Assembly (NCBI RefSeq): GCF_001282685.1
Contig: NZ_LN875034.1
Location: 498,157-562,156, forward strand
Direction: 5' to 3'
DNA from: Niameybacter massiliensis
GTDB taxonomy: Bacteria; Bacillota; Clostridia; Lachnospirales; Cellulosilyticaceae
DNA: 64,000 nucleotides
Under the pieces are notes generated by a model, which was not told where the DNA came from, did not search any database, and saw nothing but the letters and a program-made list of their open reading frames with translations. The translations under genes were made by a program, and so were the position numbers. Positions 1 through 64,000 of this stretch are shown piece after piece; within the stretch, counting starts at the first letter, position 1, and every line of letters starts with the position of its first letter.

Positions 1-2
1 GC

Positions 3-2066
3 CAATGGGCTACCCACCCTATCTATGGAAAGCAACTCAAAGTGGATACTTTTGAAAGAAGTATTCCAAAGACTGTACAAGGTATAGAACGTTATCTGGC
101 TTCAGGTGCTATTAAAGGGATTGGACCAAAAACAGCTAAGAAGATTGTCAAGCATTTTGGGCTAGATACCTTCCGAATTATAGAAAGTGAGCCAACAGTC
201 CTTTCGCAGATTCAAGGGATTAGTGAAAAGAAAGCGTTAGAGATTAGTGAAGTCTTCCGTGCACAGCATGAACTGCGTAATGCCATGCTTGTGTTACAAG
301 AGTTTGGGATTACACCAACCTATGCCATCAAGATTTATAAGCGTTATAAAGATAAGACCATAGAAGTGATTAAGAGTAATCCTTATAGATTAGCAGAAGA
401 TATCTTTGGCATTGGTTTTAAAAAAGCCGATGAGATTGCAGCACAGATTGGAATCGATAAGAATGACCCACAACGTATTAAGACAGGGATTCTTTATATC
501 CTTAATACGTATACGTTAGAGGGACATACTTATATGCCAAGAGATATTCTTGTAGAGAAAAGTTTACAGCTCCTTGGTGTGACAGAAGATTTTGTAGACC
601 ATGCCATGATGGAGCTTGGAATACAAAAAGCTATCATTGTCAAAAATTATAATAATGTAGCTTGTGTGTTCTTAAGTAGGCTTTACCACTGTGAGGTCTC
701 GATTGCAAGGAAGCTGATCGATTTAGCAGCGACTTATGACAAAGAAATGCCTTTTGACTTTGATAAGGAACTTAAGCAAACAGAGAAAGAACTTTCTATT
801 CAGTTAGTTGAAGAGCAGCGAGAAGCAGTGCGCTACGTATTGATGCATGGGGTCACCATCTTAACAGGGGGGCCAGGTACAGGGAAGACTACAACTATTA
901 AGGCAATCCTTCATATGCTAGAAAAGGCCAATGAAGAAGTACTCCTTGCAGCGCCTACAGGACGTGCAGCAAAACGTATGAGTGAAGCGACTGAGATGAA
1001 GGCACAGACCATACACCGTCTCCTTGAAATTGGTTATCTTAAAGAAGATAGTAGTAGACAGATGTTCAATCGTAATGATGAAAATCCATTAGAAGCAGAT
1101 GTTGTCATTATCGATGAGATGTCTATGGTAGATGTGAATTTAATGTATGCCCTCTTACAAGCAGTACAAGAAGGGCAAAGATTAATCCTTATTGGAGATG
1201 CTGACCAGCTACCATCAGTAGGTGCTGGGAATGTGCTTAAAGATATGATTAAGAGTGAACGCCTTCCAGTTGTACGCTTAACTCAAATCTTTAGACAGGC
1301 ACAAGAAAGTGCCATTGTTATGAATGCCCATCGTATTAACCAAGGGAAAGAACCTGTATGTAATGAAAAAGATACGGATTTCTTCTTTATGAATAGAAGT
1401 ATGCAACAACAAGTTCAAGAGACTATTGTAGAACTGATTATGAAACGTATTCCCAAGTTCCAAAAAGTAGATTTCCTTAAAGACATACAAGTACTGGCAC
1501 CTATGCGCAAAGGTTTATTGGGAGTCAATGAACTTAATAAACTCCTCCAAGCAGCTCTTAATCCACCTTCAGTAGGCAAGATTGAGAAGGACTACCGAGA
1601 TAATATATTCCGTGTAGGGGATAAGGTCATGCAGATTAAAAATAACTACAATACCCCATGGAAGATTTATGCTCATACAGGCTATCCACTGGATGAAGGG
1701 ATAGGCGTATTCAATGGTGATTGTGGTATGGTTAAAGATATTGACCTAGGGAGAGAAATACTAACCGTTATCTTTGATGATCAAAAAACAGTAGAGTACG
1801 AATTTAACCAGTTAGATGAATTAGAACTGGCTTATGCAGTTACCATTCATAAATCACAAGGAAGTGAGTACCCTGTAGTGATCCTACCAATCCATAGTGG
1901 CCCACCTATGCTCCTGAGCCGTAACTTGCTCTACACTGCTGTAACTAGGGCGAAGAAAATGGTTGTCATTGTAGGGATTAAAGATACAGTAGGGCGTATG
2001 ATTGAAAATAATAGAGAGCTTGAACGTTATTCCAGTTTAGCGATACATTTGAAGCAGCTTATATAA
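3..2066 (+). CDS. recD2: RecD2-type ATP-dependent DNA helicase (5' end outside window)
   Basis: Superfamily 1 helicase of the RecD2/YrrC type, which acts 5'-3' on DNA in repair and replication-fork rescue. The frame is open to the window edge. Codons before the GTG at 42 read HPIYGKQLKV, typical RecD2 N-terminal text, so GTG 42 is internal and the true start lies upstream. Helix-hairpin-helix repeats (GIGPKTAKKI, GIGFKKADEI) come first. Walker A GGPGTGKT is at 867-890 and Walker B DEMSMVD at 1113-1133. The C-terminal motif VTIHKSQGSEYP precedes the RNLLYTAVTRAKK motif VI. About 680 residues are visible and perhaps 60-70 are missing. I see no frameshift or lost motif. Confidence 0.95.
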   Translation, partial: QWATHPIYGKQLKVDTFERSIPKTVQGIERYLASGAIKGIGPKTAKKIVKHFGLDTFRIIESEPTVLSQIQGISEKKALEISEVFRAQHELRNAMLVLQEFGITPTYAIKIYKRYKDKTIEVIKSNPYRLAEDIFGIGFKKADEIAAQIGIDKNDPQRIKTGILYILNTYTLEGHTYMPRDILVEKSLQLLGVTEDFVDHAMMELGIQKAIIVKNYNNVACVFLSRLYHCEVSIARKLIDLAATYDKEMPFDFDKELKQTEKELSIQLVEEQREAVRYVLMHGVTILTGGPGTGKTTTIKAILHMLEKANEEVLLAAPTGRAAKRMSEATEMKAQTIHRLLEIGYLKEDSSRQMFNRNDENPLEADVVIIDEMSMVDVNLMYALLQAVQEGQRLILIGDADQLPSVGAGNVLKDMIKSERLPVVRLTQIFRQAQESAIVMNAHRINQGKEPVCNEKDTDFFFMNRSMQQQVQETIVELIMKRIPKFQKVDFLKDIQVLAPMRKGLLGVNELNKLLQAALNPPSVGKIEKDYRDNIFRVGDKVMQIKNNYNTPWKIYAHTGYPLDEGIGVFNGDCGMVKDIDLGREILTVIFDDQKTVEYEFNQLDELELAYAVTIHKSQGSEYPVVILPIHSGPPMLLSRNLLYTAVTRAKKMVVIVGIKDTVGRMIENNRELERYSSLAIHLKQLI

Positions 2067-2300
2067 AGTTTAGGGAGTGAGGGCATGTAGTCAAGCTTGT
2101 TGTATTCCAACTTTTAGTCCTCACCTTTTAAGAGAGGCTAAGTTCATTACATCAAACTAACGGTCAAAACTCGAAAAAGAACAACACTTTTTCTCAAACA
2201 TTTCCCTAAAACCAGTTTGATTACATTTTCTAAGCCTCTCTAAAAAGGTTGCGGAGAAAGTCTCCATACAACAACTTGTCTACAGCCCATCACCTAAATT
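2066..2300. ncRNA. Long imperfect hairpin element, candidate 6S RNA
   Basis: The spacer between recD2 and comF is one imperfect palindrome of about 235 nt centred near 2183. The outer arms 2068-2107 and 2262-2300 pair (TTGTTGTA against TACAACAA). An open region follows at about 2108-2130 and 2236-2261. A long inner stem (AGAGAGGCTAAG at 2131-2142 with CTAAGCCTCTCT at 2230-2241) is capped by GAAAAAG/CTTTTTC with a 7-nt loop at 2180-2186. A closing stem, a central bubble and a terminal stem is the 6S RNA plan. The bubble could template an AAAAGGU-type product RNA on either strand. Strand is unresolved, and a MITE or a decayed inverted duplication is the alternative. Confidence 0.45.
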
Positions 2301-2378
2301 ACTAAGTTTTCACTCCATCAGAAACTTTTAAGAAATGACCCATTGATTAATCTAATACAAAGGAAAGTGGGAAAAGAG

Positions 2379-3101
2379 ATGTTCTTAGAAGTAGTAAGAG
2401 AGTGGCTGTGCCCTAATAAATGTATCGTATGCAGGAGTTTTATAGAAGAAAATAGTGGAGTAGGACTGTGCCTTCATTGTGAGGAAGCATTATTAGAAAG
2501 GAATCTATGCCCGAGGTGTGGAAAGCCTTATGGTGTGGATTCTAGTGTGTGCAGCTACTGTAATGAAGTGCCAAGAGGTGTAACACGCATTGTGGCACTT
2601 TTTCCCTATGTTGACTTCTATAAAGAAAGTGTATTAAGATGGAAATATACGGGTATTCGGAAATATGCAAAAGGTTATAGTGTTCTCATGGCTAATCTTA
2701 TTCAAAGAGAACATTTAGATATTGATTGTTTAATTCCTGTACCAATTGCTAGACATAGATATTTTGAAAGAGGTTTTAATCAAGCATTTGACTTGGCAGA
2801 AGAGTTAAGCAACTACACAAGCATACCTGTGTTGGAGTTACTTGAAAGAGCTTATGATACAAAGCCACAGTCTGCGTGTAAGAAAGAAGAACGTGCAAAG
2901 AACATTCATAAAGCCATTAGGGTTAAAGAGGATACGAAGCAGGACTTACAGATAGAAGGCAATGTGCCGATTAATATTGCACTTATTGATGATATCTATA
3001 CAACAGGAAGTACTGTAGCAGAATGTATTAGAGCACTTAAACAAGAAACATCTATTCAAATTCAAGATATTTATGTATTAACAGTTTGTTTAGCTATATA
3101 G
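2379..3101 (+). CDS. comF: ComF family protein (phosphoribosyltransferase-like competence protein)
   Basis: 240 residues. The N-terminal zinc-finger region has CPNKCIVC and CPRCGKPYG...CSYC pairs, followed by a phosphoribosyltransferase fold. The PRPP-binding signature IDDIYTTGST is near residues 211-220 and PVPIARHRYFERGFNQA lies mid-protein. ComF proteins support DNA uptake in competent Firmicutes, but the gene is also kept in non-competent Clostridia. I place the start at ATG 2379, because the in-frame TTG at 2343 has no ribosome binding site and adds residues not usual for the family. It is followed after 13 nt by yvyF, the same order as Bacillus comF-yvyF-flgM. Confidence 0.88.
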   Translation: MFLEVVREWLCPNKCIVCRSFIEENSGVGLCLHCEEALLERNLCPRCGKPYGVDSSVCSYCNEVPRGVTRIVALFPYVDFYKESVLRWKYTGIRKYAKGYSVLMANLIQREHLDIDCLIPVPIARHRYFERGFNQAFDLAEELSNYTSIPVLELLERAYDTKPQSACKKEERAKNIHKAIRVKEDTKQDLQIEGNVPINIALIDDIYTTGSTVAECIRALKQETSIQIQDIYVLTVCLAI

Positions 3102-3114
3102 GAGGGATGAAATC

Positions 3115-3528
3115 ATGGAAGTTAAATCATGTAAAAGATGCGGGAAAATCTTTCAGTACATTACAGGTGCACCACTTTGCCCAAAGTGTAAGAAAGATGA
3201 AGAAGAACTTTTCCAAGTAGTGAAAGCTTATTTAAGAAAAAATGTAGGTGCTACCATGGAAGAAGTGTGCCATGAAACAGGTGCAAGTGTGAAAATGTTA
3301 GAGCGTTACTTAAGAGAAGGGCGTCTAGAAGTTATGCCAGGCTCACCTATTACACTAAGCTGTGAACAGTGTGGTACAAAGATACGTACAGGGAGGCTGT
3401 GTGATAAATGTCGTGCTAAATTAAGCTCAGACTTAGGAAGTGCAGCAAAAAGTATTAGAGATACACGACTTACAGAACAAGAAGCTACGGCAAAAATGCG
3501 TTCTTTTAACCCAAGTGTGAGAAGATAA
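3115..3528 (+). CDS. yvyF: YvyF family flagellar-operon zinc protein
   Basis: 137 residues. Zinc-ribbon pairs sit at both ends: CKRCGKIF...CPKC (residues 6-24) and CEQCGTKIRTGRLCDKC (residues 83-99). A helical middle section resembles a winged-helix or MerR-like DNA-binding motif (ATMEEVCHETGASVKMLERYL). This is the small protein always found just before flgM in Firmicutes (TIGR03826 type). Its biochemical role is not established. A strong AGGAGG lies just before ATG 3115. A terminator follows it at 3547-3615, so it belongs to the comF unit rather than the sigma-28 unit. Confidence 0.82.
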   Translation: MEVKSCKRCGKIFQYITGAPLCPKCKKDEEELFQVVKAYLRKNVGATMEEVCHETGASVKMLERYLREGRLEVMPGSPITLSCEQCGTKIRTGRLCDKCRAKLSSDLGSAAKSIRDTRLTEQEATAKMRSFNPSVRR

Positions 3529-3546
3529 ATATAAAAAGGTACATAA

Positions 3547-3615
3547 AAATAAGGATTTAATAGAGTGTATAGTATATAAGTGTATACTTCTCTATTAAGT
3601 CCTTATTTATTTTTT
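3547..3615 (+). terminator. Intrinsic terminator of recD2/comF-yvyF unit
   Basis: Long hairpin with arms 3547-3565 and 3590-3608 (AAATAAGGATTTAATAGAG against its complement, one G-U pair), an AT-rich loop and a T run at 3610-3615. It separates the housekeeping unit from the sigma-28 unit. Confidence 0.85.
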
Positions 3616-3640
3616 AAAAGAAAGGTATACTTTAATATTA

Positions 3641-3667
3641 TAAAGTATCAAGCTAAAGGGCCGATAT
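3641..3667 (+). promoter_or_regulatory. Sigma-28 (SigD/FliA) promoter for flgM-flgN-flgK
   Basis: TAAA at 3641-3644, a 15-nt spacer, then GCCGATAT at 3660-3667. This is an exact match to the sigma-28 consensus TAAA-N15-GCCGATAT. It lies 46 nt before flgM and directly after the upstream terminator. Confidence 0.92.
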
Positions 3668-3712
3668 ATATAGTACAGTTGAAAAATGGAAGAGAAGGAA
3701 GGAGTCTAAGAC

Positions 3713-3982
3713 ATGAGAGTGACAGGCATAAATCGTATTGGAGAAATTTATAAGACTCAACAAATGAAGATGGAACCAATCAAAACAAAAAAGCAAGATG
3801 AAGTTCAACTTTCAACACTAGCAAAAGACTATCAATATGCATTAAATGCAGCAAAAAAACTACCAGATGTGCGTCAAAAGGAAGTGGATACGATTAAAGA
3901 ACGTATCAGTTCTGGAACTTACAATGTAGACATGCAAGAGGTAAGTGAAAAAATTATGAGTAGATTCGATATGAAGGGCTAG
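3713..3982 (+). CDS. flgM: Anti-sigma-28 factor FlgM
   Basis: 89 residues, small and polar with the family C-terminal helices (VQLSTLAKDYQYALNAAKKLPDVR...VDTIKERISSGTYNVDMQEVSEKIM). FlgM binds sigma-28 and blocks late flagellar transcription until it is exported after hook completion. It sits first in the sigma-28 unit, giving negative feedback. AAGGAAGGAG precedes ATG 3713. flgN follows after 7 nt. Confidence 0.92.
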   Translation: MRVTGINRIGEIYKTQQMKMEPIKTKKQDEVQLSTLAKDYQYALNAAKKLPDVRQKEVDTIKERISSGTYNVDMQEVSEKIMSRFDMKG

Positions 3983-3989
3983 AAAGATA

Positions 3990-4499
3990 ATGGCAGGAAT
4001 TGTATACGATTTATTAGAAATATTAAAACACCAGCAAGAATGCTACGAGGGTCTTGTGACCCTCGCTACATATAAAACAGAGTCTGTACAAAACAAAAAC
4101 TTAGAACTCCTTAGTCAAATTGTAGAGAAGGAGGAAGAGTTTATCGGTAGACTGAATCTTTTAGATAAGAAAAGAGAAGGTATGCTGAAGGATATTGCAC
4201 TTGTAACAGGGCTCAAATATGAACAACTTACTTTGACAAAGCTCATGGAAAAGATGGGGATGGAGCTTGAAATTAGCCAAGATTTATTAAAGGTAAGAGA
4301 AGAAATCTTAGAGCTTATGGAACAACTTAAAGCTCAAAATGAAATTAATAAGATGGTTCTAGAAGAATCACTGGATTACGTGAACTTTACTATCAATGCT
4401 ATAAAGAGTACGAAGATGACTCAGATTCCAGTCAATTATGGCAGACCAGGAGAAGAAGAAACACTTCAAACACGTAGTTTATTTGACAAAAGACAATAG
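3990..4499 (+). CDS. flgN: Flagellar export chaperone FlgN
   Basis: 169 residues, nearly all helical and coiled-coil, with the family C-terminus LFDKRQ. FlgN keeps the hook-filament junction proteins FlgK and FlgL export-competent in the cytoplasm. It lies between flgM and two flgK genes, as its role predicts. The weak upstream AAAGATA suggests translational coupling to flgM, only 7 nt before it. Confidence 0.9.
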   Translation: MAGIVYDLLEILKHQQECYEGLVTLATYKTESVQNKNLELLSQIVEKEEEFIGRLNLLDKKREGMLKDIALVTGLKYEQLTLTKLMEKMGMELEISQDLLKVREEILELMEQLKAQNEINKMVLEESLDYVNFTINAIKSTKMTQIPVNYGRPGEEETLQTRSLFDKRQ

Positions 4500-4510
4500 G
4501 AGGTGGGAAG

Positions 4511-6205
4511 ATGTCATCAATTGCTAGCTTAGGCCGTGTGACATCAGGTCTCAAGGCTGCACAGACCGGGTTACAAGTTACAGGACATAACATAGCCAAC
4601 GTCAACACAAAAGGTTATACAAGACAACAAGCACTACAACATGATTCAGGCTATATGACGGTAGGACAAAATGGTGGTAGACTTCAGCAAGTAGGGATGG
4701 GTGTATCCGTTACAGAAATTAGACAAATCAGAGATGAATTCGCAGATAAGCGTTTTCGTACGGAAAACTCTGTGCTTAATTTCTATATGGCTAAACAAAG
4801 TGCTACATCAGAGATTGAATCTATATTAGATGAACCTTATGGGGCATCTATTAGTGGGATGCTTGAAGACTTCTGGAAACAAGCACAAAAGTTATCTACC
4901 AATCCATCAGGTGTAGAAGAACGTCTTGCCTTTATTCAAACAGCAGATGTTTTGATGAAGCGTGCCAATCAAATTATGGGTGGACTGGGTGACTACCAAC
5001 AACATGTGAATACACAGGTTAAAGATGCTATTAAAGAAATCAATGATATGCTTTATAGCGTTAGAGATTTAAATGATAAAATTGCAAAAGCAGAAGTTAA
5101 TGGTGATCGTGCAAACGATTTAAGAGATCAACGTAACCTGCTTTTAGATGAACTTTCAAATTACATAGATATTGATTACTCTGAAGATAAAGATGGTAGA
5201 GTCAATGTGAAAACAGAAGGAAGAAACTTAATAGATGGACCTTTTGTAGTTGAGTTACAAGCGAAAGTCCTTCCAAATGGTTCAGGATTTGTCGTACCAG
5301 TATGGAGTGATACAGGCAAAGAGGTGTACAACCTAAACTCTGTTGTAAGTAGTAGTACAGGTGATGATACAGGTTACTTAAAAGGTTTACTTATAGCAAG
5401 AGGGCCTATGGCAGCAGATAGTAATACAAGCTGGGATAATATTGCCCTTAATAATAAAGAAAGTGTAGATAAATTAGGGAATAGCTTCGTTATTCCTAAG
5501 TTACAAAAACAACTTTCTGAGCTTGTTGGAGAGATTGCTAATGTAGTCAATGATACATTAAGTGGAACGGGAATAGGGGATCATAAAGGTGCAATGGGGA
5601 TTCCTATGTTTGTACCAAAGAATTCTACAGATGGTACCAAGTTACCTGCACAACCAAGGCTTGAAGACTATCCAGATGATGTAGAAGCCTACAATCAAGC
5701 TATGAAAGATTACCGCGTAGCTATTAAAAAACATCTTACAGCAGGTAACATTCAAGTGAATCCAGAGCTTCTTCAAGATGGTGGCTACAATAAACTTGGA
5801 ACGGTAGATGGTGATCCAGATAATATTGGTGATAATAGTGTGATAACCAAGCTTTTAGATGAGTGGTCTAAGACACGTGAATGGCCAAGAGAACCAGAAG
5901 GTGGTTGGGGTACAGCAGATGGTAAGGCACCAGCAAGTGCGCCAAATGGTAAAAACTCTAACTTCATGGACTTCTATGCTGAGATTGTATCTGAAGTAGG
6001 TTCAGAAGGCTCAGAATACAAGAATAAAATCAAAGAGAAAAACACTCTTGTAACAAGCATTGATAATGATCGTATGGCAATGGGTGCTGTTTCACAAGAT
6101 GAGGAAATGTCTAATATGCTTAAATACCAATATGCCTATAATGCAGCAGCCAGAATGGTTAATATGCTAGATGGGATGATGGATACTATAATCAACAAAC
6201 TATAG
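4511..6205 (+). CDS. flgK: Flagellar hook-associated protein 1 (FlgK)
   Basis: 564 residues. The N-terminal D0 region has the rod/hook signature GLQVTGHNIANVNTKGYTRQQ (SxxNIAN type). The C-terminal D0 helix is MLKYQYAYNAAARMVNMLDGMMDTII. The central part is variable. FlgK is exported by the flagellar type III apparatus and forms the first hook-filament junction zone. There is no signal peptide, as expected. AGGAGGTGGGAAG before ATG 4511 is a strong ribosome binding site. The next gene is a second FlgK of similar length. Confidence 0.93.
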   Translation: MSSIASLGRVTSGLKAAQTGLQVTGHNIANVNTKGYTRQQALQHDSGYMTVGQNGGRLQQVGMGVSVTEIRQIRDEFADKRFRTENSVLNFYMAKQSATSEIESILDEPYGASISGMLEDFWKQAQKLSTNPSGVEERLAFIQTADVLMKRANQIMGGLGDYQQHVNTQVKDAIKEINDMLYSVRDLNDKIAKAEVNGDRANDLRDQRNLLLDELSNYIDIDYSEDKDGRVNVKTEGRNLIDGPFVVELQAKVLPNGSGFVVPVWSDTGKEVYNLNSVVSSSTGDDTGYLKGLLIARGPMAADSNTSWDNIALNNKESVDKLGNSFVIPKLQKQLSELVGEIANVVNDTLSGTGIGDHKGAMGIPMFVPKNSTDGTKLPAQPRLEDYPDDVEAYNQAMKDYRVAIKKHLTAGNIQVNPELLQDGGYNKLGTVDGDPDNIGDNSVITKLLDEWSKTREWPREPEGGWGTADGKAPASAPNGKNSNFMDFYAEIVSEVGSEGSEYKNKIKEKNTLVTSIDNDRMAMGAVSQDEEMSNMLKYQYAYNAAARMVNMLDGMMDTIINKL

Positions 6206-6214
6206 GAGGAACTT

Positions 6215-7900
6215 ATGGGATCGGCTTTTTTTGAAATGAATATAGCGACAACAGGCCTCTTTGCAGCACAAAGAGGACTAGCTGTAACTTCTAATAATAT
6301 TAACAATGCAGCAACAAAAGGTTACTCAAGGCAAGTGCTTGATCAACGTGCTTCTAGTGCTATGCCAGGTTACGGAAGAGGAATGATCGGAACTGGAGTA
6401 GATACTACACAAGTACGACGTGTAAGAGACTCTTATCTAGATCAAAAGATGTGGGGACAAAAACCAGCTTTAGGTGAATATAAAATCAAAGCAGAACAAA
6501 ATAGTATTATTGAAAGCGTATTTGGTGAACCAAGTGATACAGGCTTTACAAAAGTATTTGATGACTTCTTTACAGCAATCGATAACCTTTCTAAGTTGCC
6601 ATCAGAGGGAGAGCGCCAAGAAGCCCTTAGACAAATGTCTATTAGTTTTACTAAATATTATAATTCTGCAGCACAGAAGTTAACAGAGTATCAACGTGAC
6701 TTGAACTTTGAGATGAAAGCTAAGGTAGAAGAAATCAACAACCTTGTGACACGTATTACAAGTTTAAATGATCAAATTTATCGTGCAGAGCTAAATGGTG
6801 ATATAGCTAATACCTTAAGAGATGATAGAGAACTCTGTGTGGATCGTCTCTCTCAAATTGTAAATATTGATGCCAAAGAAGTAGATGTTACAAGACCAGA
6901 TGGTAAGGTGGATAAGCAATTCCAAATTAAGCTCAATGGTCAAGTATTAGTAGATGGGACCTATGGACGTTTACTTAAAGTTTCTGCAAGAACAGAGGAT
7001 CAGAAGAAAAATCCAGAAGACGCAGATGGCTTATATGATATTAAGTGGGAAGATGGTCTTCCTTTCTATATGGATGATAAGGACCTTTCGGGAGAGCTAA
7101 AAGGGATTATCGACATGCGTGACGGTAGAGGAAGCAGTAGTTTTACTATGAATGGTGAACAACACGATCCATCTATCACTTACAAAGGTATTCCATACTA
7201 TATCAATAAGTTAGATCAGTTCGTTCAAATCTTTGCAAAGAGCATGAATGATGTCTATAACCAAGCTGGAACAGATGGTGGACAAGTTTATACAGACTTG
7301 ACACTAGACGATGGTACAACCATCAAAATTCCTAAACATGCACTCTTTACCTATACAGAAGGCAATAGCAAAACACCAGTCAGTATAGAAGATATGCTTC
7401 TTAGAGACAAAGACGGCAATATTGTTTTAGAAGAAGTAAATGGTGAATTTGTTGCACAGATTGATTACAGTAAGATGACTGCTAAACAGTTCTCAGTATC
7501 AGATACTGTTTATGACGGCGCAAGCAATATCCGTACTAACTTTGAACATGACCCAGTTGATGGGAGCAATCCAAACCCAAGTAGTAATGACTTACTCCTT
7601 GCTCTAGGTGCACAAAAGAACAACAATAAAATGTTCAAAGATGGGGATCCAAAAGACTTTATGATTTCTATGTTTAGTGAACTTGGGATCAATGCCAAAG
7701 AAGCAGCCATGTACCAAAAAACACAAAAAAATGTGACAACAACTATAGAAAATCAAAGATTAAGTGTTTCTCAAGTAGATCCAAATGAAGAATTTATTAA
7801 CTTAGTTAAATATAATCAAGCTTATCAAGCAGCAGCCAAAGTACTGACAACGATGGATGGCATTTATGAAACAACTATATTCAAACTTGGTAACTGGTAA
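6215..7900 (+). CDS. flgK: Second FlgK-type hook-associated protein
   Basis: 561 residues. The N-terminal signature GLAVTSNNINNAATKGYSRQ and the C-terminal helix LVKYNQAYQAAAKVLTTMDGIYETTI are both FlgK-like. The middle differs strongly from the upstream gene, so this is an old paralogue rather than a recent copy. It starts at ATG 6215 after GGAGGAAC, 9 nt behind the first flgK. The two may form separate junction rings or be used alternatively. That is inference. Confidence 0.88.
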   Translation: MGSAFFEMNIATTGLFAAQRGLAVTSNNINNAATKGYSRQVLDQRASSAMPGYGRGMIGTGVDTTQVRRVRDSYLDQKMWGQKPALGEYKIKAEQNSIIESVFGEPSDTGFTKVFDDFFTAIDNLSKLPSEGERQEALRQMSISFTKYYNSAAQKLTEYQRDLNFEMKAKVEEINNLVTRITSLNDQIYRAELNGDIANTLRDDRELCVDRLSQIVNIDAKEVDVTRPDGKVDKQFQIKLNGQVLVDGTYGRLLKVSARTEDQKKNPEDADGLYDIKWEDGLPFYMDDKDLSGELKGIIDMRDGRGSSSFTMNGEQHDPSITYKGIPYYINKLDQFVQIFAKSMNDVYNQAGTDGGQVYTDLTLDDGTTIKIPKHALFTYTEGNSKTPVSIEDMLLRDKDGNIVLEEVNGEFVAQIDYSKMTAKQFSVSDTVYDGASNIRTNFEHDPVDGSNPNPSSNDLLLALGAQKNNNKMFKDGDPKDFMISMFSELGINAKEAAMYQKTQKNVTTTIENQRLSVSQVDPNEEFINLVKYNQAYQAAAKVLTTMDGIYETTIFKLGNW

Positions 7901-7932
7901 GCAAAAAATAATAACATAGAGATTTTACACAC

Positions 7933-7961
7933 TTGAGTTAGCTATATATGATTTTTAGATA
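7933..7961 (+). promoter_or_regulatory. Possible vegetative promoter before flgL
   Basis: TTGAGT at 7933-7938, a 17-nt spacer, TAGATA at 7956-7961. It lies in the 170-nt spacer before flgL. No sigma-28 motif is seen here. Confidence 0.4.
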
Positions 7962-8070
7962 AAAGAAGAGTAAAATAGCAGACATTAATAAGAGGCAGAA
8001 CGTACTTAATTAGAATAGACGACGAGACAAGGCGAATTGATAAATAACCAATTACGAAAGAAGGTGCAAC

Positions 8071-9303
8071 ATGCGAATTACACAAGGAATGATTCAAAAC
8101 AGCTCATTGAATACAATGTATAACAACATGGGCAATCTGAATAACCTTTATAATCAGATGAACACACTTAAGAAGATTCAACGTCCATCAGATGACCCAA
8201 TCATTGCAGGACGTTCACTTAAATTAAGACTAAATGTAATGGAAGCCACACAACATGCAAGTAATGTAGACGAGGCGACATCTTGGATGGAAGTAACAGA
8301 AGCAGCACTTAAAAATACAACAGAGATTATCAAAGATATTCGTACACGTTGTGTACAAGCAAGTAATGGTACACTCACATCAGAAGATAGACAAAAGATT
8401 GTATCTGATATGAAGCAACTTTATAATCAGCTTAAACAAGAAGCTAATGTTACTTATGCAGGGCGTTATGTATTCTCAGGGTATAAAACAGATCAGCCTG
8501 TATTCTTGGAAAAAGAAACAAAGTTAGAAAAAGATTTAGAGCTTAAAGCAGATCTTAAGCTAACAGGGGATATGACTTTAAAAAAAGAGTTAGAGTTATC
8601 AGCAGATACTATTGTTACAGAAGATATTACGCTACCAGCAGGCACAGCAGTGACAGTAGATCCTGTGGATTCGGATAGAGTAGTGGTCAATGATGATGGC
8701 ACAGTAACAATCAAAGCGAGTACATCTAATCCACCAGAAAAGTTAGGTGCAACCGTTACGATTCCAGCAGGGACAGAGTTGAAGGCAAATACAACAATAC
8801 CAACAGGTACTACGCTCCCAGCAGGTGAGATGCTCCCAGCAGGTGTACTTAATCCAGCAGTACATGGCTATACAGATGGACAACGTATTGAATATGAAAT
8901 AGGCGTTAATAATACATTAGACGTGAATACTCTTGGTATGCCAGAGATGATGAATAAATTACTTAATAATATAGAAGGTATGCTAGATAAACTTAGTGAT
9001 GACAGCTTAACAGATGAAGAACTCAATCAAATCTTTACAGATATGATTGGAGAGATGGATAATCGTCTCAAAGAAACTTCAGAAATGACCGCAGAGCTAG
9101 GAAGTAAGCAAAATCGCCTTGAGTATACACAATCTCGTCTAGAAGATGATAAGACCAACTTTACAGAACTTCTCTCAAATACAGAAGATGTAGATTTAGA
9201 AGACGTGTATGTAGAATTTAATACTCAATACATGATTTATCAAAGTGGTTTACAAGCAACTTCTAAGATTATTATGAATACCCTTGCAGACTTCTTAAGA
9301 TAG
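8071..9303 (+). CDS. flgL: Flagellar hook-associated protein 3 (FlgL) with repeat-bearing insertion
   Basis: 410 residues, against about 300 in typical FlgL. The N-terminal helix MRITQGMIQNSSLNTMYNNM and the C-terminal region (SRLEDDKTNFTELLSNTEDVDLEDVYVEFNTQYMIYQSGLQATSKIIMNTL) are flagellin-like D0/D1. Residues about 150-270 are extra and contain degenerate short repeats (ITLPAGTAV, VTIPAGTEL, TTIPTGTTL, EMLPAGVL). These suggest a beta-solenoid-like exposed domain. AAGAAGGTGCAAC precedes ATG 8071. It forms the second junction ring under the filament. Confidence 0.92.
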   Translation: MRITQGMIQNSSLNTMYNNMGNLNNLYNQMNTLKKIQRPSDDPIIAGRSLKLRLNVMEATQHASNVDEATSWMEVTEAALKNTTEIIKDIRTRCVQASNGTLTSEDRQKIVSDMKQLYNQLKQEANVTYAGRYVFSGYKTDQPVFLEKETKLEKDLELKADLKLTGDMTLKKELELSADTIVTEDITLPAGTAVTVDPVDSDRVVVNDDGTVTIKASTSNPPEKLGATVTIPAGTELKANTTIPTGTTLPAGEMLPAGVLNPAVHGYTDGQRIEYEIGVNNTLDVNTLGMPEMMNKLLNNIEGMLDKLSDDSLTDEELNQIFTDMIGEMDNRLKETSEMTAELGSKQNRLEYTQSRLEDDKTNFTELLSNTEDVDLEDVYVEFNTQYMIYQSGLQATSKIIMNTLADFLR

Positions 9304-9387
9304 TAGTCACTATGATTCTGGTTCTATCTTACTAAGAATCGAGTACTATATAGAAGAAAACGTGAATAGAAACAAAAGGCATATCGA

Positions 9388-9471
9388 ATATCTTATAAAG
9401 ACATATAAAAGTGCATATAAGATATTGATTTCAAGAGCTATAGTACAAAGAGAATTGTCCTATAGCTTTTT
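9388..9471 (+). terminator. Hairpins and terminator after flgL
   Basis: Two hairpins. An AT-rich inverted repeat is at 9388-9397/9416-9425. A terminator-type stem, AGCTATAGTAC 9436-9446 with GTCCTATAGCT 9457-9467, is followed by T 9468-9471. The second is the likely end of the flgL transcript. Confidence 0.7.
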
Positions 9472-9537
9472 GCATATCAAAACAGTACAATGAGGTAAAG
9501 AGACTATCATAGGGTTCAAATGAAAGCTAAACTTCAC

Positions 9538-9567
9538 TTGAATTTAAATAATTAGGTAAAATATAAG
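9538..9567 (+). promoter_or_regulatory. Promoter for fliW-csrA
   Basis: TTGAAT 9538-9543, an 18-nt spacer, TATAAG 9562-9567. Initiation would fall near 9574, inside any reading frame begun at ATG 9569, which supports ATG 9596 as the fliW start. Confidence 0.55.
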
Positions 9568-9595
9568 TATGATGAGAAAAGAGGTAGGAGAGAAT

Positions 9596-10030
9596 ATGAC
9601 GCTACAAACACGTTTTGGAGAAATAGAAGTTGATGAAGATAAAACCATCGAGTTTAAAGAAGGTATACCAGGATTTGAGACGTTAAGAAAGTTCATTCTA
9701 ATCGAAGATGAAGAGAGTAAGTTTTGCTATTTACAATCTGTTGAAGAAGGGGCCATTGCTTTTACCATCATTAGTCCAGAATGGGTGAAATCAGACTATG
9801 CACCATGCATAGGGGAAAGTTATTTTGAGAAACTAGGTGGAGGCAAAACGGAAGACTTTGTACTCTACAATATAGTTGCAGTTAGACAACCTATAGAAGA
9901 AACAACTGTTAATCTACAAGCACCACTGCTCATACATACAACGAGAAGGCTAGGTGTACAAGCTATTGCAGAAGGTAAGGATTATCAAGTGAGACATAAG
10001 CTGATTGAACTGATTCAAGAAAGGGGCTAA
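9596..10030 (+). CDS. fliW: Flagellar assembly factor FliW
   Basis: 144 residues (MTLQTRFGEIEVDEDKTIEFKEGIPGFE...), a standard FliW. FliW binds either flagellin or CsrA. When flagellin is secreted, FliW captures CsrA and relieves repression of flagellin translation. I choose ATG 9596 with AGGTAGGAG at 9582-9590. The upstream ATG 9569 would overlap the apparent promoter start. csrA follows after 4 nt. Confidence 0.92.
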   Translation: MTLQTRFGEIEVDEDKTIEFKEGIPGFETLRKFILIEDEESKFCYLQSVEEGAIAFTIISPEWVKSDYAPCIGESYFEKLGGGKTEDFVLYNIVAVRQPIEETTVNLQAPLLIHTTRRLGVQAIAEGKDYQVRHKLIELIQERG

Positions 10031-10034
10031 AGAG

Positions 10035-10259
10035 ATGCTTGCATTAACACGTAAGAAGGACCAAGCTGTTATGATTAATGGAAATATAGAAATACGGATT
10101 TTGGATATACAAGATGGCAAAGTGAAGCTAGGAATTACTGCTCCTAAGGATGTAAGTATTCACAGAGAAGAAGTCTATATAGAAATAGAAAACAATAATC
10201 AAGAAGCACTTATTAACTCGGCAGATACGATGAAAAGTTTACAACAACTTTTTAAATAA
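10035..10259 (+). CDS. csrA: Carbon storage regulator CsrA (translational repressor)
   Basis: 74 residues with the family pattern MLALTRKKDQAVMINGNIEI...VKLGITAPKDVSIHREEVY. The RNA-contacting Arg of the RKK segment and the IHREEVY strand are present. It binds GGA motifs in hairpin loops of mRNA. Directly downstream, the flagellin leader carries two such loops, so its main target is visible. The C-terminal tail is slightly longer than in enteric CsrA, as in other Gram-positive motile bacteria. Confidence 0.94.
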   Translation: MLALTRKKDQAVMINGNIEIRILDIQDGKVKLGITAPKDVSIHREEVYIEIENNNQEALINSADTMKSLQQLFK

Positions 10260-10286
10260 ATTTATAAAAAATGTTGTCACAACCTA

Positions 10287-10313
10287 TAAACTTGTCTCTA
10301 AATAAGTCGATAT
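10287..10313 (+). promoter_or_regulatory. Sigma-28 promoter for flagellin
   Basis: TAAA 10287-10290, a 15-nt spacer, GTCGATAT 10306-10313: one mismatch to the consensus GCCGATAT. This gives a leader of roughly 90 nt before ATG 10412. Confidence 0.88.
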
Positions 10314-10324
10314 ATATGGTGAAC

Positions 10325-10405
10325 AAAAGTTAATAGCCATACTTAACTTTTGACAAAACAAATCTAAAAAATAGGCAAGGATGCCGAACATTCCAAGGAG
10401 GGAAT
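10325..10405 (+). promoter_or_regulatory. Flagellin mRNA leader with two CsrA-binding hairpins
   Basis: Three hairpins lie in the leader. A perfect 9-bp stem AAAAGTTAA/TTAACTTTT is at 10325-10333/10343-10351. BS1 is GGCA-AGGA-TGCC at 10374-10385, exposing GGA in its loop. BS2 is ATTCC-AAGGAG-GGAAT at 10390-10405, whose loop is the ribosome binding site itself. CsrA bound at both would block translation, matching the known Bacillus subtilis hag arrangement. Confidence 0.85.
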
Positions 10406-10411
10406 ATTATT

Positions 10412-11791
10412 ATGATTATTAATCACAATATGCAAGCAATCAATGCACACAGACAAATGGGTTCAAACCAAGTAAATGCTCAAAAATCAATGGAAAAATT
10501 ATCTTCAGGTCTTCGTATTAACCGTGCTGGTGACGATGCTGCAGGTCTTGCAATCTCAGAAAAAATGAGAGGACAAATCCGTGGTCTTGACCAAGCATCA
10601 AGAAATGCTCAAGACGGTATTTCATTAATTCAAACAGCTGAAGGTGCTTTAAATGAAACACATTCTATCCTTCAACGTATGAGAGAACTTTCAGTTCAAT
10701 CTGCAAATGATACAAACACAGATGATGATAGAAAAGAATTACAAAAAGAAGTAAAACAATTAACAGAAGAAATTGATAGAATTGCAAATACAACAGAGTT
10801 CAATACTAAAAAACTTCTTAATGGTGATTTAGGTATTGCTGCTAATACAAAAGATGTAAGAGAAGTGGGAGAACTTGGAGAAGGCACATATAAAGTAGCT
10901 GTTACAGGTGCAGCTACTAAAGGGACTGTGTCAAGTGTAGCTGGTACAGATACTGCTGGTGGGAAAATTGAAATTGAAGTAGAAATTGCTGGTGAAAAAC
11001 ATACTATTACAGCATCAGGTGATACAATTGGTGATTTAGCAACTTCATTACAAGCAGGTTTAACTGCTAAAGGGGTTCAACTTACTGTAGCAGAGGATGC
11101 AAAAAAACTTAAATTTACAGCAGGTGAATTTGGACAAGATGCGAAAATTACAATTAAAGATAGCAATGTAACAGGCTTAGCAGCAGGAACTGCTCTTAAT
11201 TTAGATAGTACAGAAGCAGTAGCGAAGTTACAAAAATTAAATTCAGATGGTACAGGATATTCAGATGTAGCTACAGGTATTACAATTAATAATAATATCT
11301 TAGAAAATAATGGCACAGTAATTAAGTTAGATAATGCTAAATTAAATGCTACTGCTGATGCTTTATCCTTTGTAGTAAATGATAAGAGTGCAAACTTACA
11401 TATTGGTGCAAATGAAGGCCAAAATATGTCTATTAATATCGGTGCTATTGATAGCAACTCATTAGGTACAGCTGAAACAAGTATTAAAGAAATTAACTTA
11501 GAAAGTTCTAAAGGTGCAGACTCTGCAATTAAAGTAATTGATGCTGCAATGAAACAAGTATCAGCACAACGTTCTCAACTTGGTGCATTCCAAAACCGTC
11601 TTGAGCATACAATTAATAACTTAGGTACATCATCAGAAAACTTAACATCTGCAGAATCACGTATTCGTGACGTAGATATGGCTAAAGAAATGATGGCTAT
11701 GAGCAAAAATAACATTCTTCAACAAGCTTCACAAGCTATGCTTGCTCAAGCAAATCAAGCACCTCAACAAGTGCTTCAATTATTAAGATAA
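10412..11791 (+). CDS. hag: Flagellin (filament protein)
   Basis: 459 residues. The N-terminal D0/D1 has [16 protein letters not shown] and [20 protein letters not shown]. The C-terminal D1/D0 has [15 protein letters not shown] and [25 protein letters not shown]. The middle (about 150-350) is the variable, Thr/Gly/Ala-rich exposed part. It is exported by the flagellar type III system with help from FliS, and the ribosome binding site AAGGAGGG lies inside a CsrA hairpin. The downstream fliB suggests methylated lysines. It is a single copy in this window, with its own promoter and terminator. Confidence 0.96.
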
Positions 11792-11807
11792 TTAAATTTA
11801 ACTCTGT

Positions 11808-11840
11808 AAGAGGATTGAGAGAATCTCAGTCCTCTTTTTT
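11808..11840 (+). terminator. Terminator of flagellin gene
   Basis: Stem AAGAGGATTGAGA 11808-11820 with TCTCAGTCCTCTT 11824-11836 (one G-U pair), followed by a T run. Confidence 0.88.
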
Positions 11841-11860
11841 AAAATAAAATATAAGTGAAT

Positions 11861-11906
11861 ACTCTAAAAAAGATTAAACTAAGTCTTGTTTAGAGTGGTT
11901 ATTTAA
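11861..11906 (+). other. Inverted repeat before fliB
   Basis: ACTCTAAA 11861-11868 pairs with TTTAGAGT 11899-11906, with a shorter inner AGA/TCT pairing. It lies 12 nt before fliB and has no T run. It may be an operator or an RNA hairpin limiting fliB expression. Confidence 0.4.
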
Positions 11907-11917
11907 AAGGAGAAAAT

Positions 11918-13141
11918 ATGAAAAAAATACTTATGCTTATCCCAAAATATATAAAAGAATTTAAATGTACAGGTACAGCATGTGAAGACACTTGTTGTGG
12001 ATGTTGGAAGATTACAATTGATGAGAGAACGTATAAAAAATATAAAAAAATACCTGATTATGAAATGAGAAAAAAAGTAGAAAAATACGTAGGTAGAAAT
12101 AGGGTAGGGGAAGATAAACATGAAGTAGCTAAAATAAGATTACAAAGTAGTTATTGTCCATTCTTAAATTCAGATAAGTTATGTGAATTACAGTTAAAAC
12201 TAGGAGAAGCGTATCTATCTAATACATGTGCTATGTATCCTAGGCTACATAAAAGAGTAAATGGTATAATGGAGCAAGGCCTGACTTTATCATGTATAGA
12301 AGCGGCTAAAGTTGTTTTATTAAATCAGGATGTAATGGAATTTGATCAAGAGGAAAGAGAGTTTACGGATAGAGATATTTATCTTCAAGAGTTTAAGACA
12401 AGGCCGGAATATCTTAGTTGGAAAGATTGTTTTTGGGATATGAGGATTGTAATGATTGGTATACTACAAAATAGAAGCTATACAATAGAAGAACGTTTGT
12501 TGATACTAGGATTACTGTGCAAAGAGTTAGATCAATTAGCTAAAACGCAGAAGGTAGATGAGATTCCTTATAGTTTAAATAGATTTAAGCAAAAATTGGA
12601 TGCTAATTTGTATAAAAATATTCTAGATGATATTCCGTCTATAGTAGAAATGCAATTAAAATTAGGTAAAGAATTGATAGATATACGTTATGAGATGGGT
12701 ATAAATGATGATAAGTATAATAGATATATATCAGAAATCATAGTTGGTTTAAATTTAACTGTAGATACATCATTAGAAAAAAGTTCAAATATTTATCGTG
12801 AAAGCTATGAAAACTATTATAGACCATTTATGGATGAACATGGGTATATTTTTGAAAATTATTTAGTAAATTATTTCTTCTTAGAGCTTCTTCCTGTAAA
12901 TAAGGAATCAGTATTTGAAAGTTATGTAGGTCTTATTTTGCACTATATTATCATCAAATTACACCTTATAGGGGTAGCCAGTATTCATAAAGAATTAGAG
13001 GTAGAAAATGTTATAGACCTTATACATGTATTATGTGGTACATATGAGCATAATCCACATTATTTTAACCGAATTTTAAGATTACTAAAAGAAAATGGAT
13101 ATATAGATTTAGCTCATATGGCTATCTTAATTAAAAATTAG
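11918..13141 (+). CDS. fliB: Flagellin lysine-N-methylase FliB
   Basis: 407 residues. The N-terminus PKYIKEFKCTGTACEDTCCGCWKIT carries the family cysteine cluster, with CPF...C and C-x-MYPR cysteines further on. FliB methylates lysines of flagellin, probably through an Fe-S/radical-type cluster. The family is defined by the cysteine motif, and the chemistry is incompletely known. It sits directly after flagellin. AAAGGAGAAAAT precedes ATG 11918. It is more AT-rich than the flagellar genes on either side, so it may be accessory. Confidence 0.85.
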   Translation: MKKILMLIPKYIKEFKCTGTACEDTCCGCWKITIDERTYKKYKKIPDYEMRKKVEKYVGRNRVGEDKHEVAKIRLQSSYCPFLNSDKLCELQLKLGEAYLSNTCAMYPRLHKRVNGIMEQGLTLSCIEAAKVVLLNQDVMEFDQEEREFTDRDIYLQEFKTRPEYLSWKDCFWDMRIVMIGILQNRSYTIEERLLILGLLCKELDQLAKTQKVDEIPYSLNRFKQKLDANLYKNILDDIPSIVEMQLKLGKELIDIRYEMGINDDKYNRYISEIIVGLNLTVDTSLEKSSNIYRESYENYYRPFMDEHGYIFENYLVNYFFLELLPVNKESVFESYVGLILHYIIIKLHLIGVASIHKELEVENVIDLIHVLCGTYEHNPHYFNRILRLLKENGYIDLAHMAILIKN

Positions 13142-13155
13142 ATTTTAGCTCACTA

Positions 13156-13182
13156 TAAAATAGAATAGAAATTAGTCGATGT
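13156..13182 (+). promoter_or_regulatory. Sigma-28-type promoter for flaG-fliD-fliS
   Basis: TAAA 13156-13159, a 15-nt spacer, GTCGATGT 13175-13182: two mismatches to GCCGATAT. It lies 46 nt before flaG. Spacing and context match the other two sigma-28 promoters in the window. Confidence 0.75.
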
Positions 13183-13228
13183 ATTAGTAGAAAAAGATTA
13201 TTTTATATAATTAAGGGAGAGTAAATAT

Positions 13229-13597
13229 ATGGGTATTGAATTATTGAATATAGCTACTACGTCTCAAGTGACAAACTCATCAGATAATATAAATGAAATG
13301 AATAAAATGGTACATTCTATCCAACAAGTTAAACAGCAGATGCAAGTAGACCCATCTTATCAACCAACTTTTCAAGAAAAAACGATTTTAAATGCTATTG
13401 AAGAAGTGAATAGTAAGTTAGCGGGAAAAGGAGTAGAAGTTGAAGTTTCATTTCATGAAAAAACTAAAGAAATGTTAGTTAAAGTGGTTAATACAGAAAG
13501 TAAAGAAATTATTAGAGAAATACCATCAGAGAAGCTTATAGATATGATTGTATCTTTTTGTGAGATGGCAGGATTATATGTGGATGAAAAAAGGTAG
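13229..13597 (+). CDS. flaG: FlaG family flagellar protein
   Basis: 122 residues. The C-terminal part has the FlaG pattern (LEVEVSFHEKTKEMLVKVVNTESKEIIREIPSEKLIDMI in outline) of a small beta/alpha domain, with a disordered Asn/Ser-rich N-terminus. FlaG affects filament length in several bacteria and its gene precedes fliD, as here (11-nt gap). AAGGGAGAG precedes ATG 13229. Confidence 0.88.
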   Translation: MGIELLNIATTSQVTNSSDNINEMNKMVHSIQQVKQQMQVDPSYQPTFQEKTILNAIEEVNSKLAGKGVEVEVSFHEKTKEMLVKVVNTESKEIIREIPSEKLIDMIVSFCEMAGLYVDEKR

Positions 13598-13608
13598 GAG
13601 GAAAGTAT

Positions 13609-15405
13609 ATGCGTACAACAAGTATTAAATTTACAGGTATGGCGTCAGGTCTAGATACAGAATCCATTATTAAGAGTATGATTGCGCCTTATCAAATTAA
13701 GGTTGATAGTAAATGGCAACAACAAACCTTAATGGAAATGCAAAAGAATGCTTGGAGAGATATGAATAAGCAAATTTTTGATTTTCATGATAAATATATA
13801 AGTAAGATGAGATTAGAAAGTACATTTAATAAGAAAAATATTAGTTTATCAAATCCATCTATAATTACTATAGATAAAAATGCTACCTTGCCAGTAGGTA
13901 CACATACTATAGATAGAATTGATCAATTAGCTGAAGGGGCAAGAATTACTAGTAAAGCAATTAGCGATATTGATACAACAAAAAAATTATCTGAACAAGA
14001 TGGATATAAAGATTTAGTGGGTAAAAAAATAACTATAAATGGTAAGGAAATTGAAATTACTGAGGAGCATACTATTTCTTCTTTGGCTAAAGAAATGCAA
14101 CAAGTAGATCCAAATGTAAATGTTAACTTTGATACAAATACAAAAGCATTTTTTATTTCATCTAAAAAGACAGGAGAAAGCCAGTCTATTGCCTTGGGAG
14201 GGGACAAAGATGTATGGAATAAATTAGGTATCTTAGATGCATCGACAACAGCATTAAAGATAGATACAACAAAAGATACTACATTAACTATTAAAGGAAA
14301 ATCTATTTCTATTAGCACAGGAGAAACTCATGAAAATATCATCACTCAGTTAGAGGCAGCATTAAATGATGGAGTAACTGATGATAAAGATAAGTCAAAA
14401 GTGATTTATAGAGATGGGAAATTTATAGTAGGAGCAAAACAGAAAGATATTAGCATAATAGGAGATGGCATACAGCAAGAAAATATAAGTATAGGTAAAA
14501 ATGCTATCTTATCATATAATGGAGTAGAAATTAATTCAGAAGCTAATAACATTAGTGTAAATGGAGCTAATTTTATAATAAATACAATAACAAAAGACCC
14601 CATTACACTCGTAGCTACACAAGATACAGATGCTATTGTAGATTTTATGAAAGAGTTTGTAACAGAATATAATAAGTTAATTGAAGATATTCATAATAAA
14701 CTTGATGCAGCAAGCAGCAAATCATATAAACCACTTACATCAGAACAAAAGAAGGAAATGAGTGAGTATGAAATTGAGGCATGGGATAAAAAAATTAAAG
14801 ATGGGATATTTAGAAAAGATCCTGACCTAAAATATGTTGTAGATTCTATGAGAGAAGTACTTTCGGGAGTAGTTGAAGGTGGTACATTTTCTTCTTTATC
14901 AGAAATAGGTATTAGTACGGGTGATTGGAAAGAAAAAGGAAAGCTCCATTTTGATGAAGATAAGTTTAGAAAGGCACTAGCAAAGGATACAGATGGGGTA
15001 ATCCAACTTATTGCAGGATCTGGTAATCCTAAAAGTGTTTTTGAAAAGGACTTAGCAAATGGAGTGATATCTAGCACTAAGTCATGGGAAGAGCTAAAAA
15101 AGTCAGAATTAGAAGATGATAAAGCATTAGTAGCTAAATATGAAAACCGTACAAAAAGTATTGGTGATAGATTATATGACTCTATTAATAACGTGTCACG
15201 TTCTACTACATTAAGAAGTGCTTATTCTTTTTATAATGATAAAGCTTTAGATAAAAAGATTACTGTGGCAAAAGATGATGTAAAGAAATTGGAAGAGCGT
15301 ATGTACCGTATGGAAGATATGTATTATAAAAGATTTACGGCTATGGAAAAGATGATGCAAAAACTCAACAGCCAAAGTAGTTGGCTTACAAGCCAAATGG
15401 GATAG
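13609..15405 (+). CDS. fliD: Flagellar cap protein FliD (HAP2)
   Basis: 598 residues. The N-terminus IKFTGMASGLDTESIIKSMI is the FliD signature. A FliD_C-type region (DAIVDFMKEFVTEYNKLIEDIHNKL...LKYVVDSMREVLSG...LSEIGIS) and the terminal coiled coil YKRFTAMEKMMQKLNSQSSWL follow. FliD caps the filament and folds incoming flagellin. There is no signal peptide, as it is exported through the flagellum. AGGAGGAAAGT precedes ATG 13609. fliS follows 18 nt later. Confidence 0.94.
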   Translation: MRTTSIKFTGMASGLDTESIIKSMIAPYQIKVDSKWQQQTLMEMQKNAWRDMNKQIFDFHDKYISKMRLESTFNKKNISLSNPSIITIDKNATLPVGTHTIDRIDQLAEGARITSKAISDIDTTKKLSEQDGYKDLVGKKITINGKEIEITEEHTISSLAKEMQQVDPNVNVNFDTNTKAFFISSKKTGESQSIALGGDKDVWNKLGILDASTTALKIDTTKDTTLTIKGKSISISTGETHENIITQLEAALNDGVTDDKDKSKVIYRDGKFIVGAKQKDISIIGDGIQQENISIGKNAILSYNGVEINSEANNISVNGANFIINTITKDPITLVATQDTDAIVDFMKEFVTEYNKLIEDIHNKLDAASSKSYKPLTSEQKKEMSEYEIEAWDKKIKDGIFRKDPDLKYVVDSMREVLSGVVEGGTFSSLSEIGISTGDWKEKGKLHFDEDKFRKALAKDTDGVIQLIAGSGNPKSVFEKDLANGVISSTKSWEELKKSELEDDKALVAKYENRTKSIGDRLYDSINNVSRSTTLRSAYSFYNDKALDKKITVAKDDVKKLEERMYRMEDMYYKRFTAMEKMMQKLNSQSSWLTSQMG

Positions 15406-15423
15406 ACCAATAGGAGGACAGTA

Positions 15424-15792
15424 ATGATAACTAATCCATATCAACAATATCAAAATAATTCCATCATGACCGCATCACCAGGAGAATTAACATTAATGCT
15501 ATATAATGGTGCAATTAAATTTTGTAATCTCACTCTTGAGGCAATGGAACAAAAGGATGTACAAAAAGCAAATCAATCTAATTTACGTGTTCAAGATATT
15601 ATTACTGAACTTCAAGCAACATTAGATACAAAATATGAAGTGGGTCAAGAAATGGATAGGCTTTATACTTTTATTAGACAACTTTTAATAGAAGGCAATA
15701 TCCAAAAGAATCCACAAAAAGTTATCGATGCGAGAGAACTCATTCGTGAGTATCGTGATACTTGGCAACAAGTGATTAAGATGGCAAAGTAG
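15424..15792 (+). CDS. fliS: Flagellin export chaperone FliS
   Basis: 122 residues. NPYQQYQNNSIMTASPGELTLMLYNGAIKFC is the FliS signature. FliS binds the flagellin C-terminus in the cytoplasm and stops early polymerisation. It follows fliD in the usual order, with TAGGAGGACAGTA before ATG 15424. Confidence 0.95.
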   Translation: MITNPYQQYQNNSIMTASPGELTLMLYNGAIKFCNLTLEAMEQKDVQKANQSNLRVQDIITELQATLDTKYEVGQEMDRLYTFIRQLLIEGNIQKNPQKVIDARELIREYRDTWQQVIKMAK

Positions 15793-15828
15793 TAGTAAAC
15801 ATATACAGACTAAAGGATGTGATCCAAT

Positions 15829-16014
15829 ATGGATATCGCAGCATTATCAATGGCACTTAGCCAAATGAACGTAGGGACGCAAGTAGGTGTAGCTGTTACT
15901 AAGCTTTCTATGGATATGGGAGAGCAAACAGGACAAGCTATGGCAGATATGCTTAAGAGTATGGAGCTTTCAGTCAATCCTAACTTAGGTAGCACGATTA
16001 ACGTTAAACTTTAA
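15829..16014 (+). CDS. YjfB-like putative motility protein
   Basis: 61 residues (MDIAALSMALSQMNVGTQVGVAVTKL..., ending in NVKL). This is the pattern of the short YjfB family often found in motile Firmicutes and under SigD control in Bacillus. Its function is unknown. AAAGGATGTGATCC precedes ATG 15829. It is the last gene of the flaG-fliD-fliS unit, before a strong terminator. Confidence 0.75.
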   Translation: MDIAALSMALSQMNVGTQVGVAVTKLSMDMGEQTGQAMADMLKSMELSVNPNLGSTINVKL

Positions 16015-16026
16015 TAAGTACATAAT

Positions 16027-16066
16027 AAAAAGAGAAATAGTCTAACTAGACTATTTCTCTTTTTTA
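16027..16066 (+). terminator. Bidirectional terminator after flagellar cluster
   Basis: 17-bp perfect stem 16027-16043/16048-16064 (AAAAGAGAAATAGTCT core) with a 4-nt loop, and runs of A before and T after. It works on both strands. Confidence 0.93.
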
Positions 16067-16138
16067 GTAACTCTTAATGCATTGCATCTTACGTAGTGCA
16101 TCAGGAACGTGGCAATTTAATAGTTTTATTTCAACGCA

Positions 16139-16746
16139 CAAGAAGCCACCCTAAGTCAGTCTTTTCCTCCCTGCTTGCGCAAAGACTGACTTAAGGTGGC
16201 TTCTTGTATTGTGTGGCAAGGTTATAACGTATAAGTATCTTCCTAGTATGTAGCAGTAACCGTTGTATAGACAGAGCTGTTCCGTAGACGTGGTACTCTT
16301 GGACTTACCGCGCTACATGCGTGCCGCGTTGGTGTGCCTGCAGTGACAGGGATCCCTAATGGATGTATTATGCCAGGTGCCCAAGGCTGACCGTATGTAC
16401 GCCGGATTTACCTCATACGTTGTCTGGGTAACAGATTGTGTATACATTAGGTATGGGCTATTTTGAGGTGGAAGACACTATTTAGTTATATGGTGACCAG
16501 TTACCTACAGTTGCCACAACCTATAGGACTGGGTGTCTAAGAAAGGTAAGTTTATAAGTCAGGGAGGAGGAGCCTTATGTGCTTAATCTTTCTTAGACGG
16601 GTATCGGAGGAACAAGGGGCCTAGGACTTGTCCTATAGGATACCTATAAGGTGTTTATACCTTATATATATACATACGCCGCAGCAAGAGAAAATTCGTC
16701 GCAAAGGGCTATAAAATTTTCTCTTATTCTGTGGCCTACAATTTTT
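16139..16746 (+). ncRNA. Large structured non-coding RNA candidate, unknown family
   Basis: No plausible gene lies between 16067 and 16958, yet 16139-16746 is visibly richer in G+C than its surroundings and full of helices. These are 16139-16164/16181-16206 (26 bp, one mismatch); 16389-16397/16414-16424; 16424-16432/16500-16510; 16535-16545/16588-16598 enclosing 16547-16550/16582-16585 and 16554-16558/16574-16578 with a GGGAGGAGGA loop; 16600-16605/16639-16644 enclosing 16612-16616/16627-16631; 16645-16652/16659-16666; and the terminator 16678-16746. G-U pairs in the last helices favour the + strand, but the first helix is neutral or favours minus. I found no tmRNA, RNase P, SRP or tRNA signatures. 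The size class is that of OLE, GOLLD or ROOL RNAs. The 5' end and promoter were not located. Confidence 0.7.
16678..16746 (+). terminator. Intrinsic terminator ending the structured RNA
   Basis: Two stacked stems, GCCGCAG 16678-16684 with CTGTGGC 16729-16735 (one G-U) and AAGAGAAAATT 16686-16696 with AATTTTCTCTT 16715-16725, then ATTTTT at 16741-16746. Confidence 0.7.
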
Positions 16747-16958
16747 AGCATGAAGCATGCAACATACCTCACCATAAAAACTGTATACCTATATATACAC
16801 GAAAAATAAAAAAAGTCTCCCAAATATAAAGCAAAAAGATTGATTTTGTTAAAAATGCTTAGATGGGACTAGAGTATATTGTACAAAAACACAACAAAAA
16901 GAGCGATTAAATCATAAGCTAATACCATGAGGTAATACATAGAAACAAGCCAATAACT

Positions 16959-16986
16959 TTTACATTCTTTTTAAATGGGTTATACT
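16959..16986 (+). promoter_or_regulatory. Promoter for the SNF2 helicase unit
   Basis: TTTACA 16959-16964, a 16-nt spacer, TATACT 16981-16986. It overlaps an in-frame ATG at 16975, so that ATG cannot be the translation start. Confidence 0.65.
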
Positions 16987-17031
16987 GTAAGGATAGGTAT
17001 TGAACAAAAGAGAATGTGTAAGGAGCAGGCG

Positions 17032-20000
17032 ATGATTACATTAGAAGAGATTAAAGAGATGTGTTCAAGTGCGACAATCTTTAATGATGCTAAGCATTTG
17101 TACGGTTTGGGGTTTGTAAAGCATATTCAAGTTTTTAAGTCACCTGAGGGTTATGAAGTCCAAGGGTGTGTAGAAGATAGAGGAAGACTTATAGATGTTT
17201 TAGTGAAGCTTAATGATGCAGGACGTGTCACACATAAGTGTACCTGTAATGGGCCTTATGGCAATTGGTATATTTGTGAGCATGTGGCGGCATTGCTCAT
17301 TGAGTTTTGTGTGCGTATGAAAGAGGGCTCGGTAGAAGTACAGCCTATCGAGCAGATTTATGGTGCGCAGATGTTAGATTTCTATGAGAATGAAGTGACA
17401 AAACAAGTGCAAGTGTTGAAGAAGGGTTATATTAGTGTACAGCCAAAGCTCAATCATTTATGGGGAGATCGTTACGGTCTCAGTCTGCAAATAGGAGAAG
17501 ACCGTATGTACATTGTGAAGGATGTCATTGCTTTTGCTTCTGCCATTGTCAATGAGGAGCAGCTAGATTATGGCAAGAACCTTTCTTTTATCCATCATAT
17601 AGAGGCTTTTAAAGAAGAAGATAGACCTTTTGTAGAATGGTTTGTAGATGAGGTTATTGCCAAGCAGATGTTAACGGATCAGATCCTAATGAACGGAAAA
17701 GGGAGTCGTATGGATAAGAAGCTATTAACTTTAACGACTCAAGGATTTGATAAGTTATTTGAACTTTTAGAAGGGAAGAGTATTGCCTATGAAGGGGGCG
17801 TAGGGAATAGTTTAACTTTAATAAGAGAGAATCCTGTTCTATTCTTTAAGGCTGAGCAACAAGACACTCAATTTATATTAACTTTGAAAAAAGAACCATG
17901 GGAGCTGATTAAATATCCTAAGAGTAGCTATATTATGATGGAAGATAGATTGTATAAGTGTAGTAAGACTTATGCAGATGCCATTATGCCGATTTTAATC
18001 TTTATGCACGACATGCATACCAATGTGTTAGCCTTTGATGAAAGAGGATGGCAACGTTTTGTGCTGACCATATTGCCGAAGATTAAACGTCAAGTAGCAT
18101 TAGAAATTGATCAAAGGCTTTTAGAAGAGTATGATCCACCTAAGCTTGAGATTAAACTTTTCTTAGATAAGGATAGCAACAATAATATAGTAGGAAAAGT
18201 CACCTTCAAGTATGGACATACCAGTTTTAATCCTTATGATTCAGGGGATAATGTACAGGTTGAAGTAGCACGTGAAGTGGGTAAAGAACATGCTTTTAAC
18301 AATCTTCTCGCTCAATATCCTTTCAAAAATCGTAATGGACAAATTCATTTAGATGAAGAAGAAGCCATTTATGATTTCTTAAATGAAGGAGTAGAAACCT
18401 TACTTGAGTTAGCTGAAATTCATATATCAGAAGACTTAAAGCAGATGAAGTTTAAGAAGCCAACAATAGGTTCGATTGGCATTAAGATAGAAAGTGATCT
18501 GCTTAAAGTGAATTTTCAAGAGATCAATATGACCGCTGAAGAAATAGAAGCCGTTATTTTCGCTTATAAACAAAAGAAAAAGTACTATCGTCTTAAAAAT
18601 GGTGCCTTTATTAATACAGAGGCTCATGATGTGGAGCAATTAGCAGCTATCTTAGAAGGACTGGATCTAGATTATGATACTATCTTGCAAGGGGAAGTAG
18701 AGCTTCCTAAGTTTAGAGCCTTATACTTAGATCAAATCCTTAAGAAAAGTGATGAGATTCAAGTTGAACGTGATAAGTACTTTAAGCAAATTATAAGGGA
18801 TATCAAAAATGTAGAAGATACAGATTATGAAGTGCCAGCTACACTTAAACGTATTTTAAGAAGTTATCAAAAAGTGGGGTATAGATGGTTAAAGACGATG
18901 GCGGCCTATGGATTTGGTGGCATACTTGCTGATGATATGGGACTTGGTAAAACACTTCAAGTCATCGCTTTATTCCTTTCAGAGAAAGCTGAGAAGGCTC
19001 ATCCAAGTTTAGTTGTGGCACCTACCTCTCTTGTTTTAAATTGGGAACGTGAGATTATGAAGTTTGCACCAGAACTGAGTGTATTGGTTCTAGCAGGTGA
19101 CTTTGAAAGTCGTAGAGAGCGAATCGAAAGCATTGCAGATTATGATGTAGTCATTACATCTTATGATACGTTAAAGCGTGATATCGATTATTATGAGGAC
19201 TTAAACTTTAGATTCTGTATAGCTGATGAGGCCCATTATATCAAAAATCCCAATACACAAAATGCCCAAGCCTTAAAGATGGTTAAGAGTGAAGTGCGTT
19301 TTGCATTGACAGGTACACCTATAGAAAATACATTAGCAGAGCTGTGGAGTGTGTTTGACTTTATCATGCCAAGCTATTTATACAATTACTTAAGGTTCAA
19401 AGGAAGTTTTGAAACACCTATTGTGAAGTTTGAAGATGAACGTGCAATCAATCGCTTACGTAGTATGGTGGCACCATTTATTATTAGACGTTTGAAAAAA
19501 GAAGTGCTTAAAGAGCTTCCAGATAAGACGGAAACCATCATTATTAACCGCATGGAAGAGGAACAAGCAACCCTTTATAAAGCGCATCTTGCTATGATGC
19601 AAAAGGAGTTTAATAAGGAAGTTAAAGAAAAAGGTTTAGGCAAAAGCCATATCAAAATTTTGGCCATGCTTACACGTTTGAGACAGTTATGTTGCCATCC
19701 AGGATTGTTCCTTGAAGATTATGAAGGTGGTAGTAGTAAATTGGATCAATGTCTCGAACTTATAGAAGATAGTATAGAAGCAGGACACAAGATTCTTCTA
19801 TTTTCTCAGTTTACGACTATGCTTGAGAAAATAGGTGAAGAGTTAGAAAAACGAGATATTCGTTATTATAAGTTAACAGGTGAGACAAGGGCAGATAGAC
19901 GTCTTGCTATGGTAGAAGCCTTTAATGAAGATACCACACCTATTTTCCTTATTTCATTAAAAGCAGGAGGAACAGGACTGAACTTAACAGGTGCAGATAT

Positions 20001-20247
20001 TGTTATTCATTATGATCCATGGTGGAATGTATCAAGTGAAAACCAAGCGACAGACCGTGCGTATCGTATTGGACAAGAGAAGAATGTACAAGTCTTTAAG
20101 CTGATTACGCAAAATACTATAGAAGAAAAAATCAAAGAGCTTCAAGAAAGAAAGATTGGTTTAGCGGATAACGTCTTAACAGAAGGACATACATTGATTG
20201 GGCAAATGACAGAAAATGAGATAAGAGATTTATTTACCTTAGATTAA
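17032..20247 (+). CDS. SWIM zinc-finger SNF2-family DNA-dependent ATPase
   Basis: 1071 residues. A SWIM zinc finger is near residues 69-86 (CTCNGPYGNWYICEH, C-x-C...C-x-H). A bacterial SNF2-associated region follows. The SNF2 ATPase has Walker A DDMGLGKT near residue 635 and DEAHYIKN near 733. The helicase C domain has SLKAGGTGLNLTGADIVIHYDPWWN and the motif VI arginines ATDRAYRIGQ. These proteins translocate on double-stranded DNA. Their cellular role in Clostridia is uncertain (transcription recycling or repair). Start is ATG 17032 with AAGGAG at 17020-17025, since the promoter -10 sits on the upstream ATG 16975. It is followed by two small coiled-coil genes. Confidence 0.9.
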   Translation: MITLEEIKEMCSSATIFNDAKHLYGLGFVKHIQVFKSPEGYEVQGCVEDRGRLIDVLVKLNDAGRVTHKCTCNGPYGNWYICEHVAALLIEFCVRMKEGSVEVQPIEQIYGAQMLDFYENEVTKQVQVLKKGYISVQPKLNHLWGDRYGLSLQIGEDRMYIVKDVIAFASAIVNEEQLDYGKNLSFIHHIEAFKEEDRPFVEWFVDEVIAKQMLTDQILMNGKGSRMDKKLLTLTTQGFDKLFELLEGKSIAYEGGVGNSLTLIRENPVLFFKAEQQDTQFILTLKKEPWELIKYPKSSYIMMEDRLYKCSKTYADAIMPILIFMHDMHTNVLAFDERGWQRFVLTILPKIKRQVALEIDQRLLEEYDPPKLEIKLFLDKDSNNNIVGKVTFKYGHTSFNPYDSGDNVQVEVAREVGKEHAFNNLLAQYPFKNRNGQIHLDEEEAIYDFLNEGVETLLELAEIHISEDLKQMKFKKPTIGSIGIKIESDLLKVNFQEINMTAEEIEAVIFAYKQKKKYYRLKNGAFINTEAHDVEQLAAILEGLDLDYDTILQGEVELPKFRALYLDQILKKSDEIQVERDKYFKQIIRDIKNVEDTDYEVPATLKRILRSYQKVGYRWLKTMAAYGFGGILADDMGLGKTLQVIALFLSEKAEKAHPSLVVAPTSLVLNWEREIMKFAPELSVLVLAGDFESRRERIESIADYDVVITSYDTLKRDIDYYEDLNFRFCIADEAHYIKNPNTQNAQALKMVKSEVRFALTGTPIENTLAELWSVFDFIMPSYLYNYLRFKGSFETPIVKFEDERAINRLRSMVAPFIIRRLKKEVLKELPDKTETIIINRMEEEQATLYKAHLAMMQKEFNKEVKEKGLGKSHIKILAMLTRLRQLCCHPGLFLEDYEGGSSKLDQCLELIEDSIEAGHKILLFSQFTTMLEKIGEELEKRDIRYYKLTGETRADRRLAMVEAFNEDTTPIFLISLKAGGTGLNLTGADIVIHYDPWWNVSSENQATDRAYRIGQEKNVQVFKLITQNTIEEKIKELQERKIGLADNVLTEGHTLIGQMTENEIRDLFTLD

Positions 20248-20275
20248 GTCTATATAGAACTTCTCCTAATGTGAC

Positions 20276-20304
20276 GATAAATACAATAACAGATTCTATT
20301 TATC
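20276..20304 (+). other. Inverted repeat before the coiled-coil gene pair
   Basis: GATAAATA 20276-20283 and TATTTATC 20297-20304 are perfect complements, just before the ribosome binding site CGGAGG. There is no T run. Confidence 0.35.
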
Positions 20305-20316
20305 AGCGGAGGCGTT

Positions 20317-20688
20317 ATGAAACAACAACTTTTAGAAGCAATTTTAGCTCTTACTCTTAAGCAACAATCAGCGTTACAACAAGAAGATTTAGAAGCCTTT
20401 GAAAGCTTATTAGAGCAAAAGCAAGAGCAGATAGATGCATTACAGGCACTTCATGAAAAGATGCCAGAGGCAAAAGAAGAAAGACATGAGGATTTACTCA
20501 AACAAATCGTGGCATTAGATACAGCTAATAATGCGGAGTTTAATCGTCAATTTGAAGAAGTAAAGGTAAATCTTCAAAAAACACGTCAGCAAATTCAAGA
20601 TTTACGCCAAAGACAACATGTAAATGATGTTTATAATAACCCTTATGATCTATCCGATGAAGAAGGGATTTTCTACGATAAAAGGTAG
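20317..20688 (+). CDS. Small coiled-coil protein, FliT/FlgN-like flagellar chaperone candidate
   Basis: 123 residues, almost wholly helical and Gln/Glu/Leu-rich (LLEQKQEQIDALQALHEK). The C-terminus EGIFYDKR recalls the LFDKRQ tail of FlgN in this window. FliT and FlgN proteins are cytoplasmic chaperones for filament cap and junction proteins. Assignment rests on composition, the tail and the small partner gene, not on a clear domain match. A generic coiled-coil protein is possible. GCGGAGGCGTT precedes ATG 20317. Confidence 0.5.
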   Translation: MKQQLLEAILALTLKQQSALQQEDLEAFESLLEQKQEQIDALQALHEKMPEAKEERHEDLLKQIVALDTANNAEFNRQFEEVKVNLQKTRQQIQDLRQRQHVNDVYNNPYDLSDEEGIFYDKR

Positions 20689-20697
20689 GTGAGAGAT

Positions 20698-21114
20698 ATG
20701 GAAGAACTTTTTGCAAGTCTTAATCAAATCATAGAGTATTTAAACCAAATCTATACGATTACTCAGAACCAAACGACCATATTACTTGATAGTAACCATG
20801 CAGGGGAAAGTTTAGATTTAATAGAAGAGATGGCAGCTTATAAAAATGAAGTCACATTAGAATTAGAAAAAACAGAGCAAATTTTCCAAGGGATTTATAA
20901 TAGGGATAAAGCTGAAATTACAGATCCAGAAATACAAAAGTTACTTAAGCAAACGGTCTCACATGTTTTAGGACTTAAGGATAAGGTTATTCAATTAGAA
21001 CAGCAAAATGTCCTTATCATGCAAGATCTTCTAAGACGTCTTACAGAAAAAGTAGAAATCCCTAAAAGTCAGGCTCAAGTTGCAAATGCTTATAAGCAAC
21101 ATAGTAAAGAGTAA
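20698..21114 (+). CDS. Small coiled-coil protein, partner of the preceding gene
   Basis: 138 residues, all-helical (MEELFASLNQIIEYLNQIYTITQNQTTIL...KVIQLEQQNVLIMQDLLRRLTEKVEI). No recognised domain, signal peptide or membrane segment. The in-frame GTG 20689 abuts the previous stop, but AGGTGAG at 20687-20693 favours ATG 20698. The length and heptad pattern resemble FlgN/FliT-type chaperones. Function otherwise unknown. Confidence 0.55.
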   Translation: MEELFASLNQIIEYLNQIYTITQNQTTILLDSNHAGESLDLIEEMAAYKNEVTLELEKTEQIFQGIYNRDKAEITDPEIQKLLKQTVSHVLGLKDKVIQLEQQNVLIMQDLLRRLTEKVEIPKSQAQVANAYKQHSKE

Positions 21115-21157
21115 AAAATAGCAAAATAGAGTATAAGGTTATATAAGGAGAGGCATA

Positions 21158-21730
21158 ATGGATTATAAAGGTTCAAGATTAGATGAAATTTTAAAGTACA
21201 ATGCTCAGTTTGTCGATGAAAAAGCTTATGAGGCTTATATAACCACTAAAAATCCTGAGAAGAAGTTAGTTATTCTATCTTGTATGGATACTAGACTTAC
21301 AGAGTTATTACCTAAGGCGATGAATATCAAAAATGGGGATGCAAAGATTATTAAAAATGCAGGCGCAACGGTTATGCATCCTTTTGGAAGTATTATTAGA
21401 AGTATCATAGTGGCAATCTATGAATTTGAGGCAAAAGATGTCATTGTGGTAGGCCATCACTGTTGTGGGATGAGTAATCTAGATAGTGATGTTCTTGTGG
21501 AGAAAATGAAACAAAGAGGTATTGAGGAAAATATAATCTCTACGCTTTATCATGCGGGCATAGATGTTAAGAAGTGGCTACATGGATTTGAATCTGTAGA
21601 AGAAGCTATTAAGGAAAGTGTAGAGAGTATCAAAAACCATCCATTAATACCGAAGGACATACGTATCCATGGTGTGATTATGGATCCTTATACAGGAAAA
21701 TTAGATGTTATTGTAAATGGAGATCACTAG
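21158..21730 (+). CDS. Beta-class carbonic anhydrase
   Basis: 190 residues. Zinc ligands and catalytic dyad are visible: CMDTR (Cys with Asp-Arg) near residues 42-46 and GHHCCGM (His-x2-Cys) near 99-105. It interconverts CO2 and bicarbonate in the cytoplasm. The short form without an N-terminal extension matches the Gram-positive clade. AAGGAGAGGCATA precedes ATG 21158. It appears to be the last gene of the SNF2 unit. Confidence 0.88.
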   Translation: MDYKGSRLDEILKYNAQFVDEKAYEAYITTKNPEKKLVILSCMDTRLTELLPKAMNIKNGDAKIIKNAGATVMHPFGSIIRSIIVAIYEFEAKDVIVVGHHCCGMSNLDSDVLVEKMKQRGIEENIISTLYHAGIDVKKWLHGFESVEEAIKESVESIKNHPLIPKDIRIHGVIMDPYTGKLDVIVNGDH

Positions 21731-21745
21731 TTTATAAGTTGAACA

Positions 21746-21783
21746 CGTAATCTATAAATGAGACATTAGGTTTATAGATTACG
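21746..21783 (+). other. Long hairpin after carbonic anhydrase gene
   Basis: A perfect 13-bp inverted repeat, CGTAATCTATAAA 21746-21758 with TTTATAGATTACG 21771-21783, extended by GAAC/GTTC outside. A second stem, ATAGGA/TCCTAT, is at 21791-21814. There is no T run, so it may be a 3'-end stabiliser or a weak terminator. The rest of the 299-nt spacer to rpmG is AT-rich and holds the rpmG promoter. Confidence 0.55.
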
Positions 21784-21927
21784 AAAGTTCATAGGATTGC
21801 ATGAATCTTCCTATTGCTAAATACATAAAGTGATGTTAAAATACAAATCACATCACAATTAGTTTTTGAAAGTATGCAAAAAGCTAATAAATGATAAAAA
21901 TTAACAAATAATTGAGGAATAATCCTC

Positions 21928-21957
21928 TTGACTGTGTATTTCACAGTATGCTATATT
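21928..21957 (+). promoter_or_regulatory. Promoter for rpmG-secE-nusG
   Basis: TTGACT 21928-21933, an 18-nt spacer, TATATT 21952-21957. It lies about 70 nt before rpmG. Confidence 0.75.
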
Positions 21958-22029
21958 AGACTTGTACCTAAATAGGTCTTTTTTTTATGGCAATTTTTAA
22001 GAGCTTTAACTCAAGTGGAGGTGTCAATC

Positions 22030-22182
22030 GTGAGAGTACAAATTACTTTAGCTTGTGAGGATTGCAAGCGTAGAAACTACACCATGACAAAGGATAAAAA
22101 AGCACATCCTGATCGCATGGAAACTAAAAAGTATTGCAAATTCTGCAAAACACATACACTTCACAAAGAAACTAAAAAATAA
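22030..22182 (+). CDS. rpmG: 50S ribosomal protein L33
   Basis: 50 residues starting at GTG 22030 ([21 protein letters not shown]...), with GTGGAGGTG upstream. CEDC and CKFC pairs make this the zinc-binding form of L33. It is the first gene of the rpmG-secE-nusG unit, as in other Firmicutes. Confidence 0.94.
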
Positions 22183-22220
22183 GAGTGTATGAATCAGTAT
22201 TAACCAGGGAGGATGAGAAA

Positions 22221-22400
22221 ATGGTTGAATTTTTTAAAGACTTCATAGCAGAAAGTAAAAGAATAGTTTGGCCAAACAAATCAGAACTTATAGTTAAGAC
22301 TGCAAATGTAATCATATTTGCACTAATAGTTGCAATTATAATTTTTGGAATGGATGCGGTATTTAGTTACGCTCTACAACTGTTACGTCAAGTAGTATAA
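22221..22400 (+). CDS. secE: Preprotein translocase subunit SecE
   Basis: 59 residues with one transmembrane helix (VIIFALIVAIIIFGMDAVF) preceded by the conserved ESKRIVWPNKSEL amphipathic segment. It clamps SecY in the membrane. Start is ATG 22221 with GGGAGGATGAG upstream. The upstream in-frame GTG 22185 begins just 2 nt after the rpmG stop and has no binding site. Confidence 0.94.
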   Translation: MVEFFKDFIAESKRIVWPNKSELIVKTANVIIFALIVAIIIFGMDAVFSYALQLLRQVV

Positions 22401-22414
22401 TTGGAGGAACAACA

Positions 22415-22933
22415 ATGGATGAGGCAAGATGGTATGTGGTACACACATATTCTGGATATGAAAACAAAGTAAAAGCTAATATTGAGAAAGCTATTAAAAA
22501 TCGTAATATGCAAGACTTAATCCATGTGGTTGAAGTTCCTATGCAAGATGAAGTTGAAGAAAGAAACGGAACTACAAGAACCGTACAGAGAAAAACTTTC
22601 CCTGGATATGTACTAATCAAAATGGTTATGACAGATGATACATGGTATGTCGTACGTAACACCCGTGGTGTTACAGGATTCGTAGGTCCAGACTCTAAAC
22701 CGGTATCTTTATCTGTCGATGAAATCAAAAGCATGGGAATTGATATTAGCGTTTTACGCCCACAAGTGGAAATTGGAGATGCAGTGAAGATTTTATCTGG
22801 TGCTTTCCAAGATTCTGAGGGAATCGTAAGAGAAATTCATGAAGCAAAAGAGGCAGTTATTGTATCTGTTCATGGATTCGGACGTGAATTCCCAGTAGAG
22901 GTAAGCTTCGATCAGATCGAAAGATTTATCTAA
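22415..22933 (+). CDS. nusG: Transcription antitermination/pausing factor NusG
   Basis: 172 residues: an N-terminal NGN domain (ARWYVVHTYSGYENKVKANIE, FPGYVLIKM, TRGVTGFVG) and a C-terminal KOW domain (VKILSGAFQDSEGIV). It binds RNA polymerase beta' and couples to S10. AATTGGAGGAACAAC precedes ATG 22415. Confidence 0.96.
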   Translation: MDEARWYVVHTYSGYENKVKANIEKAIKNRNMQDLIHVVEVPMQDEVEERNGTTRTVQRKTFPGYVLIKMVMTDDTWYVVRNTRGVTGFVGPDSKPVSLSVDEIKSMGIDISVLRPQVEIGDAVKILSGAFQDSEGIVREIHEAKEAVIVSVHGFGREFPVEVSFDQIERFI

Positions 22934-22966
22934 AACAAGTTTAGTTTTATAATTTTACAAGCAACG

Positions 22967-23000
22967 CGCGAGTGGGAGGGAATTCCCCGCGAATACCACA
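22967..23000 (+). promoter_or_regulatory. Candidate L1-binding operator before rplK
   Basis: GTGGGAGG at 22973-22980 and TACCAC at 22995-23000 flank a GGG-AATT-CCCC hairpin. The paired motifs copy the GUGGGAGG...ACCAC core of the L1 site in 23S rRNA, so L1 could repress its own mRNA here. Confidence 0.7.
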
Positions 23001-23022
23001 TTTTCTTTAGGAGGTAACTAAG

Positions 23023-23448
23023 ATGGCTAAAAAAGTTACAGGAATGATCAAATTACAAATTCCAGCAGGTAAGGCAACTCCTGCACCACCAGTTGGTCCA
23101 GCTCTTGGTCAACATGGTGTTAATATCGTTGGTTTCACAAAAGAATTCAACGAAAGAACAGCAAAAGATGCTGGTCTTATTATCCCAGTAGTAATTACTG
23201 TATATGCTGACAGAAGTTTTACTTTCATCACAAAAACTCCACCAGCAGCTGTATTACTTAAAAAAGCAGCTAACATTCAATCTGGTTCAGCAGTACCAAA
23301 CAAAACAAAAGTTGCAAAAATCACTGAAGCTAAAATCAGAGAAATTGCAGAGCTTAAAATGCCAGACCTTAATGCATCAAGCATTGAATCTGCTATGAGC
23401 ATGATTGCTGGTACAGCACGTTCAATGGGAATCGTTATTGAAGGTTAA
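23023..23448 (+). CDS. rplK: 50S ribosomal protein L11
   Basis: 141 residues, normal length. [14 protein letters not shown] and the C-terminal rRNA-binding domain ([13 protein letters not shown] end) are intact. It forms the GTPase-associated centre with L10-L12 and 23S rRNA. AGGAGGTAACTAAG precedes ATG 23023. Confidence 0.97.
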
Positions 23449-23484
23449 TTCAAAACTAATTTAAAAATAATTTGAGCGCGTATA

Positions 23485-23520
23485 TAGTACGTGGGAGGGC
23501 ATAGTCCCCGATAACACCAC
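23485..23520 (+). promoter_or_regulatory. Second candidate L1-binding operator, before rplA
   Basis: GTGGGAGG 23491-23498 and ACACCAC 23514-23520 around GGGC-ATAG-TCCC. It is the same layout as the element before rplK, so the motif occurs twice, once per cistron. Confidence 0.7.
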
Positions 23521-23534
23521 AAGGAGGTAACGTT

Positions 23535-24227
23535 ATGAAAAGAGGAAAAAAATATATCGAAGCTGCTAAACTTGTAGATCGTTCAAGCTTATACGATACA
23601 AACGAAGCTTTTGATTTAGTAGTAAAAGCGTCAAGTGCAAAATTCGACGAAACAGTTGAAGCACACATCAAATTAGGTGTTGACAGCCGTCATGCTGATC
23701 AACAAGTACGTGGTGCGGTAGTATTACCACACGGTACTGGTAAAACTCATAGAGTACTTGTATTTGCTAAAGGTGCAAAAGCTGATGAAGCTTTAGCTGC
23801 TGGTGCAGATTTCGTAGGTGCTGAAGATTTAATCCCAAGAATCCAAAATGAAGGTTGGTTCGAGTTTGATGTTGTAGTTGCTACACCAGACATGATGGGT
23901 GTTGTAGGTCGTTTAGGTCGTGTTCTTGGACCAAAAGGCTTAATGCCAAACCCTAAAGCTGGTACAGTTACTATGGACGTTACTAAAGCAATCAATGATA
24001 TCAAAGCTGGTAAAATTGAGTACCGTCTTGACAAAACAAACATTATCCACGTTCCAGTAGGTAAAGTTTCATTCGGTCAAGAAAAATTACAAGAAAACTT
24101 CTCCACATTAATGAGTGCAATCATAAAAGCAAAACCAGCTGCTGCTAAAGGTCAATACCTTCGTAGTATCTCTGTTTCTTCAACAATGGGCCCTGGTGTA
24201 AAAATCAACCCAGCTAAAGCTGAATAA
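23535..24227 (+). CDS. rplA: 50S ribosomal protein L1
   Basis: 230 residues. VLPHGTGK and [14 protein letters not shown] are the conserved L1 segments. It builds the L1 stalk near the E site and is the usual repressor of rplK-rplA mRNA. AAGGAGGTAACGTT precedes ATG 23535. Confidence 0.97.
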
Positions 24228-24254
24228 TTAACAGAAACTGGTAGCTAATAAATG

Positions 24255-24290
24255 TTGACAACTTAAGATGGACATGTTATCATCTTAAGT
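24255..24290 (+). promoter_or_regulatory. rplJ-rplL promoter overlapped by a perfect inverted repeat
   Basis: TTGACA 24255-24260, a 17-nt spacer, TATCAT 24278-24283. A perfect 10-bp inverted repeat, ACTTAAGATG 24261-24270 and CATCTTAAGT 24281-24290, covers the spacer and the -10 region. Confidence 0.8.
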
Positions 24291-24301
24291 GTTGAAAATG
24301 A

Positions 24302-24425
24302 ATACTGTACCGCAGACAGTAGGTGCCGAAAGGCATAACGTATACAACCTACCGAGGTCTATATCATACTATGGACGGATGTATCACCACTTTGCCTGCG
24401 GAAAAAAGCAAAGTGGTATTTTTTT
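24302..24425 (+). promoter_or_regulatory. Ribosomal protein L10 leader with attenuator
   Basis: The leader has the L10-leader pattern: CTGT/ACAG closing pair, AGTAGGTGCC-GAAA-GGCA hairpin, and CCTACCGAGGT at about 24347. It ends in an intrinsic terminator, ACCACTTTGC 24386-24395 with GCAAAGTGGT 24408-24417 plus a T run to 24425. The L10-L12 complex binding here would favour termination and balance synthesis. Confidence 0.93.
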
Positions 24426-24454
24426 GACATAACCTGGAATTAGGAGGTGTAACA

Positions 24455-24943
24455 ATGGCAAAAGTTGAACAAAAACAAGTTGTTGTTGATCAAATCAAAG
24501 CAAAATTAGAAGGAGCTAGTTCTATCCTTTTAGTAGACTACCGTGGTCTTACTGTAGAACAAGATACAGTTCTTCGTAAAGAACTTCGTGAAGCTGGTGT
24601 TGAGTACAAAGTATACAAAAACACTATGGTAAACTTCGCAGTTCAAGGAACAGAATTCGAAGCAATTTCTAAACATCTTGAAGGACCTACAGCTATCGCT
24701 ATCAGCTATGATGATGCAACTGCTGGAGCTAGAGTATTAGCTAAAGTTGCTAAAGCTAACGAAAAGTTAGAATTTAAAGGTGGCGTAGTAGAAGGTACTT
24801 ACTATGATGCAAATGGGATGTTAGCTATCGGTAATATCGCACCAAGAGAAGAATTACTTGGTCGTTTACTTGGAAGCATCAAATCACCTATTGCAAGCTT
24901 TGCACGTGTTATTAAACAAGTTGCAGAAAAAGACGCAGAATAA
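24455..24943 (+). CDS. rplJ: 50S ribosomal protein L10
   Basis: 162 residues (SSILLVDYRGLTVEQDTVLRK, LEGPTAIAISYDD). It is the base of the L12 stalk, and the C-terminal helix binds L7/L12 dimers. It is read through the leader attenuator. TTAGGAGGTGTAAC precedes ATG 24455. Confidence 0.96.
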   Translation: MAKVEQKQVVVDQIKAKLEGASSILLVDYRGLTVEQDTVLRKELREAGVEYKVYKNTMVNFAVQGTEFEAISKHLEGPTAIAISYDDATAGARVLAKVAKANEKLEFKGGVVEGTYYDANGMLAIGNIAPREELLGRLLGSIKSPIASFARVIKQVAEKDAE

Positions 24944-25006
24944 TCTGCCTAGAGTTAAATTTACATTAATAATTAATTAGTAATTAAAATTACGGAGGTG
25001 CTTACA

Positions 25007-25375
25007 ATGGCAAAATTATCAATCCAAGAAATCATGGAAGCTATTAAAGAATTAACAATTTTAGAATTAAACGATTTAGTAACAGCTTGTGAAGAAGAGT
25101 TCGGTGTATCAGCAGCAGCAGGCGTTATGGTAGCAGCAGCACCAGGTGCAGCAGCAGAAGAAAAAACAGAATTCGACGTTGAATTAACAAGCGCTGGTTC
25201 AGAAAAAATCAAAGTAATCAAAGTTGTTCGTGAAATTACAGGTCTTGGCTTAAAAGAAGCTAAAGAAGTAACAGAAGGAACACCAAAAGTTCTTAAAGAA
25301 GGCGTTTCTAAAGATGAAGCTGAAGCAATCAAAGCTAAATTAGAAGAAGTTGGCGCTCAAGTAACTTTAAAATAA
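25007..25375 (+). CDS. rplL: 50S ribosomal protein L7/L12
   Basis: 122 residues: N-terminal dimerisation helix, Ala-rich hinge (about 34-50), and the C-terminal factor-binding domain with [17 protein letters not shown]. Start is ATG 25007 after CGGAGGTGCTTACA. A GTG three codons upstream overlaps the binding site and is rejected. Confidence 0.97.
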
Positions 25376-25390
25376 TTCCGGTTATGCTAA

Positions 25391-25420
25391 AAGGCAGCAA
25401 TTGCTGCCTTTTATTTTTTT
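25391..25420 (+). terminator. Terminator after rplL
   Basis: Self-complementary AAGGCAGCAATTGCTGCCTT at 25391-25410 followed by TTATTTTTTT to 25420. The stretch 25421-25521 that follows is AT-rich, with one small hairpin (AGTTAC/GTAACT) and no gene. Confidence 0.88.
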
Positions 25421-25521
25421 CCATGAATAATTTAGAATTAAAGAGATAAAAAAGAGGCAGTTACCCCTTGAAAGTAACTACCTTGAATGTTATATTTAAA
25501 ATTGCTTAGCCAAAAATAAGG

Positions 25522-25558
25522 AAAAAGGGTTGACTTACCCTTTTTTTTCTGATAGCAT
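25522..25558 (+). promoter_or_regulatory. Terminator hairpin fused to the rpoB promoter
   Basis: Stem AAAAAGGGT 25522-25530 with ACCCTTTTT 25537-25545 and T to 25548 forms a terminator. Its loop is the -35 box TTGACT (25530-25535) of a promoter with a 17-nt spacer and TAGCAT at 25553-25558. It would give a leader of about 190 nt before rpoB. Confidence 0.7.
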
Positions 25559-25756
25559 ATTAGAATGTGTCAGTATGTAAATATTTCTGTAAATATTATA
25601 TCATACTGGTAAAAACATTACAATACATAATCTAACTTAAATGTATAACGATGTAAAAATCTACAATAGTTTATAAGATTATGTCACTTTAAGATTTACT
25701 CGGAATAATGCAGCATGCTGCATGATTTATAAATTTTGCAAGGGGTGAGAGAACAC

Positions 25757-28700
25757 ATGCAAAAATCTAAGATTCGTCCAATTAATGTGGGCAAACAAAT
25801 TCGTATGAGCTATGCTTCAACAGATGAGATTTTTGAAATACCAAACCTTATAGAGGTACAAAAAGATTCTTACAACTGGTTCCTCAAAGAAGGGCTTAAA
25901 GAAGTATTCCAAGATATCTCTCCAATTACAGATTTCAATGGCAACCTTAGCCTTGAGTTTGTAGATTTTGTTTTAGACAGCAAACCTAAATACACAGTAG
26001 AAGAAGCAAAAGAGAGAGATACTAACTATAGTGCCGCTCTTAAAGTAAAAGCAAGACTTCACAACAAAGAAACAGGAGAAACAATTGATAATGATGTGTT
26101 CATGGGAGATTTCCCTCTTATGACAGAAAACGGAACCTTCATTATTAATGGGGCTGAGCGTGTTATCGTTAGCCAGTTAGTACGTTCTCCAGGGATCTAT
26201 TATGCAATCGATTTTGATAAAATCGGTAAAAAGCTTTACTCTGCAACAGTTATTCCTAACCGTGGAGCATGGCTTGAGTATGAAACAGATTCAAATGATA
26301 TCTTCTATGTAAGAGTAGACCGTACACGTAAAGTACCAGTTACAGTTCTTTTACGTGCATTAGGACTCGGCAGTGATGCTGAAATTCTTGATACATTTGG
26401 AGAAGAACCAAAAATTCTTCAAACTATCGAAAAGGATACTACTAAGACATATGAAGAAGGGCTTTTAGAAATATACAAACGTATTCGTCCAGGTGAGCCA
26501 CCAACAGTTGAAAGTGCGCAAACACTTCTTGGCAATATGTTCTTTGATCCTCGTAGATATGACCTTGCAAAAGTAGGTCGTTATAAATTCAATAAAAAAT
26601 TAGCATTAAGAAACCGTGTTACAGGTCATAAACTTGCTGAAGATGTAGTAGATATGTTCACAGGTGAAGTTGTAGCAACAGCAGGTGAAAAAATCACAGT
26701 TGCTTTAGCTGACAAGATCCAAAACACTGGAGCACCTCATATCTATATCGCAGTAGCAGAAACAGATCGTCCAGTTAAAGTTCTTACTAACCAAACAGTA
26801 GACTTTAATCATTTCTTCCCAGATATTAATGTTGATGAAGTAGGCATCAAAGATGCAGTTTACTATCCAGCATTGGTACGTATTATTGAAGAATTTGATG
26901 AAGAAGACGATATTAGAGCTGCAGTTATTGCAAGACATAATGAACTTGTTCCAAAACATATCACTTTAGAAGATATTTTTGCTTCTATTAATTATAATAT
27001 TCATCTTGAATATGATTTAGGACATAAAGATGACATTGACCACCTTGGTAACCGTCGTATCCGTGCTGTAGGAGAACTCCTTCAAAATCAATTCCGTATC
27101 GGTCTTGCTCGTATGGAAAGAGTAGTACGTGAAAGAATGACAGTTCAAGACTCTGAGAGCATCAGTCCTCAAACATTCATTAACATTAGACCTGTTACAG
27201 CTGCTATTAAAGAATTCTTTGGTAGTTCACAGCTTTCACAGTTCATGGATCAAAACAACCCTCTTGCTGAGCTTACACATAAACGTAGATTATCAGCATT
27301 AGGTCCTGGCGGTCTCTCAAGAGAACGTGCTGGCTTCGAGGTTCGTGACGTTCACCATTCTCACTATGGTCGTATGTGTCCAATCGAGACTCCAGAGGGT
27401 CCAAACATCGGTCTTATCAACTCACTTGCTACATTTGCACGTATTAATGAATACGGCTTTATTGAAGCACCATACCGTGTAATTGATAAATCAACAGGTA
27501 CACCACGTGTAACTGATGATGTAATTTATATTACAGCTGATGAAGAAGAAAACTACACAGTATGTCAAGCAACAGAAGATCTCAATGAAAATGGCGAATT
27601 CATCAATAGAAAAGTAAGAGCGCGTCGTCGTGAAGAAATTCTAGAATTCGATTACAAAGAAATTGACCTTATGGATATTTCTCCAAAACAAATTGTATCT
27701 GTTGCGACAGCTATGATTCCTTTCCTTGAAAATGATGATGCGAACCGTGCCCTAATGGGTGCCAACATGCAACGTCAGGCAGTACCACTTATCCGTACAA
27801 ATAGTCCTATTGTAGGAACAGGTATGGAACACAAAGCGGCAGTAGACTCAGGTGTACTTGCAGTAGCTCGTGAAGATGGGATTGCAGAAAAAGTAACAGC
27901 AGATGAAATTGTTATCCGTTCAGAAGACGGTAAAAAACACTCATATAAATTAACTAAATTCTCAAGAAGTAACCAAGGTACATGTATCAATCAAAGACCT
28001 ATCATCAACAAAGGTGATGTGATCAAAAAAGGTGATGTACTTGCAGATGGTCCATCAACAGATCATGGTGAACTTGCTCTTGGTCAAAATCCACTTATTG
28101 GATTCATGACATGGGAAGGTTACAACTATGAGGATGCTATCCTTTTAAGTGAAAGACTTATTAAAGAAGATATCTACACTTCTGTTCATATTGAAGAATA
28201 TGAAGTTGAAGCACGTGATACTAAAGTAGGTCCAGAAGAAATCACTCGTGATATTCCAAACGTAGGTGAAGATGCACTTAAAGACCTTGATGAAAGAGGT
28301 ATTATCCGTATTGGTGCGGAAGTACGTTCTGGAGACATCTTAGTAGGTCGTGTAACACCAAAAGGTGAAACTGAACTTACAGCTGAAGAAAGATTACTTC
28401 GTGCAATCTTCGGTGAAAAAGTACGTGAAGTAAGAGATACATCACTTCGTGTACCTCATGGTGAAGCTGGTATTATCGTAGATGTTAAAGTATTTACACG
28501 TGAAAATGGTGATGAATTATCTCCAGGTGTAAACAAAATGGTTCGTTGTTATATTGCTCAAAAGAGAAAAATCTCTGTTGGGGATAAAATGGCTGGACGA
28601 CATGGTAATAAAGGGGTTATCTCAAGAGTTCTTCCAGTAGAAGATATGCCATTCCTTCCAAATGGTAGAGCACTTGATATCGTTCTTAATCCACTAGGGG

Positions 28701-29614
28701 TACCATCACGTATGAACATTGGACAGGTATTAGAAGTCCATTTAGGTCTTGCAGCTAAAGCACTTGGCTTTAAAATTGCAACACCAGTATTCGATGGCGC
28801 TCACGAGTCTGACATCATGGAAACACTTGTAATGGCGAATGACTATGTTAATAATACATGGGAAGAATTCACTGAAAAATGGAAAGACCGTATTGATGAA
28901 AGTGTATACAACTACCTTGAAGAAAACTTAGACCACCGTAAAGAGTGGGAAGGTGTTCCTCTTGACCACACAGGTAAAGTACAACTTCGTGATGGACGTA
29001 CAGGTGAAGCATTTGATAACCCTGTAACAGTAGGTTACATGCACTACCTCAAACTTCACCATTTAGTTGATGATAAAATGCATGCACGTTCAACAGGACC
29101 ATATGCAACAATTACACAACAACCTCTTGGTGGTAAGGCACAATTCGGTGGACAACGTTTTGGAGAGATGGAGGTATGGGCACTTGAAGCTTATGGTGCT
29201 GCGTACACATTACAAGAAATCCTTACAATTAAATCTGACGACGTTGTTGGTCGTGTTAAAACTTATGAATCAATCGTTAAAGGCGAAAATATACCTGAAC
29301 CAGGTATTCCAGAGTCATTCAAAGTTCTTCTTAAAGAGCTTCAATCACTCGCACTTGATGTAAGAGTATTAACAAGTGATATGGACGAACTTCAAATCAA
29401 AGAAAGTGTTGAAGATGGAGAAATCGTAGCTGTTAATATTGAAGGTATCGAAGATGCACCACAAAATCCAGAGTTTATCGATGATGATGTAGAATTAGCG
29501 GAAACTGATTTAGAAGTAGAAGCAGATCTAGAAGAAGAATCTTTAGATTTTGATTTTGATGAGTCAGTTGTCGATGATTTATTCGAAGAACCAGTAGATG
29601 ATTTTGATTTATAA
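25757..29614 (+). CDS. rpoB: DNA-directed RNA polymerase subunit beta
   Basis: 1285 residues. The rifampicin-contact region [20 protein letters not shown] has the usual Asp, His and Ser, so no resistance substitution is visible. The [12 protein letters not shown] segment and the C-terminal [15 protein letters not shown]-type clamp region are intact. The last ~45 residues form an extra, strongly acidic tail ([20 protein letters not shown]). Start is ATG 25757 after AAGGGGTGAGAG. The TTG at 25736 is an unneeded extension. Confidence 0.97.
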
Positions 29615-29637
29615 AAGCTTAGAAGGGAGTAAAGGTC

Positions 29638-32600
29638 ATGACTAATATGGATCAATCAGTCCTATTTGAAGCAATAAGAATTGGATTAGCTTCCCCTGAA
29701 AAAATTCGTGAATGGTCTAGAGGAGAAGTAAAAAAACCAGAAACAATTAACTACCGTACACAAAGACCTGAACGAGACGGGCTATTCTGTGAAAAAATAT
29801 TTGGACCTAGCAAAGACTGGGAATGTCATTGTGGTAAATACAAACGTATCAGATATAAAGGTGTAATTTGTGATCGTTGTGGTGTTGAAGTCACAAAAGC
29901 AAAAGTACGCCGTGAAAGAATGGGACACATCGAGCTTGCAGCTCCTGTGTCTCACATCTGGTACTTTAAAGGTATCCCAAGTAGAATGGGGCTTATTCTT
30001 AATCTTTCACCAAGATTATTAGAAAAAATCCTTTATTTTGCATGCTATATTGTTACAGATCCTAAAGATACAGGGTTATCATATAAAGAAGTACTTACAG
30101 AAAAAGAGTACAGAGAAGCAGAAGAAAAATATGGCTATGGCTCATTTACCGCAGAAATGGGTGCAGAGGCTATTAAAAAACTTCTTCAAGATATCGACCT
30201 TGAAGCAGAAAGTATCGAACTTAAAGCAGGACTTAAAGATACTACAGGACAAAAAAGAATTCGTATTATTAAACGCTTAGAAGTAATCGAAGCATTTAGA
30301 CTTTCTGGTAATAAACCAGAATGGATGATTCTTGATGTTGTACCAGTATTACCACCAGACTTAAGACCTATGATTCAACTTGATGGTGGACGTTTTGCTA
30401 CATCAGACTTAAACGACCTTTACAGAAGAGTTATTAACCGTAATAATCGTCTTAAACGTCTTCTTGATCTTGGAGCACCAAACATTATCGTTCGTAATGA
30501 AAAACGTATGCTTCAAGAAGCTGTTGATGCACTTATCGACAATGGTAGACGTGGTAGACCAGTTACAGGCCCTGGAAATAGACCACTTAAATCTTTATCT
30601 GATATGCTTAAAGGTAAAGCAGGTCGTTTCCGTCAAAACTTACTTGGTAAACGTGTTGACTACTCAGGACGTTCTGTTATCGTAGTAGGACCATCACTTA
30701 AACTTTACCAATGTGGTTTACCAAAAGAAATGGCTATCGAGTTATTCAAACCATTCGTTATGAAAAAACTCGTTTCTGATGGCTTAGCACACAACATTAA
30801 AAATGCTAAACATATGATTGAAAGACTTCATCCAGAAGTATGGGATGTTCTTGAAGAAGTTATCCGTGAGCATCCAGTTATGCTTAACCGTGCGCCTACA
30901 CTTCACCGTTTAGGTATTCAAGCATTCGAACCTGTACTTGTAGAGGGTCGTGCACTTAAACTTCACCCACTTGTATGTACAGCTTACAATGCTGACTTCG
31001 ATGGTGACCAGATGGCGGTTCACGTTCCACTTTCTGTAGAAGCACAAACAGAATGTCGTTTCCTTCTTTTAGCGCCAAACAACTTACTTAAACCATCAGA
31101 TGGTGGTCCAGTAGCAGTTCCTTCACAGGATATGGTTCTTGGTACTTATTATTTAACACTTGATAAAGAAGGCGAAGAAGGCGAAGGCAAATTCTTTAGA
31201 AATGAAAATGAAGCTATTTTAGCTTATACAAACGGTGTTATTACACTTCATGCACGTATTAAAGTACGTAGAACTATTGAAATCAATGGTGAAATGAAGA
31301 CAGGTATTACTGAAACAACAGTTGGACGTATTATCTATAACGAAGTTATTCCTCAAGATCTTGGATTTGTAGATCGTACAAACCCAGAAAATGAATTTAA
31401 ATACGAAATTGATTTCTTAGTTGGTAAAAAAGAACTAGGAAAACTTATCAAAAAATGTATCAATACACATGGTGCAACTAAAACAGCTATTCTTCTTGAT
31501 AACATTAAAGATTTAGGCTTTAAGTTCTCAACTCGTGGATCATTAACAGTATCAGTATCAGATATGGTTATTCCAGAGAGAAAAGGCGAATACTTAGCTG
31601 AAGGTGATGTTGCAGTAGAACATGTAACAAAACTCTTCAAACGTGGTCTTATGACAGATGAAGAACGTTACAATAAGGTAATTCAAGCATGGAATACAGC
31701 CAATGATAAGATTACTAAAGCCCTATTTGAAGGACTTGGTAAATATAATCCTATCTACATGATGGCTCACTCAGGTGCCCGTGGTTCTAACAACCAGATT
31801 AAACAGCTTGCAGGTATGCGTGGTCTTATGGCTTCTCCATCAGGACGTATCATCGAGCTTCCAATCAAGGCTAACTTCCGTGAGGGTCTATCAGTACTTG
31901 AATACTTCATCTCTGCCCATGGTGCTCGTAAAGGTCTTGCTGATACAGCTCTTCGTACAGCCGATTCAGGATACCTTACACGTCGTCTTGTAGACGTTTC
32001 TCAAGATGTCATCATCAGAGAAAGAGACTGTCGTCATGACGCAGACGCTACAATTCCAGGTATGTGGGTTCAAGCATTCAAAGATGGTGCAGAAGTTATT
32101 GAACCATTAAGCGAAAGACTTACAGGTCGTTTTGCAGCTGAAGCAATTGTTCACCCAGAAACAGGTGAAGTGATTGTAGAAGCAAACAAAATGATTCGTC
32201 CACAAGTAGCAGAGTATATTGATGCTATTGGTATTGAAAAAGTTAAAATTAGAACAGCACTTACATGTAAATCAAAAATTGGTGTTTGCGCAAGATGTTA
32301 TGGTGCAAACATGGCATCTGGTAACGAAGTAAGAGTAGGGGAATCTGTAGGGATTATCGCTGCTCAGTCAATCGGTGAGCCAGGTACACAGCTTACAATG
32401 CGTACTTTCCATACAGGTGGTATCGCTGGAGATGACATCACACAAGGTCTTCCACGTATCGAAGAGTTATTCGAAGCACGTAAACCAAAAGGGCTTGCAA
32501 TTATTGCAGAGTTCCCAGGTGTTGTAACAATTACAGAAACTAAGAAAAAACGTGAAGTAACTATCACAGATAGTGAAAATGGGCAAGCTAAAACTTACCT

Positions 32601-33165
32601 TATTCCTTATGGTTCACGTATTAAAGTACTTGATGGTACTTATATTGAAGCCGGTGATGAGCTTACAGAAGGTAGTGTTAACCCACATGATATCCTTAAA
32701 ATTAAGGGTGTACGTGGCGTACAAGACTACATGCTTCAAGAAGTTCAACGTGTATACCGTCTTCAAGGGGTAGATATCAACGATAAACACGTTGAGGTTA
32801 TCGTTAGACAAATGCTCAAAAAAGTTAAAATTGAAGAAAATGGTGATACAGATCTACTTCCAGGTAGCTTAGTTGACATTCTCGAATTTGAGGATGTAAA
32901 CGATAAAATGGCTGCTGAGGGGTTAGAGGTTGCTACAGGTAAAACAACTCTATTAGGTATCACAAAAGCTTCTCTTGCGACAGAATCCTTCTTATCTGCA
33001 GCATCATTCCAAGAAACAACAAGAGTTCTTACAGAAGCTGCGATTAAAGGTAAAATGGATCCACTTATCGGTCTCAAAGAGAATGTAATTATTGGTAAAC
33101 TTATCCCTGCTGGTACTGGTATGGACAGATATCGTAAGGTAGAAGTCGAAGTAACAGAAGGTTAA
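29638..33165 (+). CDS. rpoC: DNA-directed RNA polymerase subunit beta'
   Basis: 1175 residues. The zinc finger [20 protein letters not shown] is near the N-terminus. The catalytic triad [13 protein letters not shown] binds magnesium. The second zinc site is [13 protein letters not shown], and the trigger loop [13 protein letters not shown] is present. AAGGGAGTAAAGGTC precedes ATG 29638, 23 nt after rpoB. No intein or split is seen. Confidence 0.97.
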
Positions 33166-33171
33166 TATTGG

Positions 33172-33206
33172 AAAAAGGTCGCTCTTTTGGAGAGTGACCT
33201 TTTTTT
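33172..33206 (+). terminator. Terminator after rpoC
   Basis: AAAAAGGTCGCTCT 33172-33185 with AGAGTGACCTTTTT from 33191 (one G-U pair), loop TTTGG, T run to about 33207. No L7Ae-like gene (ybxF in Bacillus) lies between rpoC and rpsL here. Confidence 0.9.
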
Positions 33207-33223
33207 ACCATCAAAATTTGACC

Positions 33224-33252
33224 TTGACATTTGCATGTGAGAATGTTAAAAT
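33224..33252 (+). promoter_or_regulatory. Promoter of the str operon (rpsL-rpsG-fusA-tuf)
   Basis: TTGACA 33224-33229, a 17-nt spacer, TAAAAT 33247-33252. It lies directly after the rpoC terminator. Confidence 0.85.
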
Positions 33253-33327
33253 CGTTCAGTGTGTGATAGTTTGCACAAGTAAATACTGCATAAGCAGGAA
33301 TTATTCATTAAGCGAGGAGGTGCCAGA

Positions 33328-33744
33328 ATGCCTACATTTAACCAATTAGTTCGTAAAGGCAGAAAATCAATCGAGAAAAAATCTACTGCACCAGCGTTAC
33401 AAAAAGGGTTCAACTCTTTACAAAAACGCGCTACAGATATCTCTGCTCCACAAAAGAGAGGTGTATGTACAGCAGTAAAAACAGCAACACCTAAAAAACC
33501 TAACTCTGCTCTTCGTAAGATTGCCAGAGTACGTCTTACAAACGGGATCGAAGTAACAGCTTACATTCCAGGTGAAGGACACAACTTACAAGAACATAGT
33601 GTTGTTTTAATCCGTGGTGGTAGAGTAAAAGACTTACCAGGTACACGTTACCATATCGTACGTGGTACTTTAGATACAGCTGGGGTTGCTAAAAGAAACC
33701 AAGCTCGTTCTAAATACGGTGCTAAAAGACCAAAACAAAAATAG
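33328..33744 (+). CDS. rpsL: 30S ribosomal protein S12
   Basis: 138 residues. [17 protein letters not shown] and [12 protein letters not shown] keep the lysines whose change gives streptomycin resistance, so the sensitive form is encoded. It acts in decoding at the A site. GAGGAGGTGCCAGA precedes ATG 33328. Confidence 0.97.
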
Positions 33745-33754
33745 TTTTAAGATG

Positions 33755-33854
33755 AGTGCTTAGCACTTATCGGTGCCCGCTTATGAATATAAACTGCTTA
33801 CTAAGCGTTTAATATAGATGAGATTAGGGCACGCACGATCCCCCTATAAAGGGG
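33755..33854 (+). promoter_or_regulatory. Structured rpsL-rpsG spacer, candidate S7 operator
   Basis: The 156-nt spacer folds as AGTGC/GCACT at about 33755-33767, GTGCCC 33773-33778 with GGGCAC 33827-33832 enclosing CGCTT/AAGCG, and CCCC/GGGG at 33841-33854. In E. coli S7 binds the equivalent spacer. The same role here is inference. Confidence 0.5.
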
Positions 33855-33900
33855 ACGAGTACCTATGATTTATCATAAATTTAGTTAAGGAGGGAAGACC

Positions 33901-34371
33901 GTGCCACGTAAAGGACATGTTGCAAAAAGAGACGTATTAGCGGATCCATTATACAATAGCAAGCTTGTTACTAAATTAATTAATAACATTATGCTTGACG
34001 GTAAAAGAGGAACTGCACAAAAAATCGTATACGGTGCATTCGACATCGTAGCGGAAAAAACAGGTAGAGATGCTTTAGAGGTGTTCCAAGAAGCTTTAGA
34101 AAACATCATGCCAGTATTAGAAGTAAAAGCACGCCGTGTAGGAGGTGCTACTTACCAAGTACCTATGGAGGTTCGTCCAGAAAGACGTCAAACATTAGGA
34201 CTTCGTTGGTTAACAACTTACACACGTAACCGTGGAGAAAGAACTACAACAGAAGCGTTAGCTGCAGAGATCTTAGATGCACTTAACAACACTGGTGGAT
34301 CAGTTAAGAAAAAAGAAGATACACACAAAATGGCAGAAGCAAACAAAGCATTTGCTCATTACAGATTCTAG
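33901..34371 (+). CDS. rpsG: 30S ribosomal protein S7
   Basis: 156 residues starting at GTG 33901 ([20 protein letters not shown]), with TAAGGAGGGAAGACC upstream. It nucleates assembly of the 30S head and has typical length. fusA follows after 27 nt. Confidence 0.97.
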
Positions 34372-34398
34372 GTTTTATAACCTTAAGGAGGCATTACC

Positions 34399-36483
34399 TT
34401 GGCAGGAAGAGAATATCCACTTGAGCGTACCAGAAATATTGGTATCATGGCTCATATCGACGCTGGTAAAACAACCCTTACAGAACGTATCCTTTTCTAT
34501 ACAGGTAGAAATCACAAGATTGGGGAAACTCATGAAGGTGGCGCTACTATGGACTGGATGGAACAAGAGCAAGAACGTGGTATCACTATCACATCTGCTG
34601 CAACAACTTGTTTCTGGGATAACAACCGTATCAACATCATTGATACTCCTGGACACGTAGACTTCACAGTTGAAGTTGAACGTTCACTTCGTGTACTTGA
34701 TGCTGCTATCGGTGTATTCTGTGCTAAAGGTGGGGTTGAACCACAATCAGAAACTGTTTGGCGTCAAGCTGACAAATATCATGTACCACGTATGGCGTTC
34801 GTTAACAAAATGGACATCATGGGAGCTGATTTCTACAATGCAGTAAACATGATGAGAGAACGTCTTGGTGCAAATGCTGTACCAATGCAATTACCAATCG
34901 GTGCAGAAGATGATTTCGTAGGAATCATCGACTTATTAGAAAACAAAGCTTATATCTACAAAGATGATCTTGGTAAAGATATCGAATGTACAGATATTCC
35001 AGCTGATATGGCTGATAAAGCTGAAGAGTACAGAGCTGCTGCTATCGAAGCTATCTGTGAAACAGATGAAGAGCTTATGATGAAATACTTCGATGGAGAA
35101 GAAATTTCTCTTGACGAGTTAAAAGCTGCACTTCGTAACGCTGTAATCAACGTTCAAATTATTCCTGTATTCTGTGGTACAGCTTACAGAAATAAAGGGG
35201 TTCAAAGATTACTTGATGCTGTTATTTCTTACATGCCAGCACCAACAGATATCCCAGCTATTAAAGGTATTGATCCTGATACAGGAGAAGAAATGGAGAA
35301 ACATTCATCTGATGAAGAACCATTTGCTGCTCTTGCATTCAAGATTATGACTGACCCATTCGTAGGTAAACTTGCATTCTTCCGTGTTTACTCAGGTACA
35401 CTTGAATCAGGTTCATACGTATACAACTCAACAAAAGGTAAAAAAGAACGTATTAGCCGTATCGTACAGATGCATGCTAACGATCGTAAAGATATCGACA
35501 AAGTATACTCTGGAGATATCGCAGCTGCTGTAGGTCTTAGAGGAACTACAACAGGGGATACACTTTGTGATGAAAATCACCCAGTTATCCTTGAGTCAAT
35601 GGTATTCCCAGAGCCAGTTATCTCTGTTGCTATTGAACCAAAAACAAAAGCTGGTCAAGAAAAAATGGGTATTGCTCTTTCAAAACTTGCAGAGGAAGAT
35701 CCAACGTTCAAGACTTACACAGATACAGACACAGGACAAACAATCATCGCAGGTATGGGTGAACTTCACCTTGAGATCATCGTTGACCGTCTACTTCGTG
35801 AATTCAAAGTAGAAGCTAACGTTGGTGCTCCTCAAGTTTCTTACAGAGAAACACTTGGTGGTGACGTTGACATCGATTCTAAATTCGTACGTCAGTCAGG
35901 TGGTAGTGGACAATACGGTCACTGTAAAGTTCGCTTCACAAGACTTGATCCTAACTCTGAACACACTTATGAATTCGTTAACTCTGTTACTGGTGGATCT
36001 ATTCCAAAAGAATACATTCCAGCTGTTGACAAAGGAATTCAAGAAGCACTTTCAAGCGGACCACTTGCTGGTTACCAATTAGTTGGTGTTAAAGCTGAGT
36101 GTTACGATGGTTCATACCATGATGTCGATTCATCAGAAATGGCGTTCAAAGTTGCAGGTTCTCTTGCAGTTAAAGATGCTATGAAAAAAGCTGGTGGTAT
36201 CCTTCTTGAACCAATCATGAAAGTTATCATCACAGTTCCAGATGATTACATGGGTGATGTTATCGGTAACGTTAACTCACGTCGTGGTCGTATGGAAGGG
36301 ATGGAAGCTAGAAATGGTGCTCAAGAAATTAGAGCATACGTTCCACTTTCAGAGATGTTTGGTTACGCTACAGACCTTCGTTCAAGAACTCAAGGTCGTG
36401 GTAACTACTCAATGGAATTCCATCACTATGAACAATGTCCAAAAAATATCCAAGATAAAGTTATTGCGGACAAAAAAGCTTAA
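34399..36483 (+). CDS. fusA: Translation elongation factor G
   Basis: 694 residues beginning with TTG 34399, decided by TTAAGGAGG at 34383-34391 and the usual [20 protein letters not shown] start. GTPase motifs are [16 protein letters not shown] and NKMD. Domain IV and V segments ([23 protein letters not shown]) are intact. It catalyses translocation and ribosome recycling. Confidence 0.97.
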
Positions 36484-36501
36484 TTTTTAGATAGATTTAC
36501 T

Positions 36502-36565
36502 TTTCCAGCTACTTGCAAAGTGGCTGGAAATTAAATATAATGAAATTAATCTGAGTAAAACTCAG
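36502..36565 (+). promoter_or_regulatory. Two hairpins between fusA and tuf
   Basis: A 13-bp stem 36502-36514/36518-36530 (TTTCCAGC...GCTGGAAA, one U-G pair) and CTGAGT-AAA-ACTCAG at 36551-36565. Neither has a T run. They could be processing or mRNA-stability elements that let tuf be expressed more than fusA. Confidence 0.5.
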
Positions 36566-36589
36566 CCAAATAAAAGGAGGAAATTCAAA

Positions 36590-37783
36590 ATGGCTAAAGC
36601 TAAATTCGAAAGAAGTAAGCCACACGTTAACATCGGTACAATCGGACACGTTGACCATGGTAAAACTACTTTAACAGCTGCAATTACAAAAACTCTTCAT
36701 GAAAGATACGGTTTCGGTGAAGCTGTAGACTTCGCGAACATCGATAAAGCTCCAGAAGAAAGAGAACGTGGTATCACAATTTCAACTGCTCACGTTGAAT
36801 ACGAAACACCAGCTCGTCACTACGCACACGTTGACTGTCCAGGACATGCTGACTACGTTAAAAACATGATCACTGGTGCTGCTCAAATGGATGGTACAAT
36901 CCTTGTATGTGCTGCAACAGATGGTCCTATGGCTCAAACACGTGAACATATCTTATTATCACGCCAAGTTGGTGTACCATACATCGTTGTTTTCTTAAAC
37001 AAATGTGATATGGTAGATGATGATGAGTTATTAGAATTAGTTGAAATGGAAATTCGTGAATTATTAAGCGAATATGAATTCCCAGGCGATGATACACCAA
37101 TCATCCGTGGTTCAGCTCTTCAAGCTCTTAACGATCCAATGGGTCCATGGGGAGATAAAATTGTTGAGTTATTCGAAATCGTTGACGAATACATCCCAAC
37201 TCCAGAACGTGACGTTGACAAACCATTCCTTATGCCAGTAGAAGACGTATTCTCAATCACAGGTCGTGGTACAGTTGCTACAGGTAGAGTAGAATCAGGT
37301 GTTCTTAAAGTTCAAGATGAAGTTGAATTAGTAGGTATTCATGAAGAAACTCGTAAAGTTGTTTGTACAGGAGTTGAAATGTTCCGTAAACTTCTTGACC
37401 AAGCTGAAGCTGGTGATAACATCGGTGCACTTCTTCGTGGTATCCAAAGAACAGAAATCGAACGTGGACAAGTACTTTGTAAACCAGGTTCAATCACACC
37501 TCATAAAAAATTCAAAGCTCAAGTATACGTTCTTAAAAAAGAAGAAGGTGGCCGTCATAAACCATTCTTCTCAAACTACAGACCACAATTCTATTTCCGT
37601 ACAACTGACGTAACTGGTGTAATCCAATTACCAGAAGGTACAGAAATGTGTATGCCTGGCGATAACATTGAAATGACTATCGAGTTAATTCACCCAATCG
37701 CTATGGCTCAAGGTTTACGTTTCGCTATCCGTGAAGGTGGCCGTACAGTTGGTTCAGGTGCTGTTGCATCAATCATCGAATAA
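36590..37783 (+). CDS. tuf: Translation elongation factor Tu
   Basis: 397 residues. GTP-binding motifs are [17 protein letters not shown] and NKCD. AAAAGGAGGAAATTCAAA precedes ATG 36590. It delivers aminoacyl-tRNA to the ribosome. It is the only tuf copy in the window, and the codon choice looks strongly biased as expected for a highly expressed gene. Confidence 0.97.
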
Positions 37784-37800
37784 TTTAAACCTTGCTTATA

Positions 37801-37830
37801 AAAAGCACATCCTTAGGGATGTGCTTTTTT
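37801..37830 (+). terminator. Terminator after tuf
   Basis: AAAAGCACATCC 37801-37812, loop TTAG, GGATGTGCTTTT plus T run to 37830. Confidence 0.93.
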
Positions 37831-38143
37831 ATGTCTATTTTAATGTAATAAATAAAATGTAACCTTTCATTACTGGCGAAATTAAGTATATTGTGGGATA
37901 TCTTAAAAAGGTTAGTATAAGTATATGAGATCTGTCATTATATTGTATATATTTAGGGGAAAGGGGTAGAATTAAAAGAGTGAGTTCGAGTTTCTTCCTA
38001 TTATAATGAATTATAGGAATGGTAATTACCAAAATCTTTCACTTTAAAAATCCTAAATAACGTATATAATAGAGAGTACATCGAGTTAAACATTCTACCA
38101 AAGAAGTTGGAAAAAATTATCGGTGAAAAAAGTAAAAAAAACC
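37831..38143. other. Gene-free AT-rich spacer upstream of the S10 operon
   Basis: No convincing gene. It holds a hairpin TTCCTAT/ATAGGAA near 37994-38020 and a possible weak promoter (TTTAAA, 16 nt, TATAAT ending near 38067) upstream of the main S10 promoter. Short frames here lack ribosome binding sites. Confidence 0.5.
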
Positions 38144-38172
38144 TTGTAATAACATGTAATATCATGTATAAT
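38144..38172 (+). promoter_or_regulatory. Promoter of the S10 operon
   Basis: TTGTAA 38144-38149, a 17-nt spacer, TATAAT 38167-38172. Initiation near 38180 would start exactly at the structured leader. Confidence 0.75.
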
Positions 38173-38181
38173 CAAGATGTT

Positions 38182-38279
38182 GTGACATTGAGAACGATGA
38201 TTCAGAAGGTTACCGCTTATAAAATAAGCAAATTTCTGAGGAGCGAATGTCCGGTTCATGAAACCAGACGACAAGTCAC
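38182..38279 (+). promoter_or_regulatory. Structured leader of the S10 operon
   Basis: GTGAC 38182-38186 closes with GTCAC 38275-38279, and GACATT with AATGTC at 38246-38251. Inside are GCTTAT-AAA-ATAAGC and GTCCGGTT-CATG-AAACCAGAC hairpins. A further ~145 nt of leader runs to rpsJ. It is a likely r-protein or attenuation control element; the ligand is not known to me. Confidence 0.65.
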
Positions 38280-38424
38280 TGTATCATTTATATAGGTTTT
38301 GTAAAGCGAAAGTGCATAGGGGTTATCTCTGTGTAAGTTGAGCTTATGAAACACCTGGATGAGTGTACAGTTTCCACTAGTCGTGCTGCTTCAAATAAAG
38401 TACGAAAAGGAGGGGACTTTTTTT

Positions 38425-38733
38425 ATGGCAAGCCCAAAAATCCGTATCACATTAAAAGCTTATGATCACAAATTAATCGATCAAACTGCAGCGCAAATCG
38501 TTGATATTGCGAAAAAAACTGGAGCAACAGTAAGTGGACCAATCCCACTTCCAACTAAAAAGGAAGTAGTAACAATCTTACGTGCAGTACACAAGTACAA
38601 AGACTCTAGAGAGCAGTTCGAAATGAGAACTCATAAGAGATTAATTGACGTTGAAGCTACACCAAAAACTGGTGATGCATTAATGCGTCTTGACTTACCA
38701 GCTGGTGTTGATATCAAAGTTGACGCTAGATAG
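38425..38733 (+). CDS. rpsJ: 30S ribosomal protein S10
   Basis: 102 residues ([18 protein letters not shown]...THKRLIDV). Start is ATG 38425 after AAAGGAGGGG. An in-frame ATG at 38359 would add 22 residues that no S10 has, and it lies in the leader. S10 is also the NusB partner in antitermination. Confidence 0.97.
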
Positions 38734-38819
38734 TAAGAAAACACTTAAGGACGGTTATTAATCGTCTAGTATGATTATCCAAAGTGATAATCCGCTGTAG
38801 ATATTAGGAGGTGTAAAGG

Positions 38820-39449
38820 ATGAAAAAAGCAATTTTAGCTAAAAAAATTGGTATGACTCAAATTTTCAACGCTGATAACATGTTAATCCCAGTAACAGTA
38901 TTAGAAGCTGGTCCATGTACAGTTGTTCAAAAGAAAACAGTTGATAACGATGGTTATGAAGCGATTCAAGTAGGTTTCGTAGATGCCAAAGAAAAACAAC
39001 TTATTAAACCACAAAAAGGTCACTTTGCAAAAGCTGGTGTTACTGCTAAGAAACACTTAAAAGAATTCCGTTTAGAAGATATTTCTGCTTACGAAGTAGG
39101 CGCTGAAATTAAAGCTGACGCATTCGTTGCTGGTGATAAAGTAGACGTAGTTGGTATCTCTAAAGGTAAAGGTTACCAAGGAGCAATCAAAAAATACGGT
39201 CAAAGTCGTGGACCAATGGGTCACGGTTCTAAATCTCATAGAGTTGCAGGTTCAATGGGAGCTGCTACTAGCCCAGGACGCGTTATGAAAGGTAAAGGCC
39301 TTCCATCACACATGGGTAGTATTCAAATTACAGTTCAAAATCTTGAAGTTGTAAGAGTAGATGCTGAGAAAAACTTAATCCTTGTAAAAGGAGCTGTTCC
39401 AGGTTCAAAAGGAACAATCATTACAATCAAAGACAGCGTTAAAGCATAA
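38820..39449 (+). CDS. rplC: 50S ribosomal protein L3
   Basis: 209 residues ([32 protein letters not shown] loop reaching toward the peptidyl transferase centre). It is an early assembly protein. ATTAGGAGGTGTAAAGG precedes ATG 38820. Confidence 0.97.
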
Positions 39450-39475
39450 GGCTGCTTGAGAAAGGAGGAACAAAG

Positions 39476-40123
39476 ATGGCAAACGTATCTGTTTTAAATA
39501 TGAACGGACAACAAGTTGGTGAAGTTGAATTAGTAGATTCAATCTTTGCTGTAGATGTAAAAGAAAATTTAGTACACACTGCTGTATTAGCTTACCTTGC
39601 TAATAGAAGACAAGGTACTCAAAGTGCTAAAACACGTGCTGAAGTACGTGGTGGTGGTAGAAAACCATGGAAACAAAAAGGTACAGGTAGAGCTAGACAA
39701 GGTTCTATTCGTTCACCACAATGGACAGGTGGTGGGGTAGTATTCGCTCCAAAACCACGTGATTACTCATTCAAAATGAACAGAACAGAAAAATTACTTG
39801 CTCTTAAATCAGCTCTTACAACAAGAGTTCAAGAAAATAAATTTATCGTATTAGATGAATTAGCATTAGCTGAAGCTAAGACTAAAGCAATGGTTAACGT
39901 TTTAACAGCGTTAGAACTTAAAAAAGCTTTAATCGTAACTGAAGATAAAGTATCTGAAGGTAGAGCTGCAGATAATAGTAAAAACGTTATGTTAGCAGCA
40001 CGTAATATCCAAGGTATTAAAACTGCAAACGTAAACAACATTAACGTATACGACATCTTAAAATACGATACAGTTGTAGTAACAAAAGAAGCATTAGCTA
40101 AAATTGAGGAGGTGTACGCATAA
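39476..40123 (+). CDS. rplD: 50S ribosomal protein L4
   Basis: 215 residues with the exit-tunnel loop [19 protein letters not shown] intact. In E. coli L4 represses its own S10 operon. Its stop codon overlaps the rplW start by one base, which points to translational coupling. Confidence 0.96.
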
Positions 40124-40422
40124 TGGCAGATTTAAAATTCTATGACGTCATTTTAAAACCAGTCGTTACTGAAAAAAGTATGAACGATATGGCAGAAAAG
40201 AAATATACATTCCTAGTACACCCAACTGCTACAAAATCTCAAGTTAAAGATGCAGTAGAAAAAATGTTCGACGGCGTTAAAGTTGACAAAGTAAACACAA
40301 TGAACTACGATGGCAAAACAAAACGTCGTGGAAGATCAGTTGGTAAAACTAACAAATACAAAAAAGCAATCGTAAAACTTACAGAAGCAAGTAAAGACAT
40401 TGACTTTTTCCAAGGAATGTAG
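40123..40422 (+). CDS. rplW: 50S ribosomal protein L23
   Basis: 99 residues ([19 protein letters not shown]). It forms the docking site for trigger factor and SRP at the tunnel exit. ATG 40123 overlaps the rplD stop (TAATG), with GGAGGTG inside the end of rplD. Confidence 0.96.
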
Positions 40423-40487
40423 TTAAATAGTAAAAGATGAAACACACGGCTATGTGTAACTTAAACGATTGAAAGGAGTGAACAGTA

Positions 40488-41318
40488 ATGGGTATCAAAA
40501 AGTATAGACCATATACCCCTTCAAGAAGACATATGACTTCTTCAACTTTTGAAGAAATCACAAAAACAACTCCTGAGAAATCTTTAATTGTAACATTAAA
40601 GAAAAATTCAGGTAGAAATAATCAAGGTAAAATCACTGTTCGTCATCGTGGCGGCGGTTACAAAGTAAAATACAGAGTAATCGACTTTAAACGTAATAAA
40701 GATGGTGTTCCAGCTACAGTAGTAGGTGTAGAATACGATCCAAACAGAACAGCAAACATTGCATTACTTAGCTATGCAGATGGTGAAAAACGCTATATCT
40801 TAGCTCCTCTTGGTTTACAAGTAGGTCAAACAGTAATGAGTGGTGAAACAGCAGAAATCCGCATTGGTAACACTCTTAGAATGAGAGATATTCCAGTAGG
40901 TCAAACAATCCATAATATCGAAATGAAACCAGGCAAAGGTGGACAATTAGTTCGTTCTGCTGGTATGTCAGCTCAACTTATGGCTAAAGAAGGTAAATAC
41001 GCAACAGTTAAACTTCCATCAGGAGAAATGCGTTTATTACCAATCGATTGTAAAGCTACAATTGGACAAGTTGGTAACATTGATCACGAACTTATCACAA
41101 TTGGTAAAGCTGGACGTAAACGTCACATGGGTATCCGCCCAACAGTTCGTGGTTCTGTAATGAACCCTAACGATCACCCTCATGGTGGTGGGGAAGGTAG
41201 ATCTCCAATTGGACGTCCAAATCCATGTACTCCTTGGGGTAAACCTGCTCTTGGATACAAAACAAGAAAGAAAAACAAACACTCAAATAAATATATTGTA
41301 CGTTCACGTAACAAATAA
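40488..41318 (+). CDS. rplB: 50S ribosomal protein L2
   Basis: 276 residues. The conserved segment [19 protein letters not shown] holds the histidine near the peptidyl transferase centre. AAAGGAGTGAACAGTA precedes ATG 40488. Confidence 0.97.
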
Positions 41319-41347
41319 ATTTAAGTTTTTGAAAGGAGGCATCTTAA

Positions 41348-41632
41348 ATGGCTCGTTCAGTTAAAAAAGGACCATTCGCAGACCAACGTTTACTTAATAA
41401 AATCGAAGCAATGAATGCAGTTGATGATAAAAAAGTAATCAAATCTTGGTCACGTCGTTCAACAATCTTCCCTCAAATGGTAGGACATACAATCGCCCTT
41501 CATGATGGTAGAAAACATGTTCCTGTATTCATTACAGAAGATATGGTAGGACACAAACTTGGTGAATTCGCATTAACAAGAACTTACCGTGGACACGGTA
41601 AAGACGCTGAGAAAAAATCAAGAGTTCGCTAA
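41348..41632 (+). CDS. rpsS: 30S ribosomal protein S19
   Basis: 94 residues ([20 protein letters not shown]-like [19 protein letters not shown]). It sits in the 30S head with S13. GAAAGGAGGCATCTTAA precedes ATG 41348. Confidence 0.97.
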
Positions 41633-41659
41633 TAAATAATATCGGAAGGAGGTCTTACG

Positions 41660-42046
41660 ATGGCAAAAGGACATAGAACCCAGATAAAAAGAGAAAGAAA
41701 TCAAAATAATGATAACAGACCAAGCGCAAAAGTAACTTTCGTACGTGTATCTAGCACAAAAGCGAAAATTGTACTTGATCAAATCAAAGGTAAAGATGTA
41801 CAAACAGCACTTGCTATCTTAGCTTACACACCAAGATACGCTGCTGATGTTATCGAAAAAGTATTAAAATCAGCTATTGCTAACGCAGAACATAACAATG
41901 GTATGGACGTAAGCAAACTATTTGTTGAAGAAGCATACGCAACTCAAGGACCAACTCTTAAGAGAATCCGTCCTCGTGCTCAAGGTCGTGCTTACAGCAT
42001 CCTAAAACAAACAAGCCACATTACTGTGGTAGTAAATGAGAGATAA
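41660..42046 (+). CDS. rplV: 50S ribosomal protein L22
   Basis: 128 residues, with the tunnel beta-hairpin around [13 protein letters not shown] intact (no macrolide-type deletion). The short polar N-terminus [12 protein letters not shown] is common in Clostridia. GGAAGGAGGTCTTACG precedes ATG 41660. Confidence 0.96.
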
Positions 42047-42057
42047 GGAGGTTCGGT

Positions 42058-42717
42058 ATGGGTCAAAAAGTAAATCCTCATGGATTAAGAGTAGGAGTTA
42101 TCAAAGACTGGAGTGCTAAATGGTACGCAGATAAAGCAGACTTTGCTAACTACCTAGTAGAAGATGATAAAATCAGAAAATATATCAAAAAGAAACTTTA
42201 CAGTGCTGGCATCGATAAAATTGATATCGAAAGAATGTCAAAACGCGTAAGAATTCATGTTCATACATCAAAACCTGGTATCGTAATCGGTAAAGGTGGA
42301 GCATCAATTGATGCACTTCGTAAAGAAGTAGAAAAACTTACAACTTCAAAAGTTTCTATTAACATTGTTGAAGTTAAAAGACCAGAAACATCTGCTCAAT
42401 TAACAGCAGAAAACATTGCATTACAATTAGAAAACCGTGTATCTTTCCGTCGTGCTATGAAACAAGCAATCGGTAAAGCTCAAAAATTCGGTGCTAAAGG
42501 TATCAAAGTTGCATGTGCAGGTCGTTTAGGTGGTGCTGAAATGGCACGTACAGAACAATATTCAGAAGGTACTATTCCACTTCAAACATTAAGAGCTGAT
42601 ATCGAGTATGGATTTGCTGAAGCAGATACAACATACGGTAAAATCGGTGTTAAAGTATGGATGTACAAAGGAGAAGTACTTCCTCAAAAAGTTAAAAAGG
42701 AAGGGAGCGATAACTAA
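42058..42717 (+). CDS. rpsC: 30S ribosomal protein S3
   Basis: 219 residues ([17 protein letters not shown]). The KH domain with [16 protein letters not shown] contacts mRNA at the entry tunnel. It starts 11 nt after rplV with AAGGAGGTTCGGT. Its stop overlaps the rplP start by one base. Confidence 0.97.
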
Positions 42718-43157
42718 TGTTAATGCCTAAAAGAGTAAAACGTCGTAAACAGTTCCGTGGACGTATGAAAGGCCAAGCTACCCGTGGAAATAAAATCACT
42801 TATGGTGAATTCGGTATCGTTGCAATGGAACCAGGTTGGGTTAGATCTAACCAAATCGAATCTGCTCGTATCGCTATGACTCGTCATATCAAACGTGGTG
42901 GTAAAGTATGGATCAAAATCTTCCCAGATAAACCAGTAACAGCTAAACCAGCTGAAACACGCATGGGTTCTGGTAAAGGTTCAACAGAATACTGGGTAGC
43001 AGTAGTAAAACCAGGACGTGTTATGTTCGAATTATCAGGAGTAGCAGAAGAAGTAGCAAGAGAAGCGTTAAGACTTGCAATTCACAAATTACCAATGAAA
43101 TGTAAGATCGTATCTCGTGCTGAACAAGAAATGGCAGGTGATGGTAGTGAAAACTAA
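42717..43157 (+). CDS. rplP: 50S ribosomal protein L16
   Basis: 146 residues ([21 protein letters not shown]). It organises the A-site tRNA region. ATG 42717 overlaps the rpsC TAA, with AAGGGAG upstream. rpmC begins inside its last codons. Confidence 0.96.
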
Positions 43158-43350
43158 AGCATTCTTAGAAGATTTAAGAGCAAAATCAGCTGAAGAATTA
43201 AATATCGAATTGGTGAATGCGAAAAAAGAACTTTTCAACTTAAGATTCCAAAACGCTACCAACCAATTAGATAATACAGCAAGAATTAAAGATGTTAGAA
43301 AAAACATTGCGCGTATTCAAACTATTATTACACAAAAACAAGCAGTGTAA
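43147..43350 (+). CDS. rpmC: 50S ribosomal protein L29
   Basis: 67 residues beginning [22 protein letters not shown] at GTG 43147. AGGTGA at 43136-43141 is 5 nt upstream. Longer versions from ATG 43117 or ATG 43141 either overlap rplP deeply or have no spacing to a binding site. The overlap with rplP is 11 nt. Confidence 0.92.
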
Positions 43351-43368
43351 TAGAGAGGAGGAGAAATC

Positions 43369-43626
43369 GTGGCAGAAAGAAATTTACGTAAAACATTTGT
43401 AGGTAACGTAGTTAGCAACAAAATGGACAAAACTATTACTGTTGCCGTAGTTAATAATGTAAAACATCCTCTTTACGGAAAAATCATCAAAAAAACATAC
43501 AAACTTCATGCACATGATGAAAACAATGAATGTGAAATCGGTGACCGTGTAAGAGTAATGGAAACAAGACCATTATCCAAGTCAAAGCGTTTTAGACTTG
43601 TTGAAATCGTAGAAAAAGTAAAATAA
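43369..43626 (+). CDS. rpsQ: 30S ribosomal protein S17
   Basis: 85 residues from GTG 43369 ([23 protein letters not shown]) with GAGGAGGAGAAATC upstream. OB-fold primary rRNA-binding protein of normal length. Confidence 0.96.
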
Positions 43627-43657
43627 GTTTAGTAATCTTGAAAGGAGGGCACTTCTC

Positions 43658-44026
43658 ATGATCCAACAAGAAAGTAGATTAAGAGTAGCAGACAATACAG
43701 GAGCTAAGGAAATTCTTTGTATCCGCGTATTAGGTGGCTCTACAAGAAGATATGCAGGTGTTGGCGATATTATTGTTGCTACAGTTAAAGATGCAACACC
43801 AGGTGGCGTTGTTAAAAAAGGTGATGTTGTTAAGGCTGTAGTAGTACGTACTGTAAAAGAAATCAGAAGACCAGATGGATCTTACATTAGATTTGATGAA
43901 AACGCTGCTGTTATCATCAAAGAAGATAAAAACCCAAGAGGAACTCGTATCTTTGGACCAGTTGCGAGAGAATTAAGAGATAAGAAATTTACAAAAATCT
44001 TATCACTTGCTCCAGAAGTTCTATAA
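43658..44026 (+). CDS. rplN: 50S ribosomal protein L14
   Basis: 122 residues ([19 protein letters not shown]). Bridge protein to 16S rRNA, first gene of the classical spc segment. AAAGGAGGGCACTTCTC precedes ATG 43658. No promoter is evident, so it is co-transcribed with the S10 segment. Confidence 0.97.
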
Positions 44027-44039
44027 GGAGGTGTAAGAC

Positions 44040-44351
44040 ATGAAAACTAAGTTAAAAAAAGGCGATAGAGTAATCGTTATTGCTGGTAAAGATAAAGGTA
44101 AAGAAGGCAATATCACTTTCATCGATCGTAAAAATGGACGTGTATTAGTTGACGGTGTTAACCAAGGTTTCAAACATCAAAAACCTAACGCAATGGGTCA
44201 AGGTGGACGTATTGAAAAAGAATTCCCAATTCACATTTCAAACGTTATGTACTCTTTAAACGGAGCTCCAGCTCGTTTAGGCGTAGAAATCAAAGATGAC
44301 AAAAAAGTTCGTGTAGCAATTACTAAAAACGGTCGTTCTGTAATTGACTAA
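44040..44351 (+). CDS. rplX: 50S ribosomal protein L24
   Basis: 103 residues with an N-terminal KOW motif (GDRVIVIAGKDKGKEGNI). Assembly initiator of the large subunit. AAGGAGGTGTAAGAC precedes ATG 44040. Confidence 0.96.
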   Translation: MKTKLKKGDRVIVIAGKDKGKEGNITFIDRKNGRVLVDGVNQGFKHQKPNAMGQGGRIEKEFPIHISNVMYSLNGAPARLGVEIKDDKKVRVAITKNGRSVID

Positions 44352-44375
44352 TTGGCGAAAGGAGGACGTTAAACT

Positions 44376-44915
44376 ATGAGTAGATTAAAAGATATGTACA
44401 ATGAACAAATCATCGATGCAATGGTAGAAAAGTTTGGATACAAAAACAAACTTCAAGCTCCAAAAATCGAAAAAATCGTAATCAACATGGGTGTTGGTGA
44501 AGCGAAAGACAATGCTAAAGTATTAGAAAATGCTATTGGCGATATGGAAAAAATTTCTGGTCAAAAAGCTGTTACTACAAGAGCTAAAAAATCAGTTGCT
44601 GCTTTCAAACTTCGTGAAGGTATGCCAATCGGATGTAAAGTAACTCTTCGTGGCGAAAAAATGTATGAATTCCTTGATCGTTTAGTTAACTTAGCACTTC
44701 CACGTGTACGTGACTTCCGTGGTGTTAGTGCTACAGCTTTCGATGGTCGTGGTAACTATTCATTAGGTATTAAAGAACAAATTATTTTCCCAGAAATCGA
44801 GTATGATAAAATCGATAAAGTTCGTGGTATGGACGTTATTATTGTTACAACAGCTGAAACAGATGAAGAATCTCGTGAACTGTTAAGACAATTCGGAATG
44901 CCATTCCAAAAATAA
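44376..44915 (+). CDS. rplE: 50S ribosomal protein L5
   Basis: 179 residues ([27 protein letters not shown]). Carries 5S rRNA together with L18. GAAAGGAGGACGTTAAACT precedes ATG 44376. Confidence 0.97.
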
Positions 44916-44927
44916 GGAGGGTATCAC

Positions 44928-45113
44928 ATGGCAAAAACATCTATGAAAGTTAAGCAAGCTAGACCTGCTAAATTTTCAACTCAAGAATACAGCAGATGTC
45001 GCATTTGTGGACGTCCACATGCGTACATTAGAAAATATGGTATTTGTCGTATTTGCTTTAGAGAATTAGCATATAAAGGTCAAATTCCAGGCGTTAAAAA
45101 AGCAAGCTGGTAA
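44928..45113 (+). CDS. rpsN: 30S ribosomal protein S14, zinc-binding type
   Basis: 61 residues, the short form with [20 protein letters not shown] (two C-x2-C pairs). Firmicutes often keep a zinc-free paralogue elsewhere; none lies in this window. AGGAGGGTATCAC precedes ATG 44928. Confidence 0.97.
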
Positions 45114-45136
45114 TACCAGAAAGGAGGTAACGAATT

Positions 45137-45538
45137 ATGATGATGAGCGATCCAATTGCAGATATGTTAACAAGAATCAGAAACGCTAACGTGGCTAAAC
45201 ACGATACAGTAGAAGTTCCATCTTCTAAAATGAAAAAAGCGATTGCTGAGATCTTATTAAATGAAGGATACATCAAAGCTTATGATGTAACAGCTGATGG
45301 TGTTAAAGAAACTATCCGTATAACTCTTAAATACGGTAAAGATAAAAACGAAAAAGTTATTTCAGGGATCAAAAGAATCTCTAAACCAGGTCTTCGTGTA
45401 TACGCTGACTCAGAAAACTTACCAAAAGTTTTAGGTGGACTTGGTACAGCAATTATTTCAACTAACAAAGGTGTTATAGCTGATAAAGAAGCTAGAAAAC
45501 TTAATGTTGGTGGAGAAGTTATAGCATTTATTTGGTAA
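45137..45538 (+). CDS. rpsH: 30S ribosomal protein S8
   Basis: 133 residues. Three ATG codons in a row (45137, 45140, 45143) make the exact start ambiguous; AAGGAGG at 45121-45127 fits 45137 best. It has the [17 protein letters not shown]-terminus. S8 represses the spc mRNA in E. coli, and the rplX-rplE spacer here is too short to show a copy of that site. Confidence 0.96.
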
Positions 45539-45568
45539 TAAACAGCAAAAGTTTAAGGAGGTGCGAGC

Positions 45569-46111
45569 ATGTCACGTATTGGTAGATTACCAGTTGTGAT
45601 TCCAGCAGGCGTAACTATTACAGTTAGCGAAGCTAACGTTGTAGAAGTTAAAGGTCCTAAAGGAACATTAACAAAATCATTTGACAGTGCAATGAACATT
45701 GCGATCGAAGAAAATCAAGTGGTTGTTACTAGACCAAATGATTTAAAAAGAAATAAAGCTCTTCATGGTTTAACTAGAACACTTATTGCTAACATGATCG
45801 AAGGTGTATCTAATGGTTACACTAAAGTGTTAGAAATTAATGGTGTTGGTTACAGAGCACAAAAACAAGGAACAAAATTAATTCTTTCATTAGGATACTC
45901 TCACCCAGTAGAAATGGAAGATCCAGAAGGTATCACAACAACAATGGAAGGTAATAACAAAATCACTGTTGCTGGGATCAATAAAGAACAAGTTGGCCAA
46001 TTTGCTGCTGATATCCGTTCAAAACGTCCACCAGAGCCATACAAAGGTAAAGGTATTAAGTACGTTGATGAAGTAATCAGACGTAAAGTAGGTAAAACAG
46101 GTAAAAAATAA
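45569..46111 (+). CDS. rplF: 50S ribosomal protein L6
   Basis: 180 residues ([29 protein letters not shown]). Near the factor-binding site. TAAGGAGGTGCGAGC precedes ATG 45569. Confidence 0.97.
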
Positions 46112-46130
46112 TCGCAAAGGGGTGAATTAA

Positions 46131-46493
46131 ATGATCAGTAAACAATCACGTAGTAAAGTTCGTGTTCAAAAACATAGAAGACTTCGTAACAAGATCGAAG
46201 GTACAGCTCAAAGACCTAGACTTGCCGTATTCAGAAGTGAAAAACACATCTACGCTCAAATTATTGATGATGTAAAAGCTGTAACATTAGTATCAGCTTC
46301 TACAGTTGAAAAAGATCTTAACATTAAAGTTGGATCAAATGTTGAAGCAGCAGCAGCTGTTGGTACAGCAATTGCTAAAAAAGCACTTGCTAACGGTATT
46401 GAAGAAGTAGTATTTGACCGTGGTGGTTTCTTATACCATGGTAGAGTAAAAGCATTAGCTGACGCAGCTCGTGAAGCTGGGTTACAATTCTAG
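46131..46493 (+). CDS. rplR: 50S ribosomal protein L18
   Basis: 120 residues, with a basic N-terminus ([19 protein letters not shown]) and [24 protein letters not shown] at the end (conserved L18 core). Binds 5S rRNA. AAAGGGGTGAATTAA precedes ATG 46131. Confidence 0.96.
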
Positions 46494-46510
46494 TAAAGGA
46501 GGGAACACAG

Positions 46511-47023
46511 ATGGCTAAAAGACTTAATATTAATCCAAATGCTTTGGAATTAAAAGAAAAAGTTGTTACTATTAAACGTGTAACAAAAGTAGTTAAAGGT
46601 GGTCGTACATTCCGTTTCTCTGCTTTAGTAGTAGTAGGAGATGGAAACGGACACGTTGGTGTAGGTTTAGGTAAAGCTATGGAAATTCCAGATGCAATCA
46701 GAAAAGGAATTGAAGATGCTAAGAAAAACCTTATCTTTATTGAAAGAAATGATGCTGATAGTATCTACCATGAATTCGTAGGTACATTCGGTAGTGCACA
46801 CGTTCTTCTTAAACCAGCTAAAGAAGGTACTGGAGTTATCGCAGGTGGTCCAGCTCGTGCTGTACTTGAACTTGCAGGTATCCGTAACATCAGAACTAAA
46901 TCTTTAGGTTCAAACAACAAGAAAAACGTAGTTCACGCTACAATCGAAGGTCTTGCAGGACTTAAAACTCCAGCAGAAGTTGCAAAACTTCGTGGAAAAA
47001 CTGTAGAAGAGCTTCTAGGATAG
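46511..47023 (+). CDS. rpsE: 30S ribosomal protein S5
   Basis: 170 residues ([21 protein letters not shown]). The spectinomycin-contact loop is present without an obvious change. Slightly longer N-terminus than E. coli. AAAGGAGGGAACACAG precedes ATG 46511. Confidence 0.96.
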
Positions 47024-47035
47024 GAGGAATAGTCA

Positions 47036-47221
47036 GTGGCTAATTTAAAAGTAACTTTAGTAAAATCCACAATCGGGGCAATTCCAAAGCATAAAAAAAC
47101 TATCGAAGCGCTCGGATTAAGAAAAATGAATAGTACAAACATCCACCAAGATAACGATGCTATCCGTGGTATGATTGCACAAGTAAGACACTTAGTAAAA
47201 GTTGAAGAAATCAACGAATAA
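47036..47221 (+). CDS. rpmD: 50S ribosomal protein L30
   Basis: 61 residues, GTG start at 47036 after TAGGAGGAATAGTCA. Typical short bacterial L30 ([22 protein letters not shown]). Confidence 0.95.
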
Positions 47222-47250
47222 TTACTGATTTAGCAAAGGAGGTGCAAAGA

Positions 47251-47691
47251 ATGAATTTAAGCTCATTAAGACCAGCAGAAGGTTCAAAAAAAGACTCTTT
47301 CCGTACAGGTAGAGGACATGGTTCAGGTAACGGTAAAACAGCCGGTAAAGGACATAAAGGACAAAAAGCAAGAAGCGGTGGCGGAGTTAGACCAGGATTT
47401 GAAGGGGGTCAAATGCCTCTTTACAGACGTTTACCAAAACGTGGTTTCACATGCCGTAACAGCAAAGATATCGTAGCAATCAACGTAGATATGCTTAACC
47501 GTTTCGAAGATGGTGCGGTTGTAACAATCGACGCTATGGTTCAAGCAGGTATCGTAAAAAATACTAGAGATGGTATTAAGATCCTTGCTAAAGGTGACCT
47601 TACTAAAAAACTTACAGTACAAGCTAACGCGTTTAGTGCTGGTGCTGTAGAAAAAATTGAAGCTGTGGGTGGAAAAGCAGAGGTGATGTAG
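47251..47691 (+). CDS. rplO: 50S ribosomal protein L15
   Basis: 146 residues ([20 protein letters not shown]), with a Gly/Lys-rich extended N-terminal tail that threads into 23S rRNA. Start is ATG 47251. The GTG at 47242 is part of the binding site AAAGGAGGTG. secY follows with no gap. Confidence 0.96.
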
Positions 47692-48948
47692 GTGTTTAAA
47701 ACTCTTAAAAATGCATGGAGAGTACCAGAACTGCGAAAAAAGATAATTTTTACCCTATGGATGTTTGCCTTAGTTAGACTTGGAGCTCATGTTCCAGTCC
47801 CAGGCATTGATCCAATTGCTGTTGAACAAGTATTAGGTCAAAACTCTAACGGTATGTTAGGGCTTATGAATGCTATTACAGGAGGAGCCTTTAGCCAAAT
47901 GGCACTCTTTGCCTTTGGTGTAGGACCTTACATTACAGCATCTATTATTATTCAACTTTTAACTATCGCTATTACTAGATTAGAAGAGCTATCAAAAGAA
48001 GGCGAAGACGGTCGTAAAAAGATCAACAAGTATACTAGATATGTAACATTAGTTCTTGCTATCATGCAAGCTGGTGGAACAACTTATATGTTATATCAAT
48101 CCAATGTTTTGGTTGAGAAAAACTTACTAGTATTTGCTCTTGCATTCATTTCATTTATTGCTGGTTCTATGTTAGTAATGTGGATAGGAGAGCAAATTAC
48201 AGAAAAGGGTATCGGAAACGGTATTTCCCTAATTATCTTTATTAACATCGTTTCTAGACTTCCACAAGGAGCTATAAGCCTACTAGCATATGATAATTAT
48301 GTTAAAGTTGCTATTCTAGTTTTATTATTTGTAATTATGATTGGATTCACAGTGCTTATGTCACTAGGTGAAAGAAGAATCTCTGTACAATATGCAAAAC
48401 GTGTAGCAGGTAGAAAAGTATATGGTGGTCAATCACAAAATATACCTATCAAAGTAAACCTTGCAGGTGTACTTCCTGTTATCTTTGCAATGTCACTTAT
48501 TCAATTCCCTGAGACAATAACAAATTTATTTGTTAAAACACCAAGTGAATTTTGGCAAACAGCAATACAGTGGCTCAGATGGTCTCATCCATTTGGTGCA
48601 GTACTCTATGTAGTATTAATCTTTGCATTTGCTTTCTTCTATTCTACAATTGCATTTAATCCAGTAGAAATAGCAGCAAACCTTAAAAAAGGTGGCGGTT
48701 TTATTCCTGGTATTCGTCCAGGTAAACCAACATCAGACTACCTTTCAAAGACAGCAACACACATTACTTTAATGGGAGCTATCTTCCTTGCGATATTAGC
48801 ACTTTCACCATTAGTATTTAGTGCAGTATTTAAAATGTCTGTACAATTCGGTGGAACTTCACTTCTTATCGTAGTAGGTGTTGCACTTGAAACAGTTAAG
48901 CAATTAGAATCACAAATGCTAATGCGCCATTATAAAGGATTTCTATAA
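47692..48948 (+). CDS. secY: Preprotein translocase channel SecY
   Basis: 418 residues with ten predicted membrane helices, starting at GTG 47692 directly after the rplO stop. Family segments VPGIDP, GIGNGISLIIF and the cytoplasmic loop RRISVQYAKR are present. It forms the protein-conducting channel with SecE (22221-22400). Confidence 0.96.
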   Translation: MFKTLKNAWRVPELRKKIIFTLWMFALVRLGAHVPVPGIDPIAVEQVLGQNSNGMLGLMNAITGGAFSQMALFAFGVGPYITASIIIQLLTIAITRLEELSKEGEDGRKKINKYTRYVTLVLAIMQAGGTTYMLYQSNVLVEKNLLVFALAFISFIAGSMLVMWIGEQITEKGIGNGISLIIFINIVSRLPQGAISLLAYDNYVKVAILVLLFVIMIGFTVLMSLGERRISVQYAKRVAGRKVYGGQSQNIPIKVNLAGVLPVIFAMSLIQFPETITNLFVKTPSEFWQTAIQWLRWSHPFGAVLYVVLIFAFAFFYSTIAFNPVEIAANLKKGGGFIPGIRPGKPTSDYLSKTATHITLMGAIFLAILALSPLVFSAVFKMSVQFGGTSLLIVVGVALETVKQLESQMLMRHYKGFL

Positions 48949-48972
48949 GAATTAAAATTGGGGGTTGCCGTA

Positions 48973-49620
48973 ATGAGATTAATATTATTAGGTGCACCTG
49001 GAGCAGGTAAAGGCACACAAGCAGAAATGCTTATGAAACTATACAATATTCCAACGATCTCAACAGGAAATATTTTTAGAGAGCATATCTCAAAGAATAC
49101 TGAGTTAGGTCAAGAAGCTAAAAAGTACATGGATGAAGGTAAGTTGGTACCTGATGAGCTCGTATTAGAACTTGTCAAAGATCGTATAGTTCAAAAAGAT
49201 TGTGAAAATGGCATGATCTTGGATGGTTTTCCAAGAACTATACCACAAGCAAAGGCATTGGATGCAATGCTAGAAGAAATCGGTAAACCAATTGACTCTG
49301 TACTCGATGTAGAAGTACCAGACGAAGTTATTATCGAACGTATGGCTGGTAGAACTGTTTGTCCTAGCTGCGGCGCTTCATATCATAAACTATTCAAAGT
49401 AGAAACAGTACTAGGTATTTGTAATGAATGTTCTACTCATCTGATTCAAAGAGAAGATGATAAAGAAGAGACAGTTAAGAAAAGATTAGAAGTTTATCAT
49501 GCACAAACTAAACCTCTTATCGATCACTATCAACAACAAGATAAAGTACTTGTTATTGATGGAGTAGGAACTGTAGATGAAGTGCGTGCAAGGGTAAAGA
49601 AAGCATTAGGAGTGAACTAA
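48973..49620 (+). CDS. adk: Adenylate kinase
   Basis: 215 residues. P-loop GAPGAGKGTQ, DGFPRT, and a LID domain with a structural zinc site CPSC...CNEC as in Gram-positive enzymes. It converts ATP + AMP to 2 ADP. Start is ATG 48973 after GGGGGTTGCCGTA, and the TTG at 48958 is rejected. Confidence 0.96.
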   Translation: MRLILLGAPGAGKGTQAEMLMKLYNIPTISTGNIFREHISKNTELGQEAKKYMDEGKLVPDELVLELVKDRIVQKDCENGMILDGFPRTIPQAKALDAMLEEIGKPIDSVLDVEVPDEVIIERMAGRTVCPSCGASYHKLFKVETVLGICNECSTHLIQREDDKEETVKKRLEVYHAQTKPLIDHYQQQDKVLVIDGVGTVDEVRARVKKALGVN

Positions 49621-49621
49621 A

Positions 49622-50392
49622 ATGCCAATTCCCATTAAATCCGACGATGAAATTAAGTTAATGCAAGAATCAGCTCAGATACTTATTGAGGCACATGAAT
49701 TGGTGGCTAAGCATATTAGACCAGGTGTAACGACAAAAGAATTAGACCAGGTAGCTTATAAGTTTATTACAAGTAAGCATGCTATACCTTCCTTTAAAGG
49801 ATACTGTGGCTACCCAGCCTCAGCGTGTATATCTATTAATGAAGAAGTTGTACATGGTATTCCAGGGCCAAGAAAACTCAAACAAGGTGACATAGTAAGT
49901 GTCGACCTTGGGGTATACTATAAAGGGTATCATTCTGATGCCGCAAGAACTTATCCAGTCGGAGATGTATCACCTGATGTTTTGAAACTAATTGAAGTTA
50001 CAAAGCAGTGTTTCTTTGAAGGACTAAAATACGCAAAAGCTGGCAATCATTTAGGACAGATATCTAAAGCTATTCAAGACTATGCTGAGTCCTTTGGATA
50101 CGGTGTAGTAAGAGACTTGGTTGGCCATGGTATTGGTGAAGAGTTACATGAAGATCCTCAAGTGCCTAACTATAAGGCACCAGGTCGTGGTGTAAAGCTT
50201 GAAAAAGGCATGGCACTTGCTATTGAGCCTATGATTAACATGGGAACATACCAAGTACAATGCTTAGATGATGACTGGACTTTTGTAACTAGAGATGGAT
50301 TACCATCAGCTCACTATGAGAATACTATTGTAATTACAGATGATGAACCACTTATTTTGACACTCAGATCAGAAGACGAGGGTGACAAATAA
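49622..50392 (+). CDS. map: Methionine aminopeptidase type I
   Basis: 256 residues. Metal ligands are in DLGVYYKGYHSDAARTY (two Asp), GHGIGEELHEDP (His), AIEPM (Glu) and YENTI (Glu). It removes initiator Met. It starts 1 nt after adk and its stop overlaps the next start, so the three genes are coupled. Confidence 0.95.
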   Translation: MPIPIKSDDEIKLMQESAQILIEAHELVAKHIRPGVTTKELDQVAYKFITSKHAIPSFKGYCGYPASACISINEEVVHGIPGPRKLKQGDIVSVDLGVYYKGYHSDAARTYPVGDVSPDVLKLIEVTKQCFFEGLKYAKAGNHLGQISKAIQDYAESFGYGVVRDLVGHGIGEELHEDPQVPNYKAPGRGVKLEKGMALAIEPMINMGTYQVQCLDDDWTFVTRDGLPSAHYENTIVITDDEPLILTLRSEDEGDK

Positions 50393-50664
50393 TGAGAGAC
50401 TTTGAAGTAGGTCAAGTGGTATTTTCAAAATGTGGCAGAGATAAAGGTCATGCATTTATAGTTATTAGTTTAGAAGAAGAATATGCTTACCTTGCAGATG
50501 GAGATCTAAGAAAATTAGCATCTCCAAAGCGTAAAAAGTATAAACATATTCAAGGGACTCTTGAAGTGATTCAAGATCTCAAACAAAATATAATCGAAGA
50601 AAACGTATCAGATGCTCATATCCGCAAAGGTATTAAAGCTTATCTGGTAAAGACTTCTATATAG
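50392..50664 (+). CDS. KOW-domain RNA-binding protein (L14e-like, YbzG type)
   Basis: 90 residues. The N-terminal KOW-like fold ([22 protein letters not shown]) resembles archaeal/eukaryotic L14e. It always lies between map and infA in Firmicutes. Function is unknown; ribosome association is inferred from the fold and site. ATG 50392 overlaps the map stop (TAATG). Confidence 0.85.
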
Positions 50665-50678
50665 AGGAGGTTTGTAAC

Positions 50679-50897
50679 TTGGCAAAAGGTGATGTTTTTG
50701 AAGTAGAGGGAACAGTGATAGAAAAGTTACCAAATGCGATGTTCCAAGTTGAGATTGAAGGCGGTCACAAAGTACTTGCTCATATCTCTGGAAAACTTCG
50801 TATGAATTTTATCCGTGTATTACCGGGTGATAAAGTAACTGTGGAACTTTCTCCATATGATTTAACCAAGGGACGAATTATTTGGCGTTCTAAATAA
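50679..50897 (+). CDS. infA: Translation initiation factor IF-1
   Basis: 72 residues, OB-fold ([20 protein letters not shown]...[19 protein letters not shown]). It begins with TTG 50679, placed by AGAGGAGGTTTGTAAC; no ATG or GTG would give the right N-terminus. Binds the 30S A site during initiation. Confidence 0.96.
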
Positions 50898-50923
50898 ATG
50901 GTAAACGGAAAGGAGAGCAGAAA

Positions 50924-51037
50924 ATGAAAGTACGCCCATCTGTTAAAAAGATATGTGAAAAATGTAAAGTAATCAAAAGAAAAGGCCGTGTTTGCGTTAT
51001 CTGTGAAAATCCAAAACACAAACAAAGACAAGGTTAA
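50924..51037 (+). CDS. rpmJ: 50S ribosomal protein L36
   Basis: 37 residues ([20 protein letters not shown]...), zinc-binding form with CEKC and later Cys/His ligands. GGAAAGGAGAGCAGAAA precedes ATG 50924. Confidence 0.96.
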
Positions 51038-51053
51038 TGCTTTACGAAATGCA

Positions 51054-51082
51054 TTGATTTATGTCGCAAGTTAATATATAAT
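51054..51082 (+). promoter_or_regulatory. Internal promoter before rpsM-rpsK-rpsD-rpoA-rplQ
   Basis: TTGATT 51054-51059, a 17-nt spacer, TATAAT 51077-51082, followed by a small GCATT/AATGC hairpin. It would give the alpha segment its own transcription. Confidence 0.7.
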
Positions 51083-51172
51083 ATTACCTTGTGAGTTAAC
51101 TTTAAGCGGCTGCGGCATTCATGGTAAATGCTGTATTATATATATATCAATCAATAGGAGGTGCAAATCTAT

Positions 51173-51541
51173 ATGGCACGTATTGCAGGTGTAGACTTAC
51201 CAAAAAATAAGCGTGTTGAAGTTGGTCTTACTTATATCTATGGTATAGGTCGTCCAAGTTCTCGTAGAATCCTTACAGAAGCTGGTATCAATTTCGATAC
51301 AAGAATTAAGGATTTAACTGATGAAGAAGTAAATAAACTTCGTGACATCATTGATAAAACTCAAATGGTTGAAGGTGACCTTCGTCGTGAAATCGCTCTT
51401 AACATTAAACGATTAATGGAAATCGGATGCTATAGAGGAATTCGTCATAGACGTGGCCTTCCAGTAAGAGGACAAAAAACTAAAACGAATGCTCGTACAC
51501 GTAAAGGTCCTAAGAAAACAGTAGCTAACAAGAAAAAATAG
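51173..51541 (+). CDS. rpsM: 30S ribosomal protein S13
   Basis: 122 residues ([46 protein letters not shown] tail). Start is ATG 51173 after AGGAGGTGCAAATCTAT. The upstream in-frame codon at 51161 is part of the binding site. Confidence 0.97.
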
Positions 51542-51565
51542 TTAAATAAAGGAGGTTAAGGTCTC

Positions 51566-51973
51566 ATGGCAGCAGCAAAAAAAGCGGCAAAAAAGGGAAC
51601 AACTCGTAGACGTCGTGACAGAAAACATGTAGAACGCGGTATGGCTCATATCCAATCTACTTTTAATAATACAATGGTTACATTAACTGATACAAACGGC
51701 AACGCTCTTTCATGGGCAAGTGCTGGTGGCCTTGGTTTCAGAGGTTCTAGAAAATCAACTCCATACGCAGCTCAAATGGCGGCTGAAACAGCAGCTAAAG
51801 CAGCAATGGAACACGGTTTAAAATCAGTTGAAGTAATGGTAAAAGGTCCAGGATCCGGTAGAGAAGCAGCTATTCGTGCGCTTCAAGCAGCTGGTTTAGA
51901 AGTAACATTAATTAAAGATGTAACTCCTGTACCACATAATGGATGTCGTCCACCAAAACGTAGAAGAGTGTAA
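51566..51973 (+). CDS. rpsK: 30S ribosomal protein S11
   Basis: 135 residues with an Ala/Lys-rich N-terminal extension, then the conserved core ([25 protein letters not shown] end). Platform protein near the E site. AAAGGAGGTTAAGGTCTC precedes ATG 51566. Confidence 0.97.
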
Positions 51974-51991
51974 TAGGAGGTGTAAATAGAA

Positions 51992-52618
51992 ATGGCTAGA
52001 TATATTGGAGCTAAATGTAAACAATGTCGTCGTGAAGGTAAAAAATTATTCCTTAAAGGCGAAAGATGCTACACAGCAGCTTGTGCTATTGAGAGAAGAC
52101 CATATGCACCAGGTCAACATGGTCAACAAAAAACAAAATTATCTGAGTACGGCGTACAATTACGTGAAAAACAAAAAGCTAAAAGAATCTATGGTGTTCT
52201 TGAAGGTCAATTCAGAACATACTTTGAAAAATCAGATGCACAACCAGGCATCACAGGTGAAAACTTACTTCGTAATCTTGAACTTCGTTTAGACAACGTA
52301 GCTTACCGCTTAGGTCTTGGACGTTCTCGTACAGAAGCTAGACAAGTTGTTCGTCATAACCTTGTTACAGTTAACGGTAAAAGAGTTAACATTCCATCAT
52401 ACCAAGTTAAAATTGGTGATGTAATTGAAGTTAAAGAAGATGCAAAAAGCTTCGAACGCTTCAAACAAATTACTGAAGTAACAGGTTCTCGTATTGTACC
52501 AGAATGGTTAGAAGCTGATATCGAAGCTCTTAAAGGTACTGTTAAAGCAGTTCCAGCAAGAGATCAAATCGATACAGATATCCAAGAAACACTTATCGTT
52601 GAGCTTTACTCTAAGTAA
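51992..52618 (+). CDS. rpsD: 30S ribosomal protein S4
   Basis: 208 residues. N-terminal zinc-type motif [18 protein letters not shown]...C and an S4 RNA-binding domain ([23 protein letters not shown]). It is located inside the alpha operon, unlike Bacillus subtilis where rpsD is elsewhere. ATAGGAGGTGTAAATAGA precedes ATG 51992. Confidence 0.97.
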
Positions 52619-52669
52619 TAGTTCGTCACCCTCGAAAGACTATTTTAATATTAAAGGAGGGTTTATCGG

Positions 52670-53629
52670 GTGTTGGAATTTGAAAAACCACAAATTGAAA
52701 TTAAAGAAATGTCACCTGACGGTAGATACGGCTGTTTCGTTGTAGAACCACTAGAAAGAGGATACGGGACAACTCTCGGAAATGGATTACGTAGAATCCT
52801 TTCTTCTTCTCTTCCAGGTTCTGCAGTAAGCAGCGTAAAAATCGAAGGTGTACTACATGAATTTAGTAGTATTCCAGGTGTTAAAGAAGATGTCCTTGAA
52901 ATCATATTAAATATCAAAGGTCTTGCGATCAAAGATATTAGTGATAATATGGAGCCAAAAGTAATTTACATTGAGGCTACAGGTGAAGGTGTAGTAACTG
53001 CTGGGGATATTAAATGTCCTGCAGAAATCGAAATCCTTAACCCAGAACATCATATTGCTACATTAAGTGGCGATGCAAACAGTCGTTTATACATTGAACT
53101 CACTGTAACTCGTGGACGTGGGTACATTGGTACAAACAAACTTAAAAAGACTGATTTACCAATTGGTGTTATCCCTGTAGATGCAAGTTACACACCAGTA
53201 GAACGTATCAACTTTACTGTTGAAGATACTCGTGTTGGTCAACAAACTGACTATGATAAACTTACATTACAAGTATGGACTAATGGTACTTTAAAACCAG
53301 ATGAAGCAGTTAGTTTAGCTGCTAAAGTATTAAGTGAACATTTAAATCTTTTCATAGACTTAAGTGAAAATGCACGTAATGCTGAAATCATGGTTACTAA
53401 AGAAGACGATTCTAAAGAAAAAACTCTTGAGATGACTATCGAAGAGCTTGATCTTTCAGTTCGTTCATTCAACTGTTTAAAACGTGCAGGTATCAACACT
53501 GTTGAAGACCTTACAAACAAAACAGAAGATGAAATGATGAAAGTTCGTAATTTAGGACGCAAATCACTTGAAGAAGTGTTCCAAAAACTTGAAGAGCTTG
53601 GATTTGCTTTAAAACCAAGCGAAGATTAG
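52670..53629 (+). CDS. rpoA: DNA-directed RNA polymerase subunit alpha
   Basis: 319 residues from GTG 52670 ([14 protein letters not shown]) with AAAGGAGGG upstream. The N-terminal dimerisation domain and the C-terminal domain ([39 protein letters not shown]) are both present, so UP-element contact is expected. Confidence 0.97.
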
Positions 53630-53653
53630 TGACAAACTAAAGGAGGTTACGGC

Positions 53654-54178
53654 ATGGCTCAAAGAAAACTTGGTCGTGATGCAGCTGGACGTAAAGCATT
53701 ACTTCGTAATCAAGTAACAAATCTCTTATACCATGGTAAGATTAAAACTACTACAGCAAAAGCTAAAGAGATTCGTAAGATTGCAGAAGGCTTAATCGCT
53801 ATGGCTGTTCGTGAAAAAGACAACTATGAAGAAGTAAAAGTTACTGCAAAAGTGCCTAAAAAAGACGTTAACGGTAAACGTGTTAAAGAAGTCGTAGACG
53901 GTAAAAAAGTAACAGTATTTGAAGAAGTAGAAAAAACAATCAAAAAAGATAGCTCTACTCGTTTACATGCGAGAAGACAAATGTTAAAGGTATTATATCC
54001 TGTAACAGAAGTTAATGTAAACAAAAGAAGACAAGCTAAAACTGTTGATTTAACAGATAAATTATTCAGCGAAATCGCTCCAAAATACGCAGATCGTAAT
54101 GGTGGTTACACAAGAATCATCAAAATCGGACCACGTAAAGGTGACGGTGCTGAAGAAGTTATCATTGAATTAGTTTAA
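53654..54178 (+). CDS. rplQ: 50S ribosomal protein L17 with internal insertion
   Basis: 174 residues, against about 115-125 in most bacteria. The start ([20 protein letters not shown]) and end ([23 protein letters not shown]) are normal. An insertion of roughly 45-50 charged residues (about 65-110, [20 protein letters not shown]) lies between. Similar long forms occur in Lachnospiraceae-type Clostridia. AAGGAGGTTACGGC precedes ATG 53654. Confidence 0.95.
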
Positions 54179-54184
54179 TGTCCA

Positions 54185-54214
54185 GGGATTAAGAATTTGC
54201 TCTTAATCCCTTTT
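54185..54214 (+). terminator. Terminator after rplQ
   Basis: GGGATTAAGA 54185-54194 with TCTTAATCCC 54201-54210, then TTTT. It ends the S10-spc-alpha run. The following spacer to ecfA1 is AT-rich with an 8-bp inverted repeat (TAGGTTAT/ATAACCTA). Confidence 0.85.
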
Positions 54215-54383
54215 CTGTATACTTTTTTATAATTTGCTATTTACATTAGTAGGTTATCACGTTATTTTATTAACTATAACCTATTTATTTAAGCAGCAAA
54301 ATTATACAATAGGACTATATAGTAACTTTATATATTGGGTATCACTCCATGAAAGAAAGAGTGAATAGAAAAGAGGAAAGAGC

Positions 54384-55238
54384 ATGACAGAGATTGTAAA
54401 AGCGAAAGACTTAACATACGAATATTATATCCACGATGAACAAGGTGAGATTCAGGATAAAATCGTTGCTTTAGATCATATCAATGCGACAATTAATGAA
54501 GGTGAATTTGTAGCAGTACTTGGTCATAATGGCTCAGGTAAGTCTACATTTGCCAAACATCTTAATGGTATTCTGTCACCAAAGTCAGGTGTATTATGGG
54601 TTAATGGAATCGATTTAAGTAATGGTGAGCATATTTGGGAAGTACGTAAAGATGTAGGCATGGTATTCCAAAATCCTGATAATCAAATTGTTGCAACTAT
54701 TGTAGAGGAAGATGTGGCATTTGGTCCAGAGAACTTGGGGATAGAATCAAGTGAAATAAGAAAACGTGTGGATGAAGCTTTACATACAGTAGAGATGGAT
54801 GACTATAAGCGTGTTTCACCAAATCAATTATCAGGTGGGCAGAAGCAACGTATTGCTATTGCAGGGGTTATCGCTATGGAGCCGAAGTGTATCATTTTTG
54901 ATGAAGCTACAGCAATGCTAGACCCAATTGGACGTAAACAAGTCATGGAGACTATGGTAAAGCTAAATAAGGAACAAGGGATTACGATTATTCATATTAC
55001 TCATTACATGCAGGAAGCTATTTTAGCAGATCGTATTTTAGTAATAGATGGTGGGAAGGTCATCTTATCAGGTACCCCTAAGGAAGTATTTAAGAACGTA
55101 GAACAGATAAGAGCAATTGGTTTAGATGTACCAGATTCAACCTACCTTATTTACTTGTTAAGACAGAAGGGATACAACTTAGATCCTACTATGTTAAGTA
55201 CTGAGGAGGTTGTAGAAGCAATATGGCAATTAAGATAA
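54384..55238 (+). CDS. ecfA1: ECF transporter ATPase EcfA1
   Basis: 284 residues. Walker A GHNGSGKST, signature LSGGQKQRIAIA and a Walker B region IIFDEATAMLDP (the family's first ATPase often has this DEATAMLDP variant). It pairs with EcfA2 to power group II energy-coupling factor importers for vitamins and metals. Its position after rplQ is the standard Firmicutes location, so the module probably serves many S components. AGGAAAGAGC precedes ATG 54384. Confidence 0.94.
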   Translation: MTEIVKAKDLTYEYYIHDEQGEIQDKIVALDHINATINEGEFVAVLGHNGSGKSTFAKHLNGILSPKSGVLWVNGIDLSNGEHIWEVRKDVGMVFQNPDNQIVATIVEEDVAFGPENLGIESSEIRKRVDEALHTVEMDDYKRVSPNQLSGGQKQRIAIAGVIAMEPKCIIFDEATAMLDPIGRKQVMETMVKLNKEQGITIIHITHYMQEAILADRILVIDGGKVILSGTPKEVFKNVEQIRAIGLDVPDSTYLIYLLRQKGYNLDPTMLSTEEVVEAIWQLR

Positions 55239-56080
55239 AAAATTTAACACATAAGTATAATGAAGGAACACCTTTTGAAAAGGTAGCCCTTAAAAATATT
55301 AATATTCATATTAAAGATGGTACATTTTTAGGCATTATTGGTCATACAGGTTCAGGAAAGAGTACATTAATACAAATGTTTAATGGGCTTCTTAAGCCTA
55401 CAGAAGGTCAGGTATTTGTAAAAGGTATAGACATACATGCTCAAAATACAAATAAAAAGCAAATTAGGCAGTCTGTAGGTCTGGTATTCCAGTATCCTGA
55501 ATATCAACTATTTGAGATGACAGTATATGATGATGTAGCTTATGGACCTAAAAATTTAGGATTAGAGGGAGATGCACTTAAAGAACGTATTGAACAATCT
55601 TTAAGAGCAGTAGGCCTTAAGGAAGAACTATGGCAAAAGTCACCTTTTGAATTATCAGGTGGACAAAAACGCCGTGTTGCTATTGCAGGTGTACTCGCTA
55701 TGAATCCAGATATTTTAATTCTAGATGAGCCAACAGCAGGCTTAGACCCAAAAGGGAGAGAAGAGCTTTTTGGACAACTTAAGAAGATGCATGAAGAAAG
55801 TCATTTAACCATTGTACTTATTTCACATAGTATGGAAGATGTAGCAAGATATGCAGAAGAACTTGTTGTACTTTACCGAGGGGAAGTTGCTTTTAAAGGT
55901 GAGACGAGAGAAATCTTTAAACATAGAAGAGACCTTGAACGTATTGGCCTTGGTGTGCCACAAGTAAGGCATATTATGGATGAACTTAAGGAAAAAGGTA
56001 TGGATATAGATAGTGATGTACTTACTGTAGAAGAAGCAGCTGATAAGTTAGTACAGTACTTAGAAAGAGGGGGAAAGTAG
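55223..56080 (+). CDS. ecfA2: ECF transporter ATPase EcfA2
   Basis: 285 residues. Walker A GHTGSGKST, signature ELSGGQKRRVAIA, Walker B ILILDEPTAGLDP. It overlaps ecfA1 by 16 nt, with GAGGAGG inside ecfA1, so the two subunits are made in step. ecfT follows with no gap. Confidence 0.94.
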   Translation: MAIKIKNLTHKYNEGTPFEKVALKNINIHIKDGTFLGIIGHTGSGKSTLIQMFNGLLKPTEGQVFVKGIDIHAQNTNKKQIRQSVGLVFQYPEYQLFEMTVYDDVAYGPKNLGLEGDALKERIEQSLRAVGLKEELWQKSPFELSGGQKRRVAIAGVLAMNPDILILDEPTAGLDPKGREELFGQLKKMHEESHLTIVLISHSMEDVARYAEELVVLYRGEVAFKGETREIFKHRRDLERIGLGVPQVRHIMDELKEKGMDIDSDVLTVEEAADKLVQYLERGGK

Positions 56081-56872
56081 ATGATTAGAGATATTACCAT
56101 AGGACAATACTACCCAGTAGACTCTAAGATTCATCGCTTAGACCCTAGGACAAAGATTTTATTAACTTTTGCCTATATTATTGCACTTTTTTTAGTAGAT
56201 ACCGTATGGGGATATCTAGGAGTAATGCTTTCATTAGCTTTAGCTATTAAGATAAGTAAAGTCCCACTTAAATATATGCTAAAAGGTTTAAAGAGTATTG
56301 TTTTTATCCTACTCTTTACAGTAGTACTTAATATCTTCTTTACACCTGGAGAACATATTATTTTGGAGTGGGGTTTCCTAAAAATCACATGGGAAGGCAT
56401 ACTTTTTGCCGTTGAAATGGGAACAAGATTAATACTTTTAATCGTTGGTAGTTCATTACTTACTTTAACTACTTCTCCAATTCAGCTTACCGATGGTATA
56501 GAGAGTCTGCTTATGCCATTTACAAAGATTCATGTACCAGCTCATGAAATTGCTATGATGATGAGTATATCACTTAGATTTATTCCAATTCTTTTAGAAG
56601 AGACAGATAAGATTATGAAGGCTCAAACAGCACGTGGAGCAGACTTTGAAACAGGTAATATTATGCAGCGTGCCAAAGCTATGATTCCAATTATGGTACC
56701 ATTGTTTATTTCTGCGTTTAGAAGAGCAGAGGAATTAGCCATGGCAATGGAAGCAAGATGTTATCAAGGTGGTAAAGGACGTACACGTATGAATAAGCTA
56801 CAATATAGTGGACGAGATTATATTGCCTTTGGTTGTGGTGTAGCTTATATTGTTATGTGTATCATTTTATAA
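56081..56872 (+). CDS. ecfT: ECF transporter transmembrane subunit EcfT
   Basis: 263 residues with about five to six membrane helices and the two coupling motifs TARGADF and EARCYQG that dock into the ATPases. Scaffold of the ECF importer. No S component is nearby, as expected for a shared module. Confidence 0.93.
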   Translation: MIRDITIGQYYPVDSKIHRLDPRTKILLTFAYIIALFLVDTVWGYLGVMLSLALAIKISKVPLKYMLKGLKSIVFILLFTVVLNIFFTPGEHIILEWGFLKITWEGILFAVEMGTRLILLIVGSSLLTLTTSPIQLTDGIESLLMPFTKIHVPAHEIAMMMSISLRFIPILLEETDKIMKAQTARGADFETGNIMQRAKAMIPIMVPLFISAFRRAEELAMAMEARCYQGGKGRTRMNKLQYSGRDYIAFGCGVAYIVMCIIL

Positions 56873-57025
56873 TTGAAGCGTATTTAGCAGGATTAGAAGA
56901 TTTAAGTTGATCATCTATAGAGTATTAATCTTATAATGTTATTTATAGGTGATGAAGTATTATAGATGCGAGTTATTTAACAATATATTTGTTATAAGAT
57001 AATTTATGAAGCGAATTAAGAGAAT

Positions 57026-57057
57026 AGAGTCTACGTTAGGTTGATAACGTAGGCTCT
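57026..57057 (+). terminator. Hairpin, probable weak terminator after ecfT
   Basis: 13-bp stem AGAGTCTACGTTA 57026-57038 with TAACGTAGGCTCT 57045-57057 (one U-G pair), loop GGTTGA, followed by TATTAAT. The rest of 56873-57177 is AT-rich, with an inverted repeat near 56911-56957 and no gene. Confidence 0.6.
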
Positions 57058-57177
57058 TATTAATGAAAAGATATGTAGTAATACTTTTAATAGGAAGAAA
57101 GTCGTACTAATATATAAAGTAAGAGCTTGATAAATTATTTTACATAGAGAAGATAAATAGAGAAATGAGGAGGATCT

Positions 57178-57933
57178 ATGAGGAGAGTACAGCTCATAGT
57201 AGCTTATGATGGAACTAATTTTCATGGTTTTGCTAAACAAAATCATGCAGCAACAATTCAAGGAACAATTGAAAAGGCATTATATGAATTAACAAAAGAA
57301 AAGATTGATTTAGTAGGATCAGGACGTACAGATGCAGGGGTACATGCAAAAGGACAATGTTGTATTATTGATACCAACACTACTATTCCAACTAAGAATT
57401 TAGTAAAGGCCTTGAATGGACGTTTGCCTAAGAGTATTGTAATTAAAGATGCTATGGATGTAAAAGAAGATTTTCATCCACGCTTTATGGCAAAGCGAAA
57501 GACATATCGCTATCAAATTTTAACCAGTTCAGTAAATGATCCATTTGTAGGACCATTTAGCTATTTTTATCCTTATCCATTAGATATTGAAAGAATGCAA
57601 AAAGCAGCTAAGTATATAGAAGGTGAGCATGACTTTAAAGGTTTTTGTGCATCAGGAAGTTCAGTAAAAGGTACAGTGCGTACGGTATATAGTATAGAAG
57701 TTAGAAAGGTAGATGACCTTATACAGATAGATATATGTGGTAATGGCTTCTTATATAATATGGTGCGTATTATAGCAGGTACACTTATCGAGGTGGGCAG
57801 AGGAAAGAAGGCCCCTAGATGTATAGCTGAAATGATAGAGAAAAAAGATCGTACATTAGGAGGTCCTACTGCACCACCAGAGGGTCTTACTCTTCTAGAA
57901 GTATATTATGATGATGCATTACGTTATGAATAG
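57178..57933 (+). CDS. truA: tRNA pseudouridine synthase A
   Basis: 251 residues (RRVQLIVAYDGTNFHGFAKQ). The catalytic Asp is in GSGRTDAGVHA. It makes pseudouridine 38-40 in tRNA anticodon arms. GAGGAGGATCT precedes ATG 57178. Usual neighbour of ecfT and rplM. Confidence 0.95.
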   Translation: MRRVQLIVAYDGTNFHGFAKQNHAATIQGTIEKALYELTKEKIDLVGSGRTDAGVHAKGQCCIIDTNTTIPTKNLVKALNGRLPKSIVIKDAMDVKEDFHPRFMAKRKTYRYQILTSSVNDPFVGPFSYFYPYPLDIERMQKAAKYIEGEHDFKGFCASGSSVKGTVRTVYSIEVRKVDDLIQIDICGNGFLYNMVRIIAGTLIEVGRGKKAPRCIAEMIEKKDRTLGGPTAPPEGLTLLEVYYDDALRYE

Positions 57934-58165
57934 TATGGAGATATGTAGAAAAATATTATTTAGACTGGAATAACCTTTTCCCTTATTCTATAAAGTATTA
58001 AATTATCATAACGTGTAACTACATGAATAGATATGTATTTCTAAGTTTATATAAGACATAAAAAGTAATAATAAGTATAAAATTATACGTTTTAAATGCA
58101 TAATAATAGTTTAATTTAGACTTATAAATACAAATTCCACAGAGTATGTAGTAAAACTAGAAAAA
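57934..58165. other. Gene-free AT-rich spacer after truA
   Basis: Very AT-rich, no reading frame with a ribosome binding site and no clear terminator. The DnaA-box-like cluster and rplM promoter follow. Confidence 0.5.
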
Positions 58166-58206
58166 TGTGGATAACTACTCAAAAAAAATGGATAAAATGT
58201 GCATAA
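58166..58206 (+). promoter_or_regulatory. Cluster of DnaA-box-like sequences upstream of rplM promoter
   Basis: TGTGGATAA 58166-58174 is the exact complement of TTATCCACA. TGTGCATAA 58198-58206 fits TTATNCACA, with a weaker ATGGATAA between. Both strong boxes have the same orientation and end 20 nt before the -35 box. Confidence 0.4.
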
Positions 58207-58225
58207 ATAAATGAAGTGTAGTATC

Positions 58226-58254
58226 TTGACAGGCTATGTGACCTATACTATAAT
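58226..58254 (+). promoter_or_regulatory. Promoter of rplM-rpsI
   Basis: TTGACA 58226-58231, a 17-nt spacer, TATAAT 58249-58254: a perfect vegetative consensus. Confidence 0.92.
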
Positions 58255-58260
58255 GTAATT

Positions 58261-58345
58261 TGTGTTAATAAGCCCACTTATAAAATCCAAATAGCCCCGG
58301 ATTTTATATTAAATAGACGGTTTAACTAGCGAAGACTAGAATCCG
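58261..58345 (+). promoter_or_regulatory. rplM leader, candidate L13 leader
   Basis: A leader of about 100 nt. TAAAATCC 58281-58288 pairs with GGATTTTA 58299-58306 (loop AAATAGCCCC), followed by ACTAG/CTAG-type pairing before the ribosome binding site. Firmicutes L13 leaders occupy this site. The match is by position and a simple fold only. Confidence 0.5.
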
Positions 58346-58359
58346 AAGGAGGGAATTAT

Positions 58360-58794
58360 ATGAGAACAACATACATGGCAAATGCTCAAAATGTTGAAAG
58401 AAATTGGTATGTTATTGATGCTGAAGGTCAAACAGTAGGTAGACTTGCAAGCCAAATCGCGGCAGTATTAAGAGGTAAAAACAAACCTACTTATACTCCA
58501 CACGTAGATTGCGGTGATCACGTTATCGTAATCAATGCAGAAAAAGTAGTATTCACAGGTAAAAAACTTGACCAAAAATTATACAGAAGACACTCTGGAT
58601 ACGCTGGTGGTTTAAAAGAGACTAAAGCACGCGATATGCTTAACACTCATCCAGAACGCGTTATTATGTACGCTGTAAAAGGTATGCTTCCTAAAAACTC
58701 TTTAGGTAGACAAATGCTTACAAAATTACGTGTATACGCTGGAACAGAGCACAATCATGAAGCTCAACAACCAGTAGAACTTAAATTCAACTAA
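58360..58794 (+). CDS. rplM: 50S ribosomal protein L13
   Basis: 144 residues ([28 protein letters not shown]-like [15 protein letters not shown]). Early assembly protein. GAAGGAGGGAATTAT precedes ATG 58360. Confidence 0.96.
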
Positions 58795-58818
58795 TAGTAT
58801 CGAGAGGAGGAAATACAA

Positions 58819-59211
58819 ATGGCAGCAGTTAGATATTATGGAACAGGTAGACGTAAAAGCTCTGTAGCTAGAGTATACCTTGTACCAGGAACAGGTAAAA
58901 TCACAATCAATAAAAGAGATATCGAAGAATACTTCGGTCTTGAAACATTAAAAGTTATCACTCGTCAACCTTTAGTACTTACAGAAACATTAACTAAATT
59001 TGATGTTAGAGTAAACGTTCACGGTGGTGGTACAACAGGACAAGCAGGTGCTATCCGTCATGGTATTAGCCGTGCTCTTCTTCAAGCTGATGGAGAATTC
59101 CGTCCAGCTCTTAAAAAAGCAGGTTTCTTAACAAGGGATCCAAGAATGAAAGAAAGAAAAAAATACGGTCTCAAAGCTGCGAGACGTGCACCACAATTCT
59201 CAAAAAGATAA
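58819..59211 (+). CDS. rpsI: 30S ribosomal protein S9
   Basis: 130 residues ([19 protein letters not shown]). The C-terminal SKR reaches the P-site tRNA anticodon. GAGAGGAGGAAATACAA precedes ATG 58819. Confidence 0.97.
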
Positions 59212-59232
59212 TTTTACGTGCACACGTATTCA

Positions 59233-59271
59233 AGAACTCCAAAGAGTTATACTCTTTGGAGTTCTTTTTTT
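59233..59271 (+). terminator. Terminator after rpsI
   Basis: Perfect 15-bp stem AGAACTCCAAAGAGT 59233-59247 / ACTCTTTGGAGTTCT 59251-59265, T run to 59271. Confidence 0.94.
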
Positions 59272-59394
59272 GTGCGTGCATAGAAAAGCTAAAACTGCAA
59301 ATTATCTTATATAGAAAGCACATCTTGAAAGCTTATAGATAGGGATAAGCCCTTAACTAGAGCTGATTAATGATAATGAGGAGGCAGCACTTTT

Positions 59395-60000
59395 ATGCAG
59401 GGCAGAGGAAAATTATTTAAAAAGATTAGGGAGTATGAAGCTTCTATGCTTTCTATAAAAGATTATCTTACAAAAGAGTTTGAGCTCAAGGATAATGAAG
59501 TACTTGTAGATATCAACTTATATGAAGGTCTTACAGTAATCGATCCTTTATCATGGGGCAAGCAAAGTGAGTTGAATGGAGAGATTTATGAGTATATTGA
59601 CAATAAAACATATATCATTCCTGTAAAATATTCTATTACTTTATGTTTTCATCATGATGGGATTAGTGAAGAGGAGCAGAATAAGATTAGAGAATTGATA
59701 GAAGAACATTATATGCTTGTTTTACATGATAAGAAGGTAGACTTAGGTATTAATGCAATAAAGGTACTAGGGCTTGGGATTGTAGGTGCACTTTTGTTAA
59801 GTATGTATTTTGTTTTACAGGTAACAAGTATACAGCAGCTTTTCATGGAATTTTTAAGTATAGCAGGTACCTTTGCATTATGGGAAGCAGTGGATTTCTA
59901 TTTATTAGAAAGAAGGGAAATACAGCAAGAGAGGTTAAATGCTGGGCAGATTGTATTAAGTCATGTTATTTTCTCACAAAAGAACCAAGAGGAAGGATAA
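59395..60000 (+). CDS. Membrane protein of unknown function
   Basis: 201 residues. A soluble N-terminal part (1-120) contains two beta-rich, acidic stretches. Two hydrophobic helices follow at about 121-142 (IKVLGLGIVGALLLSMYFVL) and 147-167 (FLSIAGTFALWEAVDFYLL), then a short polar tail. There is no signal peptide and no family I recognise. GAGGAGGCAGCACTTTT precedes ATG 59395. It stands alone between the rpsI terminator and the MarR promoter. An inverted repeat GCTTAT/ATAAGC lies just upstream. Confidence 0.7.
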   Translation: MQGRGKLFKKIREYEASMLSIKDYLTKEFELKDNEVLVDINLYEGLTVIDPLSWGKQSELNGEIYEYIDNKTYIIPVKYSITLCFHHDGISEEEQNKIRELIEEHYMLVLHDKKVDLGINAIKVLGLGIVGALLLSMYFVLQVTSIQQLFMEFLSIAGTFALWEAVDFYLLERREIQQERLNAGQIVLSHVIFSQKNQEEG

Positions 60001-60016
60001 TAATCTTTGAGATGAG

Positions 60017-60070
60017 TTGACAAAAAGAAGCTTTCTCCTTATACTTACTTATGATAATTACTAATAGTAA
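60017..60070 (+). promoter_or_regulatory. marR-MATE promoter with palindromic operator
   Basis: TTGACA 60017-60022, a 17-nt spacer, TATACT 60040-60045. Just past the expected start point lies the perfect palindrome TTACTAATAGTAA, 60058-60070, size and type of a MarR operator. Confidence 0.75.
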
Positions 60071-60141
60071 CTAATTTGGAAAACGATAAGGAACATATTA
60101 ATTTTAAATTAGGATAGAGGGTTATGGAGGAGGCATAGAAT

Positions 60142-60591
60142 ATGAACACAGAAAAAATAAAGGAGCTTTTAAACAGTTGTTTTACTGCCAAAAAGATTAC
60201 AGAAACAATGGAGGAGCTACCAAAAGGATTTAAGCCAAGGCATATACATGTCATTGATAGTATTTATACTATTGGAGAGCGAAAAGAAGATGTACGTATT
60301 AGTGATGTAAGTAAGGAACTTCATATTACGACACCTAGTGTAACAAAGTTAATCAATGAGTTAGAGGCCATGGAGGCAGTCGAAAAATATACATGGAGTG
60401 AAGATAAACGTGTGACTTTAGTACGTCTAACCAAACTTGGGCAGTGCTATCAAAAACATTATGTCTTAGAGTACCATGAAGCGTGGGCAAAGGGACTAAG
60501 TGACATTACAGATGAAGAAGTGGATCTTGTTGTAAGTGTCATCGAAAAATTGCAGCAAGCTATGCCAAAGCAAGGAGGGGAGCATGAGTAG
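60142..60591 (+). CDS. MarR-family transcriptional regulator
   Basis: 149 residues, winged-helix DNA-binding domain (VRISDVSKELHITTPSVTKLINELEAMEAVEKYTWSEDKRVTLVRLT in outline: recognition helix around TTPSVTKLINEL, wing at EDKRVTLV). MarR proteins repress neighbouring efflux genes until a ligand binds. The MATE gene overlaps it by 8 nt, like the mepR-mepA pair of staphylococci. GGAGGAGGCATAGAAT precedes ATG 60142. Confidence 0.88.
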   Translation: MNTEKIKELLNSCFTAKKITETMEELPKGFKPRHIHVIDSIYTIGERKEDVRISDVSKELHITTPSVTKLINELEAMEAVEKYTWSEDKRVTLVRLTKLGQCYQKHYVLEYHEAWAKGLSDITDEEVDLVVSVIEKLQQAMPKQGGEHE

Positions 60592-61915
60592 TCATTCAGA
60601 TTTTTCAACAGGTAAAATTTCTACAATGATTCTTAAGTTTTCTATTCCAGCTGCCGTATCTTTGTTGATTACAGCAATCTACAATATAGTAGATCGAATG
60701 TTTATTGGTAACGTTAATGGAAGTACAGCATTAGCTGCATTATCTATTTGTTTTCCACTTTCTTTTATGATGATTGCATTTGGGTTAATGTGTAGTGCAG
60801 GAGGTTCAACACTCTTTACATTACTAAGAGGCAAAGGGGATGAAGTAGGAGCAAATCGTGCATTTAGTTCAGCTTTTTTATTGACGATTCTATTTGAAGT
60901 AAGTCTATCTATTGTACTATTAGTTTTTGCCCCAACCTTTTTAAAGCTCTTTGGAGTTACAGAGACAACTTATGATTTGGCTCTACAATATTATAAGATT
61001 GTTAGTTTGGGATGTGTCTTCCAGGGCTTAACCTTTATATTATGTGATTTTGTACGTGTATCAGGTAAGCCTATTATGGGGATGTGGGTAACGACCTTAG
61101 GGGCTGTTACAAATATTATTTTAGATGCGATATTTGTTGCTGGATTAGGATGGGGTGTTCAAGGGGCTGCATGGGCAACTATAATTGGGCAAGTTGTATC
61201 GGTAGTATTTGGAGCTTGGATGATCTTCTCAGGAAGGACATTAGTAAAAATTAAGAGGGAAAGTTTTAAGATAGATTCTGCTATTTCAAAAGAACTTCTT
61301 AAATGTGGTTTTGCTTTTTGGATTGCTCAGATTGCTATGGGATTTATTGCTTTAGTTTATAATGGACAATTAGGTAAATATGGTGGAGACATTGCTATTA
61401 GTGTGTATGCTGTAATTTCAAGTATTATGACCTTTGTTATTATGCCTGCAAGTGGTATTAGTCAGGGGATTCAACCTTTAGTTGGATTTAACTATAGTAC
61501 AGGGCACTATGATAGAGTTAAGAAAATCTTTCTTCAAGCAACAGCCTTCTCTATAGGGATAACCCTTATTATATGGAGCATGACTGAACTGTTCCCAGGT
61601 TTTATTATTAATATGTTTGGTGGTGGAAGTGAATTATTGGAGATAGGTATACCTGCTCTTAGAACTAACTTTATTATTGCACCAGTACTTGGATTTGTTA
61701 TGCTAGCAACAACTTTCTTCCAATCTATAGGGAAGCCGAATGCTTCTTCTGTGATTACCTTAATAAGACAGGTTGTAGCGCTTATTCCCCTGATTTACTT
61801 ATTACCTATAGTACTTGGAACAATAGGGATCTTCTATGCACAGCCTATAAGTGATCTACTTGCAACAGTGTTATCATGGGTATTAATACATAAGGAATTT
61901 AAGAAGTTAGTTTAG
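60584..61915 (+). CDS. MATE-family multidrug efflux protein (MepA-like)
   Basis: 443 residues with twelve predicted membrane helices in two halves. N-terminal text FSIPAAVSLLITAIYNIVDRMFIGNV and CSAGGSTLFTLLRGKG is MepA-like. It exports cationic drugs by Na+ or H+ antiport; the substrate is not inferable. Start is ATG 60584 with AAGGAGGGG inside the end of marR. An earlier in-frame codon (60536) lies deeper in marR and has no binding site. Confidence 0.9.
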   Translation: MSSHSDFSTGKISTMILKFSIPAAVSLLITAIYNIVDRMFIGNVNGSTALAALSICFPLSFMMIAFGLMCSAGGSTLFTLLRGKGDEVGANRAFSSAFLLTILFEVSLSIVLLVFAPTFLKLFGVTETTYDLALQYYKIVSLGCVFQGLTFILCDFVRVSGKPIMGMWVTTLGAVTNIILDAIFVAGLGWGVQGAAWATIIGQVVSVVFGAWMIFSGRTLVKIKRESFKIDSAISKELLKCGFAFWIAQIAMGFIALVYNGQLGKYGGDIAISVYAVISSIMTFVIMPASGISQGIQPLVGFNYSTGHYDRVKKIFLQATAFSIGITLIIWSMTELFPGFIINMFGGGSELLEIGIPALRTNFIIAPVLGFVMLATTFFQSIGKPNASSVITLIRQVVALIPLIYLLPIVLGTIGIFYAQPISDLLATVLSWVLIHKEFKKLV

Positions 61916-61926
61916 GATAAATGATA

Positions 61927-62240
61927 GAATCATTTGTATAGCTAGAGGTAATAGAATCATTTACAAAGCTAGCTATAAAGATAGAGTATAGAGATCATTT
62001 ACAAAGCTAGCTATAAGGATAGATTATAGAGATTATTTAAAAAGTTATTCATAAGGATAAGCAAAAGAGGTCATTTGCAAAGTTAGAGCCATAAGGATAA
62101 GCAAAAGAGTTAATTTACAATGATAAGTGATAAGGATAGGCTGTAAAAAGAAGTAACTTATAGTGATAACTTATAAGGATAGAATAAAGAAGTAATTTGT
62201 AAAGATGAAGTATAAGAATAAGTAATAAAAATAGCTCATA
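61927..62240 (+). repeat. Degenerate tandem repeat, about 8 units of 38-43 bp
   Basis: The unit core GATCATTTACAAAGC followed by CTATAAGGATA recurs. Aligned core positions are about 61931, 61958, 61996, 62034, 62072, 62112, 62155 and 62194, giving spacings of 27, 38, 38, 38, 40, 43 and 39. Units at 61958-62034 are the most alike, and similarity decays downstream. No reading frame runs through it. It lies between the MATE stop and a terminator. Confidence 0.8.
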
Positions 62241-62252
62241 AAGTATAGAAGC

Positions 62253-62299
62253 AAAAATGCCTTCAGTAGACTACTAAGAGTCACTGAAGGCATTTTTTT
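62253..62299 (+). terminator. Bidirectional terminator between MATE and SDR genes
   Basis: AAAAATGCCTTCAGT 62253-62267 with ACTGAAGGCATTTTT 62283-62297 and T to 62299. The A run on the left makes it usable by the minus-strand SDR transcript too. Confidence 0.9.
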
Positions 62300-62381
62300 A
62301 AGCGCTAATATAGTCTACGACATCCATAAAAGTACAAAATATTTCTATATTTAGGCCCTACATCTATGACCGATGACTAGG

Positions 62382-63161
62382 TTAGAGTAGACCACCATCT
62401 AAAGTAAGAATCTGTCCGGTCATATAGCTTGCAGCATTGCTTACTAGGTAGAGACAAGTTTGGGCAACTTCATTGGCTTGTCCTGTACGACAAAGGGGTA
62501 CTTCATCGATAAAGGCATTGCGATCATCTTCTGTAAAGTGAGCATTCATCTCGGTATCAATCCAGCCACAAGCAATGGCATTGACACGAATGTTAGAAGG
62601 CCCTAATTCTTTAGCCAGTGCCTTTGTAAAGCCATTAAGGGCACTTTTACTTGTACTGTAAGCTACTTCACAAGAAGCGCCAACATTACCCCAGATAGAA
62701 GAAATATTAATGATGCAGCCTTTATGACTTGCAATCATATGAGGCGTAGCTAGGTGGCAGCAGTTATAGGCTGAGTTTAAATTAGTCGTTATGACTTTTT
62801 GCCATAGATCAGGTGGTGTATCTGTAAAGAGTCCTACGTGACTGATACCTGCATTGTTAATAAGAATAGTTGGATAGCTTCCAAATACTTCATGGCAGTG
62901 GGCAAAAAGTTCTTCGGTAACTTGATAGTTAGAAATATCCCCTAAAAATGAAGTGACATTGTAGCCAGAAGAGGCTAACTCAGTATGGGTATCTATGAGG
63001 GCTTGCTGGTTAGAAGCACCGTTAAGTACAACTCGAGCACCGAGCTGAGCAAAATGGGTTGCTATGGCACGTCCAATACCACGGGATGAGCCTGTTACAA
63101 GAACAACTTCCTCTTTGTAGTTAGGTAGACTACAAGGACTTTGAATTTGATTAGATTCCAT
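62382..63161 (-). CDS. Short-chain dehydrogenase/reductase (FabG/YmfI-like)
   Basis: 259 residues. NAD(P)-binding TGSSRGIG, NNAG, catalytic Ser (ISSIWG) and YSTSK (Tyr-x3-Lys), ending with GQILTLDGG. The nearest type is 3-oxoacyl-ACP reductase, but the substrate cannot be told from sequence, and it is not in a fatty-acid cluster. It starts at 63161 with AGGAGAATAAATAGCC upstream, 6 nt after nfo ends, so the two are co-transcribed. Confidence 0.85.
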   Translation of the reverse strand: MESNQIQSPCSLPNYKEEVVLVTGSSRGIGRAIATHFAQLGARVVLNGASNQQALIDTHTELASSGYNVTSFLGDISNYQVTEELFAHCHEVFGSYPTILINNAGISHVGLFTDTPPDLWQKVITTNLNSAYNCCHLATPHMIASHKGCIINISSIWGNVGASCEVAYSTSKSALNGFTKALAKELGPSNIRVNAIACGWIDTEMNAHFTEDDRNAFIDEVPLCRTGQANEVAQTCLYLVSNAASYMTGQILTLDGGLL

Positions 63162-63167
63162 GGCTAT

Positions 63168-64000
63168 TTATTCTCCTTTTAGGAAAGCAATTTCTTCCTT
63201 ATATAAGTTGGTTTTCTTATCAAGCCAAGGTGTTTCTAAGATAAATGGTCTACCTTGTACTTTAGGATGATGCACAATACGATAGAGGGCGTCACGACCA
63301 ATTTGATCTTTTCCTTTAGGGTTTTCTTCTGTAGCGCCTAAGTTAGCATGACGGTCTTTACGTGCACCACGTACATTAAGAGAACCGTTAATATGGAATA
63401 CTTTGAGTTTATCCAGCCCGATAATACGGTCAAATTCTTCAATGACATGGTCAAAGTTTTCAATAATATCATAGCCGCTATCATGAAGGTGGCAAGTATC
63501 CACACAGACACCAACTTTATCAGAGTATTTCACACCATCTATGATCGCTTTAAGTTCTTCGAAGCAACGACCGATTTCACTCCCTTTACCAGCCATTGTT
63601 TCAAGGCAGATACAAGGTTTAGTATCTTCTGTAAGAACTTCATTTAATCCGGCAATAATACGTTCTGTGCCGTATTCTAGTGTTTCAGTAGTGAAAGAGC
63701 CTGGATGAAGGACTAAATAATCTGAGCCTAGAGCCGTTGTACGCTCGATTTCTAAAGCTAAGAACTCTTTAGCAAGTTGATACGTATCTTCTTTACAAGA
63801 GGCTAAATTAATAATATAGGGTGCATGGATGACGATATCTGAAAGTCCATAAGCCTCCATAAAGGCTTTTCCTTCTTTAATTTTTAACTTTTCTAGTGGG
63901 GAACGCTTTGTATTTTGAGGTGCACCAGTATAAATCATAAAAGTATTTGCACCGTAGGAATATGCTTCTTTTGCTGCACCTAAAAGGCCACCAGACATAG
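63168..64000 (-). CDS. nfo: Endonuclease IV (AP endonuclease), 5' end outside window
   Basis: About 277 residues are visible. The window edge cuts just inside the conserved HVSMSGG start, so the Met at 63998 is the internal one of that motif and only around 6-8 residues are missing. Zinc-site segments HAPY, VLHPG, CLETMAGKG, CVDTCHLHDSGYD and HINGS...RHANLG are intact. It cleaves DNA at abasic sites. Confidence 0.93.
   Translation of the reverse strand, partial: MSGGLLGAAKEAYSYGANTFMIYTGAPQNTKRSPLEKLKIKEGKAFMEAYGLSDIVIHAPYIINLASCKEDTYQLAKEFLALEIERTTALGSDYLVLHPGSFTTETLEYGTERIIAGLNEVLTEDTKPCICLETMAGKGSEIGRCFEELKAIIDGVKYSDKVGVCVDTCHLHDSGYDIIENFDHVIEEFDRIIGLDKLKVFHINGSLNVRGARKDRHANLGATEENPKGKDQIGRDALYRIVHHPKVQGRPFILETPWLDKKTNLYKEEIAFLKGE

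Follow-up and report, generated by a model that had tools for sequence, protein, structure and literature searches.

A probable gene for a large structured RNA in the window

The window, a stretch of 64,000 nucleotides from the genome of Niameybacter massiliensis, appears to hold a gene belonging to a family of large non-coding RNAs that has not been described before; this is the best explanation overall, and we give it a probability of about 60%. At least 25 full-length copies are present in the same genome, together with six relics, and each was read individually. The original prediction of a large structured RNA of unknown family stands in that respect, but it missed the at least 25 diverged copies and likely read the wrong strand. 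The RNA gene and the features around it, in window coordinates, are:

15829 to 16014, plus strand: ORF of 61 aa (from the ORF listing), downstream of fliS and convergent with the RNA
16027 to 16064, no strand assigned: inverted repeat, probably the terminator of the flagellar operon (from the sequence and its self-match; no terminator call)
16130 to 16664, minus strand: RNA gene of about 535 nt, the extent common to the copies, with putative ends (the 5′ end placed from a promoter-like motif, the 3′ end from hairpin P1)
16975 to 20247, plus strand: ORF of a SNF2-family helicase, divergent from the RNA; below the NCBIfam equivalog cut-offs and therefore assigned at the family level only

The fliS gene lies at 15424–15792 (NCBIfam). 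As predicted, there is no convincing gene from the end of the 61-aa ORF (16014) to the start of the SNF2 ORF (16975), and the G+C content is raised: 300-base bins over 15900–16799 have 0.37, 0.46 and 0.40, compared with 0.31–0.36 before and 0.30 just after. Bins inside the SNF2 gene reach 0.34–0.42. The predicted folding energy of 16139–16746 is 6.1 sd (plus strand) and 6.8 sd (minus strand) below the mean of 20 dinucleotide shuffles, and none of the 20 shuffles folds as well on either strand. The element shared between copies spans about 16130–16664, and promoter-like sequence continues to about 16703. Both the long hairpin at 16138–16207 (P1) and the purine-rich loop on an 11-bp stem are present, the loop sitting on an inner stem within this hairpin. 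The reported terminal hairpin with a T run (about 16689–16741), on the other hand, is a mistaken reading: it lies outside the part common to the copies, overlaps the promoter-like motif and is an inverted repeat in the promoter region. No terminator was called on either strand of 16000–17000, where the hairpin at about 16689–16741, P1 and the repeat at 16027–16064 all went uncalled.

Diverged copies in the same genome

BLASTN searches of the genome with the window copy retrieved six other full copies, 73–75% identical to it, and several fragments, one of which (locus L014) turned out to be a full diverged copy. Further copies came from covariance models, sequence patterns and the reading of neighbouring sequence. 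Models R1 and R2, representing two segments of the first seven copies, together with two patterns of the central motif led to more distant copies; the first pattern produced 10 matches (one a relic) versus none for its reversed control, the second 13 (one of them, L048, coding) versus two. Four more were added by model R3, for which seven copies from two other subfamilies were used, read on the opposite strand. This model did not find L039, L041, L057 and L038b at the expected place, and it matches L038a at E = 0.15 and L014 at E = 0.74. L038b is a tandem copy spotted by reading, and the RNA forms two tandem arrays, L011 and L038. Pairwise identity of the 25 copies ranges from 34 to 94%, with a median of 44%. 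To our knowledge, no other structured RNA longer than 500 nt, introns aside, has more than 20 diverged copies in one genome.

The six relics (L011, about 9263–9373; L013, about 12704–12848 and from about 11133 onward; L015, about 799–927 and about 7416; L062, about 5640–5745) were excluded from all structure counts. Several candidates were dropped as copies: L048, L107, L096 of genome G169 (E = 0.005) and L120, from a viral contig, are coding, and reading of L109 and L110 (E of about 0.03) showed them to be devoid of the copy architecture. A conserved short peptide was likewise rejected, because minus-strand ORFs of at least 35 aa are not common to the copies.

Architecture and covariation

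On the minus strand, the order from 5′ to 3′ is the 5′ region, hairpins P3 and P4, a long central domain with an apical hairpin, a UUUGCCAC strand and P1. The 5′ region contains UCCUAGG in 17 of the 25 copies and UUCUAGA in five.

16535 to 16598, minus strand: P3, long hairpin with a C-rich loop (fold, covariation)
16497 to 16532, minus strand: P4, hairpin with loop GGUUGUGGCAA, of type GGUGGCAA across copies (fold, covariation)
16343 to 16371, minus strand: apical hairpin of the central domain, a motif common to most copies (shared sequence, pattern matches)
16138 to 16207, minus strand: P1, 3′ terminal hairpin with a G-rich loop, a possible terminator; the U tract is weak in the window copy

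The covariation that the original prediction expected of homologues was found among paralogues, in P1, P3 and P4, all homologues lying within this one genome. In P1 (25 copies), 12 of 19 pairs are altered on both sides with 92.6% of cells paired; none of 500 shuffles scores as high, and slid controls pair in 31–56% of cells. For P3 and P4 together, 27 of 29 pairs are altered on both sides and 86.7% of cells are paired (0 of 500 shuffles as high; slid controls 36–49%), in an alignment of 16 of the 25 copies that was fitted to R3, seven of the 16 having built that model, and thus leans to its structure. This 16-row alignment, which replaced one of 32 rows holding many false ones, is without L014, L038a, L038b, L039, L041 and L057 (under the threshold) and L104–L106 (not given). 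A plus-strand structure of the first seven copies has double changes in 39 of 150 pairs and, with a loop pairing included, no shuffle out of 500 equals it on four measures, while 9 of 500 do on a fifth. Such covariation leaves the strand undecided, because paired regions covary on either strand.

Neighbouring genes and possible mobility

The gene past P1 is convergent with the RNA in 15 of 25 copies and codirectional in 10, and 11 of the 15 convergent genes end within 50 nt of the listed RNA end; neighbouring ORFs were called mechanically, and the one at L038a is doubtful. P1 follows directly after stop codons in many copies and often abuts the stop codon of a convergent gene. Three loci, L009, L041 and L057, have a common gene set: a DnaD-like gene (upstream of the RNA and codirectional with it), a sigma-70-family gene, DUF1659 and DUF2922. 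The assignments rest on Pfam or PHROGs for L009 and on BLAST clusters for L041 and L057, with the sigma gene recognized by Pfam in all three. The recurrent set spans L009:7380–11077, L041:3083–5551 and L057:2923–6824. YvrJ was identified in L057. Relatives of the sigma protein occur in 17 of 24 genomes of the family, its own included, and the DnaD-like protein has partial relatives in plasmids and phages. No tRNA genes were found in the 22 loci holding other copies or in 6000–27000 of the window, and ARAGORN detected no tmRNA.

These surroundings bear on a serious rival to the RNA gene family, namely that the RNA is the selfish body of a non-autonomous mobile element which moves to sites by stop codons and whose fold helps it to move. 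Signs of this are the relics, the tandem copies and the DnaD-like partner: 25 full copies and six relics are spread over many loci, with tandem arrays at L011 and L038; P1 stands straight after stop codons in many copies; and three copies adjoin a DnaD-like gene related to replication proteins of phages and plasmids. Many copies per genome in inconsistent orientation are a mark of mobile or repeat elements, according to PMC11109978. As with the mobile or repeat candidates of that source, there are several copies per genome with varied orientation to their neighbours; unlike those candidates, the present RNA is about 540 nt long, has its own promoter-like sequence and strong covariation, and has no mobility protein among the scanned neighbours. 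Pfam or PHROGs scans of 18 neighbour proteins, a minority of all neighbours, revealed no transposase, integrase or reverse transcriptase. The copies also keep their structure intact despite high divergence, and different promoter types are kept at the same place. We regard such an element as possible but doubtful.

Loop pairings

Two long-range pairings that involve loops, K1 and K2, could be defined:

16561 to 16568, minus strand: P3 loop UCCUCCCU, K1 partner of the P1 loop (loop complementarity)
16165 to 16172, minus strand: P1 loop AGGGAGGA, K1 partner of the P3 loop (loop complementarity)
16511 to 16518, minus strand: P4 loop UGUGGCAA, K2 partner of 16212–16219 (complementarity)
16212 to 16219, minus strand: UUGCCACA, just before P1, K2 partner of the P4 loop (complementarity)

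K1 can form at least eight consecutive pairs in 20 of 21 copies, the exception being L059; examples are UCCUCCCU/AGGGAGGA, UCCCCCUU/AAGGGGGA and CCUCCCUUAU/AUAAGGGAGG. Over these 21 copies the mean energy is −18.9 kcal/mol for cognate loops, −17.3 within the same subfamily and −15.7 between subfamilies; none of 20000 permutations attained the cognate value. The preference for the cognate loop is not absolute: 16 of the 21 copies would pair equally well with one or more loops of other subfamilies, and L055 would do so in 14 of 15 cases. A K1 scan on all 25 copies chose a different stretch for L055 and L059. K2, which joins the P4 loop with UUGCCAC, was found in all 25 copies, its cognate mean being −11.7 kcal/mol versus −7.5 for shuffled partner regions, with 1 of 20000 permutations as good; 18 copies score better than 95 or more of 100 shuffles and seven do not. 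The four copies with GGUGACA/UGUCACC in K2 score −11.9 inside their own group and −6.3 with the partner regions of others. In both pairings complementarity is kept while the letters change between copies.

Drift of the P3 loop with maintained pairing to P1 speaks for a structural contact rather than for a set target outside the RNA, for instance ribosome-binding sites. It thus weighs on the idea of a regulatory RNA acting in trans, in which the C-rich loop of P3 would bind Shine–Dalgarno sequences unless blocked by the G-rich loop of P1. P3 loops of the UCCUCCCU kind do show complementarity to AGGAGG-type sites, and these loops would be masked by K1, but a ribosome-site target should hold the letters constant, whereas the loops drift (UCCCCCUU, UCCCUCUU, CUCCCUCUG) and it is the complementarity to P1 that is kept. 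A regulator of this kind is unlikely.

Probable transcript boundaries and strand

An amidase gene begins 13–47 nt past the listed RNA end in the same direction at L009, L014 (both by Pfam and PHROGs) and L057 (by BLAST). The RNA could act in cis on the amidase, as its leader or attenuator, with P1 terminating transcription conditionally; however, the amidase is there in only 3 of 25 copies, and 15 of the 25 have a convergent gene facing their end, making this quite unlikely. Each gene of the family is probably transcribed along the minus strand from its own promoter, ending at P1.

The minus strand is the most likely one, in our view with high confidence, owing to the asymmetry of G·U and A·C cells in the terminal stem, the promoter-like sequence at the corresponding end and the shuffle z-scores. 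In the outer columns of P1 (36–49, 25 copies), 27 cells are G·U and one is A·C on the minus strand, the 27 becoming A·C mismatches on the plus strand; 15 of the 27, summed by hand, lie in one column and the others across seven columns, and common ancestry inflates the count. A count of the full 21 pairs that start at column 36 and run inward, the badly aligned inner stem included, gives 45 to 23 in favour of minus, with 14 copies leaning minus, two plus and nine even. A separate G·U/A·C count on 21 copies, in some of which the anchor is off, yields 29 versus 9 (15 copies lean minus, none plus, six even). P1 by itself is more stable on the minus strand in 18 of 21 copies. With P1 removed, the mean shuffle z is −3.44 for minus and −2.36 for plus (21 copies, 25 shuffles each), minus being lower in 16 copies, plus in three, and two being tied to one decimal place. 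Of five subfamilies (20 copies), four have minus as the strand favoured by RNAalifold.

At the 5′ end on the minus strand, 22 of 25 copies have promoter-like sequence, either a sigma-A-like hexamer pair (11) or a GTATRTATA/GTGTATA box (14), three having both; at the opposite end the hexamer pair occurs in 2 of 25 and the box in none. Shuffled 5′-end stretches give a promoter-like match in a mean of 3.0 copies and a maximum of 8 (300 shuffles). These patterns were picked after the sequences had been seen, and L036, L038b and L056 were matched at places differing from the choice by eye. The promoter expression missed L009, L055 and L059, where similar boxes are visible by eye.

The plus strand, on which the original prediction placed the RNA, has in its favour a lower raw folding energy in 14 of 21 copies, the window copy among them, and the RNAalifold preference in the main subfamily, that of the window (−119.6 versus −109.0). 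Against the outer-stem G·U cells, the greater stability of P1 on minus, the z-scores without P1, the other four subfamilies and the promoter-like sequence at the minus 5′ end, a plus-strand RNA is very unlikely, and that earlier reading is most likely wrong.

Promoter-like motifs and sigma factors

Two promoter-like motifs precede the minus-strand gene in the window:

16669 to 16703, minus strand: promoter-like motif CGACGAATT followed by TGCGGCGTATGTATA, of a type that matches the L009 DnaD-like and L009 DUF1659 ORFs
16788 to 16823, minus strand: second, distal promoter-like motif TTGGGAGACTTTT..TTCGTGTATA, recognized by eye, of the type seen at L011a and L013

With up to two mismatches over 16 bases, the genome has just six matches to the GTATGTATA half, and none to its reversed control. 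Four of them belong to RNA copies (window, L009, L011b, L012), one precedes the L009 DnaD-like ORF and one precedes L009 DUF1659/DUF2922; both non-RNA places adjoin a sigma-factor gene. L041 and L057 have a different motif, of the TGAGGAAAAT..TTCCGTATATA type, at the same three places, and it also precedes L038b; the motif is exact at two L041 places and L038b and was assigned by eye at the others. Other copies have sigma-A-like promoters. The presence of an own motif type at all three places of each locus (L009; L041 and L057) would fit a cognate sigma factor. The sigma genes match Pfam Sigma70 region 2 with 26.2 bits at L009 (cut-off 24), 35.0 at L041 and 33.7 at L057, and in the NCBIfam sigma70-ECF model L009 falls just below the cut-off and L041 and L057 above it. 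Since the motif of four copies recurs only before operons flanking a sigma gene, subsets of the copies may plausibly be switched on by small sigma-70-family factors.

Relation to known RNA families

No Rfam family matched the window copy at gathering score on either strand, in keeping with the original prediction, and at E up to 10 there were only matches far below the cut-offs. The same holds at gathering score for eleven other copies, two of which yielded nothing noteworthy when E values up to 5 were allowed. Matches to microRNA, snoRNA, plastid and other families, all far below their cut-offs, were taken as chance. The stated absence of group II domain V, tmRNA, RNase P and SRP signatures was borne out by Rfam, and domain V was not seen by eye either; for the window copy there was also no match to an Rfam group I intron model. 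A diverged group II intron, ROOL, GOLLD or OLE, similar in size and complexity, is extremely improbable, none being among the Rfam matches of the window copy (E up to 10) or of two copies of other subfamilies (E up to 5).

OLE is known as a single-copy RNA encoded next to a partner gene, and ROOL, GOLLD and OLE are marked by homo-oligomers made of RNA alone. The profiles of ROOL, GOLLD and OLE are in Rfam, as stated in PMC12286853, and no covariance-model match to them was obtained in the 12 of 25 copies scanned. Going by that source (PMC12286853), OLE resembles the present RNA in length class, complex fold and a kissing loop, differing in that our RNA has no match to it in Rfam. ROOL is likewise a large, ornate RNA of bacteria whose fold includes pseudoknots and kissing loops (PMC12286853), and phage-type genes near some copies here add to the likeness; ROOL is often near tRNA islands (PMC12286853), whereas the present RNA has no tRNA gene nearby, no Rfam match and many diverged copies in one genome. 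GOLLD is large, has kissing loops and is expressed more during phage lysis (PMC12286853), which may be set beside the endolysin-type amidase next to three copies; many of its members exceed 800 nt according to the same source, as against about 540 nt here, and the present RNA again differs by the lack of an Rfam match and of nearby tRNA genes. ROOL and GOLLD are carried by phages or prophages, and GOLLD too often lies near tRNA islands. Endolysin-type, DnaD-like and sigma genes lie beside some copies of the present RNA, and BLASTN searches of phages and plasmids with three copies gave no match.

The family is new, no description of it having been found in the open-licence literature searched. 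Large ornate non-coding RNAs are already known as a kind; what is new is the massive paralogy in one genome together with promoter switching.

Searches beyond this genome

No copy was found outside this genome in the searches run. BLASTN with the window copy against 95 other genomes gave none (up to six candidates scored per genome). In 23 other genomes of the family, among which there is no second genome of the genus, R1 found nothing and R3 made two weak matches that proved false on reading. R3 on 391 other genomes of the order, a weak search with eight candidates scored per genome, returned one false match only. Nothing matched in phages (queried with the window copy and L104) or plasmids (window copy and L060), four of five patterns had no match in viral contigs and the fifth one chance match, and one pattern had 0 matches in 84,980 species genomes, with the proviso that all these collections may omit records near this genome. 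Nine stretches around sigma genes of relatives had no R2 match and a best R3 match of E = 2.1, and none of nine loci with a DnaD-like protein in other species had an R3 match.

Possible role of the RNA

The RNA might be a compact folded scaffold, possibly oligomeric, held shut in cis by K1 plus K2, or through K1 contacts from one molecule to another. This suggestion stems from the P3 loops, which change between copies yet keep their P1 pairing, and by analogy from kissing loops, which are among the contacts stabilising the cages of ROOL and GOLLD (PMC12286853). Expression could partly fall within a lysis- or envelope-type programme together with the amidase, YvrJ, DUF1659 and DUF2922, and the copies might have spread by duplication or mobility, drifting apart while the structure stays. 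As a speculative proposal, this would be a new kind of RNA gene family whose copies multiply and diversify in one lineage, each with its own promoter, like copies pairing through drifting kissing loops into RNA particles; dedicated small sigma factors would switch the RNAs on along with lysis-type genes. The copies constitute a natural covariation experiment within a single cell; loops, promoters and whole copies can be removed or swapped, which makes the role of large ornate RNAs testable, and the link between promoter-like motif and sigma gene is an entry to the function of the RNA.

Other elements near the copies

Several further elements were noted. In the tandem array of L011, a nucleotidyltransferase/HEPN pair of toxin–antitoxin type (8374–9127) separates a relic from a full copy. 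An ORF beside an RNA relic at L013:11440–12615, which has no Pfam match, is related to an ORF at 11918–13141 of the window, in the flagellar region. RNase P RNA-like sequence was recognized by eye beside one RNA copy (L103, about 2110–2490, reverse strand), and L104:9382–9621 is a T-box leader. In the window, Rfam identified, as expected, the ribosomal leaders L10_leader at 24292–24431 and S10-Clostridia at 38189–38274.
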